Source: Bacteroidota bacterium
GTDB taxonomy: Bacteria > Bacteroidota > Bacteroidia > 2-12-FULL-35-15
Assembly: GCA_003151815.1 (NCBI GenBank)
Contig: PLYN01000054.1
Span: forward strand, 9,780-65,623
Direction: 5' to 3'
DNA length: 55,844 nucleotides
Part shown: one piece after another, positions 1-55,844 of the stretch
Position numbering within the stretch: position 1 is the stretch's first letter
How the letters are laid out: every line of letters starts with the position of its first letter
The notes under the pieces: generated by a model
Told to the model about the DNA's origin: nothing
Seen by the model: only the letters and a program-made list of their open reading frames with translations
Databases searched by the model: none
Made by a program: the position numbers and the translations under genes

Positions 1-885
1 TATAAGTGCCCGCTATTAATCCTGTGGCAGTTGATGTGGTTTGAGAATTATTCCATAAGTAAGAATAATTTAAACTTCCGCCTGTCGCAGTTATAGTTGC
101 AGAACCTGTGCTTCCGCCTTTGCAATAAACATTTGTTTGTGATGTAATGCTTGCATTTAATATTATTGATGGTTCTGTTATCGTTACTGATTTTATCACA
201 GGGATGGTACATCCGTTATTGTCGGTTACCGTTACGGTATAAGTTCCTGCTATTAATCCTGTAGCGGTTGATGTTGTTTGAAAATTATTCCATAAGTAAG
301 AATACGATTCGCTTCCACCGATTGCTGTTACGCTTGCGGAACCGGTGCTATCACCTTTGCAATACACATTGGTTTGTGATGTGATGTTTGCATCTAAAAT
401 TAATTCCGGTTCTGTTATCGTTACTGATTGTATTATAGGAATGATACATCCGTTATTATCAGTTACGGTTACGGTATAAGTACCCGCTATTAATCCTGTA
501 ACGGTTGATGTTGTTTGAGAATTATTCCATAAGTAGGAATACGATTCGCTGCCACCAGTTGCGGTTATGCTTGCAGAACCCGTGCTTCCACCTTTACAAT
601 ACACATTAGTTTGTGAGGTGATGCTCGCATTTAAAATTAATTCGGGTTCCGTTATCGTTACAGTTTTTATTATTGGAATTGTACATCCGTTGTTGTCAGT
701 TACAGTTACCGTATATGTTCCTGCAATTAATCCTGTTGCGGTTGATGTGGTTTGAGAATTATTCCATAAGTAAGAATATGCTCCGCTACCGCCCGTTGCT
801 ATTATAGTGGCTGAACCTGTGCTACTGCCTTTACACAATACACTGCTTTGAGATGTGATATTCGCATTAAAATCAAAAACGGTTA
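1..885 (-). repeat. 237-bp tandem SprB-repeat units inside the adhesin gene
   Basis: The same motif recurs at 1, 238, 475 and 712, an exact 237-bp period (79 codons, so the frame is kept). The array continues past the left edge. Units differ mainly at scattered positions, so they look homogenised by recombination. The unit number is likely to vary between strains. Confidence 0.9.
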
Positions 886-3499
886 CAGTAAAAGAAACCC
901 GATTTGGACTGATGCAAGAACCCGATGCTCCTTCAGCAACATAATAAGTTGTTACTCCGGGAGTAGCAGTTGATGGTGTAATCGACAACATTGGTGTTGC
1001 TGAGGTATTTGTCAGGTAATAATATAAAGTATAGGAAGGATCACTTGCTATAGCTGTTAATGGTGATGCTACCTGATTAAGACAGTATGCAACATTATTT
1101 GTTATAGGAGTTGTTATAACACTTTTTACTGATATTGTAAAATCAAAATGACATGTGCCACCACCAGGAGGAATAGCATAGAACGTATTTGTGCCAACTG
1201 AGGCAGGAAAAGGATTGCTGATAGTATATTCTACTGAAGAGCTTGTAATCGGAAACGAATCATAAAAACGCGATCCGGATGGAAAGTTGCCTGAAACATT
1301 AGTAACAGGAATGCTTGTACCCACATTACAAAAAACAAAGTCCATTTGATTCGGCGTATTCTGACAATGTTGAGCAACATAATCTGTTGAATTGATGGCA
1401 ATTTGCAAAGGAGCAGTTATTGGTTCACCCTGACAAATCCCATTGGAAACATAACCTTGTATAAATGGTTGATTGCCAAATTTTATTCCTGAAGTATGCC
1501 CTGTTCCACTAATTGTTCCACCACTTAATGAAACAGTTGGTGGACAATTTGAATTTTTCAGTAAACTGCAATCTTCAGTTACCTTCATATGAAAGGTCAT
1601 TTCAGCCAATAATGTATTTGGGTCTGCGGGTTTAGGAAGTGATCCAAAATTCCAAACAAGCGAACCCGTTGCACCAAGGGTAGGATCAAAATAAATAGTG
1701 TTGGGTGATGGTAAAGGAGTAAAATATACATTTCCGATTGCGCTTCCATTCACATAAGTTGCTGAATAAGGCATTGGAATTACAAACTTTGTACTGTCAA
1801 TTGCCTCTGTTCCTTTATTTCTTATTTTCAAATCATAAGAAATATCCTGACCAGGTGTTACCGCTAACGGACCGGAGCCAACCGGCTGACCATTAATAGT
1901 TGCAGTAGAAACAAGCAACTCTACATTCGGGATGTATGCATCAACTGCCATGGCGATGCAAAAAATAACATAAGAATCTCCGGTAGTTCCATATTTAAAA
2001 GTTGTTGATGTCTGATTATTCGCAATAACGGAGTTGTTGGTATTAGGTATATCAAACATGCAAATATCAATGCCTGTATTGTTTTTCAAAGTCGGATTAC
2101 GGGCATTACCTCCGGTACAAATGGAACTATTGAAAAAATTCCCGCTTGAGTTACATGAATCATTTAAAGCAACCCAGGCATTGTTTTGATTAATAACATC
2201 AAAATAATCACCGGTAAGACTAACATCGCCTTCGCTAGCCATCAAACCTAGTTTCAAATTTACATTGCCGGACTGAACAGTTTTAAAACCTGAAACAGGT
2301 AGTTGAAAATTGGAATTATTAGTACTACCAATATAGGCTTGACCATCAAAAATGGTAACATCACGCCAGTTCATTTTCGAATTTTCATATACTACAATCA
2401 TCCCCCAACCTCCGGAGTAGCCTTGACCATCACCTTGACCTTGAACCAAAGCAACATCGGCAACAGAGTATTCGCCTGTTTTATTTGCTTTAACATAATC
2501 TGTTACTTCTGCAAAAGCAGTATATATGTACGCATCGCTGGAAGTCGGATAATAAATATCATTGGCATTAGCGGTAAATTCAGTATAAGGCTGACCGGCA
2601 ATCTTGAATTTCACTTTACGTTTATCTAATGCTTTAGCAACATTAACATTTATTTGAGCTGTTCCTTTAACAGTACCGGTTGCAGAAGCCGTTGATTGAT
2701 AAGTGTTGGAACTTTGATTTCCTCTTGAATCTCTCAACAATCTGTTTACTGTTAAAACAATGCCACCGGAGGGCCCATAAACTGTTACCGGATCAAAATT
2801 AACCGCTCTAAGATTAGTTCCCGGAACGCTGAAAACCTGGTTAGTAGGCACAATCCAGGAAGTACCATTATTGGTTGAATATCTGATATATGGAGAAGCA
2901 AATGCAAATTCAAAAAGAACTGTAGGTCCTGTACCTGAGGATGTATAGGTATATCGGACACCATAACTATTATTGCTTCCAACTCGCGACACAGCAACAG
3001 TATAATCTGTATAAGTAATTGCACCATTATTGGTTACTGTATAAGTTGAGTTTACTGTTAAAGATTGTGTTTGTGTTGTAGCAACCGTAAATGTATTTGG
3101 ACTGGTAGGTCCGGAAGATGCGCGTCCTGTCCAATATAAACCTGCAAAGATTATGTTTGAACATGCTGGATTTGCTGAATTCTCGGTAGAAAAACTCAAG
3201 GTTGCAGAGGATGAATTTATTGTACTATCAACACCATCAACGTCCACATATTTAGAAACATTATTATTGTTATCGGTAGTAACAGTGTAAGGTATAACGG
3301 TAAGATTGGTATTGCCAATCATTGTATAATCACCTCTTATATTATAGATTTGTCGAGTTGGAGAATATACCGAAGTTCTTTGGGTAAAGGGTTTGATTAC
3401 CTGTCCGGAAGCATCATTCACAATGTTTAATAATGCCAAAGTCAGAATTAATAATGGAATTAAATTGACAAACTTTGATTTTAAAATTTTGATTTTCAT
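1..3499 (-). CDS. SprB-repeat surface adhesin, C-terminus off the window
   Basis: An open frame runs from ATG at 3499 to the left edge without a stop, about 1166 codons; I checked the frame at several points. It begins with a signal peptide (MKIKILKSKFVNLIPLLILT, cleaved near NDASGQ). The N-terminal half resembles Bacteroidetes cell-surface proteins (motifs FAGLYWTGRASSG and GGWGMIVVYENS). A DUF11-like stretch follows (PGQDISYDLKIRNKGTEAID), then an Ig-like stretch (TYYVAEGASGSC), then at least 3.7 SprB-type repeats of 79 residues (CKGGSTGSATITATGGS, YLWNNSQTTSTATGLIAGTY, TVTVTDNNGC). Proteins of this type are exported by T9SS and act in adhesion or gliding; the T9SS C-terminal signal would lie outside the window. 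It probably forms an operon with the upstream gene at 3541-4140 (41-bp gap). The role is inferred from family. Confidence 0.85.
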   Translation of the reverse strand, partial: MKIKILKSKFVNLIPLLILTLALLNIVNDASGQVIKPFTQRTSVYSPTRQIYNIRGDYTMIGNTNLTVIPYTVTTDNNNNVSKYVDVDGVDSTINSSSATLSFSTENSANPACSNIIFAGLYWTGRASSGPTSPNTFTVATTQTQSLTVNSTYTVTNNGAITYTDYTVAVSRVGSNNSYGVRYTYTSSGTGPTVLFEFAFASPYIRYSTNNGTSWIVPTNQVFSVPGTNLRAVNFDPVTVYGPSGGIVLTVNRLLRDSRGNQSSNTYQSTASATGTVKGTAQINVNVAKALDKRKVKFKIAGQPYTEFTANANDIYYPTSSDAYIYTAFAEVTDYVKANKTGEYSVADVALVQGQGDGQGYSGGWGMIVVYENSKMNWRDVTIFDGQAYIGSTNNSNFQLPVSGFKTVQSGNVNLKLGLMASEGDVSLTGDYFDVINQNNAWVALNDSCNSSGNFFNSSICTGGNARNPTLKNNTGIDICMFDIPNTNNSVIANNQTSTTFKYGTTGDSYVIFCIAMAVDAYIPNVELLVSTATINGQPVGSGPLAVTPGQDISYDLKIRNKGTEAIDSTKFVIPMPYSATYVNGSAIGNVYFTPLPSPNTIYFDPTLGATGSLVWNFGSLPKPADPNTLLAEMTFHMKVTEDCSLLKNSNCPPTVSLSGGTISGTGHTSGIKFGNQPFIQGYVSNGICQGEPITAPLQIAINSTDYVAQHCQNTPNQMDFVFCNVGTSIPVTNVSGNFPSGSRFYDSFPITSSSVEYTISNPFPASVGTNTFYAIPPGGGTCHFDFTISVKSVITTPITNNVAYCLNQVASPLTAIASDPSYTLYYYLTNTSATPMLSITPSTATPGVTTYYVAEGASGSCISPNRVSFTVTVFDFNANITSQSSVLCKGSSTGSATIIATGGSGAYSYLWNNSQTTSTATGLIAGTYTVTVTDNNGCTIPIIKTVTITEPELILNASITSQTNVYCKGGSTGSASITATGGSESYSYLWNNSQTTSTVTGLIAGTYTVTVTDNNGCIIPIIQSVTITEPELILDANITSQTNVYCKGDSTGSASVTAIGGSESYSYLWNNFQTTSTATGLIAGTYTVTVTDNNGCTIPVIKSVTITEPSIILNASITSQTNVYCKGGSTGSATITATGGSLNYSYLWNNSQTTSTATGLIAGTY

Positions 3500-3540
3500 A
3501 ATCTATAAAATTTATTTATTGTAGAATATTGTAATTGGAT

Positions 3541-4140
3541 TTAACTGCCAATGTTGATTTTGTATAAAATTTCTATTAAATGATTTCCATTATTTTGAAC
3601 GATCTCGGATATTTTTTCATTCTCACATGCAATATTTTCAGGCTGTTCAGGACAGATAGAGAAATCACATAAAAAATAAATGTATTTTAAGTTTTCAAAA
3701 CCCGATAAATCGGAAAGCTTTAATACCACTTTTTGCATATCCTCTTGCTTTTTTATTCGGATAGAAATAATTTCAATCTTGCTAAATAAAGGATTAGAAT
3801 TACTAAGCAATGGAATGGAAGATATATCCGTAAATAGTATAGTAGGATTATTTTTATAAGTACCTGCTAATTCACCTTGTTGAAAATAAATAGATGGAAG
3901 CAAATCAGATGTTAAACTTTTCAGATGAACTCCTTCAGCTTGTATTGCTGAATCAGGAGATGATTTCAAAACCAACAATTTGTTGCCTAAGTCCTGTATT
4001 CCTTGTCCGAACGAACTTGTTGAAAAAACAATAAATAAGAAAAAGGAAAATAATAACTTATTTATTAAATTAGATTTTTGAACTTTGTCAAATTGATATT
4101 TAGTAAATAAATGAGGCTGATTGAACATTGATATTTTCAT
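3541..4140 (-). CDS. Secreted hypothetical protein
   Basis: A 199-residue protein with a hydrophobic export segment at about residues 28-44 (LLFSFFLFIVFSTSSFGQG), so the mature chain probably starts after SFGQ. The first ~27 residues are a longer than usual signal-peptide N-region; no better start is obvious. The mature part has no family I recognise. It contains 'GFENLKYIYFLCDFSICPEQ' with two Cys that could pair. It lies 41 bp upstream of the SprB-repeat adhesin on the same strand, so it may be co-expressed and assist or anchor it. That link is only contextual. Confidence 0.65.
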   Translation of the reverse strand: MKISMFNQPHLFTKYQFDKVQKSNLINKLLFSFFLFIVFSTSSFGQGIQDLGNKLLVLKSSPDSAIQAEGVHLKSLTSDLLPSIYFQQGELAGTYKNNPTILFTDISSIPLLSNSNPLFSKIEIISIRIKKQEDMQKVVLKLSDLSGFENLKYIYFLCDFSICPEQPENIACENEKISEIVQNNGNHLIEILYKINIGS

Positions 4141-4320
4141 TTTTAAAATATTTAACTAAACTTATATTAAATTAATTTTTGAATTATCCGAGTGCAAAGC
4201 AATGAGAAAATAAAATCTTCAACTATGATAAATTACATACAAACAGCGTGAATCTCATCACAGATGTTTTCTATCAACTATTAAAATCGATTGTTATATT
4301 TACAGTACTCAATTAAAAAA

Positions 4321-5496
4321 ATGTTATCATTCAACAATACAGAAATTGCATTTGCAGATAAAACAAATAAGGATCTAAATCGTTCCTATTGGTTATTTAA
4401 AATTGTTTCAAATAGCGGGCTTGTCAACATAGGAAGCTTATTTACCAATGTTGCTTTAAAAATCCATTTACCAATTAAAGGAATTATTAAAGCTACAATT
4501 TTTAAACAATTTTGCGGAGGAGAAACAATCGAAGAGTGTGAAATAAAAATTAAAAATTTAGGAAATTATAAAATCGGAACTATTTTAGATTACTCTGTAG
4601 AAGGAAAAGAATCAGAAAAAGATTTTGATACCTGTGCAACGGAAACAATTGCTACCATTAATAAATCTAAAAATAATAACGACATTCCTTTCTGTGTTTT
4701 TAAAGTTACAGGCGTAGCGCGTTTTTATTTATTAGAGAAAATTGCTGCTAATCAAAACTTAACAGAGGTAGAACAAAAAGAATTTGAAATCTTAAAACAA
4801 CGTGTAAATTTAATTTGTGAAGCAGCGTTCAATGCAGGCACACCTGTTTTTATTGATGCCGAAGAAAGCTGGATCCAAAATGCAATTGATGAATTAGCTT
4901 TGAATATGATGACTCTCTATAACATTCAAAAACCCATTGTATACAATACATTGCAGATGTATCGAAAAGATAGATTAGTATATTTAAAACAATCATTGGA
5001 ATTGGCAAAAAAAGAAAATTACTTTTTAGGTGCAAAAATAGTTCGTGGTGCATACATCGATAAAGAACATGCCCGTTCTAAAGAAAAAGGTTATGATTCT
5101 CCGATTCAGGATAACAAAGAAAACACCGATAATGATTACGACTCTGCCCTTTTATTTTGTCTTGAAAATATAAAACAAGTTGCATTTTGTGCTGCTACAC
5201 ACAACGAGAAAAGTTCCATGAAATTAGCGCAAATGATGCTGAAAAAAAATATTCCAAATAACAATACACATGTTTACTTTGCTCAACTTTTGGGAATGAG
5301 TGATCACATTAGCTATAATCTTGCTAAGGCCGGATACAATGTTGCAAAATATGTTCCATATGGTCCAGTTAGTGAAGTGCTTCCATATCTAATCCGCAGA
5401 GCTCAGGAAAATACTTTTGTAAAAGGACAAACAGGACGTGAATTGAGTTTAATTATAAAGGAAAAAGAAAGAAGAAAATTAATTGGGGAATTTTAA
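4321..5496 (+). CDS. putA: Proline dehydrogenase (FAD-dependent)
   Basis: Oxidises L-proline to 1-pyrroline-5-carboxylate with FAD, the first step of proline catabolism. Residues from about 240 (KIVRGAYIDKEHARSKEKGY) and about 344 (YVPYGPVSEVLPYLIRRAQE) match the PRODH barrel motifs that bind FAD and substrate. The length of 391 aa fits a monofunctional PRODH, not the large PutA with an aldehyde dehydrogenase domain. The frame is open back to 4291, but the ATG at 4321 (MLSFNNTEIAFADKTNKDLN) matches how Bacteroidetes homologues begin. It is transcribed alone, diverging from the secreted protein at 3541-4140. Confidence 0.9.
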   Translation: MLSFNNTEIAFADKTNKDLNRSYWLFKIVSNSGLVNIGSLFTNVALKIHLPIKGIIKATIFKQFCGGETIEECEIKIKNLGNYKIGTILDYSVEGKESEKDFDTCATETIATINKSKNNNDIPFCVFKVTGVARFYLLEKIAANQNLTEVEQKEFEILKQRVNLICEAAFNAGTPVFIDAEESWIQNAIDELALNMMTLYNIQKPIVYNTLQMYRKDRLVYLKQSLELAKKENYFLGAKIVRGAYIDKEHARSKEKGYDSPIQDNKENTDNDYDSALLFCLENIKQVAFCAATHNEKSSMKLAQMMLKKNIPNNNTHVYFAQLLGMSDHISYNLAKAGYNVAKYVPYGPVSEVLPYLIRRAQENTFVKGQTGRELSLIIKEKERRKLIGEF

Positions 5497-5550
5497 AATT
5501 AATAAATTTGAAAAATCGTTTCGAATTTTTCTAACGCGAAAAGAAAAGCA

Positions 5551-5711
5551 ATACGACAAATTCTCTTTTTAATTCGCCTCACCCCTTAATCCCCTCTCCA
5601 AAGGAGAGGGGGCAAGACGTAACAATACAAAGTGCTTTACATTCAGTCACCCCTCTCCTTTGGAGAGGGGCTGGGGGTGAGGCTTAAACGAAAAAGGGAA
5701 ATTTGCTGTAC
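5551..5711. repeat. REP-like double palindrome (CCCCTCTCC family)
   Basis: Two facing copies of a G+C-rich palindrome: CCCCTCTCCAAAGGAGAGGG at 5591-5610 and CCCCTCTCCTTTGGAGAGGG at 5650-5669. They are bracketed by GCCTCACCCC (5576-5585) and GGGGTGAGGC (5674-5683). Weaker complementarity extends to roughly 5551 and 5711. Similar G+C-rich pieces occur at 20999-21027 and 29946-30003. It fills most of the 344-bp gap between proline dehydrogenase and tetR and could also terminate transcription from the left. Confidence 0.8.
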
Positions 5712-5801
5712 ACCCAAAAGAACTAAATCCAACCAAATTCCCAATTAATAGAAATCTACAATCCTTTTGTCGAATTTTTATTTATCAATCAAATTTCTAA
5801 T

Positions 5802-5809
5802 TACTTTTG
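5802..5809 (+). promoter_or_regulatory. -7 promoter box for the tetR-efflux operon
   Basis: TACTTTTG matches the Bacteroidetes sigma-A -7 consensus TAnnTTTG exactly and lies 31 bp before the tetR ATG. The upstream side is T-rich but I find no clean TTTG -33 box. The palindromic operator starts 1 bp downstream. Confidence 0.5.
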
Positions 5810-5810
5810 C

Positions 5811-5828
5811 TTTAACCAAATGGTTAAA
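5811..5828. promoter_or_regulatory. Palindromic TetR-type operator
   Basis: TTTAACCAAATGGTTAAA has two perfect 8-bp arms (TTTAACCA/TGGTTAAA) around AA. It sits just downstream of the -7 box, over the expected transcription start, and ends 12 bp before the tetR ATG. Position and symmetry fit autorepression of tetR and the efflux genes. Binding is inferred. Confidence 0.65.
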
Positions 5829-5840
5829 CCATAAAATTAA

Positions 5841-6458
5841 ATGGAACAGTTAAATTCAACTTCCGAAGAAAAAATATTAAAAGCCGCCAAAGATGTTTTC
5901 ATGAAATACGGTCTATACGGAGCCCGCATGCAGGACATTGCGGACACGGCAGGTATTAACAAGGCATTATTACACTATTACTTTAGAAGCAAGGAAAAAC
6001 TATTTGATAAAATATTTGAAAACGCTTTACACAAGTATTTCGAAAGAATAAATGTTTTTTCAGACTCTTCCTTGCCTGTAATAGATCAGGTATTCAAATA
6101 CGTGGAAAACAGTATTGATTTTTATGCTGAATATCCTAAAATATCAATGTTTATAATAAAAGAGATAGAAATTAATCCTGAATTATTTCATAAAAAGGTA
6201 CAAGTTATTAAAAAAGGAAAAAGTATAAAGATGATTGAAGCACTGGAAAAAGCAATGGCGAAAGGCGAAATAAAAAAAATTGATACTGCTATGTTTTTTA
6301 TTAATCTACAATCACTTTGCTCCTACCCTTTTATTGCCAAACCTATATTCAAACACTCTTTAAAAGCAAACGATAAAGATTATGATAAAGATTTTAGCAC
6401 CGGAAAATTAAAAAGATCGGTGAAAAATTTTGTTGAATCTTCTTTAAGTAAAAAATAA
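5841..6458 (+). CDS. TetR/AcrR family transcriptional regulator
   Basis: A 205-residue protein with an N-terminal TetR helix-turn-helix at about residues 10-55. The recognisable pieces are ILKAAKDVFMKYGLYGARMQ, then the HTH core IADTAGINKALLHYYFRSKE. The C-terminal part is a typical variable, helical ligand-binding domain. It is the first gene of the TolC-HlyD-EmrB operon (58-bp gap to tolC), and the palindrome just upstream suggests it represses the operon until a drug or lipid ligand binds. Confidence 0.9.
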   Translation: MEQLNSTSEEKILKAAKDVFMKYGLYGARMQDIADTAGINKALLHYYFRSKEKLFDKIFENALHKYFERINVFSDSSLPVIDQVFKYVENSIDFYAEYPKISMFIIKEIEINPELFHKKVQVIKKGKSIKMIEALEKAMAKGEIKKIDTAMFFINLQSLCSYPFIAKPIFKHSLKANDKDYDKDFSTGKLKRSVKNFVESSLSKK

Positions 6459-6516
6459 ATTAATAACAATACAAATAAATTTCAAATCGAAAAATCAAAC
6501 ATAAGAATATTATAAA

Positions 6517-7764
6517 ATGAAACGATTAACACTATTTTTATTAACCATCACCAGTATTTGTTTTGGGCAAAAAATAACACTGTCGCTCGATTCCTGTATA
6601 CAAATGGCGAAGCGAAATTATCCTCTTATCAAACAAAATCACTTAATAGAAGAAAGCGGAAAAAATGCTGTCCAAATCGACAATAAAAATTGGTTGCCAA
6701 AATTATCCTTTTCATCACAAGCCACTTATCAAAGTGAAGTAATTACGTTTGGTGGCATCTCATTTCCACATGATAATTATTTAACATCATTAAATGTTGA
6801 ACAAACCCTTTTTGATGCAGGGCAAAACAAACAACAAAAACAATATGATAGATTAAATAGCGAAAATGAACTTATGAAAAATGAAGTGGAGTTATATAAA
6901 TTGATTGATAGAGTAAATCAATTATACAGCAATATTTTACTCATGCGTGAAAATATTAAAACGTTGAATATTTACCAAAACGATATCAGTAATAAAAAAA
7001 CAAATCTTTCCGAATCACTAAAAAATGGAATGATCTTGCAAAGTAATTTAGATGAATTGGAGGCTGAAGAATTAAAAACAGATCAATCAATTATTGAAGC
7101 ACAGGAAAATATAAAGTCGCTATATCAAACTTTAGGGATGTTTATTAATAAACCCGTTGATGATGAAACAGAATTTTCTGCACTCCCAATAATTAACGCA
7201 TCAAAAGAGGATGAAATAAATCGTCCTGAATTAAAATTATTTGAAACGCAAAAAGCCATGCTGGAAGCACGTTACAAGATCGCTTCGAAAAACACTTTAC
7301 CGCGAATAGCAGTAAATGGCCAAGGTGCTTATGGTCGCCCCGGACCCAACTTCCTGAATCAAAATTTACGTTATTTCGGTCAAACAGGTGTCAGCTTAAA
7401 ATGGAACATCGGTTCGCTATATAGCCTTTCTAATGAAAAACAATATCTCAACATCAATAAACAAATGGTGGATGTTCAAAAAGAAGTTTTTGATTTTAAT
7501 TTAAAAACTGCTATGGCATCACAAAAAGCACAGATTAATTCCCTGAACACGATTATCGAAAAAGATAAATTGATCATAGAAAAACGACACAACATACGAA
7601 TGACCGCATCTACTCAATTAGATAATGGCACCATCACTTCAGCAGATTATCTGGTGCAATTAAATGCGGAAATGCAGGCGATCCTAAACAAAAAAGTACA
7701 TGAAATAAAATTAATGAATGCCATCACTACCTATAACGCAAACAAAGGAATTAACAACTTTTAA
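6517..7764 (+). CDS. TolC family outer-membrane efflux channel
   Basis: A 415-residue protein with a signal peptide (MKRLTLFLLTITSICFGQ) and two repeated coiled-coil halves. The N-terminal LSLDSCIQMAKRNYPLIKQN is the typical OEP start, and long Gln/Glu/Lys-rich helices surround residues 110-210 and 310-400. It would form the outer-membrane exit duct for the EmrAB-type pump encoded directly downstream (14-bp gap to hlyD). Substrate cannot be told from sequence. Confidence 0.88.
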   Translation: MKRLTLFLLTITSICFGQKITLSLDSCIQMAKRNYPLIKQNHLIEESGKNAVQIDNKNWLPKLSFSSQATYQSEVITFGGISFPHDNYLTSLNVEQTLFDAGQNKQQKQYDRLNSENELMKNEVELYKLIDRVNQLYSNILLMRENIKTLNIYQNDISNKKTNLSESLKNGMILQSNLDELEAEELKTDQSIIEAQENIKSLYQTLGMFINKPVDDETEFSALPIINASKEDEINRPELKLFETQKAMLEARYKIASKNTLPRIAVNGQGAYGRPGPNFLNQNLRYFGQTGVSLKWNIGSLYSLSNEKQYLNINKQMVDVQKEVFDFNLKTAMASQKAQINSLNTIIEKDKLIIEKRHNIRMTASTQLDNGTITSADYLVQLNAEMQAILNKKVHEIKLMNAITTYNANKGINNF

Positions 7765-7778
7765 ACATTTACATCAAA

Positions 7779-8897
7779 ATGGAAACATCTATGCAATCAG
7801 AAAAATCAGCAGAAGAAAATAAAGTACCGGAAGTTAAAAACAAAAAAAAACTTTTTATTATTGCAACTATTTTAAGCGCTCTTTTAATTGTCAGTATCAT
7901 ATATTTTGTAAATAGCGCTAATTACGAAAATACCGACAATGCACAATTGGATGCTGATATAATACCAATAAAACCGAGTGTTACAGGTTATATAAAAATT
8001 ATTCATTTTAAAGATAATGATCAGGTTAAAAAAGGTCAGCTACTTATTACAATTGATGATACTGATTTAAAAACCAGGGTTGCACAAGCCGAAGCCGCAC
8101 TTGAAAACTCAAAATCGAATTTATTATCGGTTCAACGAAATTCAAATGCATCCAATCAAAATGCGAGTGCATCGGTACAAACTTCAGCTTCGGTTGAACA
8201 AAATATAAATTCAGCAAAAGCCCGCCTAACAAAATCGCAGGAAGATTTTAATCGTACAGAAAATATGTACAATGCAAAAGCAGCAACAAAAGCACAATAC
8301 GATGCAGCCAAAGCTGATTTAGAAATTTACAAAGCACAATACGATGGTGCTGTCAGCCAATATAAGTCAGCTTCAGCGCAATCTCAAGGTGTATACTCAC
8401 AAGCTGAAGCACAAAAATCTCAAATTGCATTAGCGGAAGCGATGGTAAAACAACGTGAAGCAGAATTAATATTGGCTAAAATACAAATGGCTCACGCATT
8501 TATTGAAGCACCATGCGATGGAATAGTTACCAAACGCTCGGTTGAGGAAGGTCAATTCATTACCATTGCACAACCTTTATGTTCCATTATAAATAATACG
8601 AATGTTTGGGTAACAGCTAATTTTAAAGAAACTCAAATAACTGAATTGCAAAAAGGACAAGAAGTAAAAATTGTTTTGGACGCTTTTCCGGATATTAAAA
8701 TAAAAGGTAAAATAGGATCATTTATTGGTGCAACAGGAGCAAAATTTTCGTTGTTACCTCCCGACAATTCAACAGGAAATTTCGTAAAGATAGTTCAACG
8801 TATTCCTGTGCGTATTGAAATTACTGAGTTCCCAAAAGAAAATGCATCGGTTTTATTTCCCGGTTTAAGTGCTTACGTAGAAGTAAAAATTAAATAA
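7779..8897 (+). CDS. HlyD/EmrA family membrane fusion protein
   Basis: A 372-residue periplasmic adaptor. It has a cytoplasmic N-terminus, one membrane helix at about 24-44 (KLFIIATILSALLIVSIIYF) and the EmrA signature 'YENTDNAQLDADIIPIKPSV'. Next come a biotinyl-lipoyl-like half (GYIKIIHFKDNDQVKKGQLL), an Ala/Gln-rich coiled-coil hairpin (about 100-235) and the second lipoyl half with IEAPCDGIVTKRSVEEGQF. It links the EmrB-type inner-membrane pump to the TolC-type channel. It ends 1 bp before the emrB-like start, so the two are translationally coupled. Confidence 0.9.
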   Translation: METSMQSEKSAEENKVPEVKNKKKLFIIATILSALLIVSIIYFVNSANYENTDNAQLDADIIPIKPSVTGYIKIIHFKDNDQVKKGQLLITIDDTDLKTRVAQAEAALENSKSNLLSVQRNSNASNQNASASVQTSASVEQNINSAKARLTKSQEDFNRTENMYNAKAATKAQYDAAKADLEIYKAQYDGAVSQYKSASAQSQGVYSQAEAQKSQIALAEAMVKQREAELILAKIQMAHAFIEAPCDGIVTKRSVEEGQFITIAQPLCSIINNTNVWVTANFKETQITELQKGQEVKIVLDAFPDIKIKGKIGSFIGATGAKFSLLPPDNSTGNFVKIVQRIPVRIEITEFPKENASVLFPGLSAYVEVKIK

Positions 8898-8898
8898 A

Positions 8899-10479
8899 TT
8901 GGAAGCAATAGCATTACCACCACCGACGATTTATCCGACAGGAGCAACTAAATGGATTTTAATTCTAACGGCCATTTCATGTGCAATTTTGGAATTGATC
9001 GACACTACCGTTGTAAATGTTTCATTACGAGAAATAAGTGGAAACATTGGCGCTACAACTACTGAAATCGCATGGGTTATCACCGCATACGCAATTTCAA
9101 ATGTTATTATCATTCCGCTCGCCAGCATGTTATCTGATTTTTTCGGTAGAAAAACTTACTTCACCGCGTCGGTTATAATTTTCACTTTCTCATCGTTGAT
9201 GTGTGGTTTATCAACTAACTTATGGATGCTCGTATTTTGGAGATTTGTTCAGGGCATCGGTGGTGGTGGTTTGTTATCCACTGCTCAATCCATTATTGTT
9301 GGCGCATTTCCTCCCGAAAAAATATCAACCGCTAATGCCATTTTCGGAATGGGAATAATTATGGGTCCAACCTTTGGTCCTTCAATGGGCGGGTACATTA
9401 CCGATCACCTTTCATGGCATTGGATATTTTTTGTAAATATTCCGATTGGCGTTGTCGCTACTTTTTTAGCATGGACCTATGTTACCGACAGAGAAGGGGC
9501 TCAAAGACCAAGAAAAATAGACTGGTGGGGCATTTTATTTTTAATGATGGCAGTAGGATCTTTACAATATGTTTTAGAAGAAGGTGCGTCAGAAGATTGG
9601 TTTCAAAGTTCTGAAATAATAACATTATCAATAGTCGCGGCAGTTGGTTTGGTTGCTTTTATTTATAGGGAATTAACTATTGATTACCCTGCCGTAAACA
9701 TAAAACTCTATAAAAATTATAATTTAGCGATGGCGAGCATCATGAATTTTATGCTTGGCTTTATTCTCTTCGGCACTGTATTTATTTTTCCTTTATTTGC
9801 CCAAATATCGTTGGGTTGGACTGCCACAGATACCGGTGTTTTTATGATACCAAGTGCTTTGTGTGCGGCAATTGGAATGCCCTTAGTAGGTAAGTTGTTA
9901 GGGTCAGGCAAAAACCCTAAAACAATTATTATTATTGGAGTATTGATCACATTTGTTTTCCTGATGTTACTTTCATTTTCCTCTCCCGATTCGAATCAAA
10001 ATAATTTTTATTTTCCGTTTGTACTTCGAGGAATCGGATTGGCATTTATGATGTCTCCCATCCTTTCCCTAGCCGTATCCGGCCTAAAAGGCAAAGATCT
10101 GGCGCAGGCAATTGGTTTAGCAAACATGATCCGCCAGCTTGGAGGTGCTGTTGGTATTGCATTAATCAATATTTATTTGACTCATAAAAATGCCGAAATA
10201 AGAGGAAGCATGCTTGGATATATTACGGACTACACAAGTGCGAGTGCAGAGCGAATTTCAATGCTGACTCAAAATTTTATTTCAAAAGGCTATTCTCAGG
10301 GAGATGCAGAAACATTGGCTTACAATACAATGGAAGGTATGATTTTTAAACAGCAAGCACTTGTGAGTTACAACCAGGGATTTTTTATAGTAGGTATGAG
10401 TATTTTACTTTGTATTCCTATCGTATTTTTAATTCGTTATAAAAAAGAGGAAAAAACAAAAGCTATTTCGGATCACTAA
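8899..10479 (+). CDS. DHA2 family MFS drug efflux permease (EmrB-like)
   Basis: A 526-residue, 14-helix major facilitator. Motif A is SMLSDFFGRK and motif C is IIMGPTFGPSMGGYI. Helix 1 carries the DHA2 'ELIDTTVVNVSLREI' signature. The start is TTG at 8899, directly after the hlyD stop; no nearby ATG keeps helix 1. Together with TolC and HlyD it should form a proton-driven tripartite multidrug pump. Family and role are firm; the exported compound is not known. Confidence 0.9.
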   Translation: MEAIALPPPTIYPTGATKWILILTAISCAILELIDTTVVNVSLREISGNIGATTTEIAWVITAYAISNVIIIPLASMLSDFFGRKTYFTASVIIFTFSSLMCGLSTNLWMLVFWRFVQGIGGGGLLSTAQSIIVGAFPPEKISTANAIFGMGIIMGPTFGPSMGGYITDHLSWHWIFFVNIPIGVVATFLAWTYVTDREGAQRPRKIDWWGILFLMMAVGSLQYVLEEGASEDWFQSSEIITLSIVAAVGLVAFIYRELTIDYPAVNIKLYKNYNLAMASIMNFMLGFILFGTVFIFPLFAQISLGWTATDTGVFMIPSALCAAIGMPLVGKLLGSGKNPKTIIIIGVLITFVFLMLLSFSSPDSNQNNFYFPFVLRGIGLAFMMSPILSLAVSGLKGKDLAQAIGLANMIRQLGGAVGIALINIYLTHKNAEIRGSMLGYITDYTSASAERISMLTQNFISKGYSQGDAETLAYNTMEGMIFKQQALVSYNQGFFIVGMSILLCIPIVFLIRYKKEEKTKAISDH

Positions 10480-10563
10480 AGATTAATTTTAGAAAACAGA
10501 ATAATGGCTTTTTAAAAACTATACTCCCCGTTTTTTTGGCAAAAAATTGAAACTAATTATTTT

Positions 10564-10597
10564 TTTGAATATAAATTATTAACAATTTATATTCAAA
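10564..10597 (+). terminator. Hairpin after the efflux operon
   Basis: A perfect 14-bp inverted repeat, TTTGAATATAAATT and AATTTATATTCAAA, with loop ATTAAC, lies 85 bp after the emrB-like stop. It is A+T-rich with no clear T-run after it, so it may be a weak terminator or a protein-binding site. The rest of 10480-10881 shows no gene. Confidence 0.45.
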
Positions 10598-10881
10598 GAA
10601 GGATGTCCGATAAATTTTACAAAAACAAAAAATAACTTACATAAAAAATTTAAACAAATTACAATTAAACAATTTTCAGGGCTTTGTTCAGCGTTTAATT
10701 TCTTACATGTAAACAACAAAAATAAATTCGCCTGTTTCTTGTTCATTTGCTATTTTACAATGTTTATCCACCGTTTATTTATTTTTAACGAAAAAATTTT
10801 TGTGTTTTGTCATTTATAAAATTTACTTTCACGCCGCTAAAATGGTTTAGTGCTAAATTAAAACTCTAAAACCTACAAAAA

Positions 10882-11988
10882 ATGAAAAAAACATTGTCAC
10901 ATTGTTCCTTTGTACTTCTAACAGCTATTGTATTACTTATTGGTTGCAAAAAGAAAGAAATGGAAAATCCGGTAAATTCAAGTGTTTCGACTCCGATTCC
11001 TAATCCTAACACTTCTGATTCAAAAGCTTTGCAATTAATTTCCGTTGAGAGTAATTATCTTGTTTTTAATTCTCCTACGCATTTTAAATCTACTCTTAAT
11101 TATTTAGCAACATTAAATGAAAGTCAAAAAGATCTTTGGGAACTTTCCTTTACAAATTTTAAATCGATGAGAAAAACATATAATGATGATATGATTTCCG
11201 ACTCCATATTTGCTAACCAATACACCACAATTGCTCCTAGCACTCCGCATAGTCCTCAAATAATGGCAAATATGAGTATGTATTACCAATACCCAGTTCC
11301 TGATAATGGCTATTTATTATTAAAGAATGTTTCTATTGAAAGACATTCTTGGTTAGTAAATAAACAAGGACTAGTGAAGGCCGGTAATTCAATTTATCAG
11401 TTTCAACGCGGTATCTTAAAAATAATGACACCTGCGAATGTAAATTATGTTCCTGCTTTAGTAAGTGCAACTGTTAGTAATCCAACTTATAATTTTAAAG
11501 TTATAACAGGAGATGATACTATGGACAAAGCATCCTCATGCGGTTATCATAGTTTATACTATAACAATAATTATTGGAATACCCAAGGCACTGTTACATT
11601 TAGCACAAAAGGTTCTTTAGCAATTTATATGCAAGTAACATATAGCGCCGAACTAGATACAAATTGTATAAGTAACTATACTCCTATGATTGACGCTTCG
11701 GTACAATCTACTAAAAGGACCTGGTATGGAAGTTGGGTGAGGGATAACGCTACAATGACTTATAGTCAAAGCTATTCAACCAATTTTACTATTCCCATTA
11801 ATACAACAGTAGCTCCTGCGTATGGAAGCAATCAAAGTTCTGGTGGTAACAGTGTACTTAATTATCATCAGGAATACTATCCTGTAAATACGCTTGCATA
11901 TTCTAAAATGTTTGTAATATCTAACTTCAGCGCTTATGCTACTAGAAGCGGTGGGTCAAGTGGTGGTTCAATTACCGAAGGACATTAA
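10882..11988 (+). CDS. Hypothetical lipoprotein
   Basis: A 368-residue protein with a type II signal peptide and lipobox LIGC (Cys22) followed by KKKE. A linker is followed by 'SVESNYLVFNSPTHFKSTLN' and 'LNESQKDLWE', a pattern seen in Bacteroidetes lipoproteins of the DUF4848 kind; this resemblance is weak. The C-terminal half is Ser/Thr/Tyr-rich and beta-like and ends GGSSGGSITEGH. Its last codons are repeated as a remnant at 13824-13862, showing that this gene was once duplicated with its neighbour. It lies 9 bp before the next gene's ATG and probably shares a transcript with it. Confidence 0.75.
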   Translation: MKKTLSHCSFVLLTAIVLLIGCKKKEMENPVNSSVSTPIPNPNTSDSKALQLISVESNYLVFNSPTHFKSTLNYLATLNESQKDLWELSFTNFKSMRKTYNDDMISDSIFANQYTTIAPSTPHSPQIMANMSMYYQYPVPDNGYLLLKNVSIERHSWLVNKQGLVKAGNSIYQFQRGILKIMTPANVNYVPALVSATVSNPTYNFKVITGDDTMDKASSCGYHSLYYNNNYWNTQGTVTFSTKGSLAIYMQVTYSAELDTNCISNYTPMIDASVQSTKRTWYGSWVRDNATMTYSQSYSTNFTIPINTTVAPAYGSNQSSGGNSVLNYHQEYYPVNTLAYSKMFVISNFSAYATRSGGSSGGSITEGH

Positions 11989-11997
11989 ATTTTGAAT

Positions 11998-12801
11998 ATG
12001 TTTTTAATAAGTAAATATCAATTTCAACGCATACAGACAATACTTTTGTTATTGACTGTATGCGTAAATTTGAATGCACAAATAAAAAACTATTTTAAAA
12101 AGGATAGTATTATCCTTAAAAGTTCTGTGGAATTATATGGAGGTGTATTGCAAAATCAGGCATCCATTGGGTATCATTACTATAATATAAATAAAAAACC
12201 TGTATTTAATTTTACGGTAACTGCCATTAAACTAAATAATTTCAGCCTGTTAGTAGGTGGAGGTTATAGGGAAAAAGCAGTGGAAGGATTTGGGAATAAT
12301 AATTTTAAAATGTTGTTCCACAAGAATTATGTCTATTCGTCAGGTGGATATGGTGGTCCAGCTCCACTCAATTTTAGATTAAATTATGTTACTATAGATT
12401 TGGCTCTTAAATCAACTTTTTTCTTAAAATCGCGGATACAGCCTTTTGTATTTTATGGTCTGAGATATAATATTATAACAAGTTATAAATATGAAGATGG
12501 GGTAAGGAGTGCTGATCTTAATAATATTATACTTAATCTTAAAAAGAGATATTTCAATATATTTTACGGATTAGGAATTAATTATAAATTAAACAATGCT
12601 TTCAAAATATTTGCCTATTTTGAAATTAACAATGATGTAACACCATTGAATGGTTGGAAAAATGGTTGGTTTGCAAATCTTCCCAATTTTGACAGGTACC
12701 TTTATGTATTTGAGTTTCATAACTATTCCCTTCAGTTAGGCGTATCTTATACCTTTCAAAGGCATAGAAAAATTAAGGGCTTTAATGTTGGTGTTTTGTA
12801 A
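11998..12801 (+). CDS. Outer-membrane beta-barrel-like protein, copy 1 of the shared-leader family
   Basis: About 267 residues. The signal peptide contains QRIQTILLLLTVCVNLNAQ; the mature part has alternating hydrophobic/aromatic strands and ends in a barrel-like strand (FHNYSLQLGVSYTFQRHRK). I use ATG 11998; TTG at 11992 would add two residues. The 5' leader and signal-peptide DNA is nearly identical to that of the gene at 13872, but the mature proteins are unrelated by eye. No function is recognisable. Confidence 0.7.
   Translation: MFLISKYQFQRIQTILLLLTVCVNLNAQIKNYFKKDSIILKSSVELYGGVLQNQASIGYHYYNINKKPVFNFTVTAIKLNNFSLLVGGGYREKAVEGFGNNNFKMLFHKNYVYSSGGYGGPAPLNFRLNYVTIDLALKSTFFLKSRIQPFVFYGLRYNIITSYKYEDGVRSADLNNIILNLKKRYFNIFYGLGINYKLNNAFKIFAYFEINNDVTPLNGWKNGWFANLPNFDRYLYVFEFHNYSLQLGVSYTFQRHRKIKGFNVGVL
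12027..12065 (+). other. Perfectly conserved hairpin in the signal-peptide codons, copy 1
   Basis: ACGCATACAG...CTGTATGCGT form a 10-bp perfect stem extended by CAATA/TATTG across one A-A mismatch, with loop CTTTTGT. The same 39 nt occur unchanged at 13901-13939 in a gene with a different mature protein. It could be an RNA control element or a recombination site. Confidence 0.6.
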
Positions 12802-12914
12802 TTAAAAAACAGCTTGGTGTGAATTTATCTGCGCGGCTTCCAAATGAAAACAAGTACTCGATGAAAATTCACCAAGATGATAATCCACATAAACTTAACG
12901 GAACAGAATATTAA
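12801..12914 (+). pseudogene. C-terminal remnant of an outer-membrane protein gene
   Basis: One frame reads KKQLGVNLSARLPNENKYSM then KIHQDDNPHKLNGTEY and stops at 12912-12914. It has no start and is out of frame with the gene ending at 12801. Its layout recalls the end of the protein at 13872-14786 (LAYNININFKDKKLFEKKSK, then DPHTKYPEF). I read it as the tail of a lost paralogue. The rest of the gap to 12980 shows nothing else. Confidence 0.5.
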
Positions 12915-12980
12915 CAATTGTGTAAGTATAACGGAGTTGCCGAAAACCGCATAGAGTAAGCAAAATAAAAACTTAAAAAC

Positions 12981-13499
12981 ATGAAAAAACAATTTTTATT
13001 TTTTACAATTGCGGCATCTGCTTTTTTAACATCGTGCAGTGTTTCAAAAAAAAATATATCTAAAGCAATGGATATAAACGGTCCAAGCGTTATTCAAAAA
13101 CCTACTTTGGTAGATTTAGATGTAAAAGAAACAAAGGTTAGCGGAATGGCTACTGCGAAATCAAATGTACCAATGGAAATTGTAAAAGAAGTGGCAGTGA
13201 AAGATGCCATAAAAAAAGCAAACGCTGATGTTTTAATTGAACAAAAATTTGAAACTGAAACTTCGGGACGACTAAATACAGTAACTGTTAAAGGATTTCC
13301 GGCAACCTACAAAAATTTCAGACCAATAACGACAGAAGATGTAGAATTACTTAAAGTGGGCGCAACGCAAAAAGCAGATATTTGCGAATCTCATAAAGTA
13401 GAACAGAAAAAAAAGTTAGGCTTCGTTACTGGAGTATTGATAGGTTTTGGTTCATGCGTGTTACTACTAACTATGTTGGTAGTAGCAGCTGGAGGCTAA
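12981..13499 (+). CDS. Small lipoprotein with C-terminal membrane helix
   Basis: A 172-residue protein with lipobox LTSC (Cys19). The middle is Lys/Val-rich (VKDAIKKANADVLIEQKFET, a small YceK/LPP20-like alpha/beta pattern) and the C-terminus has a membrane segment (GFVTGVLIGFGSCVLLLTML). A lipid anchor plus a C-terminal helix is an odd pairing for an outer-membrane lipoprotein; it may stay at the inner membrane. Family not recognised. It sits inside the duplicated and decayed region. Confidence 0.7.
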   Translation: MKKQFLFFTIAASAFLTSCSVSKKNISKAMDINGPSVIQKPTLVDLDVKETKVSGMATAKSNVPMEIVKEVAVKDAIKKANADVLIEQKFETETSGRLNTVTVKGFPATYKNFRPITTEDVELLKVGATQKADICESHKVEQKKKLGFVTGVLIGFGSCVLLLTMLVVAAGG

Positions 13500-13550
13500 T
13501 CAATTCAAATAAGCATATTAAATTGGTAAATCGATTATTGATATAAATAA

Positions 13551-13630
13551 CTGTTTAAATTTTATTTATAAAAACGCTTATGTGAACTCCATCGCGGATT
13601 CTCGACTATGCACGAACTGACAATACACTG
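13551..13630. repeat. MITE-end-like repeat, related to 47223-47298
   Basis: Starts CTGTTTAAATTTTATTTAT and continues into a TTCTCGACT...CGAACTGACA segment that is also found at 47223-47298. The beginning matches the terminal repeat of the MITE at 50030-50225. The other end is unclear, so it is probably a decayed copy. Confidence 0.55.
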
Positions 13631-13697
13631 GTATATTGTTAAAACAAACAGTTTGCTGTCAGTTTGGACGTATTTGAGTAAAATTAAAATAAAAATC

Positions 13698-13826
13698 TTA
13701 TTTGCATTTACAGGTATCAGCAACCTCTTCGTAGGTACTTCGATTTAAGTCAATGGCTGTAACCAAACTTGAAATGGTATCACAATCAGCTATAACAATT
13801 CTAAGAGATTGCCCATCGGAAGTAGT
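13698..13826 (-). pseudogene. 3' fragment of a DUF4258-type gene
   Basis: The minus strand encodes 41 residues (TSDGQSLRIVIADCDTISSL...ADTCKCK, then TAA at 13700-13698) that differ from the end of the intact gene at 15587-16018 at only a few positions. Many DNA differences are silent, so the copy evolved under selection before it was truncated. It is joined directly to the tail of a lipoprotein gene at about 13824-13830. Confidence 0.75.
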
Positions 13827-13862
13827 AGGTCAAGCGGTGGGTCAATTACCGAAGGACATTAA
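13824..13862 (+). pseudogene. 3' tail of a duplicated lipoprotein gene
   Basis: Encodes SRSSGGSITEGH and a stop, matching the end of the intact lipoprotein (10882-11988). The rest of that copy has been deleted. As with the intact copy, the beta-barrel gene with the shared leader follows immediately. Confidence 0.75.
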
Positions 13863-13871
13863 TTTTTGAAT

Positions 13872-14786
13872 ATGTTTTCAAAAAATAAATATAAGTTGCA
13901 ACGCATACAGACAATACTTTTGTTATTGACTGTATGCGTAAATTTGAATGCTCAAATAAGCATTATGCCTTTATTCAATTTTCCGCTTTTTACTTGCTCT
14001 CATTATTCAAATTCTAATGAAAAAAATTTATACTTCAGAAAACAGATAGGCGGTACAGGCATTATTGGCAGTGGAAATGCTGGAATATTTATTAAATTAT
14101 TACCACTCACGTCTAAAATAAATTTATATTCAGGTATTTATTTTGGAACCTTATCATGGGGATATTTGATAGGTCGAAATGAAGATAATCAAATGTATTC
14201 CAGCTCAGGAATATTGATTAACCATTTCCCTTTTTTTATAAATATTTTTGATAGAAAAATTGGGTGTGTAAAAAAGGAAGCAACAACAGATAGTATCGCA
14301 ATTGAAACTGACGAAATGATTCGATTTTATAATAAAATTAAAAAAAAATATAGTTTGCGTATTAAAACATATTTGGGTTTTTCATTTGATTACCTTCCCC
14401 GCATAGATACATCCTATTCAAATCTATATGATTATTCTATCACATATAGTAATTCAAGTACAACTATTAATTATAGTGAACACGTCCGCAGGATCAGTAA
14501 CATTGGTACGTCTATTATGATGGGTGAAACTATGTATATTTATAATAATGTTAAACACAAGGAAACATTTTCTTTAAGTATTTTATATTTTCAAGGTTTG
14601 TTAAATATGGCAGGTATAGATGTAAAATACAAGATTGATAATACCAATTATGTTTCAAAACTATTTAGCAGAGGGAGCTCTATTGATTTGGTGCTTGCTT
14701 ATAACATCAATATTAATTTTAAAGACAAAAAATTGTTTGAAAAAAAATCAAAATATGATCCACACACTAAATACCCTGAATTCTAA
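13872..14786 (+). CDS. Outer-membrane beta-barrel-like protein, copy 2 of the shared-leader family
   Basis: About 304 residues from ATG 13872 (TTG 13866 possible). It has the same signal peptide as copy 1 (QRIQTILLLLTVCVNLNAQ) but a different mature protein, with strands such as ISNIGTSIMMGETMYIYNNV and SSIDLVLAYNININFKDK. It is probably outer-membrane or periplasmic. Function not recognised. It is followed after 47 bp by another small beta-barrel gene. Confidence 0.7.
   Translation: MFSKNKYKLQRIQTILLLLTVCVNLNAQISIMPLFNFPLFTCSHYSNSNEKNLYFRKQIGGTGIIGSGNAGIFIKLLPLTSKINLYSGIYFGTLSWGYLIGRNEDNQMYSSSGILINHFPFFINIFDRKIGCVKKEATTDSIAIETDEMIRFYNKIKKKYSLRIKTYLGFSFDYLPRIDTSYSNLYDYSITYSNSSTTINYSEHVRRISNIGTSIMMGETMYIYNNVKHKETFSLSILYFQGLLNMAGIDVKYKIDNTNYVSKLFSRGSSIDLVLAYNININFKDKKLFEKKSKYDPHTKYPEF
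13901..13939 (+). other. Conserved signal-peptide hairpin, copy 2
   Basis: Identical to the 39-nt hairpin at 12027-12065 (ACGCATACAG/CTGTATGCGT arms). The flanking leader is also nearly identical, from the preceding gene's last codons to the signal-peptide cleavage site. Confidence 0.6.
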
Positions 14787-14833
14787 AATAAAAAACAAAA
14801 CATCTGAACATAAGGATTTAACAGAGAAAAAAC

Positions 14834-15583
14834 ATGAAAAAAACAGGAATTATTTTGTTATTTATTTTGCTGACATTTTTTTCATTCGCTCAAAATAAAA
14901 CATATATCGGACTCGATTTTTCAGGTTCAAATGATTTATATAAAATTACAGATTCAGGTAATGAAATGACCAATCCTCCACTACGTGGTAATCAATTTGC
15001 TATCACATTCAGACGGGACATTAATAAATATATAAGCATTGAAACAGGATTAATGAGAAAGCATCTAAATGAGAGTTTGATTTTTAAACCCTCTGCAGGA
15101 TCGGGAAGTCAATGGTATGGCTCGAACTTCAATGTGATACCAATCCGAATTATTACAAGAATTGATATTAAAAAGGAAAAAATTTATTTGTCACCATCTC
15201 TCGGTGTAAATTATTATATGAGTGGTCGGCAAGATGGAAAAGGATATGGATCAGATTATCAGAAAGGAGACGATAGCATTCATTATCAATACACCGCTAA
15301 CAATGGTGTTCATTCTAGTTATTTCCTGCTTCAATTGGGGCTTGCCACAGAATTCATGATATGGAAAAAATTTATTTTTTCTATTTTTGTGAATAGATAT
15401 ATTGGTTTTGAAAGAGTACTAACAATGAACATTAATTATACTGTAAATAAAAATCCGCAGGTATTTACCGCCAGTGAATATACAAAAGGGGATTTTTGGA
15501 ATTTTGGAATCGGGTTAAAATATCCCTTGCACTGGAAAATTTATCATGATAATAAGGATAGGGGTCTTAAGAAAACAGAATAA
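14834..15583 (+). CDS. Outer-membrane beta-barrel-like protein
   Basis: A 249-residue protein with a signal peptide (MKKTGIILLFILLTFFSFAQ). The mature part resembles Bacteroidetes porin-family barrels: GNQFAITFRRDINKYISIET, then KIYLSPSLGVNYYMSG, and a final strand FWNFGIGLKYPLHWKIY. It may share a transcript with the gene ending at 14786. Its stop is 3 bp from the convergent DUF4258-type gene. No specific function is visible. Confidence 0.72.
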   Translation: MKKTGIILLFILLTFFSFAQNKTYIGLDFSGSNDLYKITDSGNEMTNPPLRGNQFAITFRRDINKYISIETGLMRKHLNESLIFKPSAGSGSQWYGSNFNVIPIRIITRIDIKKEKIYLSPSLGVNYYMSGRQDGKGYGSDYQKGDDSIHYQYTANNGVHSSYFLLQLGLATEFMIWKKFIFSIFVNRYIGFERVLTMNINYTVNKNPQVFTASEYTKGDFWNFGIGLKYPLHWKIYHDNKDRGLKKTE

Positions 15584-15586
15584 TTA

Positions 15587-16018
15587 TCAATTGCATTTAC
15601 AGGTATCAGCAACTTCCTCTTTGGTTGTGCGGTTTAAATCTATTGCCGTTACCACGCTGGAAATAGTATCACAATCAGCAATAACAATTCTAAGAGATTG
15701 CCCATCGGAAGTAGTTCCTTCTATTGCATAGGTAGGACAAGGGAAATCATGCACCTCACTTTTATCGTAATTTATTTTACCTGTTTTTAAAATCTGTTTT
15801 ATTTCCGCTTCCGTAATTCCACGACATTTCATTCTGCATTCTCCATGTTTTGTATATTCCAGTTTTTGCCAACTCAGCTCTTCTAACTTTGCAGAAGCAG
15901 GCATTTGACAACCTTTGCCTTTATAAACAAAACTTACAATAAGTATCCCTAATAAAAAACCAAAACCATACAATTTGAATCTTCTGATCAGATCTGAATT
16001 TTTACCGGGGATTGACAT
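15587..16018 (-). CDS. Membrane-anchored DUF4258-like protein
   Basis: A 143-residue protein with one N-terminal membrane helix (KLYGFGFLLGILIVSFVYKG) and a small Cys-rich C-terminal domain. 'YTKHGECRMKCRGITEAEIK' and 'TSDGQSLRIVIADCD' match the DUF4258 pattern (H...R...RGI...I), a BrnT/RelE-like small fold. Five or more Cys and the CKCN end suggest disulfides or metal binding. A second copy survives only as a fragment at 13698-13826. The biochemical role is unknown. Confidence 0.7.
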   Translation of the reverse strand: MSIPGKNSDLIRRFKLYGFGFLLGILIVSFVYKGKGCQMPASAKLEELSWQKLEYTKHGECRMKCRGITEAEIKQILKTGKINYDKSEVHDFPCPTYAIEGTTSDGQSLRIVIADCDTISSVVTAIDLNRTTKEEVADTCKCN

Positions 16019-16020
16019 AA

Positions 16021-16108
16021 AATTAGTTGTTAGTTATTAGTGGTTAGTTATTAGCGGTGTGGTGTCTAGTGGGTAGTAATGCTAACTAATAACTAACCAC
16101 TAATAACT
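16021..16108. repeat. Palindromic repeat, TTAGTGGTTAGT family
   Basis: Copies of TTAGTTATTAGTGGTTAG face their reverse complement (CTAACCACTAATAACTA) across a short spacer. The same family occurs at 25999-26047 (one arm), 28366-28448 and 51625-51708. It lies in the gap between two genes on the minus strand. Confidence 0.8.
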
Positions 16109-16109
16109 A

Positions 16110-17327
16110 TTATATTCCTGCCATCAATAAATTGATGTCTTTGTAAGGTAGTTTGAACATTTCGCCTAATACTTTATTCGTTAATATTCCATTGTACAAA
16201 TAAATTCCATTGCGCACACCTTCATCTCTGCGCAACATGTTTTTTACACCACCTTCTTCACCGATACTTAATAATATTGGAGCAAAAATGGTACTCAAAG
16301 CATAAGATGCTGTGCGCGAAACACGTGAAGCAATATTAGGAACGCAATAGTGAATAACACCATATTTGCGGAACACAGGGGTAGTATGATTGGTAACTTC
16401 AGAGGTTTCAAAACATCCACCCTGATCGATGCTTACATCAATAATCACAGATCCGGCTTTCATTTCACTCACCATAGATTCAGTTACAACAAGTGGCGTT
16501 GGTCCTTGTTTTCCTCGAATGGCTCCAATAACAACATCAGCTGTTTTTAAATGTTTTGCCAATACACGTGGTTGAATTACGGAAGTAAAAACGCGTGTCC
16601 CCAGATCACTTTGTAAACGCCTTAATCGAGAAATAGAATTATCAAATACTTTTACTGTTGCACCTAAACCCAATGCGGCACGTGCTGCAGATTGACCAAC
16701 TGAACCGGCACCTAATATTATTACTTCTGTTGGAGAAATTCCGGAAATACCACCCAAAATAGACCCTTGACCATTATTGACATTGCTTAAATATTCGCCT
16801 GCAATTAAAATAGACGTACAACCTGCAATCTCGCCCATCGAACGGATCACAGTATAAATTCCATCATCATCTTTTATCCATTCAAAGGCAATACCTGTTA
16901 CCTTTTTAGCGATCAATTGCTTAAGGAAATTTTCCGGCTGAACAGGAAGTTGCAATGTGGAAATCAATGTTTGATTTTGTTGCATCATTGCGATCTCATC
17001 AAGAGATGGTGGTGCTACTTTTAAAATAATATTTGCTTTATAAACTTCTTGCGGACTGTACACAATTTCTGCTCCCGCCTCACTATAATCATGGTCCTGA
17101 AAATTAGCCATTTTCCCGGCATTGCTTTCTACAACAATATGATGCCCGTTATTAACTAATAAAGCAACCGCATCAGGCACCAATGCCACGCGATTTTCCT
17201 GAAATGAAATTTCTTTTGGGATACCAATAAACAATTTACCTTTTTTGCGACTAACTTCAAGCATTTCCTCTTGTGGCATCAATGCAGATTGGGTAAGCGA
17301 CGCCAGAAGTTCTTTAGATGTTTTCAT
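16110..17327 (-). CDS. ald: Alanine dehydrogenase family protein
   Basis: A 405-residue member of the alanine dehydrogenase/PntA family. The N-terminal domain has IGIPKEISFQENRVALVPDA and the Rossmann region has VIILGAGSVGQSAARAALGL. The C-terminal region keeps IIDVSIDQGGCFETSEVTNH. Known members interconvert L-alanine and pyruvate with NAD. The Lys of the substrate site appears kept (ILKVAPP), but the segment that carries the catalytic His in characterised enzymes reads STLQLPVQ, with Gln at that place. Activity may therefore differ. It lies downstream of tsaE and porX on the same strand. Confidence 0.82.
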   Translation of the reverse strand: MKTSKELLASLTQSALMPQEEMLEVSRKKGKLFIGIPKEISFQENRVALVPDAVALLVNNGHHIVVESNAGKMANFQDHDYSEAGAEIVYSPQEVYKANIILKVAPPSLDEIAMMQQNQTLISTLQLPVQPENFLKQLIAKKVTGIAFEWIKDDDGIYTVIRSMGEIAGCTSILIAGEYLSNVNNGQGSILGGISGISPTEVIILGAGSVGQSAARAALGLGATVKVFDNSISRLRRLQSDLGTRVFTSVIQPRVLAKHLKTADVVIGAIRGKQGPTPLVVTESMVSEMKAGSVIIDVSIDQGGCFETSEVTNHTTPVFRKYGVIHYCVPNIASRVSRTASYALSTIFAPILLSIGEEGGVKNMLRRDEGVRNGIYLYNGILTNKVLGEMFKLPYKDINLLMAGI

Positions 17328-17419
17328 AAGAGATATAAATGTAGTTGGTTTAGGTTGTTACAAATCTAATAAATCTATTTTAAAGATTCTATGATTAAAA
17401 AATTGAAAGATCAGAATAA

Positions 17420-17839
17420 TTAAAAAACGATTTCAATAATACGCTGTTCGCCTTTTGTAGTAATACTCACTTTCACATTATCCCGAGGAAGAAGCTCGGC
17501 GATCTTTTCCGGCCATTCGATAAAGCAATAAGCATTTGAAAAAAAATAATCTTCATACCCCATATCATAAGCCTCGCTTACAGTTTTTATTCTGTAAAAA
17601 TCGAAGTGATAAATTTTTTCTCCTTTTGCAGACAGGTATTCATTCACTATGGAGAAGGTTGGACTACTAACAGGATCACACACACCCAAGGCTTCACAGA
17701 TCGCCTTAATAAAAGTAGTTTTACCGGCACCCATTGATCCGTAAAAAGCGAATACTTTTTTTTCTTTGCAGGCATCTAAAAGCTCTTTTGCCGCCAATCC
17801 AAGTTCACTAAGATTATTAATTACGATTGCTTTTTTCAT
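17420..17839 (-). CDS. tsaE: tRNA threonylcarbamoyladenosine biosynthesis ATPase TsaE
   Basis: A 139-residue P-loop ATPase needed with TsaB, TsaC and TsaD to make t6A37 in ANN-decoding tRNAs. The Walker A motif is at residues 34-42 (GSMGAGKTT). Further TsaE motifs are 'DPVSSPTFSIVNEY', 'IYHFDFYRI' and 'FIEWPEKI'. The length is normal for the family. It lies between porX and ald on the same strand. Confidence 0.95.
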   Translation of the reverse strand: MKKAIVINNLSELGLAAKELLDACKEKKVFAFYGSMGAGKTTFIKAICEALGVCDPVSSPTFSIVNEYLSAKGEKIYHFDFYRIKTVSEAYDMGYEDYFFSNAYCFIEWPEKIAELLPRDNVKVSITTKGEQRIIEIVF

Positions 17840-17844
17840 AAAAT

Positions 17845-17967
17845 GGAACGCAGATTTTTATGATTATTAAGATTAAAAATGATACTAATTTAAAACTTGA
17901 ATTATGAATTTTTAAAGATAAAAAACAAATCAAATTTTATCTTAATAATCATAAAAATCTGCGTTCT
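17845..17967. repeat. Palindromic repeat, GGAACGCAGAT family
   Basis: A 29-bp arm starting GGAACGCAGATTTTTATGAT (17845-17873) is complementary at 28 of 29 positions to 17939-17967. Related elements lie at 27251-27336, about 37025 (one arm) and 40497-40831. It fills the porX-tsaE gap. Confidence 0.8.
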
Positions 17968-17974
17968 ATTACCT

Positions 17975-19540
17975 TTATTTCGCACTCAACGTTATAAACG
18001 GGATCACCATCTCTTCCAACGATATTCCTCCGTGCTGAAAAGTGTTGCGATAATAATTCACATAATAATTGAAATTATTGGGATACGCAAAAAACTTATC
18101 TTCCTTCACGAAAACAAAAGCCGAACTAACATGTTGTTTAGGTAAAAAAGCATCAGCTGGATTTCTTATTTCGAATACCTCTTTCTTCACATAATCCAAT
18201 GTTTTACCTTGCTTGTAACGCAAATTGGTATTCACATTTTTATCACCAACTACCTTTGAAGGCTCAGTAACTTTAATGGTTCCGTGGTCTGTAGTAATTA
18301 TCAGCTTACATTTTTTTGCAGCAATTTGTTTCAAAATATCATGCAACGGCGAATGTTCAAACCATGATAAAGTAATGGAACGATAGGCCTTTTCATCATC
18401 AGCCAACTCACGTATTATTTCCATTTCAGTTCGCGCATGTGATAGCATATCTACAAAATTATAAACGATCACATTCAATTTATTTTGCATAAGGTTGCTC
18501 ATATTCTCCGACAACTTTTTACCGGCTGCATGATTTGTTATTTTGTTATAACTCATCCTCACATTTTTCCCTAAACGCTTTAGCTGGTCTGCAAGAAATT
18601 CTTCCTCATGCAAATTTTTTCCGCCTTCTTCTTCATCATTCAACCATAATTTTGGGAAACGTTTTTCAATTTCGGATGGCATCAACCCTGCAAAAAAAGC
18701 GTTACGAGAATATTGTGTAGCCGTTGGAAGAATGCTGCTATAGAGATCTTCGCTATCTACTTTAAAATATTCGGAAATGATCGGTTGAATGATTTTCCAT
18801 TGATCGTAACGTAAATTATCTATCAACACCAAAAAAACTGTTTCATTGGAATCGAGCAATGGTGCCACTTTTGCTTTAAAAAGAGTGTGTGAAAATAAAG
18901 GAGGATTCGGTATTTTTTCATTCAACCAACCAACATAATTGCTTTCGATAAACTTACAATACAAATTATTGGCTTCGGATTTCTGCATTTTTAAGATCTC
19001 CATCATACTCTCATCCTTACTGTTATCCAGTTCTAATTCCCAGTAAACAAGTTTTTTATAAACCTCTACCCACTCGGTCCAGTTTAGCCTATCACCCAAT
19101 GTCATGCCTATCTGACGAAATTCTTGCTGATAATTAGAAGTGGTTTTTTCAGAGATCAGACGTTTATTATCCAACGTTTTTTTCAGCGAAAGCAATATTT
19201 GTTTAGGATTAACGGGCTTTATCAGGTAATCGGATATTTTTGAACCAATAGCATCCTCCATCAAATATTCTTCTTCACTTTTTGTGATCATGATAACCGG
19301 CAACTCAGGATTACTTGCCTTCAGGCGATTTAGTGTTTCAAGACCGGACAAACCGGGCATATTTTCATCAAGCAATACAACCGCGTAATCATTTTTTTCC
19401 ACCAATTCAAGTGCTTCATCTCCACTGGTTGCAGCTTGTACTTCATATCCCTTATCTTTTAAAAATAAGATGTGCGGCTTTAATAGATCAATTTCATCAT
19501 CAGCCCACAGTATGTGTATTTTATCCATTTCATTCATCAT
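17975..19540 (-). CDS. porX: PorX: T9SS response regulator with PglZ domain
   Basis: A 521-residue protein. The N-terminal receiver (residues 1-120) has the acidic pair near 14-15 (WADDEIDLLKPH), phospho-acceptor Asp58 (VVLLDENMPG) and conserved Lys in DYLIKPVNP. A helical linker and a PglZ/alkaline-phosphatase-like domain follow, with candidate metal ligands in ILPTATQYSRNAFF (Thr273/Thr275) and ITTDHGT. In Porphyromonas, PorX regulates T9SS genes and its PglZ domain hydrolyses oligonucleotides. The internal ATG at codon 5 (MDKIHILWADDE) may be the true start. The presence of T9SS here agrees with the SprB-repeat adhesin and PorT in this window. Confidence 0.93.
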   Translation of the reverse strand: MMNEMDKIHILWADDEIDLLKPHILFLKDKGYEVQAATSGDEALELVEKNDYAVVLLDENMPGLSGLETLNRLKASNPELPVIMITKSEEEYLMEDAIGSKISDYLIKPVNPKQILLSLKKTLDNKRLISEKTTSNYQQEFRQIGMTLGDRLNWTEWVEVYKKLVYWELELDNSKDESMMEILKMQKSEANNLYCKFIESNYVGWLNEKIPNPPLFSHTLFKAKVAPLLDSNETVFLVLIDNLRYDQWKIIQPIISEYFKVDSEDLYSSILPTATQYSRNAFFAGLMPSEIEKRFPKLWLNDEEEGGKNLHEEEFLADQLKRLGKNVRMSYNKITNHAAGKKLSENMSNLMQNKLNVIVYNFVDMLSHARTEMEIIRELADDEKAYRSITLSWFEHSPLHDILKQIAAKKCKLIITTDHGTIKVTEPSKVVGDKNVNTNLRYKQGKTLDYVKKEVFEIRNPADAFLPKQHVSSAFVFVKEDKFFAYPNNFNYYVNYYRNTFQHGGISLEEMVIPFITLSAK

Positions 19541-19614
19541 TTTAGATCGGTGTTAAAGTTAGATATTATAAAACAACGGGCGTATTAAAATTATATTGTT
19601 TTACATTTTTTAAC

Positions 19615-19622
19615 TAAATTTG
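19615..19622 (+). promoter_or_regulatory. -7 promoter box for the HD-domain gene
   Basis: TAAATTTG is an exact TAnnTTTG box 64 bp before the HD-domain ATG, in the divergent gap with porX. No good -33 box at the usual spacing, although TTG lies at 19596-19598. Confidence 0.4.
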
Positions 19623-19686
19623 TGAGCCTGATCAAAAAAACTCTATAACATTTTAAGATCAGCCAAAAGCCTTAATAAATAAGTAA

Positions 19687-20916
19687 ATGAGCCAACTTTT
19701 AAACAAACGTAAAATATTCAATGACCCGATTTATGGCTTTGTTTCATTACCTTTCCCAATCATTTTCGACCTTATAGAACACCCTTATTTTCAGCGTTTG
19801 CGAAGGATCAAACAATTGGGCTTAACAAATTTAGTGTACCCGGGTGCGCTGCATACCCGCTTTCATCACGCTATTGGCGCCATGCATTTAATTGGTGAAG
19901 CCATTGAAGAGATCAGATCCAAAGGCCACGACATTACTGATGAAGAGGCGAAAGCAGTAACCATTGCCATTCTTTTGCACGATATTGGCCACGGTCCTTT
20001 TTCTCACGCTCTGGAACATAGTATCGTAAATAATGTTACGCATGAAGATATTTCTGAACTTTTTATGAGTCGCTTGAATCAGGAATTCAAAGGTGAATTA
20101 ACCCTGGCAATAAAGATCTTTCAAAATAAATATCACAAAAAATTTCTGCATCAGTTGGTCTCCAGCCAATTGGATATGGATCGTCTGGACTATCTAAAAC
20201 GTGATAGTTTTTTTACCGGTGTTTCCGAAGGTGTCATCAGTTCCGACAGAATCATCAAAATGTTGAATGTGGTGAACGATCAACTTGCTATTGAAGCCAA
20301 AGGTATTTATTCGATCGAAAAATTTATTATTGCCCGAAGGTTAATGTACTGGCAAGTGTATTTACACAAAACTGTTTTGAGTGCCGAAAATTTATTGGTA
20401 AACATTTTAAAACGTGCCAAGGAACTTGCTGAAAAAAAGGTAGATCTGTTCTGTACTCCGGCACTTCAACTATTTTTATACAAACAATACAGCGCAAAAG
20501 ATTTTACTACCAAGCCAAATTTATTAGATGCATTTGCAGCCTTAGATGATAACGATATAATGACTTCCGTTAAAGTATGGACATCCCATAAAGATATTGT
20601 CCTTTCTACGTTATGTACCCGATTAATAAACCGAAGATTACTTAAAGTGGAAATGCAAAATCAACCCTTTAAGGAACTTAAAATTAAAGAAATAAAAGAG
20701 AAAATAAAAAAAGAATATAATCTGAACGATAAGGAAATAGAGTATTTTGTATTTTCGGGTAATGTAATAAACGATGCTTACAGGGCAGATAAAATAAGTA
20801 TCAATATTTTATTTAAAGATGGAACGGTAGCAGATATCGCTAAAGCATCCGACCAGCTTAATATTGATGTACTCGCGAAAACTGTAAGGAAATATTATTT
20901 GTGCTATCCTAAGTAA
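19687..20916 (+). CDS. HD-domain phosphohydrolase, dGTPase-like
   Basis: A 409-residue protein. The metal-binding HD motif is intact: His in RFHHAIGAMHL, His98-Asp99 in LLHDIGHGPFSHALEHS, and a later Asp in LDMDRLDYLKRD. The N-terminal 'DPIYGFVSLP' and 'HPYFQRLRRIKQLGLTNLVYPG' are typical of the YdhJ/SAMHD1-like group of dNTP or nucleotide phosphohydrolases. Its substrate is unknown. It is divergent from porX. Confidence 0.85.
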   Translation: MSQLLNKRKIFNDPIYGFVSLPFPIIFDLIEHPYFQRLRRIKQLGLTNLVYPGALHTRFHHAIGAMHLIGEAIEEIRSKGHDITDEEAKAVTIAILLHDIGHGPFSHALEHSIVNNVTHEDISELFMSRLNQEFKGELTLAIKIFQNKYHKKFLHQLVSSQLDMDRLDYLKRDSFFTGVSEGVISSDRIIKMLNVVNDQLAIEAKGIYSIEKFIIARRLMYWQVYLHKTVLSAENLLVNILKRAKELAEKKVDLFCTPALQLFLYKQYSAKDFTTKPNLLDAFAALDDNDIMTSVKVWTSHKDIVLSTLCTRLINRRLLKVEMQNQPFKELKIKEIKEKIKKEYNLNDKEIEYFVFSGNVINDAYRADKISINILFKDGTVADIAKASDQLNIDVLAKTVRKYYLCYPK

Positions 20917-20998
20917 GTTCAAAGTTGGAAAGTTTAAAATTTTGCAGATTACAAATTGGAAAATTGGAGGACTCACCACTTTATAACATTGAGGCATT

Positions 20999-21027
20999 CC
21001 CCCTTAACAAGGGGCTAGGGGGATTAC
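20999..21027. repeat. G+C-rich palindrome between the HD gene and lpxC/fabZ
   Basis: CCCCTT-AAC-AAGGGG (21000-21014) followed by CTAGGGGGATTAC, related in style to the palindromes at 5576-5683 and 29946-30003. It could act as a terminator for the HD-domain gene. Confidence 0.55.
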
Positions 21028-21060
21028 AACTTAGATTGTTTATAACCAATAAACTTAGAA

Positions 21061-21091
21061 TTTAGAGTTAATTATAATTTGTATAAATTTG
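21061..21091 (+). promoter_or_regulatory. Promoter of lpxC/fabZ-lpxA
   Basis: TTTA at 21061-21064, then 19 nt, then TAAATTTG (21084-21091), an exact match to TAnnTTTG. It lies 45 bp before the lpxC/fabZ ATG. Confidence 0.6.
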
Positions 21092-21135
21092 ACGCATTAA
21101 TTTTAATAAAATTAAAAATTCTGTAACGATAAATA

Positions 21136-22566
21136 ATGAGCATAAAACAAAGAACAATAAAAGATTCGATATCCATCTCGGGTGTCGGCTTACACACAGG
21201 AAAACAAGTAACACTTACGTTTGTTCCTGCCCCTGAAAATCACGGTTATAAATTTCAACGTGTTGACTTGCCCGGCAATCCTATTATTGATGCGGATGTA
21301 GATAATGTGGTGGATACTTCCCGTGGAACAACGCTTGAACAAAATGGCGCTCGCGTGCACACTACAGAGCATGTGCTTGCTGCATTGGTAGGAATGGAGA
21401 TCGATAATGCATTGATCCAGTTAGACGGTCCGGAAATGCCAATCATGGATGGCAGCTCTATGCCTTTCATAAAAATATTAGAAGAAGTTGGAGCTGTTGA
21501 TCAAAATGCTGAACGAATTTATTTTGAATTAAAAGAGATCCTATCTTTTGAAGATCCTATCAAAAATGTAGAAATGCTCGCTGTTCCGCAAGAAACGTTC
21601 AGAGTTACTGTGATGGTTGATTACAACTCAGATGTATTAGGAACTCAACACGCACATATTTATAATATAAATGAATTTAAAACCGAAATTGCTATGTGCC
21701 GGACATTTGTGTTCTTGCATGAATTGGAAGCTTTATTGGCAAACAACCTTATAAAGGGTGGGGATCTAAATAATGCAATTGTACTTGTGGATAAAGAAGT
21801 TTCTAAAAAACAACTGGATCATTTAAAGAAAATATTTCACAAGGAAGATGTAGAAATAAAAGGTAAAGGTGTATTAAATAATACTTCATTACATTTTTTC
21901 AATGAACCTGCCCGCCATAAATTGCTTGACATTGTTGGTGATCTTGCCTTGGTCGGAATGCCATTAAAAATGCACATCCTGGCTGCCCGCCCGGGTCATG
22001 CCGGAAACGTGGCTTTTGCGAAAAAAATAAAAGAATTAATAAAAAGTCAAAGCAAAAAGAAAATAGAAGGACCGAACTTTGACCTTTCCAAAGAACCTGT
22101 ATTAAACATACTCGACATTCAAAAATTATTACCACACCGTCAGCCATTTTTATTGATCGATAAGATCATGGAGATAACAAGTGAATCGGTTATAGGGGTA
22201 AAAAATGTTACCATGAACGAAGAATTTTTCAAAGGACATTTTCCTGATAACCCGATCATGCCGGGCGTTTTATTGGTTGAAGCAATGGCGCAAACAGGTG
22301 GTATCCTTGCTTTAAAAACAGTACCCGACCCTGAGAACTATTTAACTTATTTCATGAAGTTAGATGGGGTTAAGTTTAAGCAAAAAGTAATTCCGGGTGA
22401 CACAGTTGTATTCGAACTAAAATTATTAACGCCCATCCGTAGAGGAATTTGCCATATGAAAGGTATTGCTTATGTAAATAACAAGCCGGTGATGGAAGCA
22501 GAAATGATGGCACAAATTGTAAAAGTAAAACATAGTAATGAGCCAGCTCTCGTACATACATCCTAA
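21136..22566 (+). CDS. lpxC/fabZ: Bifunctional LpxC deacetylase / FabZ dehydratase
   Basis: A 476-residue fusion typical of Bacteroidetes. The LpxC half (about 1-305) deacetylates UDP-3-O-acyl-GlcNAc, the committed step of lipid A synthesis. Zn ligands are visible as His79 (VHTTEHVLAAL), His261 and Asp265 (ARHKLLDIVGDL). The FabZ half (about 325-470) dehydrates 3-hydroxyacyl-ACP, with His in GHFPDNPIMPG and Glu in LLVEAMAQTGG. The fusion ties lipid A and fatty acid synthesis, which compete for hydroxyacyl-ACP. It overlaps lpxA by 29 bp in another frame, implying coupled translation. Confidence 0.97.
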   Translation: MSIKQRTIKDSISISGVGLHTGKQVTLTFVPAPENHGYKFQRVDLPGNPIIDADVDNVVDTSRGTTLEQNGARVHTTEHVLAALVGMEIDNALIQLDGPEMPIMDGSSMPFIKILEEVGAVDQNAERIYFELKEILSFEDPIKNVEMLAVPQETFRVTVMVDYNSDVLGTQHAHIYNINEFKTEIAMCRTFVFLHELEALLANNLIKGGDLNNAIVLVDKEVSKKQLDHLKKIFHKEDVEIKGKGVLNNTSLHFFNEPARHKLLDIVGDLALVGMPLKMHILAARPGHAGNVAFAKKIKELIKSQSKKKIEGPNFDLSKEPVLNILDIQKLLPHRQPFLLIDKIMEITSESVIGVKNVTMNEEFFKGHFPDNPIMPGVLLVEAMAQTGGILALKTVPDPENYLTYFMKLDGVKFKQKVIPGDTVVFELKLLTPIRRGICHMKGIAYVNNKPVMEAEMMAQIVKVKHSNEPALVHTS

Positions 22567-23311
22567 CGCCAAAATAGGTAACAACGTTACCATTGAGCCT
22601 TTTTCAACTATCTATGATAATGTGGAGATTGGTGATGATACATGGATCGGCCCCAACGTTACCATTTTTTCCGGGGCACGGATAGGTAAGAACTGCCGCA
22701 TATTTCCAGGGGCTGTTATTTCTGCTATTCCTCAGGATCTGAAATTTAAGGGCGAAAACACAACTGCTGAAATAGGCGATAACACTACCATTCGTGAGTG
22801 TGTTACCATTAACCGCGGTACTTCCGATAAAATGAAAACCGCTATCGGCAGCAATTGTCTTTTAATGGCTTACGTTCATGTTGCACATGATTGTATTCTA
22901 GGCAACAACATCATTGTTGCCAACAGTGTAAACCTTGCAGGGCATGTTGAAATTGAAGATTATACTATTTTAGAAGGATTGGTTGCTGTTCAGCAATTTG
23001 TAAAAATAGGCGCACACGCGTTCATAACAGGTGGATCGTTGGTGCGTAAAAATGTTCCTCCATTTACAAAAGCTGCACGCGAACCACTTCAATATGTTGG
23101 CATTAATTCGGTGGGCTTACGCCGAAGAGGATTTTCTAACGAAACAGTTTTAGAGATTGAAGACATTTATCGCACACTATATGTGAAAGGACATAATGTT
23201 ACGAATGCCTTGGTGGTAATTGAACAGGAAGCTCCGGCATCAAAAGAAAAAGATCAAATCCTTACGTTTATCCGCGAATCAAAGGACGGGATCATGAGAG
23301 GGATTTCATAA
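22538..23311 (+). CDS. lpxA: UDP-N-acetylglucosamine O-acyltransferase LpxA
   Basis: A 257-residue left-handed beta-helix acyltransferase that starts lipid A synthesis by moving a 3-hydroxyacyl chain from ACP to UDP-GlcNAc. Hexapeptide repeats fill residues 1-190. The catalytic His lies in LLMAYVHVAHDCILGNN, and RRRGFSNETVLEIEDIYRTL begins the C-terminal helices. The ATG lies inside the end of lpxC/fabZ, a normal Bacteroidetes arrangement. Confidence 0.97.
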   Translation: MSQLSYIHPNAKIGNNVTIEPFSTIYDNVEIGDDTWIGPNVTIFSGARIGKNCRIFPGAVISAIPQDLKFKGENTTAEIGDNTTIRECVTINRGTSDKMKTAIGSNCLLMAYVHVAHDCILGNNIIVANSVNLAGHVEIEDYTILEGLVAVQQFVKIGAHAFITGGSLVRKNVPPFTKAAREPLQYVGINSVGLRRRGFSNETVLEIEDIYRTLYVKGHNVTNALVVIEQEAPASKEKDQILTFIRESKDGIMRGIS

Positions 23312-23458
23312 TTCAAAGTTTTTTAGTTCAAAGTTCAAAGTTGCGTTATTTGAAATCCTAACCTCTGAAATTCAAAGTTGCATCAATAAATTTTGAAACC
23401 TCAAGTAACATCATAACTAAAATCTCCAACTTTGAACTTTGAACTAAAAAACTTTGAA
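23312..23458. repeat. 32-bp perfect inverted repeat after lpxA, TTCAAAGTT family
   Basis: 23312-23343 (starts TTCAAAGTTTTTTAGTTCAA) is the exact reverse complement of 23427-23458, with an 83-nt spacer. Shorter direct copies of TTTGAACTTTAAACTAA continue to 23506 and run into the ABC ATPase gene. The left arm begins 1 bp after the lpxA stop. Confidence 0.85.
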
Positions 23459-23489
23459 CTATTTTTTTTGAACTTTAAACTAATTTGCT

Positions 23490-24176
23490 TTGAACTTTAA
23501 ACTAAAAAACATCGGTAAACGCTATAATTACGAGTGGATATTCCGCAACGTAAATTATGAATTTACAAGCGACAATAATTATGTTATTTTAGGTGCCAAC
23601 GGGTCAGGAAAATCAACACTATTACAGGTTATTGCCGGCAACTTAATTGCTTCGGAAGGATCTATAGAATATAGAAGACGGAAGACAGAAGACGGAAGAG
23701 AGAGTGGAAATGAAGAAACAAACATTCCCGAAGACGAAATATTTAATCATTTAAGTTTTGCCGCTCCTTACCTCGAATTATTTGATGAATTCACACTCAT
23801 TGAATCCATTGAATTTCAAGCACAGTTCAAACCTTTTTTTACCAGCTTAACAACAAAACAAATAATAGAATATACCCAGCTTGAAAAAGAAAAAGATAAA
23901 CAATTAAAATATTATTCATCCGGAATGAAACAACGTGTGCGTTTGGCATTGGCCATTTTATGTAACACTCCCCTCTTGCTCCTTGATGAACCTACTTCTA
24001 ATCTTGATAAAAAATCAATTGATTGGTATCAGAATTTAATTAGCCAATATTCAAATAACCGCCTGATCATTGTCTGTTCTAACGAACAACAATATGAATA
24101 CCCCTTTTGTAATAAACAAATTTACATTGAGGATTATAAACAAAGCAAAATCATTGATATAAAAAATTCAATTTAA
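23490..24176 (+). CDS. ABC transporter ATP-binding protein with a repeat-derived insert
   Basis: A 228-residue ABC ATPase. Walker A is at residues 35-43 (GANGSGKST), the signature is YYSSGMKQRVRLA and Walker B is LLLLDEPTSNLD. An in-frame stop at 23481 and the lack of a nearby ATG leave TTG 23490 as the only reasonable start, which lies in a TTTGAACTTTAAACT repeat. Residues about 62-73 (RRRKTEDGRESG) are encoded by a GAAGACG tandem repeat and look inserted between the Walker A region and the Q-loop. No permease gene is adjacent, so the partner and cargo are unknown. Confidence 0.85.
   Translation: MNFKLKNIGKRYNYEWIFRNVNYEFTSDNNYVILGANGSGKSTLLQVIAGNLIASEGSIEYRRRKTEDGRESGNEETNIPEDEIFNHLSFAAPYLELFDEFTLIESIEFQAQFKPFFTSLTTKQIIEYTQLEKEKDKQLKYYSSGMKQRVRLALAILCNTPLLLLDEPTSNLDKKSIDWYQNLISQYSNNRLIIVCSNEQQYEYPFCNKQIYIEDYKQSKIIDIKNSI
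23674..23704 (+). repeat. 7-bp tandem repeat GAAGACG inside the ABC ATPase gene
   Basis: GAAGACG, GAAGACA, GAAGACG, GAAGAGA, GAG in tandem. It is translated in frame as a charged stretch that most ABC ATPases lack. Confidence 0.75.
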
Positions 24177-24184
24177 TAATTTTG
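24154..24184 (+). promoter_or_regulatory. Promoter of the small beta-barrel gene
   Basis: TTG at 24154-24156, 20 nt, then TAATTTTG (24177-24184), an exact TAnnTTTG. It overlaps the end of the ABC ATPase gene and lies 61 bp before the next ATG. Confidence 0.5.
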
Positions 24185-24244
24185 CATCTGTGTTTATGTA
24201 AATAAATTAACTTACTATAAAGTCTATTAATTATTAAAAAAATT

Positions 24245-24745
24245 ATGAAAAAAGTTTTTACCCTACTACTCATAGTATCCTTTTCAATAGGCGCTCAGGC
24301 TCAATACATGCTTGCCAAAGGCGAAAAACAAATTAATGCAGGTCTTGGTTTTTCCAATTGGGGAATCCCCGTTTATGTTGGTTTTGATTATGGTGTTCAT
24401 CAGGACATTTCTGTTGGTGGCGAAGTTTCTTTTCGTTCCTATTACGATGGAAATGACCGAAACGGTTACCACCATACTATTTTTGGAATTTCCGGCAACG
24501 GGAATTATCACTTTAATACTATATTAAAAATTCCTAAAAATTGGGATGCTTACGCAGGAGTAAACATTGGGTTTTATGCATGGTCATACCCCGATAACTA
24601 TAATGGAAACAGGGTTTCAGGCTTAGGACTCGGTGCCCAAATTGGCGGACGATATTACATCAATGATAATTTTGGAATTAACTTAGAGTTGGGTGGTGGA
24701 AATTTTTTTAGCAGTGGTAAATTTGGAATTTCTTATAAATTTTAA
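24245..24745 (+). CDS. Small outer-membrane beta-barrel protein
   Basis: A 166-residue protein with a signal peptide (MKKVFTLLLIVSFSIGAQAQ) and about eight amphipathic strands rich in Gly and Tyr: INAGLGFSNWGIPVYVGFDY, HQDISVGGEVSFRSYY and a final KFGISYKF with C-terminal Phe. This fits an OmpX/OmpW-size barrel. It has its own promoter candidate. Function not recognised. Confidence 0.75.
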   Translation: MKKVFTLLLIVSFSIGAQAQYMLAKGEKQINAGLGFSNWGIPVYVGFDYGVHQDISVGGEVSFRSYYDGNDRNGYHHTIFGISGNGNYHFNTILKIPKNWDAYAGVNIGFYAWSYPDNYNGNRVSGLGLGAQIGGRYYINDNFGINLELGGGNFFSSGKFGISYKF

Positions 24746-24812
24746 GATCAAAAAAATTGCATTTATACTAAACTCTTCTGTTCTTGCGTTATTCAATCAT
24801 AATTTCGAAATT

Positions 24813-25292
24813 ATGAAAATCAATCTCCTTATTTTATTGTTATTCCCGATCATCTGTTTTTCTCAAAAAGAAAGCAACAATGCCCTTTCTCCAACAAAAC
24901 CATCCACTACAGATTGTCCTACTTGGGATAACAAAAGCAAAACAAGAAGTAAAGCAGATTATTACAGATCATTGAGATCGATAAAACCGATGAAAAATCA
25001 GGAAACAAAGGCAAATGATTCCCCTAACAATTTGTCGGGAACTTCAACAAAAAAAGCAGAAGTTCAAAATTCAAGTTCCTCTAAAAAAGAGGATCCAGAC
25101 AACTCTATAGTTGAAGGATCAAAAATAAAAAAGAACACTAACAATAGTGAGGAAACAAATGATTCAAAAATAAAAACGAAAGAAAAAAGTGACAAAGAAA
25201 AGGATAAAATTGAAAAAAAACCAAAGCGTTTGCCTTCCAGAAATACCACCAGGGCGCCCAAACATAACTCAAATAAATGTCCCCAGTTTTAA
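24813..25292 (+). CDS. Secreted Lys/Ser-rich hypothetical protein
   Basis: From ATG 24813 it gives 159 residues with a clear signal peptide (MKINLLILLLFPIICFSQ). The open frame reaches back to 24693, but the extra 40 residues would overlap the previous gene and bury the signal peptide. The mature part is low-complexity, rich in Lys, Ser, Asn and Glu, probably disordered and basic. It has only two Cys (DCPTWDNK and NKCPQF). No family recognised; it may bind polyanions or the envelope. Confidence 0.6.
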   Translation: MKINLLILLLFPIICFSQKESNNALSPTKPSTTDCPTWDNKSKTRSKADYYRSLRSIKPMKNQETKANDSPNNLSGTSTKKAEVQNSSSSKKEDPDNSIVEGSKIKKNTNNSEETNDSKIKTKEKSDKEKDKIEKKPKRLPSRNTTRAPKHNSNKCPQF

Positions 25293-25323
25293 TAACCGAT
25301 TAAGCCGCTTAATTATAAGCAAA

Positions 25324-25354
25324 TTTGCATCTTCCCTCATTAATCTTATCTTTG
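25324..25354 (+). promoter_or_regulatory. Consensus promoter of efp
   Basis: TTTG (25324-25327), exactly 19 nt, then TATCTTTG (25347-25354). This is a full match to the Bacteroidetes TTTG-N19-TAnnTTTG consensus, 42 bp before the efp ATG. Confidence 0.8.
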
Positions 25355-25396
25355 CAATCCAATTTTGAAATCCAATTTTAATATATAATTATCACA

Positions 25397-25957
25397 ATGG
25401 CAAACTCAGGCGATTTAAATGTAGGTTCCGTAATCCGGTTTAGTGGAGAACTCTGCAAAGTAGAAGAATACATACACCGTACACCCGGCAACTTGCGGGC
25501 ATTTTATCAGGCAAGAATGCGTAATCTAAAAACAGGAAAAATCGTTGAAAACCGCTTTCGTGTTGGTGAATCAGTTGAATTAGTACGCGTTGAATACAAG
25601 CAAATGCAATTTATTTTTGTTGAAGGTGATTTTGTTGTGTGTATGGATAATGTCACTTTTGAACAAGTTTACGTACCTTCTTTATTGTTTGGCGATGGCT
25701 TAAAATTTTTAAAAGAAGGTATGGAAGTAAAAATATCGTTTGAAGGCGATGAGCCTATTTTGGCTGAAGCTCCCGTTTTTGTTGAATTATTAATTACTTA
25801 TACCGAACCCGGAGAAAAAGGAAATACAGCAACCAACACACTAAAAGAAGCTACTTTAGAAACAGGCGCTGTTGTTAGAGTTCCATTATTTATTAACGAA
25901 GGTGAAAAAATAAAGGTGGATACCCGTACAGCTACTTATGCTGAAAGGGTCAAGTAG
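25397..25957 (+). CDS. efp: Elongation factor P
   Basis: A 186-residue, three-domain EF-P that rescues ribosomes stalled at polyproline. The KOW-like domain I is at 1-65, followed by two OB domains; the C-terminal EGEKIKVDTRTATYAERVK is typical. The loop tip reads RTPGNLRAFYQ. Aligned to E. coli PGKGQAF, the residue corresponding to the modified Lys34 is Asn, so the modification system must differ or be absent. A near-perfect promoter lies just upstream. Confidence 0.95.
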   Translation: MANSGDLNVGSVIRFSGELCKVEEYIHRTPGNLRAFYQARMRNLKTGKIVENRFRVGESVELVRVEYKQMQFIFVEGDFVVCMDNVTFEQVYVPSLLFGDGLKFLKEGMEVKISFEGDEPILAEAPVFVELLITYTEPGEKGNTATNTLKEATLETGAVVRVPLFINEGEKIKVDTRTATYAERVK

Positions 25958-25998
25958 ATTTGAAGATATGCTGATGTGCTGATGCAAAGATTAAATAT

Positions 25999-26047
25999 TG
26001 ATAAAAACGAATAACTCATAACTTACAACTAATCACTAACAACTAAT
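25999..26047. repeat. Half element of the TTAGTGGTTAGT family
   Basis: ACTCATAACTTACAACTAAT and CACTAACAACTAATAATG are the arm sequence of the elements at 16021, 28366 and 51625. Only one arm is present, ending at the ATG of the aminotransferase gene. Confidence 0.55.
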
Positions 26048-26048
26048 A

Positions 26049-27242
26049 ATGAACCAATTATCCGACAGAATAAATAATTTAGAGGAATCGCAAACGATTG
26101 CTATGTCTAAAAAAAGCCGTGAATTGCAAGCTCAAGGCAAAAAAATTATTAACCTAAGTGTTGGCGAACCCGACTTCAATACACCGGATTTTATTAAGGA
26201 TGCAGCTAAAAAAGCGATAGACGATAATATTACCCGTTACACTCCTGTACCGGGTATAGCCGATCTATGTAAAGCTATTTCTGAAAAATTTAAACGAGAC
26301 AATAATTTAAATTACGCTCCCGATCAAATCATTGTTTCAACAGGTGCAAAACAATCTATCATTAATGTTGTATTATGTTTGGTTAACCCCGGTGATGAAG
26401 TTATTATTCCCGCGCCATACTGGGTTAGTTATTTGGAGTGCGTTAAACTTGCTGAAGGTAAATCTGTAATTGTTCCTGCAGGTATTGAAAGTAATTTCAA
26501 AATTACGCCTGCACAATTGGAAAAAGCCATTACACCTAAAAGTAAATTAATTATTTTCAGTTCCCCTTGTAACCCAAGCGGAGCAATGTATAGCAAAGAT
26601 GAATTAAAAGCATTGGCGGCTGTGTTGGAAAAACATCCTCATGTATTTATTCTTTCAGATGAGATTTACGAACACATCAACTTTGTTGGTAAACATGAAA
26701 GCATTGCACAATTTCCTGCCATTTACGACAGAGTTATAACTGTAAATGGTGTGTCTAAAGGTGCAGCGATGACCGGATGGCGTATTGGTTATATTGGTGC
26801 TCCCCTGTGGATAGCAAAAGCATGCGACAAATTGCAAGGACAATTTACATCGGGCGCATCCTCTATTTCGCAAATGGCTGCATTGGCTGCTGTTAAGGCT
26901 GACCCATCTGTTACTTTCGAAATGCGTGATACCTTCAAAAAAAGAAGAGATATTGTTATTGGCTTGTTAAAGGAAATACCGGGTGTAAAAACAAATACTC
27001 CCGAAGGTGCTTTTTACCTTTTTCCGGATGTTTCATCATACTTTGGTAAATCATTTAACGGAGTTAAAATAAAAAATTCAACCGACTTAAGTATGTATTT
27101 GCTTGAAGAAGGAAATGTTGCAACAGTAGCAGGTTCGGCATTCGGAGATGACAACTGCATTCGTTTATCTTATGCTGCAGCAGAAAGTCAATTAGTTCAA
27201 GCAGCCGGACAAATAAAAGAAGCCTTAGCAAAACTGAACTAA
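26049..27242 (+). CDS. aspC: Aspartate aminotransferase, class I type Ib
   Basis: A 397-residue PLP enzyme that moves an amino group between aspartate and 2-oxoglutarate. Motifs: NLSVGEPDFNTPDF at the N-terminus, FSSPCNPSGAMYS, the Asp/Tyr pair SDEIYEHI, PLP lysine Lys237 in VNGVSKGAAMTGWRIGYIG and the carboxylate-binding Arg in CIRLSYAAAE. The GAAMTG after the Lys replaces the commoner AYAMTG. It has type Ib length and motifs; broader specificity, for example for aromatic amino acids, is possible. Confidence 0.92.
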   Translation: MNQLSDRINNLEESQTIAMSKKSRELQAQGKKIINLSVGEPDFNTPDFIKDAAKKAIDDNITRYTPVPGIADLCKAISEKFKRDNNLNYAPDQIIVSTGAKQSIINVVLCLVNPGDEVIIPAPYWVSYLECVKLAEGKSVIVPAGIESNFKITPAQLEKAITPKSKLIIFSSPCNPSGAMYSKDELKALAAVLEKHPHVFILSDEIYEHINFVGKHESIAQFPAIYDRVITVNGVSKGAAMTGWRIGYIGAPLWIAKACDKLQGQFTSGASSISQMAALAAVKADPSVTFEMRDTFKKRRDIVIGLLKEIPGVKTNTPEGAFYLFPDVSSYFGKSFNGVKIKNSTDLSMYLLEEGNVATVAGSAFGDDNCIRLSYAAAESQLVQAAGQIKEALAKLN

Positions 27243-27250
27243 AACAAATA

Positions 27251-27336
27251 GAACATAGATGACGCGAATTTTTTATGAAAAAAAACGGATAAAAAAATCT
27301 TATTTAATCATAAAAAAATCCGCGTCATCTGTGTTC
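27251..27336. repeat. Palindromic repeat, GGAACGCAGAT family
   Basis: Arm GAACATAGATGACGCGAATT (from 27251) pairs imperfectly with AATCCGCGTCATCTGTGTTC (27317-27336). It fills the gap between the aminotransferase and the kinase gene. Confidence 0.75.
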
Positions 27337-27360
27337 CATTAAACTATAGCTTAACTAGCG

Positions 27361-28365
27361 ATGCAACAATACAACAGCACTTCCATAAAACAAACCTTTC
27401 AAGCTTTTAACAAAATAAATGTGTTGATAATTGGAGATGTAATGATTGATGCCTATTTATGGGGCAATGTAAATCGCATTTCACCGGAAGCTCCTGTTCC
27501 TGTAGTATCTATTTCAAAAAAAGAAAACCGGCTGGGAGGTGCGGCCAATGTGGCTTTAAACCTTCAAACAATGGGAGCCAATCCTATTTTGTGTTCTATT
27601 ATCGGTGATGATGGCGGAAGTAAATTATTTTTCAATCTATTAAAAAAACAAAAACTTTCTGCAAAAGGAATTTTCAAAAGCAAAAATCGTACTACTACCA
27701 TTAAAACTCGAGTAATTGGTGGGAACTACCAAATGCTTCGCGTAGATGACGAGATTGAAACCCCTATAAATAGCAAAGAAAGGGAGATATTAACAGAACA
27801 AATTAAAAAGCTTGCAATAAGCGAAAAAGCCGATGTTATTATTTTTGAAGATTACGATAAAGGCTCTATTACACCTGAATTAATTAAAAACATTGTTGCC
27901 TTTGCAAAGCAAAAAAATATACCAACAGTTGTTGATCCTAAAAAGAAAAATTTTTTGGCATACTCCGGAGTAACCTTGTTTAAGCCAAATTTAAAGGAAT
28001 TAAAAGAAGGTTTGAAGTTAGATTTTGATCATAACAACATCAAAGAACTTGAAAAAATTGCCACCCTTTTTATAAAAAAACAAAACATAAATACGGTATT
28101 GATCACGCTATCCGAAAAAGGAATTTATACACATAACTCCAAAACAAAAGCATTGATACCTGCTCATATTCGTAACATTTCTGATGTTTCGGGAGCGGGA
28201 GATACTGTGATAAGTATTGCTGCCTTATGTTTGGCACTAAATTTATCACCAACTCTTACCGCCACTTTAGCGAACCTTGCAGGAGGTTTGGTTTGTGAAA
28301 AAGTTGGTGTTGCCCCTATTGATAAAAAACAATTACTGGATGAAGCGATACGATTACAACTATAG
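27361..28365 (+). CDS. hldA: D-glycero-beta-D-manno-heptose-7-phosphate kinase
   Basis: A 334-residue PfkB-family kinase matching the kinase half of HldE/RfaE. Motifs: VLIIGDVMIDAYLWGNVNRI, SPEAPVPVV, RLGGAANVALNL and the catalytic anion hole ISDVSGAGDTVIS. It makes heptose 1,7-bisphosphate for the ADP-heptose of the lipopolysaccharide core. The adenylyltransferase domain of bifunctional HldE is absent, so a separate enzyme is expected elsewhere. It agrees with the lipid A genes in this window. Confidence 0.9.
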   Translation: MQQYNSTSIKQTFQAFNKINVLIIGDVMIDAYLWGNVNRISPEAPVPVVSISKKENRLGGAANVALNLQTMGANPILCSIIGDDGGSKLFFNLLKKQKLSAKGIFKSKNRTTTIKTRVIGGNYQMLRVDDEIETPINSKEREILTEQIKKLAISEKADVIIFEDYDKGSITPELIKNIVAFAKQKNIPTVVDPKKKNFLAYSGVTLFKPNLKELKEGLKLDFDHNNIKELEKIATLFIKKQNINTVLITLSEKGIYTHNSKTKALIPAHIRNISDVSGAGDTVISIAALCLALNLSPTLTATLANLAGGLVCEKVGVAPIDKKQLLDEAIRLQL

Positions 28366-28448
28366 TTGTTAGTGGTTAGTTATTAGTGGTTAACGTTTAT
28401 GCTCAAAACAACTAATAACTTACAACTAATAACTTACAACTAACCACT
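28366..28448. repeat. Palindromic repeat, TTAGTGGTTAGT family
   Basis: TTGTTAGTGGTTAGTTATTA faces ACTAATAACTTACAACTAAC. It starts at the stop of the kinase gene and ends before the ubiE ATG. Confidence 0.75.
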
Positions 28449-28456
28449 AAACAAAA

Positions 28457-29176
28457 ATGGTAACCCCTTATAAAAATCAAACAAATAGCAAAAAAGAACA
28501 GGTGGCTGAAATGTTCAACAACATTGCGCCTAAATATGATTTCTTAAATCAACTGCTATCAATGGGTATTCATAAGGGCTGGAGAAGAAAAGCCATTCGT
28601 TTTTTACAGGATCAAAAACCAAAAACAATTTTGGATATCGCAACAGGAACAGCAGATTTCGCCATCGAAGCAATGAAACTCAATCCTGATAAAATAATTG
28701 GTGTTGATATTTCAGAGGGAATGCTAAAACTTGGTATTGAAAAAATTAACAAACTTGGATTACAAAATAAAATTGAATTAAAATTAGGGGATTCTGAAAA
28801 CTTACCTTTCCCGAATAATAGTTTTGATGCTATTACTGTTGGCTTTGGCGTTCGTAATTTTGAAAATCTGGAAAAAGGAATTGCTGATATTTATCGAGTA
28901 TTGAATTCAGGTGGTATGCTTGCCGTGCTTGAATTTTCAAAACCTCAGAACTTCCCGATTAAACAAGTTTACAATTTTTATTTTAGATACATAACACCAT
29001 TTGTTGGCAAGCTATTTTCAAAAGATAATGCTGCTTATACCTATTTACCTGAGTCGGTTAATGCTTTCCCTTCCGGAGAAATTTTTTTAAAAACCCTCAA
29101 AAAAGCCGGATTTAAAGAAACAAAAGCCCACTTACTCACTTTCGGCATTGCCTCCATTTATATTGCTAAAAAATAA
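28457..29176 (+). CDS. ubiE/menG: Demethylmenaquinone methyltransferase
   Basis: A 239-residue SAM-dependent methyltransferase for the last step of menaquinone synthesis. Family motifs: MFNNIAPKYDFLNQLLSMGI near the N-terminus, SAM motif I ILDIATGTADFA, post-I VDISEGML, and FGVRNFENLEKGIADIYRVL with LAVLEFSKP. The length is normal. The next gene is porT, an order often seen in Bacteroidetes. Confidence 0.95.
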   Translation: MVTPYKNQTNSKKEQVAEMFNNIAPKYDFLNQLLSMGIHKGWRRKAIRFLQDQKPKTILDIATGTADFAIEAMKLNPDKIIGVDISEGMLKLGIEKINKLGLQNKIELKLGDSENLPFPNNSFDAITVGFGVRNFENLEKGIADIYRVLNSGGMLAVLEFSKPQNFPIKQVYNFYFRYITPFVGKLFSKDNAAYTYLPESVNAFPSGEIFLKTLKKAGFKETKAHLLTFGIASIYIAKK

Positions 29177-29222
29177 AATAAATTTACCACCTTTGCATCT
29201 TTAAAAACAAAATTCAAAAAAA

Positions 29223-29942
29223 TTGAAATTTAAATACATATTCACATTTTTAATTGTTTTATTTACTTTAGTAGTTAAGGCCCAAGACCCTAACGAAAAA
29301 GGAAATTTAACACATTATTATAATCAGGCATTGCATTTTGGCTTTGCTTTGGGTATAAACAAAGCTAATTTCGTAATCGATCCTGTTCAGCATTTTGAAC
29401 GCTTCGATTCACTGAAAAAGGTAGAATCAACTCCTAAATTTGGATTTAATTTGGGCATTGTATCCGACTTACGTTTAAGTAAATATGTTACACTAAGATT
29501 TGTTCCTAATCTCTCTTTTGTTGAAAGAAGCTTAGATTATACATTTGAAGGAGTTGATACTATTGTACATACTAAAACAATCGAATCTACCTTTTTAAAT
29601 TTCCCCTTGGATTTAAAATTACGATCAAAACGTGTGAAAAATTTTGGAGCCTATTTACTTGCCGGAGGCTCTTATAATTTAGATCTGGCATCAAAAGCTA
29701 AAGTACCTCTTATTGCAAATCCAAATCTCAACGAACAAATCGTTAAATTAAAACGTGATGATTTTTCATACGAAATAGGTACCGGAGCAGAGTTTTATTT
29801 ACCATATTTTAAATTTGCTATAGAAGCAAAATTAAGTATGGGCATTAAAAATATGATACAAAAAGAAAATACCATTTTTTCAAATTCAATAAATTCACTT
29901 AATTCGAAAATACTTTTGATTTCAATAACATTTGAAGGATAA
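29223..29942 (+). CDS. porT: PorT family outer-membrane protein of T9SS
   Basis: A 239-residue protein with a signal peptide (MKFKYIFTFLIVLFTLVVKA) and an eight-strand barrel pattern. Typical PorT/SprT pieces are GFALGINKANFVIDP, FGFNLGIVSDLRLSKYVTLR and TFLNFPLDLKLRSKRVKNFG. PorT is an essential T9SS component thought to act in the outer membrane. The start is TTG at 29223, since no ATG precedes the signal peptide. The position right after ubiE supports the call. It matches PorX and the T9SS-type adhesin in this window. Confidence 0.85.
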   Translation: MKFKYIFTFLIVLFTLVVKAQDPNEKGNLTHYYNQALHFGFALGINKANFVIDPVQHFERFDSLKKVESTPKFGFNLGIVSDLRLSKYVTLRFVPNLSFVERSLDYTFEGVDTIVHTKTIESTFLNFPLDLKLRSKRVKNFGAYLLAGGSYNLDLASKAKVPLIANPNLNEQIVKLKRDDFSYEIGTGAEFYLPYFKFAIEAKLSMGIKNMIQKENTIFSNSINSLNSKILLISITFEG

Positions 29943-29945
29943 GAC

Positions 29946-30003
29946 CTCATCCTCACCCCCAACCTCATCCGCCCTTCGGGCACCTTCTCCATTTGGAGAA
30001 GGG
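29946..30003. repeat. G+C-rich REP-like palindromes after porT
   Basis: GCCC-TTC-GGGC (29971-29981) and CCTTCTCC-ATTT-GGAGAAGG (29983-30002) form two hairpins after CTCACCCCCAACC, the same style as the element at 5576-5683. They may terminate porT transcription. Confidence 0.65.
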
Positions 30004-30056
30004 AAGCGGAAGTAATTTTTAATATTATTGCACGATAAAAACGTGCCTGAACAAAA

Positions 30057-31643
30057 ATGAAAAACGAACTAAACCTTGTCCTCTCACCCGAAGAGGCTGA
30101 TGATGAACTCATCATTAAAAAAATTGCTGCTCAACAAATCGGCATCAATATTTCCGAAATTACTTTTGTTAAAATTATAAAACGAAGCATTGACGCTCGT
30201 TCCCGCAATGTAAAGATCAACCTTAAAATTGAAGTTTATGTTAATGAGCCAGAACCTATTTCTATTTCTTATAAAATAAATTACCCCGATGTATCTAACA
30301 GTATGCCTGTAATCATTATTGGTTCAGGTCCTGCAGGCCTATTCGCCGCTCTTCAATTATTAGAAAAAGGACTTAAACCAATTGTTATAGAACGCGGATG
30401 TGATGTAAAAAGCCGCAGACGCGATCTGGCTGCAATCAATAAAGAACATACTGTTAATCCTCATTCCAATTATTGTTTTGGCGAAGGCGGTGCCGGAACA
30501 TATTCAGATGGAAAATTATATACACGATCAACAAAACGTGGAGACATCAATAAAGTGCTTGAAACCTTTGTTGCACACGGAGCCGACCCGAATATTTTAA
30601 TTGAAGCTCATCCTCATATTGGTACAAACAAACTACCTAAAATTATTGAGGCAATGCGCCAAACCATTATCGATAATGGTGGAGAAGTACATTTCAATAC
30701 CCATTTAATTGATTTTATTATTTCAAAAAACAGTATAAAAGGTGTTGTATGCGATCAATTGAATAAAGCTACAACTACTGAATTTATTGCCGAATCCGTT
30801 ATCCTTGCCACCGGTCACAGCGCTCGTGATATTTTTGAATTACTGCATTCTAAAAACATTTTAATTGAAGGAAAAACCTTTGCAATGGGCGTTCGTGTTG
30901 AACATTCGCAGGCATTGATAGATTCTCTACAATATCATTGCACAATAAATGAAGTAGCGAAAAAGCGTGAACACTTGCCGGCGGCTTCCTACAGTATGGT
31001 GCATCAGGCATTAGGCAGAGGCGTATATTCCTTTTGTATGTGTCCGGGGGGGATCATTGCTCCTTGTGCTACCCAACCCGGTGAAGTGGTAACTAATGGC
31101 TGGTCTCCTTCCAAAAGAAATAATCCGTATGCCAATTCAGGAATTGTGGTAACAACTGAATTAATAGATTTAAAAAACTACCAACATTTCGGACCATTAG
31201 CAGGTTTGCGCTACCAGCAAGCATTAGAAAAAATGGTCTGGATGGCCGGCGGCGAAACACAAATGGCACCGGCACAACGCTTAATGGATTTTGTAAATAA
31301 TAAACTATCTTCTACCCTACCCGACTCATCCTATCAACCCGGAATAAGATCTGCTGCACTTCATACATTACTTCCGGAAGCCATAGGAAAGCGCTTGCAA
31401 TTGGGATTTCAGGAGTTTGGTAAAAAAATGAGAGGGTATTTAAGTAACGAAGCTATTATTGTTGGAGTGGAATCTCGGACTTCATCGCCTATTCGTATTC
31501 CTCGTGATAACGAAACTTTACAGCATCCTCAAATTAAAGGACTTTATCCTTGCGGTGAAGGTGCCGGATATGCAGGAGGCATTGTTTCGGCTGCTATTGA
31601 CGGACAAAAATGTGCTAATGCGATTGCTGATGCAATAAGATAA
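30057..31643 (+). CDS. FAD-dependent oxidoreductase (COG2509-type flavoprotein)
   Basis: A 528-residue protein. A small N-terminal domain (1-80) precedes a Rossmann FAD-binding motif around residue 89 (IIIGSGPAGLFAALQLLEKG). Next come NYCFGEGGAGTYSDGKLYTR, a family signature, then ILATGHSARDIFELL and a C-terminal FAD contact GLYPCGEGAGYAGGIVSAAI. It belongs to the widespread uncharacterised FAD dehydrogenase family; the substrate is unknown. It is transcribed after porT, with a REP-like element between them. Confidence 0.85.
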   Translation: MKNELNLVLSPEEADDELIIKKIAAQQIGINISEITFVKIIKRSIDARSRNVKINLKIEVYVNEPEPISISYKINYPDVSNSMPVIIIGSGPAGLFAALQLLEKGLKPIVIERGCDVKSRRRDLAAINKEHTVNPHSNYCFGEGGAGTYSDGKLYTRSTKRGDINKVLETFVAHGADPNILIEAHPHIGTNKLPKIIEAMRQTIIDNGGEVHFNTHLIDFIISKNSIKGVVCDQLNKATTTEFIAESVILATGHSARDIFELLHSKNILIEGKTFAMGVRVEHSQALIDSLQYHCTINEVAKKREHLPAASYSMVHQALGRGVYSFCMCPGGIIAPCATQPGEVVTNGWSPSKRNNPYANSGIVVTTELIDLKNYQHFGPLAGLRYQQALEKMVWMAGGETQMAPAQRLMDFVNNKLSSTLPDSSYQPGIRSAALHTLLPEAIGKRLQLGFQEFGKKMRGYLSNEAIIVGVESRTSSPIRIPRDNETLQHPQIKGLYPCGEGAGYAGGIVSAAIDGQKCANAIADAIR

Positions 31644-31687
31644 AAGACAAAAAGATATTTTATTTCATTCTGTTTTATTTTACAAGC

Positions 31688-33865
31688 TTAAAATGTTGCT
31701 GAAATTCCGGCATAAATCATCCGCCCGATGGAAGGAATGATTCCGGGACCAGGGTATTCCGTGGTGCGAAGCGTAAAATATTTTTCATTGGCTAAATTGT
31801 TTACTCCAAATTTGAGTTGATATTTTTGTTTTATTTTATATGTAGAAGAAACATCAATTAATTGATAAGATGGAATTATTCCCGATAGAGCATCGGCAGA
31901 AAATTTTGCATTGCTTGCATCACCGAATGAAGAAGCCGTGTATGAATATTGTACATTGACTGAAAAATTATTCTTTTTGTAATTCAATCCGATACGTTCA
32001 ATATTTTTTGGTGCATACTCAACTGAATTACCTGCATAATCGCCGGTAATATATCGCGCATCAATATATGCGTATGAATTATATATACTTAATTTTCCGA
32101 ATTTATTGGTAGTGATTAATCCATCCAAAATATTCAATTCAAGATATGATTCAACTCCTTTGTGTTCTGAATTTCCTGTGTTAGTGCGAAAAGCATAAAC
32201 AACTGAATCAGTTTTGTAAATAGTTCCGATCCTGTTTTTATAATTGATATAGAATAATCCAAAATCGAAATTTAAAATATTTCTAACACTTCCTCTATAT
32301 CCAATGTCAATGTTATCAGCACTTGCGTCTTTTAAGTTCGGGTCAATCTTTGCTATTGTTCCAAATGGTGTTAGATCAGAATAGGAAATAGGACGGTAAC
32401 TCTTACTGTAATTCGCATATATATTGGTTGTTTCAGAAGTTTTATATTGCATTCCCAAACCACCTACTAAAAAGGTGCGGCTCTTTTTTTTCATGTTAGC
32501 ATATACATAAGGGTTATTGCTATCTCCGGCTGTATTTTCATCATAGCCATCAGCAATGGTTTTTAAATATTCAAACCGCAATCCCGGGCTTACGCTGAAT
32601 TTTTTTCCTATTCTAAAAACATTTTCAACAAAAGGTGCGATATTGGTGGTATAATAATTCATATTTCCGCCCCATGGAGATGTGGTGGTGTAATTTAAGT
32701 CGCTTCCTGTGGTTCCATCTGCACCATGTTGATTTTTTTTGAATGCGTAAGCATATCGAACTCCAAAAGAAAGAGTTTGCTTTTGCTCTTTTAACTTGTA
32801 ATTGCTGAGAAATCGAAATTCATTGGTGATACTTCTGAAATATTCATGCTCCACTTCGCGAGGAACATAACTAAGGCTTGGACTAATAGTATCTTTTACT
32901 GCCGGGCCTCCGTCTTCATTTCGCCAGACTAAATCACGCTCACTATAAAGGAATGCAGATTTTAGACTAAAAGAAGTATTCTCATTTATTTTATAACTAA
33001 AGTTTGCGGCTATTATGTTCCATGGACTTTGCAACCAGTTGCGGGAACGCAAAGATTGTTTTGGATCTGCTTTAAATAATGAATCGGTTAAACCGCCCGG
33101 CATTCGGATAGTATTTCGCAAAGCGGTATATTCAATTCCGATTTGAAGTTTTTCATTTGGATTATATTTCAAACTTGCAAAACCTGACATTTGATTTTGT
33201 TGCGAGTTTGCTCTCCATCCTTCGAAATATCTGTATTGCAGAAATCCGTAATACTTTATTTTGTTATAAGTACCACCTATAGAAGTAAAACTATTAAACA
33301 TATTATAACTTCCGATTGTTTGCGATGCAGTAACTTCAATGGGTTTGTTGGATCCATCTTTCAAATTATAGTTTATCATTCCGCCTATTTGCGGGCCGAA
33401 AGCAATGGATGACGCTCCACGAACAAAAGTGATGCTCTTTACGGCTTCCATGGGTGGTAAATAATATGATTCGTTATATCCGAAAATATCGGCAGAAATA
33501 TTGTATCCGTTCTGACGGGTGTTTGTTTCAATACTTTGATAGGGGTTTAATCCACGAAAGCCTATTCCGTTTGCAGTGAAGCCACCGCTTTCGGATTCAA
33601 CAATATTTAAGCCCGGAATACGCCCGATAATTTGTCGTGTATTGTTAATGGCTTTGTTGGCATCCAAACTATCAATGAGCAGTACTTCGTTTTTCTTTCC
33701 TGCATAAATTATTTGTCCATCATCATCCTTCATTCTACCTATGCCGTTCATAGTTCTATATACAGTGACTGTAACTTCTTTCAAAATTTTAGAAGAATCG
33801 GTTGTTTGCGATTTACAGAAAACCAAAGACATTAATAAAATAAGTGTAAGAATTTTTGATTTCAT
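31688..33865 (-). CDS. TonB-dependent receptor, FecA-like
   Basis: A 725-residue outer-membrane receptor. It has a signal peptide (MKSKILTLILLMSLVFCKSQ), a plug domain at about 25-170 (NNTRQIIGRIPGLNIVESES, GIGFRGLNP, VRGASSIAFGPQIGGMINY) and a 22-strand barrel ending MIYAGISATF. The plug and barrel style match ferric dicitrate/siderophore receptors. A Fur/PerR-type palindrome upstream supports metal-controlled expression. The substrate is inferred as ferric chelate. No SusD, anti-sigma factor or ABC importer is adjacent. Confidence 0.88.
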   Translation of the reverse strand: MKSKILTLILLMSLVFCKSQTTDSSKILKEVTVTVYRTMNGIGRMKDDDGQIIYAGKKNEVLLIDSLDANKAINNTRQIIGRIPGLNIVESESGGFTANGIGFRGLNPYQSIETNTRQNGYNISADIFGYNESYYLPPMEAVKSITFVRGASSIAFGPQIGGMINYNLKDGSNKPIEVTASQTIGSYNMFNSFTSIGGTYNKIKYYGFLQYRYFEGWRANSQQNQMSGFASLKYNPNEKLQIGIEYTALRNTIRMPGGLTDSLFKADPKQSLRSRNWLQSPWNIIAANFSYKINENTSFSLKSAFLYSERDLVWRNEDGGPAVKDTISPSLSYVPREVEHEYFRSITNEFRFLSNYKLKEQKQTLSFGVRYAYAFKKNQHGADGTTGSDLNYTTTSPWGGNMNYYTTNIAPFVENVFRIGKKFSVSPGLRFEYLKTIADGYDENTAGDSNNPYVYANMKKKSRTFLVGGLGMQYKTSETTNIYANYSKSYRPISYSDLTPFGTIAKIDPNLKDASADNIDIGYRGSVRNILNFDFGLFYINYKNRIGTIYKTDSVVYAFRTNTGNSEHKGVESYLELNILDGLITTNKFGKLSIYNSYAYIDARYITGDYAGNSVEYAPKNIERIGLNYKKNNFSVNVQYSYTASSFGDASNAKFSADALSGIIPSYQLIDVSSTYKIKQKYQLKFGVNNLANEKYFTLRTTEYPGPGIIPSIGRMIYAGISATF

Positions 33866-33931
33866 ATTTCAATTAATTTTTCGGCACAAAGAAAGAACAG
33901 ATAAAAGGGGATTGCAATACCTAAAAGATGG

Positions 33932-33952
33932 TATTTAGAATTATTCTAAATA
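33932..33952. promoter_or_regulatory. Fur/PerR-type box upstream of the TonB receptor
   Basis: TTAGAATTATTCTAA is a perfect 7-1-7 palindrome, and the symmetry extends to 9-bp arms over 33932-33952. It fits the 7-1-7 layout of Fur-superfamily operators (Fur, PerR, Zur) and the PerR pattern TTAnAATnATTnTAA. It lies 67-87 bp before the receptor ATG. Which regulator binds is not known. Confidence 0.6.
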
Positions 33953-34020
33953 AAATTAATCAACAGAAAAACAGGATAGTTTTAAAGGGGCATATTAAAA
34001 TATAAAAATGGGATTCAAAT

Positions 34021-34425
34021 CTAAAATATCTGTTTCTGTTCTTTCAACCATTCCATTGCACTAATTTCATCCGAAAACAATTTGGTTTTTGCAATTGGTT
34101 TATGAAATTGAATGATGAAATTTCCTATCAGTTTATTTGCCAGTGAATCTACTATAATTGCCTGTGCAACCATATTTTTCTGGCCTTCCGGAGAGGAGCC
34201 CCATTCACGTGATTCTTTAGATACAACAACTTTAACACGAGCATCAATGAGAGCAACAAACTTTTTGTTTTTTGTAATTTCTAAAGAAATTTTTTGCATT
34301 GCCTTTGATTCTGTTAGATCAATTTCAGAATTCTCCAACAATCGGATACGCAAAATACCTTCTTCTATTAAAGAAAAAGTTGCACATTTAGTAGATAGTG
34401 AATCTTTGAAATGTTCCGTTAACAT
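34021..34425 (-). CDS. STAS/SpoIIAA-like small protein, paralogue 1
   Basis: 134 residues from ATG 34425 (a TTG two codons upstream is possible). It has a small alpha/beta STAS-like layout: FVALIDARVKVVVSKESREW, then NKLIGNFIIQFHKPIAKTKL and FSDEISAMEWLKEQK. The pattern of GNF.....KP....LF..E..A..WL is shared with the proteins at 54523 and 55065. Such proteins occur in Bacteroidetes as STAS/SEC14-like hypothetical proteins. Signalling role is only inferred. The gap 34432-34651 to purL has nothing obvious. Confidence 0.65.
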   Translation of the reverse strand: MLTEHFKDSLSTKCATFSLIEEGILRIRLLENSEIDLTESKAMQKISLEITKNKKFVALIDARVKVVVSKESREWGSSPEGQKNMVAQAIIVDSLANKLIGNFIIQFHKPIAKTKLFSDEISAMEWLKEQKQIF

Positions 34426-34651
34426 TAACAAGAATAATTATTTCTTAAATCAATTGAAATTGATGAGACAATTGATACATTTTAAAATGATACTAAAAGA
34501 GCTTTGTAAAATTATTATTATGTATATGATATTAGCGACTAATTATAAATTAACCCTTATTAGAAATGCAAATTTAAAGTCAAATATGCTAACAAACTGG
34601 AAAATAATTACATTTTTTAGTTTATGTAAAGAAAATGTTAAATCAAATAAG

Positions 34652-36880
34652 CTATTTCAACATATCGCCTAAAGCGGTTTCAAACAAAGCCTTTGCTGCT
34701 GCTATTGTTCCGAATGATTGTTCATCAATTATCATTTCTTTGCCGGTTACATCACCCAGATATTCGAACTCCGCATGTGAAGCCATCATCAGGTCAATAA
34801 ATTTATCTTCGTCTGTTTTTTTAACGGAAACAATAACGCGGCTTTGAGATTCACCAAATAAGAAAGCATCTTTACGAATATCCTCATCAGAACTGATATC
34901 GAAACCCAGACCGTTTACCATTGCACTTTCTAATAAAGTGATGAATAAACCACCATCGGCACAATCATGCGCCGATTGAATAACACGCTCCTTTATGATT
35001 GTTTTTACTGCCTTTTGCACTTCGTATTCTTCATCTAAATTAAAGGCTGGAGGAGGAGTGTTTTTGATTTTATGATAAGAATATAAATATTCGGATGATG
35101 AAATATCATTTTTAGAAGAGCCTATCAAATAAATAGAATCGCCTTCATTTTTAAAGTTTAAGGTCATACGGTTTGACTTATCTTTCAGAATACCCAACAT
35201 ACCAATTGTTGGCGTAGGAAAAACCGGACCTTCATAGGATGATTGATTATAGAAACTAACATTACCGCCTGTTACAGGAGTTTCAAATTTAATGCAGGCA
35301 GTTCCCATTCCTTTAATGACATTTACAAATTGCCAATATACTTCGGGGTTATATGGGTTACCAAAATTTAAACAATTTGTGATTGCTGAAGGTTCTCCGC
35401 CACTACATATAATATTACGTGCAGCTTCAGAAACTGCAATCGCACAACCAATTTCAGGGTCAGCATTCACATACCGCGAATTACAATCTATTTTTAAAGC
35501 TATTGCTTTATTGGTTCCTTTAATATTTACAATGGCTGCATCTGATGGCGCGTTGGTACTCATATTAGCGGCACCTACCATAGAGTCGTATTGATTATAT
35601 ACCCATTGCTTGGATGCAATGTTTGGATGAGTGATCAAAAATTCAGAAACAGAAATTAAATCTGTAGGTTCTATAACACTTTCAATTTTAAATTTTTTGG
35701 ACTCCGCATAATAGGCCGGCTCTTTGTAATCGCGGTGATAAACCGGTGCGCCGCCACCCAATACCAAATCAAATGCAGGAACATCAGCTACCAGATCATC
35801 GCCGACATAAAATTTAATATGTTTGGTATCGGTCACAACACCAATCATAGCACAATTCAAATCCCATTTTTGAAAAACCTTTTCCACTTCTTTTTCTCTT
35901 CCTTTTTTCACAACAATTAGCATACGCTCTTGCGACTCAGAAAGCAAAATTTCAAAAGGCTGCATATTTGCCTGGCGAGTCGGAACTCTGTCTAACCAAA
36001 TATCCATTCCATGCTCACCTTTTGCACTCATTTCGGAGGTAGAACAGGTAATGCCTGCCGCACCCATATCCTGCATACCAATAACAGCACCTGTTTTAAT
36101 GACTTCCAATGTTGCTTCCAATAATAATTTTTCCTGAAATGGATCACCTACTTGAACTGCCGGTAAATCTTTCGCTGAATCTTCAGTAATATCTGCGGAA
36201 GCAAATGTAGCTCCATGAATACCATCTTTACCGGTTGCTGAACCTACAATATAAACCGGATTTCCTACACCATACGATGTCGCTGAAACAGTTTCCCCGG
36301 CTTTTACTATGCCGGCACTCATTGCATTTACCAAAGGATTGACATTATAACATTCATCAAAAAACACTTCGCCACCAACTGTTGGTATTCCAAAGGCATT
36401 ACCATAATCGCCAATCCCTTTTACAACTCCCTTTACCAACCATTTGGTACGATCTAATTTTAAATCACCAAAACGCAATGAATTTAATTGTGCGATCGGT
36501 CGCGCACCCATTGTAAAAATATCGCGGTTAATACCTCCTACACCTGTTGCTGCTCCTTGGTATGGCTCCAATGCGCTTGGATGATTATGCGATTCAATTT
36601 TAAAAGCACAGCCCAAACCATCACCAATATCAACCAATCCGGCATTTTCTTCGCCCGCTTCAGCGAGTATGTAAGGACCTTTTTTGGGTAGTTTTTTTAA
36701 CCACACAATAGAGTTTTTATAGGAACAATGCTCACTCCACATCACTGAAAAAATACTTAACTCAGTAAAGTTTGGAGTGCGTCCCAACACCACTTTTATT
36801 TTTTCATATTCATCCGGTAACAAGCCTAATTTTTGGGCTATTTCAACTGTAGTTAGTTGTTCTTGTGCTGTTGCTGACAT
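34652..36880 (-). CDS. purL: Phosphoribosylformylglycinamidine synthase subunit PurL
   Basis: A 742-residue small-type PurL, the ATP-dependent synthase subunit of the fourth step of purine synthesis. Motifs: [34 protein letters not shown], the metal-binding [30 protein letters not shown] and [20 protein letters not shown]. Its size means that PurQ and PurS partners must be encoded elsewhere, unlike the 1200-residue fused form. A -7 box (TAAATTTG on the minus strand, 36931-36938) lies upstream. Confidence 0.95.
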
Positions 36881-36930
36881 ATATTTTAATTGACGAATTA
36901 CGATTTAAGATTTACGAATTTTAAGAAGTC

Positions 36931-36938
36931 CAAATTTA
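36931..36938 (-). promoter_or_regulatory. -7 promoter box for purL
   Basis: On the minus strand it reads TAAATTTG, an exact TAnnTTTG, 51 bp before the purL ATG. The -33 region is not a clear match. No PurR-type palindrome was seen. Confidence 0.45.
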
Positions 36939-37024
36939 AACAAAACCTACCGAATGATTGAAATAAAACATTTTATTTTTCAAATTATTGAATTGCTATA
37001 TTTGAGGAAAATTATTCTAAATTC

Positions 37025-37227
37025 AATGGAACACAGATGACGCTGATTGTTATGATTCAATAATATTTCTGAAATTTTTATGCTGATTTTTATAAACTAC
37101 TATACACTTTTTGGTTGCCACAGATTACGCAAATTCACACAGATTGGCCAACACAGATTCTTTTGTTGAAATTTATAAAATAAAATTTGCGAAAAAAAAT
37201 CTGTGTAAATTTGTTAAATCTGTGGCA
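37025..37227. repeat. Two palindromic repeats in the purL to membrane-protein gap
   Basis: GGAACACAGATGACGCTGAT near 37025 is one arm of the GGAACGCAGAT family. A second element runs from 37116 (TGCCACAGATT) to 37227 (AATCTGTGGCA), with inner pairing of ACACAGATT and AATCTGTGT. They fill most of the 369-bp gap. Confidence 0.7.
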
Positions 37228-37249
37228 TTTTAAACATTGTAAATAAAAA

Positions 37250-38581
37250 TTGGAAATACTTCTTACCATAACCTACTCTGCCTTTTTCATCTTCTTAATA
37301 CATAAGATGAAGTTTTTTGATATGGAAGGAATTTCAAAGCGAACCCTGTCTCTCATCTTTATTCTCAAAATTTTTTCCGGAATCACCCTATGGGCTGTGT
37401 ACACTTTTTATTATAAAGACCGTGCTACATCGGATATTTATAAATATTTTGATGCTAGCAAAATAATGTTTGATACTCTAAAAACAAATCCTGTTCATTT
37501 TTTAAAAATGCTTACCGGTATTGGTAACAATACACTTGAATTTTCACCCTACTATGATAAAATGAATTTCTGGTCGAGGCAAATTGAAAGTAGTATTTAC
37601 AATGACAGTCATACTATAATTCGCTTTAACACATTGGTCAGATTTTTTTCATTCGGGTATTACAATGTCCATACGGTATTTATTTGTTTTCTTTCATTTA
37701 TAGGACTCACCGCTATTTGCAAAACATTTTATCCTATGCTTCAGGATAAAAAACGAGAATTATTTATTTCCGTTTTCCTTTTACCTTCTGTACTTTTTTG
37801 GGGTTCGGGTGTTTTAAAAGAAGGATTAATCCTTTTTGCACTCGGCTTATTTATTTATTATTTCAATCAATTATTTAAGATTCATGCAATTATCATTTGC
37901 CTTGGAGTTGGTCTGCTATTAGCACTTTCAAAATTTTATGTTTGGTTAGCGATTATGCCGGGTTTAATTTTTATGCTTTGGATGAACAAAAGCAATGGAA
38001 CAAAAAAGGTGTTAAAATTTACAACAATAATCTGCATTACCGCCATTGTAGGCTTAAACATCGATAAATTCACATCCATTCAAAACCCATTGGTTACCTT
38101 ATCTCAAAAACAAATTGAATTTAACAAACTTTCTTCGGGTGTTGTAACCGATGCTTACAACAAACCTATTCCTATTCCCGGAAGCGTTATTCAAATCAAT
38201 ACCTTAGAACCAACCCTTACATCGTTCATTAAAAATAGTCCACAAGCATTAGTAAATACACTTTTTCGACCATTTGTATGGGAATTAAAATCACCTATGA
38301 TTGTATTAGCAGGAATAGAAAACCTGGTAATATTAGCATTTATCATTCTCTGCATTATTTTCATAAAACCATTGTCGGGCATTCAATGGGAATATGTATT
38401 TTTTTGTAGTTCGTTTGTAATCCTTCAATTTTTAATAATAGGCTGTACCACACCAATTCTAGGAGCAATTGTCCGTTATAAAGTTCCGGCATTACCGTTT
38501 TTATTAATCACTTTTCTATTGCTGCTCGACAAAGAAAAAATAATAAAAAAAATCCCTCTTTATTTTAAAATCTTCAAATGA
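37250..38581 (+). CDS. Polytopic membrane protein of unknown function
   Basis: A 443-residue protein with about ten membrane helices (for example ITYSAFFIFLIHKM, FISVFLLPSVLFWGSGVLKE, NLVILAFIILCIIFI, LPFLLITFLLLL). The pattern with 'SDIYKYFDASKIMF' and 'FWGSGVLKEGL' resembles the polymerase- or glycosyltransferase-like membrane proteins of envelope polysaccharide loci, but no catalytic motif is clear. The start is TTG 37250; no ATG fits. It ends in a 4-bp ATGA overlap with the APC transporter, so the two are co-translated. Confidence 0.7.
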   Translation: MEILLTITYSAFFIFLIHKMKFFDMEGISKRTLSLIFILKIFSGITLWAVYTFYYKDRATSDIYKYFDASKIMFDTLKTNPVHFLKMLTGIGNNTLEFSPYYDKMNFWSRQIESSIYNDSHTIIRFNTLVRFFSFGYYNVHTVFICFLSFIGLTAICKTFYPMLQDKKRELFISVFLLPSVLFWGSGVLKEGLILFALGLFIYYFNQLFKIHAIIICLGVGLLLALSKFYVWLAIMPGLIFMLWMNKSNGTKKVLKFTTIICITAIVGLNIDKFTSIQNPLVTLSQKQIEFNKLSSGVVTDAYNKPIPIPGSVIQINTLEPTLTSFIKNSPQALVNTLFRPFVWELKSPMIVLAGIENLVILAFIILCIIFIKPLSGIQWEYVFFCSSFVILQFLIIGCTTPILGAIVRYKVPALPFLLITFLLLLDKEKIIKKIPLYFKIFK

Positions 38582-40533
38582 GTGCCAGTAATTTATTCCG
38601 AAAAAAATCGGTACATGATATTTTAAAGCAAGTTGAAAAGGATAATGTTCAAAACAATCAAGGTGGACTTAGCAAACACCTTGGCGTTCGCGACTTAACA
38701 GCCTTGGGTATTGCAGCCATCGTTGGAGCCGGCATTTTCAGTACCATCGGAAAAGCAAGCGCTGACGGTGGCCCTGCTGTTATTTTTCTGTTTTTATTTA
38801 CTGCCATAGCTTGTAGTTTTGCAGCTTTTGCTTATGCCGAATTTGCATCTATGGTTCCTGTTTCGGGAAGCGCTTACACCTATTCTTATGTCGCATTTGG
38901 TGAACTCACAGCCTGGATAATAGGGTGGGCGCTAATTATGGAATATGCAGTCGGAAATATCACCGTCGCAATTTCCTGGAGCGATTACTTTACAGGATTA
39001 TTAAATAGCGGCGGAATAAAGCTTCCGCAATGGGTACAGATGGATTACCTTTCTGCATCAAACGGGTTTGATAAAGCAACGGCATTGATGCAAAACGGAA
39101 AAACATTTGAAAATCTGGATGCCGGATTGCAATCCAGTTATACCGCCTGGACAACATCACCTAAAATTTACAACTTTCACCTGATTGCCGATATCCCTGC
39201 ATTACTTATTATTGTTATCATTACTGCGTTGGTATATCGAGGAATAAAAGAATCAAAAAATGCAACTAACTTAATGGTTGTAATTAAATTATGCATTGTT
39301 CTATTAGTTATCGCTATTGGCGTTTTTTATGTAGATACTAACAATTGGAGTCCTTTTGCACCCAATGGAGTTAATGGAATTCTAAAAGGAGTGTCTGCTG
39401 TATTTTTTGCTTATATCGGTTTTGATGCCATTTCAACAACGGCTGAAGAATGTAAAAATCCACAACGAGATTTACCCAGAGGCATGATGTGGGCAATTAT
39501 AATTTGTACAATTTTATATGTTTTAATTGCTTTAATATTAACAGGAATGGTAAATTATACTCAACTGAATGTTGGCGACCCATTGGCTTTTGCATTTAAA
39601 AAACTGGATTTAAAATGGATGTCAGGTATTATTGCTGTGAGTGCTCTTGTTGCAATGGCCGGGGTTCTGCTTGTATTTCAATTAGGGCAACCCCGTATTT
39701 GGATGAGCATGAGCCGTGATGGATTGCTACCAAAGCACTTTTCAAAAATTCACCCTAAATTCAAAACTCCATCCTTCGCTACTGTTGTTACAGGATTTGT
39801 AGTTGCTATCCCTGCCTTATTTTTGAATCTTACGATGGTTACTGATTTATGCAGTATAGGAACATTGTTTGCTTTTGTTTTAGTTTGTGCAGGAGTATTG
39901 GTACTTCAAAACAAACCAAATATTCCAAGAGGAAAATTCAAAACTCCCTATATCAATTCAAAATTTATTCTGCCTATATTATTTGTGGCTGTAATCGTTT
40001 TTTCATTTACTTTCAACAAAATAAATACAATTTCATTTCTCAGTAATCAGAAAAAAATAAATGATGCAAGCTCGATTGTAACTTCATTAAATCAAACCCA
40101 ATTTAATATGATTAAACATCACTTAATTGCATTTGACAGCATTCAGTTTGCAATCAACAACAATGATGTAGAAACCTATCTGAGTGGCTTAAAAGAAGAA
40201 TCTTATATTTCAACCATAATAGCTTTACCTATCTCTGATGATTTAAAATATCGATCGGGATTTAGTTTATTCAAATACAAGATCCCAATGTGGATATTCA
40301 TATTTATTTCGATTGGATTAACCATTTGGGCATTCCTTCAAAACCTTTCCTTAATACCCATGTTAGGTTTAATCAGTTGCCTATATATGATGGCCGAACT
40401 AGATTTATCCAACTGGATCGGTTTTGGGATTTGGCTGCTCATCGGTTTATTGATATACTTTGGATATAGTCGCAAAAGGAGTAAATTGAATAAATGGAAC
40501 GCAGATGACGCAGACAATTCTGATTTAAAATGA
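38578..40533 (+). CDS. APC-superfamily amino acid permease
   Basis: A 651-residue transporter with the N-terminal CAT-type signature GVRDLTALGIAAIVGAGIFS and 12-14 helices. It keeps SAYTYSYVAFGELTAWIIGW and VFFAYIGFDAISTTAEECKN, which fit cationic amino acid transporters. A hydrophilic insert lies at about residues 478-550 (INTISFLSNQKKINDASSIV). The last ~13 codons (KWNADDADNSDLK) are encoded by a GGAACGCAGATGACGCAGA repeat arm, so the native stop was probably elsewhere. The substrate is inferred from family. Confidence 0.88.
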   Translation: MSASNLFRKKSVHDILKQVEKDNVQNNQGGLSKHLGVRDLTALGIAAIVGAGIFSTIGKASADGGPAVIFLFLFTAIACSFAAFAYAEFASMVPVSGSAYTYSYVAFGELTAWIIGWALIMEYAVGNITVAISWSDYFTGLLNSGGIKLPQWVQMDYLSASNGFDKATALMQNGKTFENLDAGLQSSYTAWTTSPKIYNFHLIADIPALLIIVIITALVYRGIKESKNATNLMVVIKLCIVLLVIAIGVFYVDTNNWSPFAPNGVNGILKGVSAVFFAYIGFDAISTTAEECKNPQRDLPRGMMWAIIICTILYVLIALILTGMVNYTQLNVGDPLAFAFKKLDLKWMSGIIAVSALVAMAGVLLVFQLGQPRIWMSMSRDGLLPKHFSKIHPKFKTPSFATVVTGFVVAIPALFLNLTMVTDLCSIGTLFAFVLVCAGVLVLQNKPNIPRGKFKTPYINSKFILPILFVAVIVFSFTFNKINTISFLSNQKKINDASSIVTSLNQTQFNMIKHHLIAFDSIQFAINNNDVETYLSGLKEESYISTIIALPISDDLKYRSGFSLFKYKIPMWIFIFISIGLTIWAFLQNLSLIPMLGLISCLYMMAELDLSNWIGFGIWLLIGLLIYFGYSRKRSKLNKWNADDADNSDLK

Positions 40534-40831
40534 TTTTTAGTTTTTTTCTTTTTTTAATTCTTAGAGCCTGTTTAAATTTAATTTCATAAATTAACAGGTC
40601 GCTCCTATGGAGCTTAAATAAACGGTTTATAATTCAATTACTACAAACAGGTCGCTCCTACGGGATTTTTTAAAGCTCCATGGGAGCGTTCTGTTTGTAG
40701 AAACAAGTATCATGTAAATATAAAGCCCCCATCGGGGCGACCTGTATAAAAAAACATAAAATTTAAACAGTTACTTAGAATTAAATATTTTTTATCCGTT
40801 TTATCATAATTATCTGCGTCATCTGCGTTCC
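40497..40831. repeat. Split GGAACGCAGAT palindrome with a nested element
   Basis: The left arm (GGAACGCAGATGACGCAGA from 40497) lies in the last codons of the permease gene; the right arm (CTGCGTCATCTGCGTTCC, 40814-40831) is 300 bp away. A MITE-like element (40564-40774) separates them, which suggests insertion into an older palindrome. Confidence 0.7.
40564..40774. mobile_element. MITE-like element with GAGCCTGTTTAAATTT end
   Basis: The left end GAGCCTGTTTAAATTT and right end AAATTTAAACAG share 12 bp inverted. The interior has several palindromic ACAGGTCGCTCCTA/GGAGC blocks (GCTCCATGGGAGC, GCCCCCATCGGGGC). There is no coding capacity. The ends match the MITE at 50030-50225, but the interior is different. 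Confidence 0.55.
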
Positions 40832-40884
40832 ATTATTTTTTATTTTTACATAAAATTAATATCAATAAAATTAAAGAATAGTTT

Positions 40885-41637
40885 ATGATCGCATTTATTA
40901 CAGGAGCAACTTCCGGATTTGGAAAAGCAACAGCGGAATTGTTTGCAAAAAATGGCTATAATGTTGTTATTACCGGTAGAAGAAAGGAACGATTGATGGA
41001 ATTGTCGGCATATTTAAAATCAACTTATAAAGTAGAAGTCCTTTATTTGAACTTTGATATAAGGCATTTAAAAGAAGTGGAAGCTGCAGTAAATTCACTT
41101 ACTCCGGAATGGAAAAAAATAAACGTGTTGGTTAATAATGCCGGACTTGCTGTTGGATTAAATCCAATACAAGAAGGTGTAATAGATGATTGGGAACGTA
41201 TGATTGATACTAACATCAAAGGCTTGCTATACATTACCCGCAACCTTGCGCCCATAATGATAGACAATGGATACGGACACATTATAAACATTGGTTCCAT
41301 TGCCGGCAAAGAGGTATATGCAAACGGAAATGTATATTGCGCCACCAAACATGCGGTAGATGCGTTAAGCAAAGGAATGCGAATTGATCTGCTTCAACAT
41401 AACATAAAAGTCACAGCAATTCATCCCGGAATGGTAGAAACTGAATTTTCTATTGTGCGCTTCAAAGGTGATGAAGAGCGGGCAAAAAATGTTTACAAAG
41501 GTGTTAAACCGTTATCTGCTGATGACATAGCCGAAACTATTTATTGGGTGGCTTCCCGTCCTGAACATGTTAACATCAATGACATCATCATCATGCCAAC
41601 AGCTCAAGCGAATCCAACAAATACGTTGAGGAAATAA
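40885..41637 (+). CDS. SDR-family NAD(P)-dependent oxidoreductase, YdfG-like
   Basis: A 250-residue classical short-chain dehydrogenase. The nucleotide-binding motif is TGATSGFG (residues 6-13) with the Arg-rich NADP-type GRRKERL after strand 2. Other motifs are VNNAGLA, catalytic Ser in INIGSIAGKE and YxxxK at Tyr151/Lys155. 'HPGMVETEFSIVRFKGDEER' is characteristic of the YdfG group, which oxidises serine and 3-hydroxy acids. Exact substrate unproven. Confidence 0.9.
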   Translation: MIAFITGATSGFGKATAELFAKNGYNVVITGRRKERLMELSAYLKSTYKVEVLYLNFDIRHLKEVEAAVNSLTPEWKKINVLVNNAGLAVGLNPIQEGVIDDWERMIDTNIKGLLYITRNLAPIMIDNGYGHIINIGSIAGKEVYANGNVYCATKHAVDALSKGMRIDLLQHNIKVTAIHPGMVETEFSIVRFKGDEERAKNVYKGVKPLSADDIAETIYWVASRPEHVNINDIIIMPTAQANPTNTLRK

Positions 41638-41732
41638 TTGATAATGCCTAAAAGAAAAAAATCAGACAAAATAAGATTCAAATTACCTTTTAATCAGTGA
41701 TAAAAAAAACATCAAATGCAAAAATGGTTAAG

Positions 41733-41740
41733 TACATTTG
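41733..41740 (+). promoter_or_regulatory. -7 promoter box for the beta-barrel gene at 41759
   Basis: TACATTTG, an exact TAnnTTTG, ends 18 bp before the ATG, giving a very short leader. No -33 match at 19 nt. Confidence 0.35.
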
Positions 41741-41758
41741 CTTTCGAAAAATATATAA

Positions 41759-42514
41759 ATGCCAAGTATAAAAAATAGTTTTGTTTTTTTAATCGCGATT
41801 TTATTCGCTACTGCTGCTTTCGCGGATAAAGAATATCCTTACCGCAAAGGGACAATCAGATATCGTTTAAGCTTTGCTCCTGTTGCTTCTTTTTATAAAA
41901 ACACACCCAATATGACAATTAATACAAAAGCACTAGCAGGCTTTTGTGCATCCTTTAAAACTGAATATTTTTTTGGAAAAAAAACCAATTTATTAATTGG
42001 CTTGGAATATTTCGATCAAGGTTTTTCATTTCAGGGTTATTACGCTGCACCGGGTCACACATACGCATTTGACAAAACGTATGCATATACTCATACCACA
42101 AGAGTGCAAGAAATTGATTTGCCTATTGGTTTAAAAATTGCATTTAATTCGGAGGAAAACAATTATTTTTCACCTTATTTTTCAGGAGGCTTTTGCCCAC
42201 GATATATCATTGGTTCAAATAGTTTAATTGTAAATGATTCAACAGGTGTAACCATGCATGATGGTAAAGGCAATGTTGATTTTGAAAATAACATTGGGCT
42301 TCTACATCCAATCCCTATGGTTAGAAAATTAAATGGATTTTTATATGGAGGCGTAGGAGGTCAATATAATTTTAGAGGTTCTGCAAAAGCGCTATTTTTC
42401 GAAATGACCTATAAATACGGTCTTTCCCGCTTCAATTACCATGGCGATAACAATTCCAATAATCTATTTATTAAAAATTCAAATCTGGCATTTATTTTTG
42501 GAGTTCGGTTTTAA
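41759..42514 (+). CDS. Outer-membrane beta-barrel-like protein
   Basis: A 251-residue protein with a signal peptide (SIKNSFVFLIAILFATAAFA) and repeated amphipathic strands such as ALAGFCASFKTEYFFGKKTN, NLLIGLEYFDQGFSF and a closing NSNLAFIFGVRF. It fits the Bacteroidetes porin-family/PorT-like barrel group, without a diagnostic motif. It stands alone between the SDR gene and a repeat-filled gap. Confidence 0.72.
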   Translation: MPSIKNSFVFLIAILFATAAFADKEYPYRKGTIRYRLSFAPVASFYKNTPNMTINTKALAGFCASFKTEYFFGKKTNLLIGLEYFDQGFSFQGYYAAPGHTYAFDKTYAYTHTTRVQEIDLPIGLKIAFNSEENNYFSPYFSGGFCPRYIIGSNSLIVNDSTGVTMHDGKGNVDFENNIGLLHPIPMVRKLNGFLYGGVGGQYNFRGSAKALFFEMTYKYGLSRFNYHGDNNSNNLFIKNSNLAFIFGVRF

Positions 42515-42653
42515 AACTATACAGTCATGCTAAACTTGTTTCAGCATCTTTTTTTTTGTTACAGCAAACACAATGTCTTCGACAGGCTCAGACTGACGGC
42601 GCGCGATGTCATATTGAGCTTGTCGAAATATGTGCGATGGCTTCAAAATAACC

Positions 42654-42804
42654 AGTTCTCGATATGCTCGCCGAAAAGGCTCGCTACTCGAACTGACATC
42701 AGTGTTTTGGAGCTGTCAATCGAATAGGCTTTTTCAGCCGTATCTAGAAGTATTTGATAGGAATCAAGCATTTTAAAATATTTAGATAAAATTTAAACAG
42801 GCTC
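42654..42804 (-). mobile_element. Truncated inverted copy of the 50030 MITE
   Basis: Its reverse complement matches 50030-50180 closely, from the terminal GAGCCTGTTTAAATTTTA to the TCTCGATA...TATCGAGA interior. It then diverges into a TCGACAGGCTCAG/GAGCTTGTCGAA repeat (42577-42626). The second terminal repeat is missing. Together these repeats fill 42515-42808. Confidence 0.75.
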
Positions 42805-42808
42805 TTAG

Positions 42809-42949
42809 ATTGAGTTAAAATATTTAACCACATAGATACATAGCTTTTAGAGAAGCAAAGCTTCTACATAGGCTATGTGACAAAAATTTATCTCTCTGTC
42901 TTATCTTATTTTCTATGTTACTATGTGGTTAAAAATTGGACTATTTTAT
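42809..42949. repeat. TTAACCACATAG palindromic element, left of the usher gene
   Basis: The ends TTAACCACATAG (42824-42835) and CTATGTGGTTAA (42921-42932) are perfect inverted repeats. The interior has AGAAGCAAAGCTTCT. A second copy in the same orientation lies at 46561-46723, so the two flank the usher-like gene. Confidence 0.8.
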
Positions 42950-42967
42950 ATGCCGTAATGGTATTAG

Positions 42968-45900
42968 TTATTTCCCATTTTTATTGATAAGTTCCTTAAT
43001 AGAAATTATTTCTCCATTATTTATCACTATAACGAATGGACCTTTAAGTCCTCTTTGTTCTATTGCAGTTCTGGCATTTGACGCAGCTTCATAAGTATTA
43101 TAATAGCCGATAAAATATTTTGTTAGTCCATCTTTTTCATCTTTATACGATTCCACTTCAAGATCCAACTTCAATACTTCCGCTAAAATATTTTTTGGTA
43201 AACCTGTAGTATATGCACCAATTTGAATTGTATAAACTGTTTTATCTACAAATTTAGCAAGGTCACTTTTTGTAATCTTACTCGCTTCAATCCTTGCAAG
43301 GTCATTAGCTGATATTTTTGCTCCCGGCTTAATTTTTCCGGTTAACACATTTATTAACGAATCCATTTGCGCCCAATTTTTATCCTTATCTGTATTGCTT
43401 CTATTTCCATTTCCTTCATCTGCCTTAACCGGTCCTACCAATGTTTTTATATTTTTAACAGCCTCCATTTTTTTGTTAACTCGTTTTATAGAATCCATTT
43501 GCGCCAAATTTTTATCCTTATCAACATTACTTACATTTCCTTTGCCTTTATCTGCATTAACTTGTCCTTCGAATGTTTTTAAATTTTCAACAGCTTCCAT
43601 TTGTTTGTTAGCTAGTTTTATAGAATCCTCTTGATGACGTTTATTCGTCAATGCTAACATCATCCTAAGTGTATCTGAAACTTCTGATGGGTTTGTTACT
43701 TTCAGTTGCTGTTGTTGTTTAATGATATCTTTCTTTTCAGCAAGTATAGATAGGCTGTCCGGGTTAGAAATAAGTTGTTTTTCAAGAACAGATTTAGTAG
43801 TTCTTCTCACTTTAGATTGAACTATAAATTTCAAGCCATCAACAACATCTCCATCAATACCGCTTTTTATAGTAAACGGAAGATCTGCCGGGCTGGATGT
43901 CATTTGCAATTGATTCAACTGCGCCGAGTCAATTTTTGCATAATAGGAACCGGGCAACAAACCTAAAAAACTAAAATAACCATCCGACTCGGTTAGTGTT
44001 TTATTAACTAATACTGAATCGTTATTATAAAAGCAAACTGAAATACGTCCCAATCCCGTATTTTCGTATTTTCTTTTTATGTAAACTGTGCCGGAAGCTT
44101 CACCAACAATTGATATGGGAATTTCAATCAATTTTAGCTTATTTGATTCAATGGCAATATACATTTTTGGTTTTTTAATTCTCCATGCAATATTTTCAAA
44201 ATTATTCCCATCAAGTTCCACAAAATAGTTAGTAAATGGCTCCAAACCCAAAATAACGATAGTGGTATCCTCCTTACTGATTTTTTGACTTCCTCCTCCA
44301 CTCATCATAACATTAAGCCCACTAACCTTCGGTTCATTTTTATCTTTTATGCCATTATTATTAATATCCAGGAATGGTAAAAACATAAGTCCTCCTCTGC
44401 CTACATTTGTATTTACATTTTTATCGAGATAATTTATTTCCGGCTGATATACCAAACTACCGCTGGCATACTCGGTAAGCGAATTTATACCATTACTTTG
44501 CGTAGCATTGAAACCTACCCGAGCAAAAGAAAAATTGTATCTAAAGCCAATTTGGTAAAAGGTATATTGAGTAATGATGTTGTGCTGATACGTTGCGACA
44601 ATAGTGCCATATTTAATAAAATGTTTTTCTAAAACACACTTAACAATACTAGTTTTGTTAAGTAAATAATCAAATCTTATTTGAGGCGTAAAAAGAATGC
44701 CTGCAGGAAGTGTAGTTGATAATGCAACATCACTGTAAAATGAGGTATTCAAATTATTAATAATATATGCCAAGGTTGTTAAACTTAAACTTACTCCATG
44801 AGTAGCCCCCGACAGCAGGAATTCAGGGATAGTGTATTTTGTTGGCGGCAATTCTACGCCGGGGAGTTGAATAAAATTCTGGCTAAGAGTAAATCGTGAT
44901 AAAGCTGAAATGGCTTGAATGTGGAACGGTTTCGAAATCATCACTCTTCTTTCTTCACTATAGTTCACGCTTATTGCCTGCTGTCCCGGATTGTATTTAC
45001 TATAATACAGTTCCATCTGAAAGTTAGAGGGCAAACGATAATTCAATAAACCTTTATATCTTACCCCATAAATATACTCTCCATTGAAAAGCGCGTTGGC
45101 CGGTAATCGTATCGAAGTATTTAAAAATACAATGTTTTTACCTGTTATAATGGAAGAGTTATACTCTAACCCTCCGCCAACGGTAATGGTTTTTGTTAAT
45201 CCATAATTTAATCGTGCCTGCCCGAATAAACTGTTTTTATTGTCTTCGATAATTCCTGAACTTACTTTATATTGTAATTCTTTTGGTGGTAGAAAGGTAA
45301 ATGGGATACTGAAACTTTGTTTTGACGTTTGTTCTTCGCCCCAAGGTCCAAAGTAACGCAGCGTAACATTCGTACTTCCATAAATAAGGGGCACATTAAA
45401 AGTAAAGAAACCCGATGCATCCGCTTTTACATAATCAATTAATGTATTATTCACATAGAGTTCCACCGTCCAATTTGGTTGTGTATAATTGCTCAATGTG
45501 TAAGTACCAAACGATTTTTTGTTAACAGTTGGTGCATTGGTAAATTGTATGCCTACAACAGGATTAAAAATAGATGAAATTGAATTGGCGGCAATTTTAC
45601 CCAGCATAAGCTGTTTCAAGGCTTGATTGTCATTATTAGCATATCGCCATAGGTAATATTGTTGTTTTTCCGTAAAAGGTTGATGAGTATTATACAAAAG
45701 TGAAGTGTTTAATTCCCCGCCGGCTAAAATAGCGCCAAGGCCTAATTGGAGTCTTGTATTGCTTAAACCATTCTCTGTCTGAGTTGCATTTATAGACCAA
45801 TCAGCCATTCCAAAATGAAACAGAGGATATTTTCTGGTGATGGTTGTATCAGCTTTCATCACACCTCTTAAGCGATCAAGGTTGGCATGCATTTGTTCCA

Positions 45901-46480
45901 ATCTCATCTCTCGAATTGCCGGAAGTTCTATTTCGGATTTTAATGATACAGTGAGGGTTCGGAAGTTAAAATTGCATTTTAAACCAAAAATCTGGTCGAA
46001 ATATTTTGATTTAAGATATAAGTTTGTTTCAGAAACAATAAAATCAGAGGGACGAAGGGAATAGGTCTTCCCCTGATATATGATGAGGTTATTTGCTCTA
46101 TCAATTTGGTAAGTGTTTTGTGAGTTTATAAAAAAGCCTGATACCATATCAAATCCGTTACCCGGAATTGCTCTGATCTTCAAAAAATTGAAAACATCAA
46201 CTACCGGAAGATAGATATCCTGACCTTGGATTGCTGCCGATATTTCATAAGTACCTAAGTCTTTTACGTAAAGCAATACTGATACTTCGTCTATTGCAAG
46301 TGGCATTTCAGGATCTATAGGATCTATAATTTCCGCTGATGATTTTGAAGGTATAATAAAAAACGACAGAAAAATAACAAAGAGAAAGAATCCCCTCAAA
46401 ACTCCCAACACTTCTCTAAATGCAGAAAGGAAAAAAGCTATAGGTATTTTTATAAATTGAATTTGTAGCTCTGTATCCAT
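42968..46480 (-). CDS. Usher-like outer-membrane protein with C-terminal SPOR domain
   Basis: A 1170-residue protein. After a hydrophobic export segment comes an N-terminal usher-like domain (TYEISAAIQGQDIYLPVVDV). A large barrel follows with a middle region like usher plugs (NWTVELYVNNTLIDYVKADA, SGFFTFNVPLIYGSTNVTLR, YFGPWGEEQ). After the barrel there are an SdrD/carboxypeptidase-regulatory-like domain (VSGLNVMMSGGGSQ, DGYFSFLGLLPGSYYAKID), two tandem 44-residue Lys/Asp-rich repeats and a SPOR domain (VYTIQIGAYTTGLPKNILAE). SPOR domains bind denuded septal peptidoglycan. The first ~27 residues may be extra: TTG at 46399 gives a neat signal peptide (MRGFFLFVIFLSFFIIPSKS). The usher role rests on the fold pattern and the chaperone/pilin neighbours. 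Confidence 0.75.
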   Translation of the reverse strand: MDTELQIQFIKIPIAFFLSAFREVLGVLRGFFLFVIFLSFFIIPSKSSAEIIDPIDPEMPLAIDEVSVLLYVKDLGTYEISAAIQGQDIYLPVVDVFNFLKIRAIPGNGFDMVSGFFINSQNTYQIDRANNLIIYQGKTYSLRPSDFIVSETNLYLKSKYFDQIFGLKCNFNFRTLTVSLKSEIELPAIREMRLEQMHANLDRLRGVMKADTTITRKYPLFHFGMADWSINATQTENGLSNTRLQLGLGAILAGGELNTSLLYNTHQPFTEKQQYYLWRYANNDNQALKQLMLGKIAANSISSIFNPVVGIQFTNAPTVNKKSFGTYTLSNYTQPNWTVELYVNNTLIDYVKADASGFFTFNVPLIYGSTNVTLRYFGPWGEEQTSKQSFSIPFTFLPPKELQYKVSSGIIEDNKNSLFGQARLNYGLTKTITVGGGLEYNSSIITGKNIVFLNTSIRLPANALFNGEYIYGVRYKGLLNYRLPSNFQMELYYSKYNPGQQAISVNYSEERRVMISKPFHIQAISALSRFTLSQNFIQLPGVELPPTKYTIPEFLLSGATHGVSLSLTTLAYIINNLNTSFYSDVALSTTLPAGILFTPQIRFDYLLNKTSIVKCVLEKHFIKYGTIVATYQHNIITQYTFYQIGFRYNFSFARVGFNATQSNGINSLTEYASGSLVYQPEINYLDKNVNTNVGRGGLMFLPFLDINNNGIKDKNEPKVSGLNVMMSGGGSQKISKEDTTIVILGLEPFTNYFVELDGNNFENIAWRIKKPKMYIAIESNKLKLIEIPISIVGEASGTVYIKRKYENTGLGRISVCFYNNDSVLVNKTLTESDGYFSFLGLLPGSYYAKIDSAQLNQLQMTSSPADLPFTIKSGIDGDVVDGLKFIVQSKVRRTTKSVLEKQLISNPDSLSILAEKKDIIKQQQQLKVTNPSEVSDTLRMMLALTNKRHQEDSIKLANKQMEAVENLKTFEGQVNADKGKGNVSNVDKDKNLAQMDSIKRVNKKMEAVKNIKTLVGPVKADEGNGNRSNTDKDKNWAQMDSLINVLTGKIKPGAKISANDLARIEASKITKSDLAKFVDKTVYTIQIGAYTTGLPKNILAEVLKLDLEVESYKDEKDGLTKYFIGYYNTYEAASNARTAIEQRGLKGPFVIVINNGEIISIKELINKNGK
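43367..43634 (-). repeat. 132-bp tandem duplication inside the usher-like gene
   Basis: Two 44-codon units (from EDSIKLANKQMEAVENLKTF and MDSIKRVNKKMEAVKNIKTL, each ending DKDKN.AQ) encode the linker before the SPOR domain. The DNA period is 132 bp (TAGAATCC at 43489 and 43621). Confidence 0.8.
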
Positions 46481-46560
46481 ATATTATCCGCCTTACTCTA
46501 CCTTCACGAATGGAAAGTGTTATACCAATACTCAGTAATAATTAGTCCAATAAATTTTAG

Positions 46561-46723
46561 ATTGACTTAAAATATTTAACCATCCCTCCTTTGTCGGGAT
46601 AAACTCTGATACATGGCTTTTAGAGAAGCAAAGCTTCTACATAGGCTATGCGATAAAAATTTATTTCTCTGTCTTATCTTATTTTTCTATGTTACTTATG
46701 TGGTTAAAAATTTAACTATTTTA
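46561..46723. repeat. TTAACCACATAG-family element, right of the usher gene
   Basis: A direct copy of 42809-42949 (shared ATACAT.GCTTTTAGAGAAGC, AGCTTCTACATAGGCTATG). A short unique stretch (CATCCCTCCTTTGTCGGG) replaces part of its left arm. It separates the usher-like gene from the upstream pilin gene. Confidence 0.8.
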
Positions 46724-46748
46724 TTAAGGAGACCTCAGAATGGGCTTA

Positions 46749-47210
46749 TTAATTATAGTTAACAGTAATAGTAAATGGCGCGCCACTTGTGTAAGTGCCC
46801 GGAGTTTGAGCCCCGGGAATATTTAAAGTAGCACCCACTTTTAATTGTTGAGTGCCGGTAACGCTTAATGTTCCTGTTGCTGAAGGTGTACTGGTAAAAG
46901 TATCAACCGTCATATTATTGCCTCCACTGCTGATAGTGCAGCTTAATGGAAGAGTAATCGCATACGTACGATTGGATCCACCGGTAACATCAAAAGAAGC
47001 GGCAGTAACAGTACCGGCAATTGCAGGAAGTGTAACACCGCCTGTTCCAACTCTTGAATCACTTGGGTCTAAAACTACAGTACCTGAGTTAATAACAGCA
47101 ATATTACCAAAACTCATATCTATTGTTTTTGTAATACCAATTGATTGAGATGAAACAACTTCAACAGCTGAAATAAAAAAAAATAATAGTATTAATTTAA
47201 ATTTATCCAT
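46749..47210 (-). CDS. DUF4402-type pilin-like protein, short N-terminus
   Basis: A 153-residue protein with a signal peptide (MDKFKLILLFFFISAVEVVS). The mature part is an all-beta, Gly/Thr-rich DUF4402 domain: ITKTIDMSFGNIAVINSGTV, VTGGSNRTYAITLPLS and C-terminal GAPFTITVNYN. The last strand alternates hydrophobic residues (F, I, V, Y) with Tyr next to last, as in chaperone-usher subunits. It is about 40% like the protein at 48653 by eye but lacks the Ala/Thr-rich N-terminal extension. It may therefore be a tip or initiating subunit; that is inference. Confidence 0.78.
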   Translation of the reverse strand: MDKFKLILLFFFISAVEVVSSQSIGITKTIDMSFGNIAVINSGTVVLDPSDSRVGTGGVTLPAIAGTVTAASFDVTGGSNRTYAITLPLSCTISSGGNNMTVDTFTSTPSATGTLSVTGTQQLKVGATLNIPGAQTPGTYTSGAPFTITVNYN

Positions 47211-47222
47211 AAGCTAAGAGTA

Positions 47223-47440
47223 TGTTTAAATTTTATTTATAAAAATGTTTATGTAAACTCCAGCGCTCATTCTCGACTTCGCTCGAACTGACAGCGCACT
47301 GCTTGTTCTAACGATATGTATGTGTATTGTCAGTTCGAGTAGGGCTTTTTCTGCCCGTATCGAGAACAGGCATAGCTTACATACTTTTCTCGACTTGGTC
47401 TATCCTGAGCTTGTCGAAGGGATCGTGCCTCGCTATTCGA
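47223..47440. repeat. MITE-end-like and CGAACTGACA/GAGCTTGTCGAAGG repeats
   Basis: ATGTTTAAATTTTATTTATA begins a segment related to 13551-13630. TCGAACTGACA, TGTCAGTTCGAGTAG, ATCCTGAGCTTGTCGAAGG and similar palindromic pieces follow. It is non-coding and fills the gap between pilin-like and chaperone genes (47211-47489). Confidence 0.6.
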
Positions 47441-47489
47441 AAAGACAACACACTGAAAGTCCTACATTGTCAGTTCGAATAGGGGTATT

Positions 47490-48485
47490 TCAGCGTAATC
47501 CCAACTCTGCTTCCGCCAATTGAACTCTATTATCTTCTGCCGGTGATAAATAGGTTACAATCAGCTTTCCTTTACTATAATCTATACCTTTTTTTAATTC
47601 TATCTTACATTGCCTTTTTGTTCCAGGTGTATAAACGGCAAATCCATCTACCTCGCCAACTTTAGTTGTTGTGCTGTTTGGCAAAACAAGGTTTACTCTG
47701 ATATCGCCATAAACAGAAATGTTTCCGCTTCTGTTAAAATCTAATTTAAGAACCGGAATAGAGTCGTTTAACTTTTGAAAAGATAAATTTGAAAGGCTAA
47801 CCCTGACTGTGGTATCTCCTTTGCGAATAATAACAGGTATGGAAATTCCATATTCAGGAATTAACTTAACAGATATTGAAGTAGTATCTTTTATACGTTT
47901 GTTTTCTGCTGTTTCACCCAAAGGTTTAACATCAGCTACTGCTCTAATATAGAGGTGAGAGCGGTATTCACCCGGTACCATCTGGTCGGTTTTTTGTAAT
48001 TGTATTTTTATAACTTGCGCTTCGTTTGGTCCTAAAATTACTTTACGCGGGAAAATACGAAGATAAGGGTCGGCAAAAAATTGATTGGAATCGGGCTTTG
48101 TAATATTCTCAAACGCTCCATCTTCTTTCATCCGTATTTGTACAAAGGAAATATTATATCTTGCCGTATCTTTTCCGGTATTGCTTAAATTAATTGATTG
48201 AGACCTTTTTTTGATTCCATCAAAAACTATTCGCATCGGAAAAATAAGCAAATCACCCTGAGCTATTGATGTCATAGAAGAAAGTAATAATGCAATAGGC
48301 AATAAACAAACCGCAAGCTTGTTTTTTAGTTCTCGTTTTTTAAACTTCAGGGCTGTTCCGAATTTTGGTTTTGTAATTGCGAACGCAGTGAAGCAATCTT
48401 TTAAAATTTTTGCCAATATTGAGATTGCTTCGGTCCTGCCTCCCTTGCAATGATGTTCGTTTAAATTTGTAGAACTACCCTTCAT
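47490..48485 (-). CDS. PapD-like periplasmic pilus chaperone
   Basis: The recognisable protein has two Ig-like domains. The first is typical of pili chaperones: LLIFPMRIVFDGIKKRSQSI, NLSNTGKDTARYNISF, FADPYLRIFPRKVILGPNEA and QVIKIQLQKTDQMVPGEYRS. In PapD the corresponding Arg and Lys hold the subunit C-terminus. The ATG at 48485 gives 331 residues, but the first ~45 are encoded by a palindromic repeat (48373-48455) and look acquired. The CTG at 48350 opens a normal signal peptide (KFKKRELKNKLAVCLLPIAL, cleaved after SIAQ), so the original start may lie there. It sits between two pilin-like genes and would stabilise them in the periplasm. Confidence 0.82.
   Translation of the reverse strand: MKGSSTNLNEHHCKGGRTEAISILAKILKDCFTAFAITKPKFGTALKFKKRELKNKLAVCLLPIALLLSSMTSIAQGDLLIFPMRIVFDGIKKRSQSINLSNTGKDTARYNISFVQIRMKEDGAFENITKPDSNQFFADPYLRIFPRKVILGPNEAQVIKIQLQKTDQMVPGEYRSHLYIRAVADVKPLGETAENKRIKDTTSISVKLIPEYGISIPVIIRKGDTTVRVSLSNLSFQKLNDSIPVLKLDFNRSGNISVYGDIRVNLVLPNSTTTKVGEVDGFAVYTPGTKRQCKIELKKGIDYSKGKLIVTYLSPAEDNRVQLAEAELGLR
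48373..48455. repeat. TTGCGA...GAAGCAATCT palindrome in the chaperone 5' end
   Basis: GTAATTGCGAACGCAGTGAA + GCAATCTT on the left pairs with AGATTGCTTCGGTCCTG + CCTCCCTTGCAATGA on the right. Such TTGCGAGG...GAAGCAATCT palindromes are typical intergenic repeats, here translated as the chaperone N-terminus. Confidence 0.65.
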
Positions 48486-48601
48486 TTTATTATGTTTATC
48501 AAATTTTGTTTATAGTATTTTTTACGGAGCTTTTTTTATTGGCATTGAAGATAACAAATGGATACATGTTTCCAAAATATATTTTCAATCTAATAGTAAA
48601 A

Positions 48602-48632
48602 AGAAAACGTCATGCTAATGCATAACGTTTCT
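48602..48632 (-). terminator. Hairpin terminator after the major pilin-like gene
   Basis: AGAAAACGTCATGC and GCATAACGTTTCT pair around TAAT, with one bulge, followed on the minus strand by TTTTT. It begins 21 bp after the pilin-like stop. It would give a short, abundant pilin transcript and limit read-through to the chaperone gene. Confidence 0.6.
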
Positions 48633-48652
48633 TTTTCTTAGTCTATAGTTTA

Positions 48653-49159
48653 TTAGTTATAATTAACTGTAACAGTAAATGGTGTACCACTAACATAAGT
48701 ACCTGGAGATTGACTTCCACCAACATTTAAAGTAGCACCCACAGTTAATGTTTGTGCACCGAGAGTTAAAGCACCGGTTGGTGTAGGAGTACTGGTCCAA
48801 GTATCACATGTCATCGTAATAGCACCACTAGTAAGAGTCGTAGCAGCCGCAGGAAGGGTAATACTATAAGTAGAATTTCCCGATCCAGTAACAGCAAAAG
48901 AAGCAGCGCTAACAGTACCTGTAACACCAGGAAGTGTACAACCACCAGTAGCAACTCTTGTACTTGCAGGTGCTAAAACTACAGTACCAACAGAAGCAGT
49001 TACAGCTATATTACCAAAATTCATGTCAACAGTTTTGGAGATAGCTATTGGTGTAATAATTGTTGCAGTAGCAGTAGCAGTAGCAGATGCTTGTGCAAAA
49101 GTGCTTAAAGTAGATCCAATCATTAAGATTGAGATTGCTGTAATTTTTAGTGTTTTCAT
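48653..49159 (-). CDS. DUF4402-type major pilin-like protein
   Basis: A 168-residue protein with a signal peptide (MKTLKITAISILMIGSTLST, cleaved after FAQ). An N-terminal extension ASATATATATIITPIAISKT has the alternating pattern of a donor strand. The DUF4402 beta-domain (VDMNFGNIAVTASVGTV, VTGSGNSTYSITLPAA) ends GTPFTVTVNYN with penultimate Tyr. The extension plus the complementary C-terminal strand is what donor-strand polymerisation needs. The terminator after it suggests strong separate expression, as for a main structural subunit. Confidence 0.8.
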   Translation of the reverse strand: MKTLKITAISILMIGSTLSTFAQASATATATATIITPIAISKTVDMNFGNIAVTASVGTVVLAPASTRVATGGCTLPGVTGTVSAASFAVTGSGNSTYSITLPAAATTLTSGAITMTCDTWTSTPTPTGALTLGAQTLTVGATLNVGGSQSPGTYVSGTPFTVTVNYN

Positions 49160-49458
49160 TTTGTTTAGTTTTTTAGGGTTAATATTAAATCGTTTTTTTT
49201 ATTATTTAATTATATATATACTAAGCGTATATGGCGCTTTATTTAATTCCATCCAAACGGAGTTAAATCATTTTCTAATTTTTCATGTCATATCATGTTC
49301 AGTTTAGTACGCTATCCAACAAATTTAATATAAACTATTGGGCGTTGTACATATAAGCACAGCAAAAGGTTACAAATATTATTAGGAATTACTTAAAAAT
49401 AAATTTAACTAATTGGTAGTCAAAGATTAAATAATGCAAAAATTCATAACTGATTTTT

Positions 49459-49797
49459 TTATTGCACTATTATTGTTCCTGTCATCCCGGGGTGAATATT
49501 GCAATGATAATGAACCGTGCCCCCTGTTAAAAATTGGTAGCTAAATGCGGCACCACTACTTAGATTCCCACTATCAAACAACGTTGCATTACTTGTAACC
49601 GTATGCGTAACAGCATCTTTGTTAGTCCACTTAACAATTGTGTTTACCGGTACTGTTATGGAAGCAGGAGTAAAAGCCGTGTTCTGTATGAACACCTCGT
49701 TTGTTCCGGGACTTGCAGGAGTTGAAGATTTTTTACATCCATTAATTACACCGGCTACTATCAAAAGTGCAGATGCCAAGATAATTTTTGTTTTCAT
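49459..49797 (-). CDS. Cupredoxin (plastocyanin-like) lipoprotein
   Basis: A 112-residue blue-copper-type protein with lipobox INGC (Cys21). The cupredoxin fold spans about 33-112. Expected copper ligands are His65 (DAVTHTV), Cys99, His102 and Met105 in HYHCNIHPGM. It should carry electrons or copper at the outer face of the inner membrane or on the outer membrane. It is transcribed alone; its partner is unknown. Confidence 0.9.
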   Translation of the reverse strand: MKTKIILASALLIVAGVINGCKKSSTPASPGTNEVFIQNTAFTPASITVPVNTIVKWTNKDAVTHTVTSNATLFDSGNLSSGAAFSYQFLTGGTVHYHCNIHPGMTGTIIVQ

Positions 49798-50029
49798 TTT
49801 TTAAATTAAATATTCAATTTTTTTATTTTATTTTATCAAAAATCTCTTGTTAATTACCCCCGATATTACGATTTGTGGGTAAGTTTAACAATATACGCTG
49901 TATTATAAATAAGGTTACACTATTTAGATATAAACCTTTTTTTGAAAAGACGAATTTTTTCTACTTTTAATTTGTTAATGATTTAAATGAAATGGATTAT
50001 GATAAATTAAAAAATATGTTTCTAACTAT

Positions 50030-50225
50030 GAGCCTGTTTAAATTTTATCTAAATATTTTAAAATGCTTGATTCCTATCAAATACTTCTCGATACGGCTGA
50101 AAAAGCCTACTCGATTGACAGCTCCAAAACACTGATGTCAGTTCGAGTAGCGAGCCTTTTCGGCGAGCATATCGAGAACTATTATTTATAATATAATTTT
50201 CTAACATTAAAATTTAAACAGGCTC
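50030..50225. mobile_element. MITE-like element with 18-bp perfect terminal inverted repeats
   Basis: 196 bp bounded by GAGCCTGTTTAAATTTTA (50030-50047) and its exact reverse complement (50208-50225). TAT flanks both ends (50027-50029, 50226-50228), a likely target duplication. The interior is a long imperfect palindrome (TCTCGATACGGC...TATCGAGA) without coding capacity. A truncated inverted copy is at 42654-42804. The GAG end and TA-rich target recall the IS5 superfamily, but no transposase is in the window. The rest of 49798-50407 shows no gene. Confidence 0.8.
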
Positions 50226-50407
50226 TATAAAAAACGAAATATACATTTCTTATTTTTCACTCATTCAATACTTCTAAAATAAATTACTTTGATTTGATTA
50301 AAACATAAACAGTTCTTAAAAATAATATTTTCAGGTACACATAGGAAGTTTTTATTAATTTTATATTTTACTGAAAAATATTAAAATCAAATATTAATAA
50401 TTAATTT

Positions 50408-51625
50408 ATGGCTTCCACCGAAAAGCAATTGCAGTATATGCAGGATTTTTTAATCCACATTGCAGAAGGGAATTTTGATGCAAAATTAAATATATCGAAC
50501 GAAAGTGATGAAGAGTTAGTTGCAATGCAAGTTGGTATCAATATGTTGGTTGAAGAATTAAAATCGACAACGATATCGCGTGTTTTTTTGAATAGCGTAT
50601 ATAATGGCATCAATGATATCCTTATTGTATTAAATGAAAAAGGGGAAATTCAAAGAACAAACAATCTTGTTGAAACTCTTTTATTTTATCCTGAATCAGA
50701 ATTACTCCATCAATCGATAGAAAAATTAATTCGTATAGAAGATCTTGAAGTTGTTAAAGATTATATCCGCAACGTTTTTGATAATAGAGAAACTCAAGAA
50801 GTTGGTTTAAATTTTATTACCAGGAATCAGTCCGAAATCCCTGTGTCCTGTTCCTTTTCGGTGCTATATAACAAACAACATCAGCCTTCAGGAATTTTGT
50901 TAGTTGCCAAAAACATCACAACCTTTTTAAAAGCCAAAAACCAACTTCAGGATAAAAATGATGAACTTAACTTATTTGTATATAAAGCGTCCCACGATTT
51001 GAAGGGTCCTGTTTCATCCATAATGGGTATTATGAATTTGATTAATAAAAGTGAAGATATCAAGGAGGTGAAAGTATATTGTAAGATGATAGATGAATGT
51101 ACTAAAAAATTAGAAACTATCATTTCTGATCTTTTAGTATTGGGGAGAGTAACTTATGGAGATCTAAAATATGAACAGATCGATATAAAAAATGAAATTA
51201 ATACTATTTTAAAGAGTATTGAATTTATTGATGGGCTGAAAGATATAAATTTCAATATCATTATTGATGACCAAGCTAAATTTATTAAAACGGAAAAAGG
51301 ATTACTGCACACCATTTTATTTAACTTAATTGATAATGGCGTAAAATACCGTCAGAGTAAAACCGAGCCTTCTTATATCTATATTAACGTTTCCGCTCAT
51401 GATAAAGGAATTTTATTTACCATAGAAGACAATGGAATAGGTATTGAAGATTCATTACAGGAAAATATTTTTAAAATGTTTTACCGCGCAACTTATGCAT
51501 CTAAGGGTTCCGGCTTAGGTTTATACATTGTAAAAATGAGTGTTTTAAAATTAGGAGGGAACATATCTTTTGAAAGCACCTTAGATAAAGGAACAACTTT
51601 TAAATTATATTTGCCCACTTCATAG
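50408..51625 (+). CDS. Soluble PAS-domain sensor histidine kinase
   Basis: A 405-residue protein without membrane segments. Residues 1-55 are HAMP-like (IAEGNFDAKLNISNESDEEL). A PAS domain at about 60-175 follows (NDILIVLNEKGEIQRTNNLV). Then come HisKA with His196 (YKASHDLKGPVSSIMG) and an HATPase domain with N box FNLIDNGVKYR, G1 EDNGIGI and G2 GSGLGLYIVK. It senses a cytoplasmic signal and phosphorylates an unknown regulator. No regulator is adjacent; the nearest is at 55560. Confidence 0.9.
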   Translation: MASTEKQLQYMQDFLIHIAEGNFDAKLNISNESDEELVAMQVGINMLVEELKSTTISRVFLNSVYNGINDILIVLNEKGEIQRTNNLVETLLFYPESELLHQSIEKLIRIEDLEVVKDYIRNVFDNRETQEVGLNFITRNQSEIPVSCSFSVLYNKQHQPSGILLVAKNITTFLKAKNQLQDKNDELNLFVYKASHDLKGPVSSIMGIMNLINKSEDIKEVKVYCKMIDECTKKLETIISDLLVLGRVTYGDLKYEQIDIKNEINTILKSIEFIDGLKDINFNIIIDDQAKFIKTEKGLLHTILFNLIDNGVKYRQSKTEPSYIYINVSAHDKGILFTIEDNGIGIEDSLQENIFKMFYRATYASKGSGLGLYIVKMSVLKLGGNISFESTLDKGTTFKLYLPTS

Positions 51626-51708
51626 TTGTTAGTGGTTAGTTATTAGTTGTTAGAACGGCACTAACCACTAATAACTAACCACTAACCACTAACCACTAAC
51701 AACTAACA
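51625..51708. repeat. Palindromic repeat, TTAGTGGTTAGT family
   Basis: GTTGTTAGTGGTTAGTTATT faces CACTAATAACTAACCACTAA plus further CTAACCACTAAC copies. It separates two convergent genes and overlaps the last codons of the oxoamine synthase fusion (LLVVSG). Confidence 0.85.
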
Positions 51709-54157
51709 ACTCTCTTGTGCTTTCTATTGCCGACATTGACTCTATCACTTCCATGTTATAATTATCTTTCGTTTGCATATAAGCCACCCGTGCAATCTGT
51801 TTGGCACCAAGTTTTCTTTTTTCAAAATCGGCTGATAAACCAAAATACACCTTTGATAAATTTAACATGCGAGCACGTTTTAATATTTGATACATCGCTT
51901 GTTTATAAACATTAAATTTCTGGTTAAAATTATAATCTATTCCAATAATCATTGGCGATATATGTGTTTTAGTAATATAACACCATACCACAGCTACCGT
52001 TTTTCTTTCTGGACGGGAATCAAATTCGGGTTTAAGTTTCAGAATAATAAATTCCCAATTAGGGTGCTTTGAAAGTTTTTTTAGTATATCCTTTGGATAA
52101 TCGAACATATTAAAACCTCTGTTTCTTTTTCCCACATTCAAATATAAATTATAATAATATTCTGACTCTTCTTCTGTTAGTTCTTTTTTGTATTCTATTT
52201 CAAAAACGTGTTCATATTTGAATACATCCTTTCTGATATTCTTTTTACTCCAACGAGATATAGAACCTTCCAATTCTTCCGGTGTATTCCATTTCATATT
52301 ATCAATAATATTAGAATTAGGCATATTAATAGGGGCAAATCCATCCTTCAAAAACAATTCTTTTAATTCAGTATCTTCTTTATCAAAATCTCTTAAAAGT
52401 AAAGTGTTGGCATTGATAGATTCTTGAATTTTGGCAACTCTCTCCAGCAATAAATTTAAAGCCTCCTTCCATTTTAAATGAGTATGGTCAATATAATAAT
52501 GATACCCTTCCGTTAGCATAGAACCCATCGTTAATGTTTTTGAAGTAAGATAATATGGATCGGATTTTCTTTTTTCTTCAATCTGAATGGATACAGATTC
52601 GAGCGCTAACAGATCATCTTTAACAATGCTTGAAGTAAAAAATGTTGCTAATACAGGTTGCTTATTTTTATCCCGAATAATAAAATAATAAAAATCCCAA
52701 TTCTCCTCCGGTTTCGGATTGTTTTTGAAAACGTCTTCTAAAGATACAAGTCCATCCCAATCGAAAGAGCCGTTTTCTCCCAATAATTTATTCCATTCCT
52801 CTTTATTAATTTTTTCAATCGTGTTCTCCTCTTGAATATCAAAATCGCTTAAAGCTATTTTTTGTTCCTTTGATTCAATGATTGCATTAGTTGCGGTTTT
52901 TATTTTAAAAGCCTTATTAATATCTTCTCTTGTTTTACCTTCTTCTTCCAAAACCTTTGGATAATGATAATCCATTGCATCTACAAATTCTTTTATCTCA
53001 TTTTTGTTAACTTGTCGGCTTATTGAAAAACGGATACCTGTATTCCTAATAGAAACAGCAGGAAACATAGCGAGGTTCACAAAAAAACCTTCATTTAATA
53101 AGCGTTTAACCATATTGAAACCAACTTTCGGCTGTCCCATACCAACAAAAAAAATGGGCGTGAGGGGATCAGACATAATGGTAAGGTTGGTTTTAGATAT
53201 TAATTGATTGCAATAATCTATATTTTCACGCAATTCTTTCTGCATTCTATATATATCGTCCGATAAATGAATTTTTGCAGAAGCTATTGCAGCACCTATA
53301 ACTGGGGGAGTTAAAGGAAGAGAAAAAATAAGTGGACCTCCAAAAATACGAACCTTTCTATACATTTCCTCATTCGGGAAAATAGCAATTCCACCTGTTA
53401 CTCCAAAGCCTTTTGACATAGTTGTCATTAACATTATTTTGTCGTGAATGGGTACTTTACTATTAATATATCCAGTCCCATTTTTTCCATACCAACTCAT
53501 TCCATGAGCATCATCAATATATAGATGCAATGCTTCGTATTTATCAAGTAAATAAAGTAAGTCATCCATTGGAGCTACATCACCATACATGGAATAAACT
53601 CCATCTGCCATGTACCAGATTTTGTCGTATTTGTTTCTTAGCTCCTTGATTTTGTCCTCAAGCATTTCAAGGTTGCTGTGACGGATCATTTCGACATGGG
53701 TGCCTTTTACCCGTGCCAGTTGCACGGCTGTTTGCACGCTCATATGTACCTGTTGGTCAAGAATAATCAGATCAGTATCGCTAACAAGGCTTGGGATATT
53801 GGAAATGTGCCCGGAAGAGGTTGATGAAGAAACAAGTACGAGTCTGTCATCATAAATTTTAGAAAGAAGTACTTCAAGATCAATATTTGGCCCTGAACTC
53901 AGGTAAGATCTTGAAACAGAGAATTGCGTTCCATAATGATTTACATAATCAACCACCCCTTGTTTCAGCCTCGGGTCCATCTCCAGGCCAAGGTATCCAC
54001 ATGTGCCAAAATTGATCATTTCTGCACCGTTCATCTTGAAAAATCGCCCTGTAAAGTCAACATTTTCAGAGACAAGATGCGAAATGCCCTTCTTTTTGGC
54101 ATCCCTAAAAAGTTCTGCAATGGTGTTTAAGTAATTGTTATGGTTTATTTTAGCCAT
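51689..54157 (-). CDS. Alpha-oxoamine synthase fused to a GNAT-like acyltransferase region
   Basis: An 822-residue fusion. The first ~410 residues are a fold-type I PLP enzyme of the KBL/AONS/serine palmitoyltransferase group: INFGTCGYLGLEMDPRLKQG, SRSYLSSGPNIDLE, the ring-stacking His in LDQQVHMSVQTA, DDAHGMSWYGKNGTG, and PLP lysine Lys249 (TTMSKGFGVTGG). Residues ~450-815 form a second region with a GNAT-like pattern (YYFIIRDKNKQPVLATFFTS, KVYFGLSADFEKRKLGAKQI). A link to aminolipid synthesis (sulfonolipid or sphingolipid; condensation, then N-acylation) is likely but unproven. Its C-terminal LLVVSG comes from a repeat. TAACTTTG (-7) lies upstream. Confidence 0.8.
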   Translation of the reverse strand: MAKINHNNYLNTIAELFRDAKKKGISHLVSENVDFTGRFFKMNGAEMINFGTCGYLGLEMDPRLKQGVVDYVNHYGTQFSVSRSYLSSGPNIDLEVLLSKIYDDRLVLVSSSTSSGHISNIPSLVSDTDLIILDQQVHMSVQTAVQLARVKGTHVEMIRHSNLEMLEDKIKELRNKYDKIWYMADGVYSMYGDVAPMDDLLYLLDKYEALHLYIDDAHGMSWYGKNGTGYINSKVPIHDKIMLMTTMSKGFGVTGGIAIFPNEEMYRKVRIFGGPLIFSLPLTPPVIGAAIASAKIHLSDDIYRMQKELRENIDYCNQLISKTNLTIMSDPLTPIFFVGMGQPKVGFNMVKRLLNEGFFVNLAMFPAVSIRNTGIRFSISRQVNKNEIKEFVDAMDYHYPKVLEEEGKTREDINKAFKIKTATNAIIESKEQKIALSDFDIQEENTIEKINKEEWNKLLGENGSFDWDGLVSLEDVFKNNPKPEENWDFYYFIIRDKNKQPVLATFFTSSIVKDDLLALESVSIQIEEKRKSDPYYLTSKTLTMGSMLTEGYHYYIDHTHLKWKEALNLLLERVAKIQESINANTLLLRDFDKEDTELKELFLKDGFAPINMPNSNIIDNMKWNTPEELEGSISRWSKKNIRKDVFKYEHVFEIEYKKELTEEESEYYYNLYLNVGKRNRGFNMFDYPKDILKKLSKHPNWEFIILKLKPEFDSRPERKTVAVVWCYITKTHISPMIIGIDYNFNQKFNVYKQAMYQILKRARMLNLSKVYFGLSADFEKRKLGAKQIARVAYMQTKDNYNMEVIESMSAIESTRELLVVSG

Positions 54158-54186
54158 AGTTCAAACGGTTGGAATGGTTGTCTGAG

Positions 54187-54194
54187 CAAAGTTA
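54187..54194 (-). promoter_or_regulatory. -7 promoter box for the oxoamine synthase fusion
   Basis: Minus strand TAACTTTG, an exact TAnnTTTG, 30 bp before the ATG. The -33 region is A+T-rich without TTTG. Confidence 0.45.
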
Positions 54195-54439
54195 TATATA
54201 TATTTCTATATTGTTATCATTTGTAAGGATTTGGCCAATATTGTCAATTTATTGATCCTGGATGACCCATATTCCAGATGCAAGACTTAAGCTTGAAAAG
54301 CAGTTTAACAGCGAATATTTTTTTGATAAACAATAATTTACTATTTGATGGTTCCAAAACTTTGTTTTGTAAAACAAACTTGTGGTTTTTTTTGGCTCAT
54401 TCAAAACATATGTAAGGTTTTAAAGAAAATTTAACTTTT

Positions 54440-54471
54440 TTTGGTAAAGTTGCGAAAATTTATAATATTTG
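54440..54471 (+). promoter_or_regulatory. Promoter of the STAS-like gene at 54523
   Basis: TTTG (54440-54443), 19 nt, then TAATATTTG, one base longer than TAnnTTTG. It lies 52 bp before the ATG. The rest of the 365-bp divergent gap shows only A+T-rich sequence. Confidence 0.45.
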
Positions 54472-54522
54472 TAGGGTAAATCGAAAAAGGCCTTAGTTTT
54501 ACCCGATCTTATAGAGGTTTTC

Positions 54523-54918
54523 ATGAAGGAAGTATTATTTTCAAACGACGTGCTTGACGGGCATCTGGACGATGGGATCATGGTCTTAAAATTCAAAGTA
54601 AAGAAATTTGACCTTGATGCTGCTAAAGTAGCAGTTGCTGCGCGCCTGGAAGCCAGCAAGGGCGTTTCATATCCCATGTTAGTGGATGGTCGTGAAGTAT
54701 CTTCAATAAGCAAAGAGGCAAGAGATTATTTTGCTACTGATGATGGCGTAAAAGGATTGTTGGCGACCGGGTTGGTAGCTGAGTCAGTGCTAGGAAAATT
54801 TTTAGGAAACTTCTTTTTGACGATCAACAAGCCAAAACTTCCACTGAGATTGTTTACAGATGAAAAGGAGGCCTATAAATGGCTTCAGCAATTTAAACCC
54901 AAAAAGAGCGCTAAGTAG
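54523..54918 (+). CDS. STAS/SpoIIAA-like small protein, paralogue 2
   Basis: A 131-residue cytosolic alpha/beta protein. It shares with the next gene and with 34021-34425 the pieces YPMLVDGREVSSISKEARDY, LGKFLGNFFLTINKPKLPLR and LFTDEKEAYKWLQQFK. No catalytic or lipobox motif is present. Family members are annotated as STAS/SEC14-like proteins of unknown role. It is adjacent to a paralogue and a response regulator, suggesting a signalling module. Confidence 0.7.
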   Translation: MKEVLFSNDVLDGHLDDGIMVLKFKVKKFDLDAAKVAVAARLEASKGVSYPMLVDGREVSSISKEARDYFATDDGVKGLLATGLVAESVLGKFLGNFFLTINKPKLPLRLFTDEKEAYKWLQQFKPKKSAK

Positions 54919-54993
54919 GGTATTAATATCACTCACATCTTAATAGTGCTTATATACTGGTTACCAACTTAATATAATTTTAACACACCTTTT

Positions 54994-55024
54994 TTTAATT
55001 GAGGTCTATAGTTGCCTATCTTTG
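54994..55024 (+). promoter_or_regulatory. Promoter of the STAS-like gene at 55065
   Basis: TTTA (54994-54997), 19 nt, then TATCTTTG (55017-55024), an exact TAnnTTTG, 40 bp before the ATG. So the two paralogues have separate promoters. Confidence 0.6.
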
Positions 55025-55064
55025 AAATATTCAGGATTAGTTAAATTACTTGTTTTAGAAAACT

Positions 55065-55460
55065 ATGGCCGTCAAAGAACATATAATCGAAACTGAAACT
55101 GGCTGTGGATGGCTTGAGGATGATATCATTCATTACATTTTCAAGAAAAGCAAAGTTGACTTACCCGAGGCAAAAGAATCGGTTGAAATTATGACAACCA
55201 TTGCTGAGGAGAAGGCCTATCCATATTTGATTGATATGAGCAGGATGAAAACGATTACCAAAGAAGCCAGGGCATATTTAGCCATTCCAAGATCTTCAGA
55301 AAAAAATATAGCTACTGCAGCTCTTACCCCTAACCTGATTGCCAAATTGATCGGCACTTTTTTTATATCATTTAATAACCCTTCTGTCCGAATTAAATTA
55401 TTTACAGAGGAGCACGAAGCCATCAGGTGGTTGAAAAAAGAAGCGTCTGCCCGGATTTGA
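55065..55460 (+). CDS. STAS/SpoIIAA-like small protein, paralogue 3
   Basis: A 131-residue paralogue of the preceding gene: AYPYLIDMSRMKTITKEARA, LIAKLIGTFFISFNNP and KLFTEEHEAIRWLKKE align without gaps. It has its own promoter. The close but clearly diverged pair suggests an old duplication and distinct partners. Function unknown. Confidence 0.7.
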   Translation: MAVKEHIIETETGCGWLEDDIIHYIFKKSKVDLPEAKESVEIMTTIAEEKAYPYLIDMSRMKTITKEARAYLAIPRSSEKNIATAALTPNLIAKLIGTFFISFNNPSVRIKLFTEEHEAIRWLKKEASARI

Positions 55461-55491
55461 TTTTTTGAATTTTCTAATGCTTTGTTAGTGT

Positions 55492-55522
55492 TTTGTCTGG
55501 CGGAGGAATTATTGTATTTTCG
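55492..55522 (+). promoter_or_regulatory. Promoter of the response regulator
   Basis: TTTG (55492-55495), exactly 19 nt, then TATTTTCG (55515-55522), 7 of 8 matches to TAnnTTTG, 38 bp before the ATG. Confidence 0.6.
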
Positions 55523-55559
55523 CCCACAATAATAATAGAAATTTTACCGTATATACTTT

Positions 55560-55844
55560 ATGGCATTGAACTATATTACCCGTGTATTTGTCGTTGAAGA
55601 TGATCCAATTTTCAGCAAAGTGATGAAATTTAAACTGGAGGAAGAAGGAAACTATGAGGTTACTATGTTTTCCTCTGCAGAAGAGTTTTTGAAGAACCTT
55701 GACCTAAGACCTGATATCGTTACAATTGACTATACTTTGCCAGGAATTTCAGGGCTGGAACTACTGAAACGGATTACAGATTTCAGCCAGGATATTACAC
55801 CCATTATCCTCTCTGCTCAGGAGGATGTAGAAGTAGTGGTACGG
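55560..55844 (+). CDS. Response regulator receiver domain, right end off the window
   Basis: 95 codons from ATG 55560 to the window edge. A receiver domain with the acidic pair VVEDDPIFSK, phospho-acceptor Asp in VTIDYTLPGISGLELL and the conserved Ser/Thr region IILSAQED. The output domain is cut off; it could be DNA-binding or NtrC-type. It follows the two STAS-like genes and has its own promoter. Confidence 0.88.
   Translation, partial: MALNYITRVFVVEDDPIFSKVMKFKLEEEGNYEVTMFSSAEEFLKNLDLRPDIVTIDYTLPGISGLELLKRITDFSQDITPIILSAQEDVEVVVR

Follow-up and report, generated by a model that had tools for sequence, protein, structure and literature searches.

A probable, divergent chaperone-usher pilus locus with DUF4402 pilins in a member of the Bacteroidota

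Does a group of four genes found in a Bacteroidota genome encode a chaperone-usher pilus? Such pili have been ascribed to Proteobacteria, apart from archaic ones that also occur in Cyanobacteria and Deinococcus-Thermus, and the alternative type is reported as restricted to beta- and gammaproteobacteria (PMC4654587), and a census of 2016 placed ushers in Proteobacteria, Spirochaetae, Cyanobacteria and Deinococcus-Thermus, Bacteroidetes not being listed (PMC4827864). The locus lies in a stretch of 55,844 nucleotides (the window), whose initial annotation had suggested a distinct, undescribed assembly line. From the data presented below, the locus very probably encodes a chaperone-usher pilus system that is both complete and divergent. 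The clade to which it belongs is a divergent branch of the chaperone-usher pathway and not a new kind of assembly line; as for its being undescribed, no description of the clade was found in literature searches of open-access papers, in which DUF4402 was not mentioned either.

The four-gene locus and its pilins

The four minus-strand genes that had been placed at 42968..49159 were all found there in the ORF listing, as pilA, a chaperone gene, pilB and an usher gene. The pilA gene (48653..49159, minus strand) encodes a protein of 168 aa and pilB (46749..47210, minus strand) one of 153 aa, and the identification of both as DUF4402 pilins was confirmed by their matches to PF14352 (E 2.1e-28 for PilA and 4.1e-28 for PilB), with one single domain of this type in each. 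The alternating C-terminal strand with a penultimate Tyr, also noticed in the initial annotation, was recognized in endings of the form PFTVTVNYN or PFTITVNYN, and the absence of a lipobox was likewise upheld, as no Cys was seen by eye at the signal-peptide end of either pilin.

The two pilins differ at their N-termini. In PilA, the signal peptide is followed by an alternating Ala/Thr extension, a putative donor strand, and the protein ends in the C-terminal strand VTVNYN, whereas PilB shows no N-terminal strand by its sequence pattern and has the C-terminal strand only, with 12 residues before the core vs. 25 in PilA. The corresponding medians were 25 for A-type and 19 for B-type pilins, as measured by a regular expression that parsed 44 of 49 and 65 of 75 of them, respectively, with some misparsed rows included (A rows of 8 and 12 and the B row L042). 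This restriction of the N-terminal donor strand to PilA looks new. Regarding cysteines, PilA has two and PilB one, and 82 of 130 pilins have none after residue 20. When DUF4402 was compared by sequence with the PDB, no solved relative was found, and the matches to a coat protein (the best, E 0.057) and to outer surface protein A were taken as chance. Pfam Fimbrial matched a single one of 29 pilins, PilB, and weakly (E 0.0031), so that an incomplete Ig fold of the pilins is putative.

Directly 3' of pilA, a terminator scan and RNA folding revealed a candidate attenuator or terminator (48604..48631, minus strand), in which a 12-pair stem is followed by a T-rich stretch (CTTTTT); the fold of 48590-48655 had z = -5.5, and terminator-like sites numbered 9 in the 9-kb region vs. 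5.4 ± 2.7 by chance. Such an element would give an excess of pilA transcript. The promoter scan showed no excess of sites (43 vs. 40.1 expected).

Folds and conserved residues of the chaperone and the usher

The gene at 47490..48485 (minus strand) is an ORF of 331 aa for a PapD-type periplasmic chaperone of the non-classical type, although its true start is probably internal, because most of the aligned relatives have nothing that corresponds to the first ~40 residues. Its predicted model has the two-domain Ig fold expected for it at the outset, and the first ten Foldseek ranks comprised eight pilus chaperones (CfaA, CsuC, Caf1M, FimC, CupB2; E from 3.8e-10), with WxLIP chains in the other two places. 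Despite this high structural rank, the possibility of a WxL-interacting protein was rejected on the gene context and the Pro/Arg pair; the two kinds of protein may be remote kin. This pair consists of P146, the superfamily-invariant proline of domain D1, and R175, 29 residues further on, both invariant in the chaperone alignment (R175 in 80 of 80 aligned sequences). R175 is the equivalent of the Arg of strand F1 (Arg89 of CsuC and EcpB) that is super-conserved in non-classical, i.e., archaic and alternative, chaperones (PMC4654587). Trp replaces it in three of the distant relatives designated f25.

The profile search that had been proposed as a check succeeded for some relatives of the chaperone but not for the chaperone itself, in which no PapD_N was detected in Pfam at E <= 10 with either the whole protein or its D1 piece, whereas four of the eight distant relatives scanned (L128, L131, L132 and L133) passed the curated cut-off of PF00345 (23 bits). 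At E <= 0.1, PapD_N was found in 62 of 80 relatives. The distant chaperone L128 touches PapD in the PDB at E 1.3 only. Searches of the PDB with the usher and the chaperone, as single sequences and as profiles, retrieved no usher or chaperone and had the SPOR tail as sole match, and HHalign comparisons with the single E. coli sequences of EcpC, FimD, EcpB and FimC were not significant (probability under 1%). As automatic annotation has already given a large number of the family's chaperones names such as 'molecular chaperone' or PapD, their identification as chaperones is not new.

The gene at 42968..46480 (minus strand) encodes an outer-membrane usher of 1170 aa. The usher assignment and its plugged barrel, which had been read from the sequence, are supported by the predicted model, in which an N-terminal domain (residues ~64-186) precedes a barrel (~214-680) with a plug (~324-400), the limits of both being drawn from the model, and periplasmic C-terminal domains (~696-889) that include an SdrD_B match (E 2.1e-8); a low-confidence linker (~892-1039) then leads to a SPOR-like domain (~1081-1159). 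The plug region was modelled at lower confidence (pLDDT 56-80). Foldseek ranks 1 to 18 were all FimD or PapC, with E from 3.7e-27 to 1.0e-13.

By profile, the expected match to Usher was not obtained in the window, and touches below the cut-off appeared in distant relatives only. Pfam Usher (PF00577, curated cut-off 27.1 bits) was not found at E <= 10 in the window usher, tested whole or as residues 200-440, nor at E <= 0.01 in any of 42 ushers of the family; it did not exceed the cut-off in any of 395 genomes of the phylum, and the four weak matches there all fell inside the usher family. The link in sequence to Usher runs only through the distant f25 relatives and below the cut-off: one piece of a distant relative gave E 7.8e-6 when re-scanned, the best re-scan reached 25.4 bits, and the whole G282 protein gave no Usher match.

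The C-terminal end of the usher appears to be a SPOR-like domain, putatively peptidoglycan-binding. SPOR domains have the order beta-alpha-beta-beta-alpha-beta, and the predicted secondary structure of residues 1081-1154 follows E-H-E-E-H-E. The Pfam match (PF05036) reached 18.7 bits vs. a cut-off of 21 (E 0.0022), SPOR was detected at E <= 0.01 in 18 of 42 ushers, and the profile of the usher family matched the SPOR structure of CwlC (E 9.4e-5). This ending of an usher also looks new.

Conservation of the gene set and relation to known systems

The prediction that these genes would occur together in other genomes was borne out: of 81 loci (the window and 80 others that were retrieved), 75 have a DUF4402-type gene whose end lies a short way upstream of the usher, and in all 29 genomes where both profiles match, a comparison by hand placed the chaperone and the usher no more than about 5 kb apart on the same contig. 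This synteny excludes chance. The chaperone was not seen in 13 of the 81 loci despite the presence of upstream DNA, and its profile had no match at E <= 1e-8 in 30 of 59 usher-positive genomes.

Within the Bacteroidota the gene set is found repeatedly, in agreement with the setting given in the initial annotation, but it is not confined to them: its presence on plasmids of alpha-, beta- and gammaproteobacteria rules out a Bacteroidota-only distribution and makes the clade a trans-phylum one. In the chaperone tree, with 7 of 25 inner branches well supported, the 13 Bacteroidia rows form one supported group with the proteobacterial rows outside, and thus give no sign that the genes passed recently from one of the two groups to the other; the places of EcpB and FimC in this tree are meaningless, as their branch lengths were of 10. 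Four Vibrio records also match, over 32% of the query (E 0.07-0.2). The clade would extend the chaperone-usher pathway to the Bacteroidota, give DUF4402 a likely function and provide a new label for ushers that are currently annotated as hypothetical, SPOR, FtsN/DedD or carboxypeptidase-like.

Among known systems, the archaic (sigma) pili, represented by Acinetobacter Csu and Pseudomonas CupE, are alike in the conserved Pro and F1 Arg of the chaperone and, judged from the sequence here, would also be alike in the N-terminal donor strand of the main pilin; CsuC comes first when the chaperone model is compared by VIA, tied with classical chaperones. In contrast to them, the pilins here are DUF4402 proteins without the invariant cysteine pair, the usher is unseen by Pfam Usher and the window has no CsuE-like two-domain tip. 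Of the alternative (alpha) pili, CFA/I and E. coli Ecp, the former provides the best Foldseek match of the chaperone (CfaA) and the latter, in EcpB, the same spacing from Pro to Arg, and a distant usher piece touches TcfC (E 0.11), but by sequence neither EcpB nor EcpC was matched significantly. The barrel and periplasmic C-terminal domains of the usher superpose on those of the classical type 1 and P pili (FimD and PapC), to which it adds the SdrD_B domain and the SPOR-like tail, and FimC has Leu in the column of R175. With the Type V pili (FimA/Mfa1) of Bacteroidia, the locus would share the making of donor-strand surface fibres in Bacteroidota; however, their precursors are lipoproteins processed by Rgp, and no chaperone or usher is described for P. 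gingivalis in the excerpted text of PMC5789003, whereas a chaperone and an usher are present here and the lipobox is absent.

The proteobacterial plasmid sets (Polaromonas, Novosphingobium, Sphingopyxis and Pseudoalteromonas) are alike in being one-strand gene sets with a homologous chaperone and usher but, unlike the window, have all pilins before the chaperone and none between chaperone and usher. Their ushers are annotated as carboxypeptidase-like, SdrD B-like or hypothetical, and no fused SPOR was found in the five scanned; the set of Pseudoalteromonas xiamenensis has separate SPOR genes on both sides.

Proposed assembly and its alternatives

The locus most likely assembles a donor-strand pilus with a shaft of PilA and a tip of PilB, a polymerisation that we infer from the features above. 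The signal peptides would bring the proteins into the periplasm, where the chaperone would bind each DUF4402 pilin and lend its G1 strand to the open groove, with Arg175, by analogy with CsuC, putatively holding the pilin C-terminus. The usher, as a plugged outer-membrane barrel, would take in the chaperone-pilin complexes; having no N-terminal strand to give, PilB would enter first and become the tip, and PilA subunits would come next, each inserting its Ala/Thr-rich strand into the subunit ahead to form the shaft. Through the SPOR-like end of its long periplasmic tail, the usher would be tethered or steered to peptidoglycan.

Chaperone-usher systems also make non-fimbrial coats or thin polyadhesins, such as the F1 antigen and the Mcu system of the Myxococcus spore coat, and a product of this kind, although unlikely, would fit the absence from the window of a tip adhesin with two domains, as well as the single domain of each pilin. 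The presence of a donor strand in PilA only suits better an ordered fibre, tip first and then shaft, a weak argument as coats may be ordered too. Less probable still is that, within a pilus, PilB acts as a base terminator like FimI or PapH, as its single domain and the position of its gene next to the usher might suggest, because base terminators are known to keep the N-terminal strand and to have no groove access, whereas PilB lacks this strand.

Directly upstream of the pilin gene next to the usher, and abutting it, 52 of the 81 loci have a further ORF, which is usually large. It overlaps the longest possible start of the pilin in 37 of the 52, and the tails of 51 of them carry a T9SS type A signal (E <= 0.01), an arrangement that looks new. 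In 11 further loci the chaperone lies directly before pilB. A T9SS ORF is ruled out for the window's locus, where chaperone and pilB are 279 bp apart, with a dispersed repeat in between. That the barrel is an usher relative repurposed for the display of type IX secretion cargo, with no fibre, could be argued from the abutting ORFs but is very improbable given the window's lack of such a gene, the 11 loci just mentioned and the persistence of PilA-type pilins with their donor strand in several loci with a cargo gene.

A further association concerns PilB: a Pro-rich N-terminal segment was found in 47 of 52 PilB proteins encoded downstream of an abutting ORF vs. 1 of 12 whose gene directly follows that of the chaperone, in a comparison made post hoc on loci related to each other. 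Tentatively, the Bacteroidia clade might be a chaperone-usher/T9SS hybrid, in which a large adhesin, exported by type IX secretion and with its translation coupled to that of PilB, docks through the Pro-rich segment of PilB on the tip of a fibre made by a SPOR-tethered usher, the window then being a form in which the adhesin is missing and the tip of PilB is bare. The clade would offer a system with chaperone-usher assembly and type IX secretion genetically joined, and its carriers include isolates, for example strains of Chitinophaga, Niastella and Daejeonella, which makes direct testing feasible.

Gene set of the locus and kinship of its usher

The four genes, all on the minus strand, follow in transcription order as pilA (49159-48653), the chaperone gene (48485-47490), pilB (47210-46749) and the usher gene (46480-42968), each as an ORF, and together are a complete, divergent chaperone-usher set. 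A single DUF4402 domain was found in each of PilA and PilB, and the Pfam matches of the usher were accessory only: SdrD_B (806-853) and, below threshold, SPOR (1081-1151); none of the four proteins matched NCBIfam over the cut-off. Searches of the genome (76.6% complete) showed no further family members beyond the two DUF4402 genes, the single usher and the single chaperone, and gave 67 matches to sorting domains of type IX secretion (T9SS).

The true start of the chaperone probably lies downstream of the first codon of its ORF, of which residues ~1-40 (48370-48485) were without counterpart in most relatives aligned. By eye, the DNA of this segment appeared repeat-like. The gap between the chaperone gene and pilB (47240-47480) has strong predicted folding (z -4.9) and contains a dispersed repeat; genome-wide, its 16-base word CTTCGACAAGCTCAGG was counted 11 times, compared with 0 for the reversed control. 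Just upstream of the locus, on the same strand, a cupredoxin-like small protein is encoded (49459-49797), with a lipoprotein-like signal at its start as judged by eye.

Sequence comparison suggests a weak kinship of the family with known ushers. When PF00577 was run on 395 genomes of the phylum, four genomes gave a match at E <= 0.001, all inside matches of the window's usher family, and none over the cut-off. In one of these four genomes, G282, the usher (L127, of the distant relatives f25) gave no Usher match by hmmscan as a whole protein, a match at E 1.9e-5 with its N-terminal half alone and one at E 7.8e-6 with the matching stretch alone (25.4 bits vs. a cut-off of 27.1). The equivalent piece of L123, another f25 usher, reached E 0.018, and those of the window's usher and seven other relatives gave no Usher match. 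As sequence matches to Usher are weak or absent, homology of the window's usher is proposed mainly from predicted structure.

Distribution and gene neighbourhoods

In the 395 phylum genomes, the usher profile matched 59 (E <= 1e-20) and the chaperone profile 43 (E <= 1e-8), with both in 29 genomes vs. about 6 expected under independence; comparison by hand showed that in all 29 the chaperone and usher share a contig and are no more than about 5 kb apart. An usher without a chaperone match was found in 30 genomes and the reverse in 14. On examination, G282, usher-only by profile, had a chaperone ORF adjoining the usher, and three of the four chaperone-only genomes examined had a nearby usher ORF missed in the first pass, the contig of the fourth ending just after the chaperone. 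In L123, from a genome of another class, a FliG-like protein with a weak FliF match too (10089-11948) directly follows the usher gene.

Two short peptide patterns, run against GTDB species genomes, yielded 286 relatives, of which 80, all with Bacteroidota names, were kept and, with the window, form a set of 81 loci. In 75 of these, a pilin gene terminates shortly before the usher; a chaperone was seen in 32, in one (L038) downstream of the usher. Among the 49 loci where none was seen, the upstream ORF extends past the examined DNA in 28 and a contig edge intervenes in 8; the remaining 13 have upstream DNA and no chaperone (L011, L021, L027, L039, L051, L054, L063, L065 with little such DNA remaining, L066, L068, L070, L074 and L076), which argues against strict chaperone-usher linkage. 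The immediate upstream neighbour of pilB (or the usher) is a chaperone in 12/81 loci, window included, and another ORF in 52, with no ORF of at least 150 aa, or a contig edge, in 17.

No description of this clade was found in the open-access literature, consulted in part, nor any open-access paper on DUF4402. The extracts of PMC10104325, PMC9452303 and PMC4654587 present the known chaperone-usher spread without Bacteroidota, and Bacteroidetes are absent for ushers in the table of PMC4827864.

Pilin types and the putative type IX partner ORF

The pilin search profile was grown from PilA and PilB of the window; PF14352 was also matched by all 29 sampled pilins. Counted from the Gln at the predicted cleavage site to the core Phe, the distance is 25 residues in PilA and 12 in PilB, the block absent from PilB being an Ala/Thr-rich strand in a 29-row alignment. 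Over all loci, the median distance was 25 for PilA-like (A-type) and 19 for PilB-like (B-type) pilins (44/49 and 65/75 parsed, respectively), and most B-type pilins with distances of 17-19 have a Pro-rich stretch at the start. A penultimate Tyr was present in 41/49 A-type pilins, whereas just 14/75 B-type pilins carry it, and thus it is not a general B feature. A hairpin with a T-rich tail lies 3' of pilA, a candidate element that would fit expectation if pilA were made in excess. At nine usher loci (L039, L046, L051, L054, L063, L066, L068, L070 and L076), the N-terminus of the DUF4402-type protein departs from the others (VVVTGH...AEIVDAASIS or a close variant), and the examined DNA contained no chaperone.

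Surprising for a specialist, besides the SPOR-like tail of the usher, would be the putative type IX partner gene among the window's relatives. TIGR04183, the T9SS type A signal, was matched by 51 of 52 upstream-ORF tails (E <= 0.01), and a lectin-like Laminin_G_3 domain was found in 3/10 large upstream ORFs scanned. PilB contains PP[RKN] in 47/52 loci with the upstream ORF vs. 1/12 with a chaperone upstream (11 other PilB loci, 3 with and 8 without the motif, being left out of the table); the Fisher p of 6e-8 is indicative only, because the motif was picked after data inspection and the loci are related by ancestry.

Relatives outside Bacteroidota

When plasmids were searched by tblastn with a distant chaperone and usher, both were found in seven records (Polaromonas 2, Novosphingobium 2, Pseudoalteromonas 2, Sphingopyxis 1). 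All five plasmids examined have one or two DUF4402 genes followed by chaperone and usher, with no pilin between the latter two. One listed usher homologue, P0019, is labelled Candidatus Babeliales, which may be a binning error. In the two Polaromonas plasmids (L131 and L135), IS6 transposases are found close to the gene set, and the two DUF4402 genes are separated by one for an additional small protein of no recognised type.
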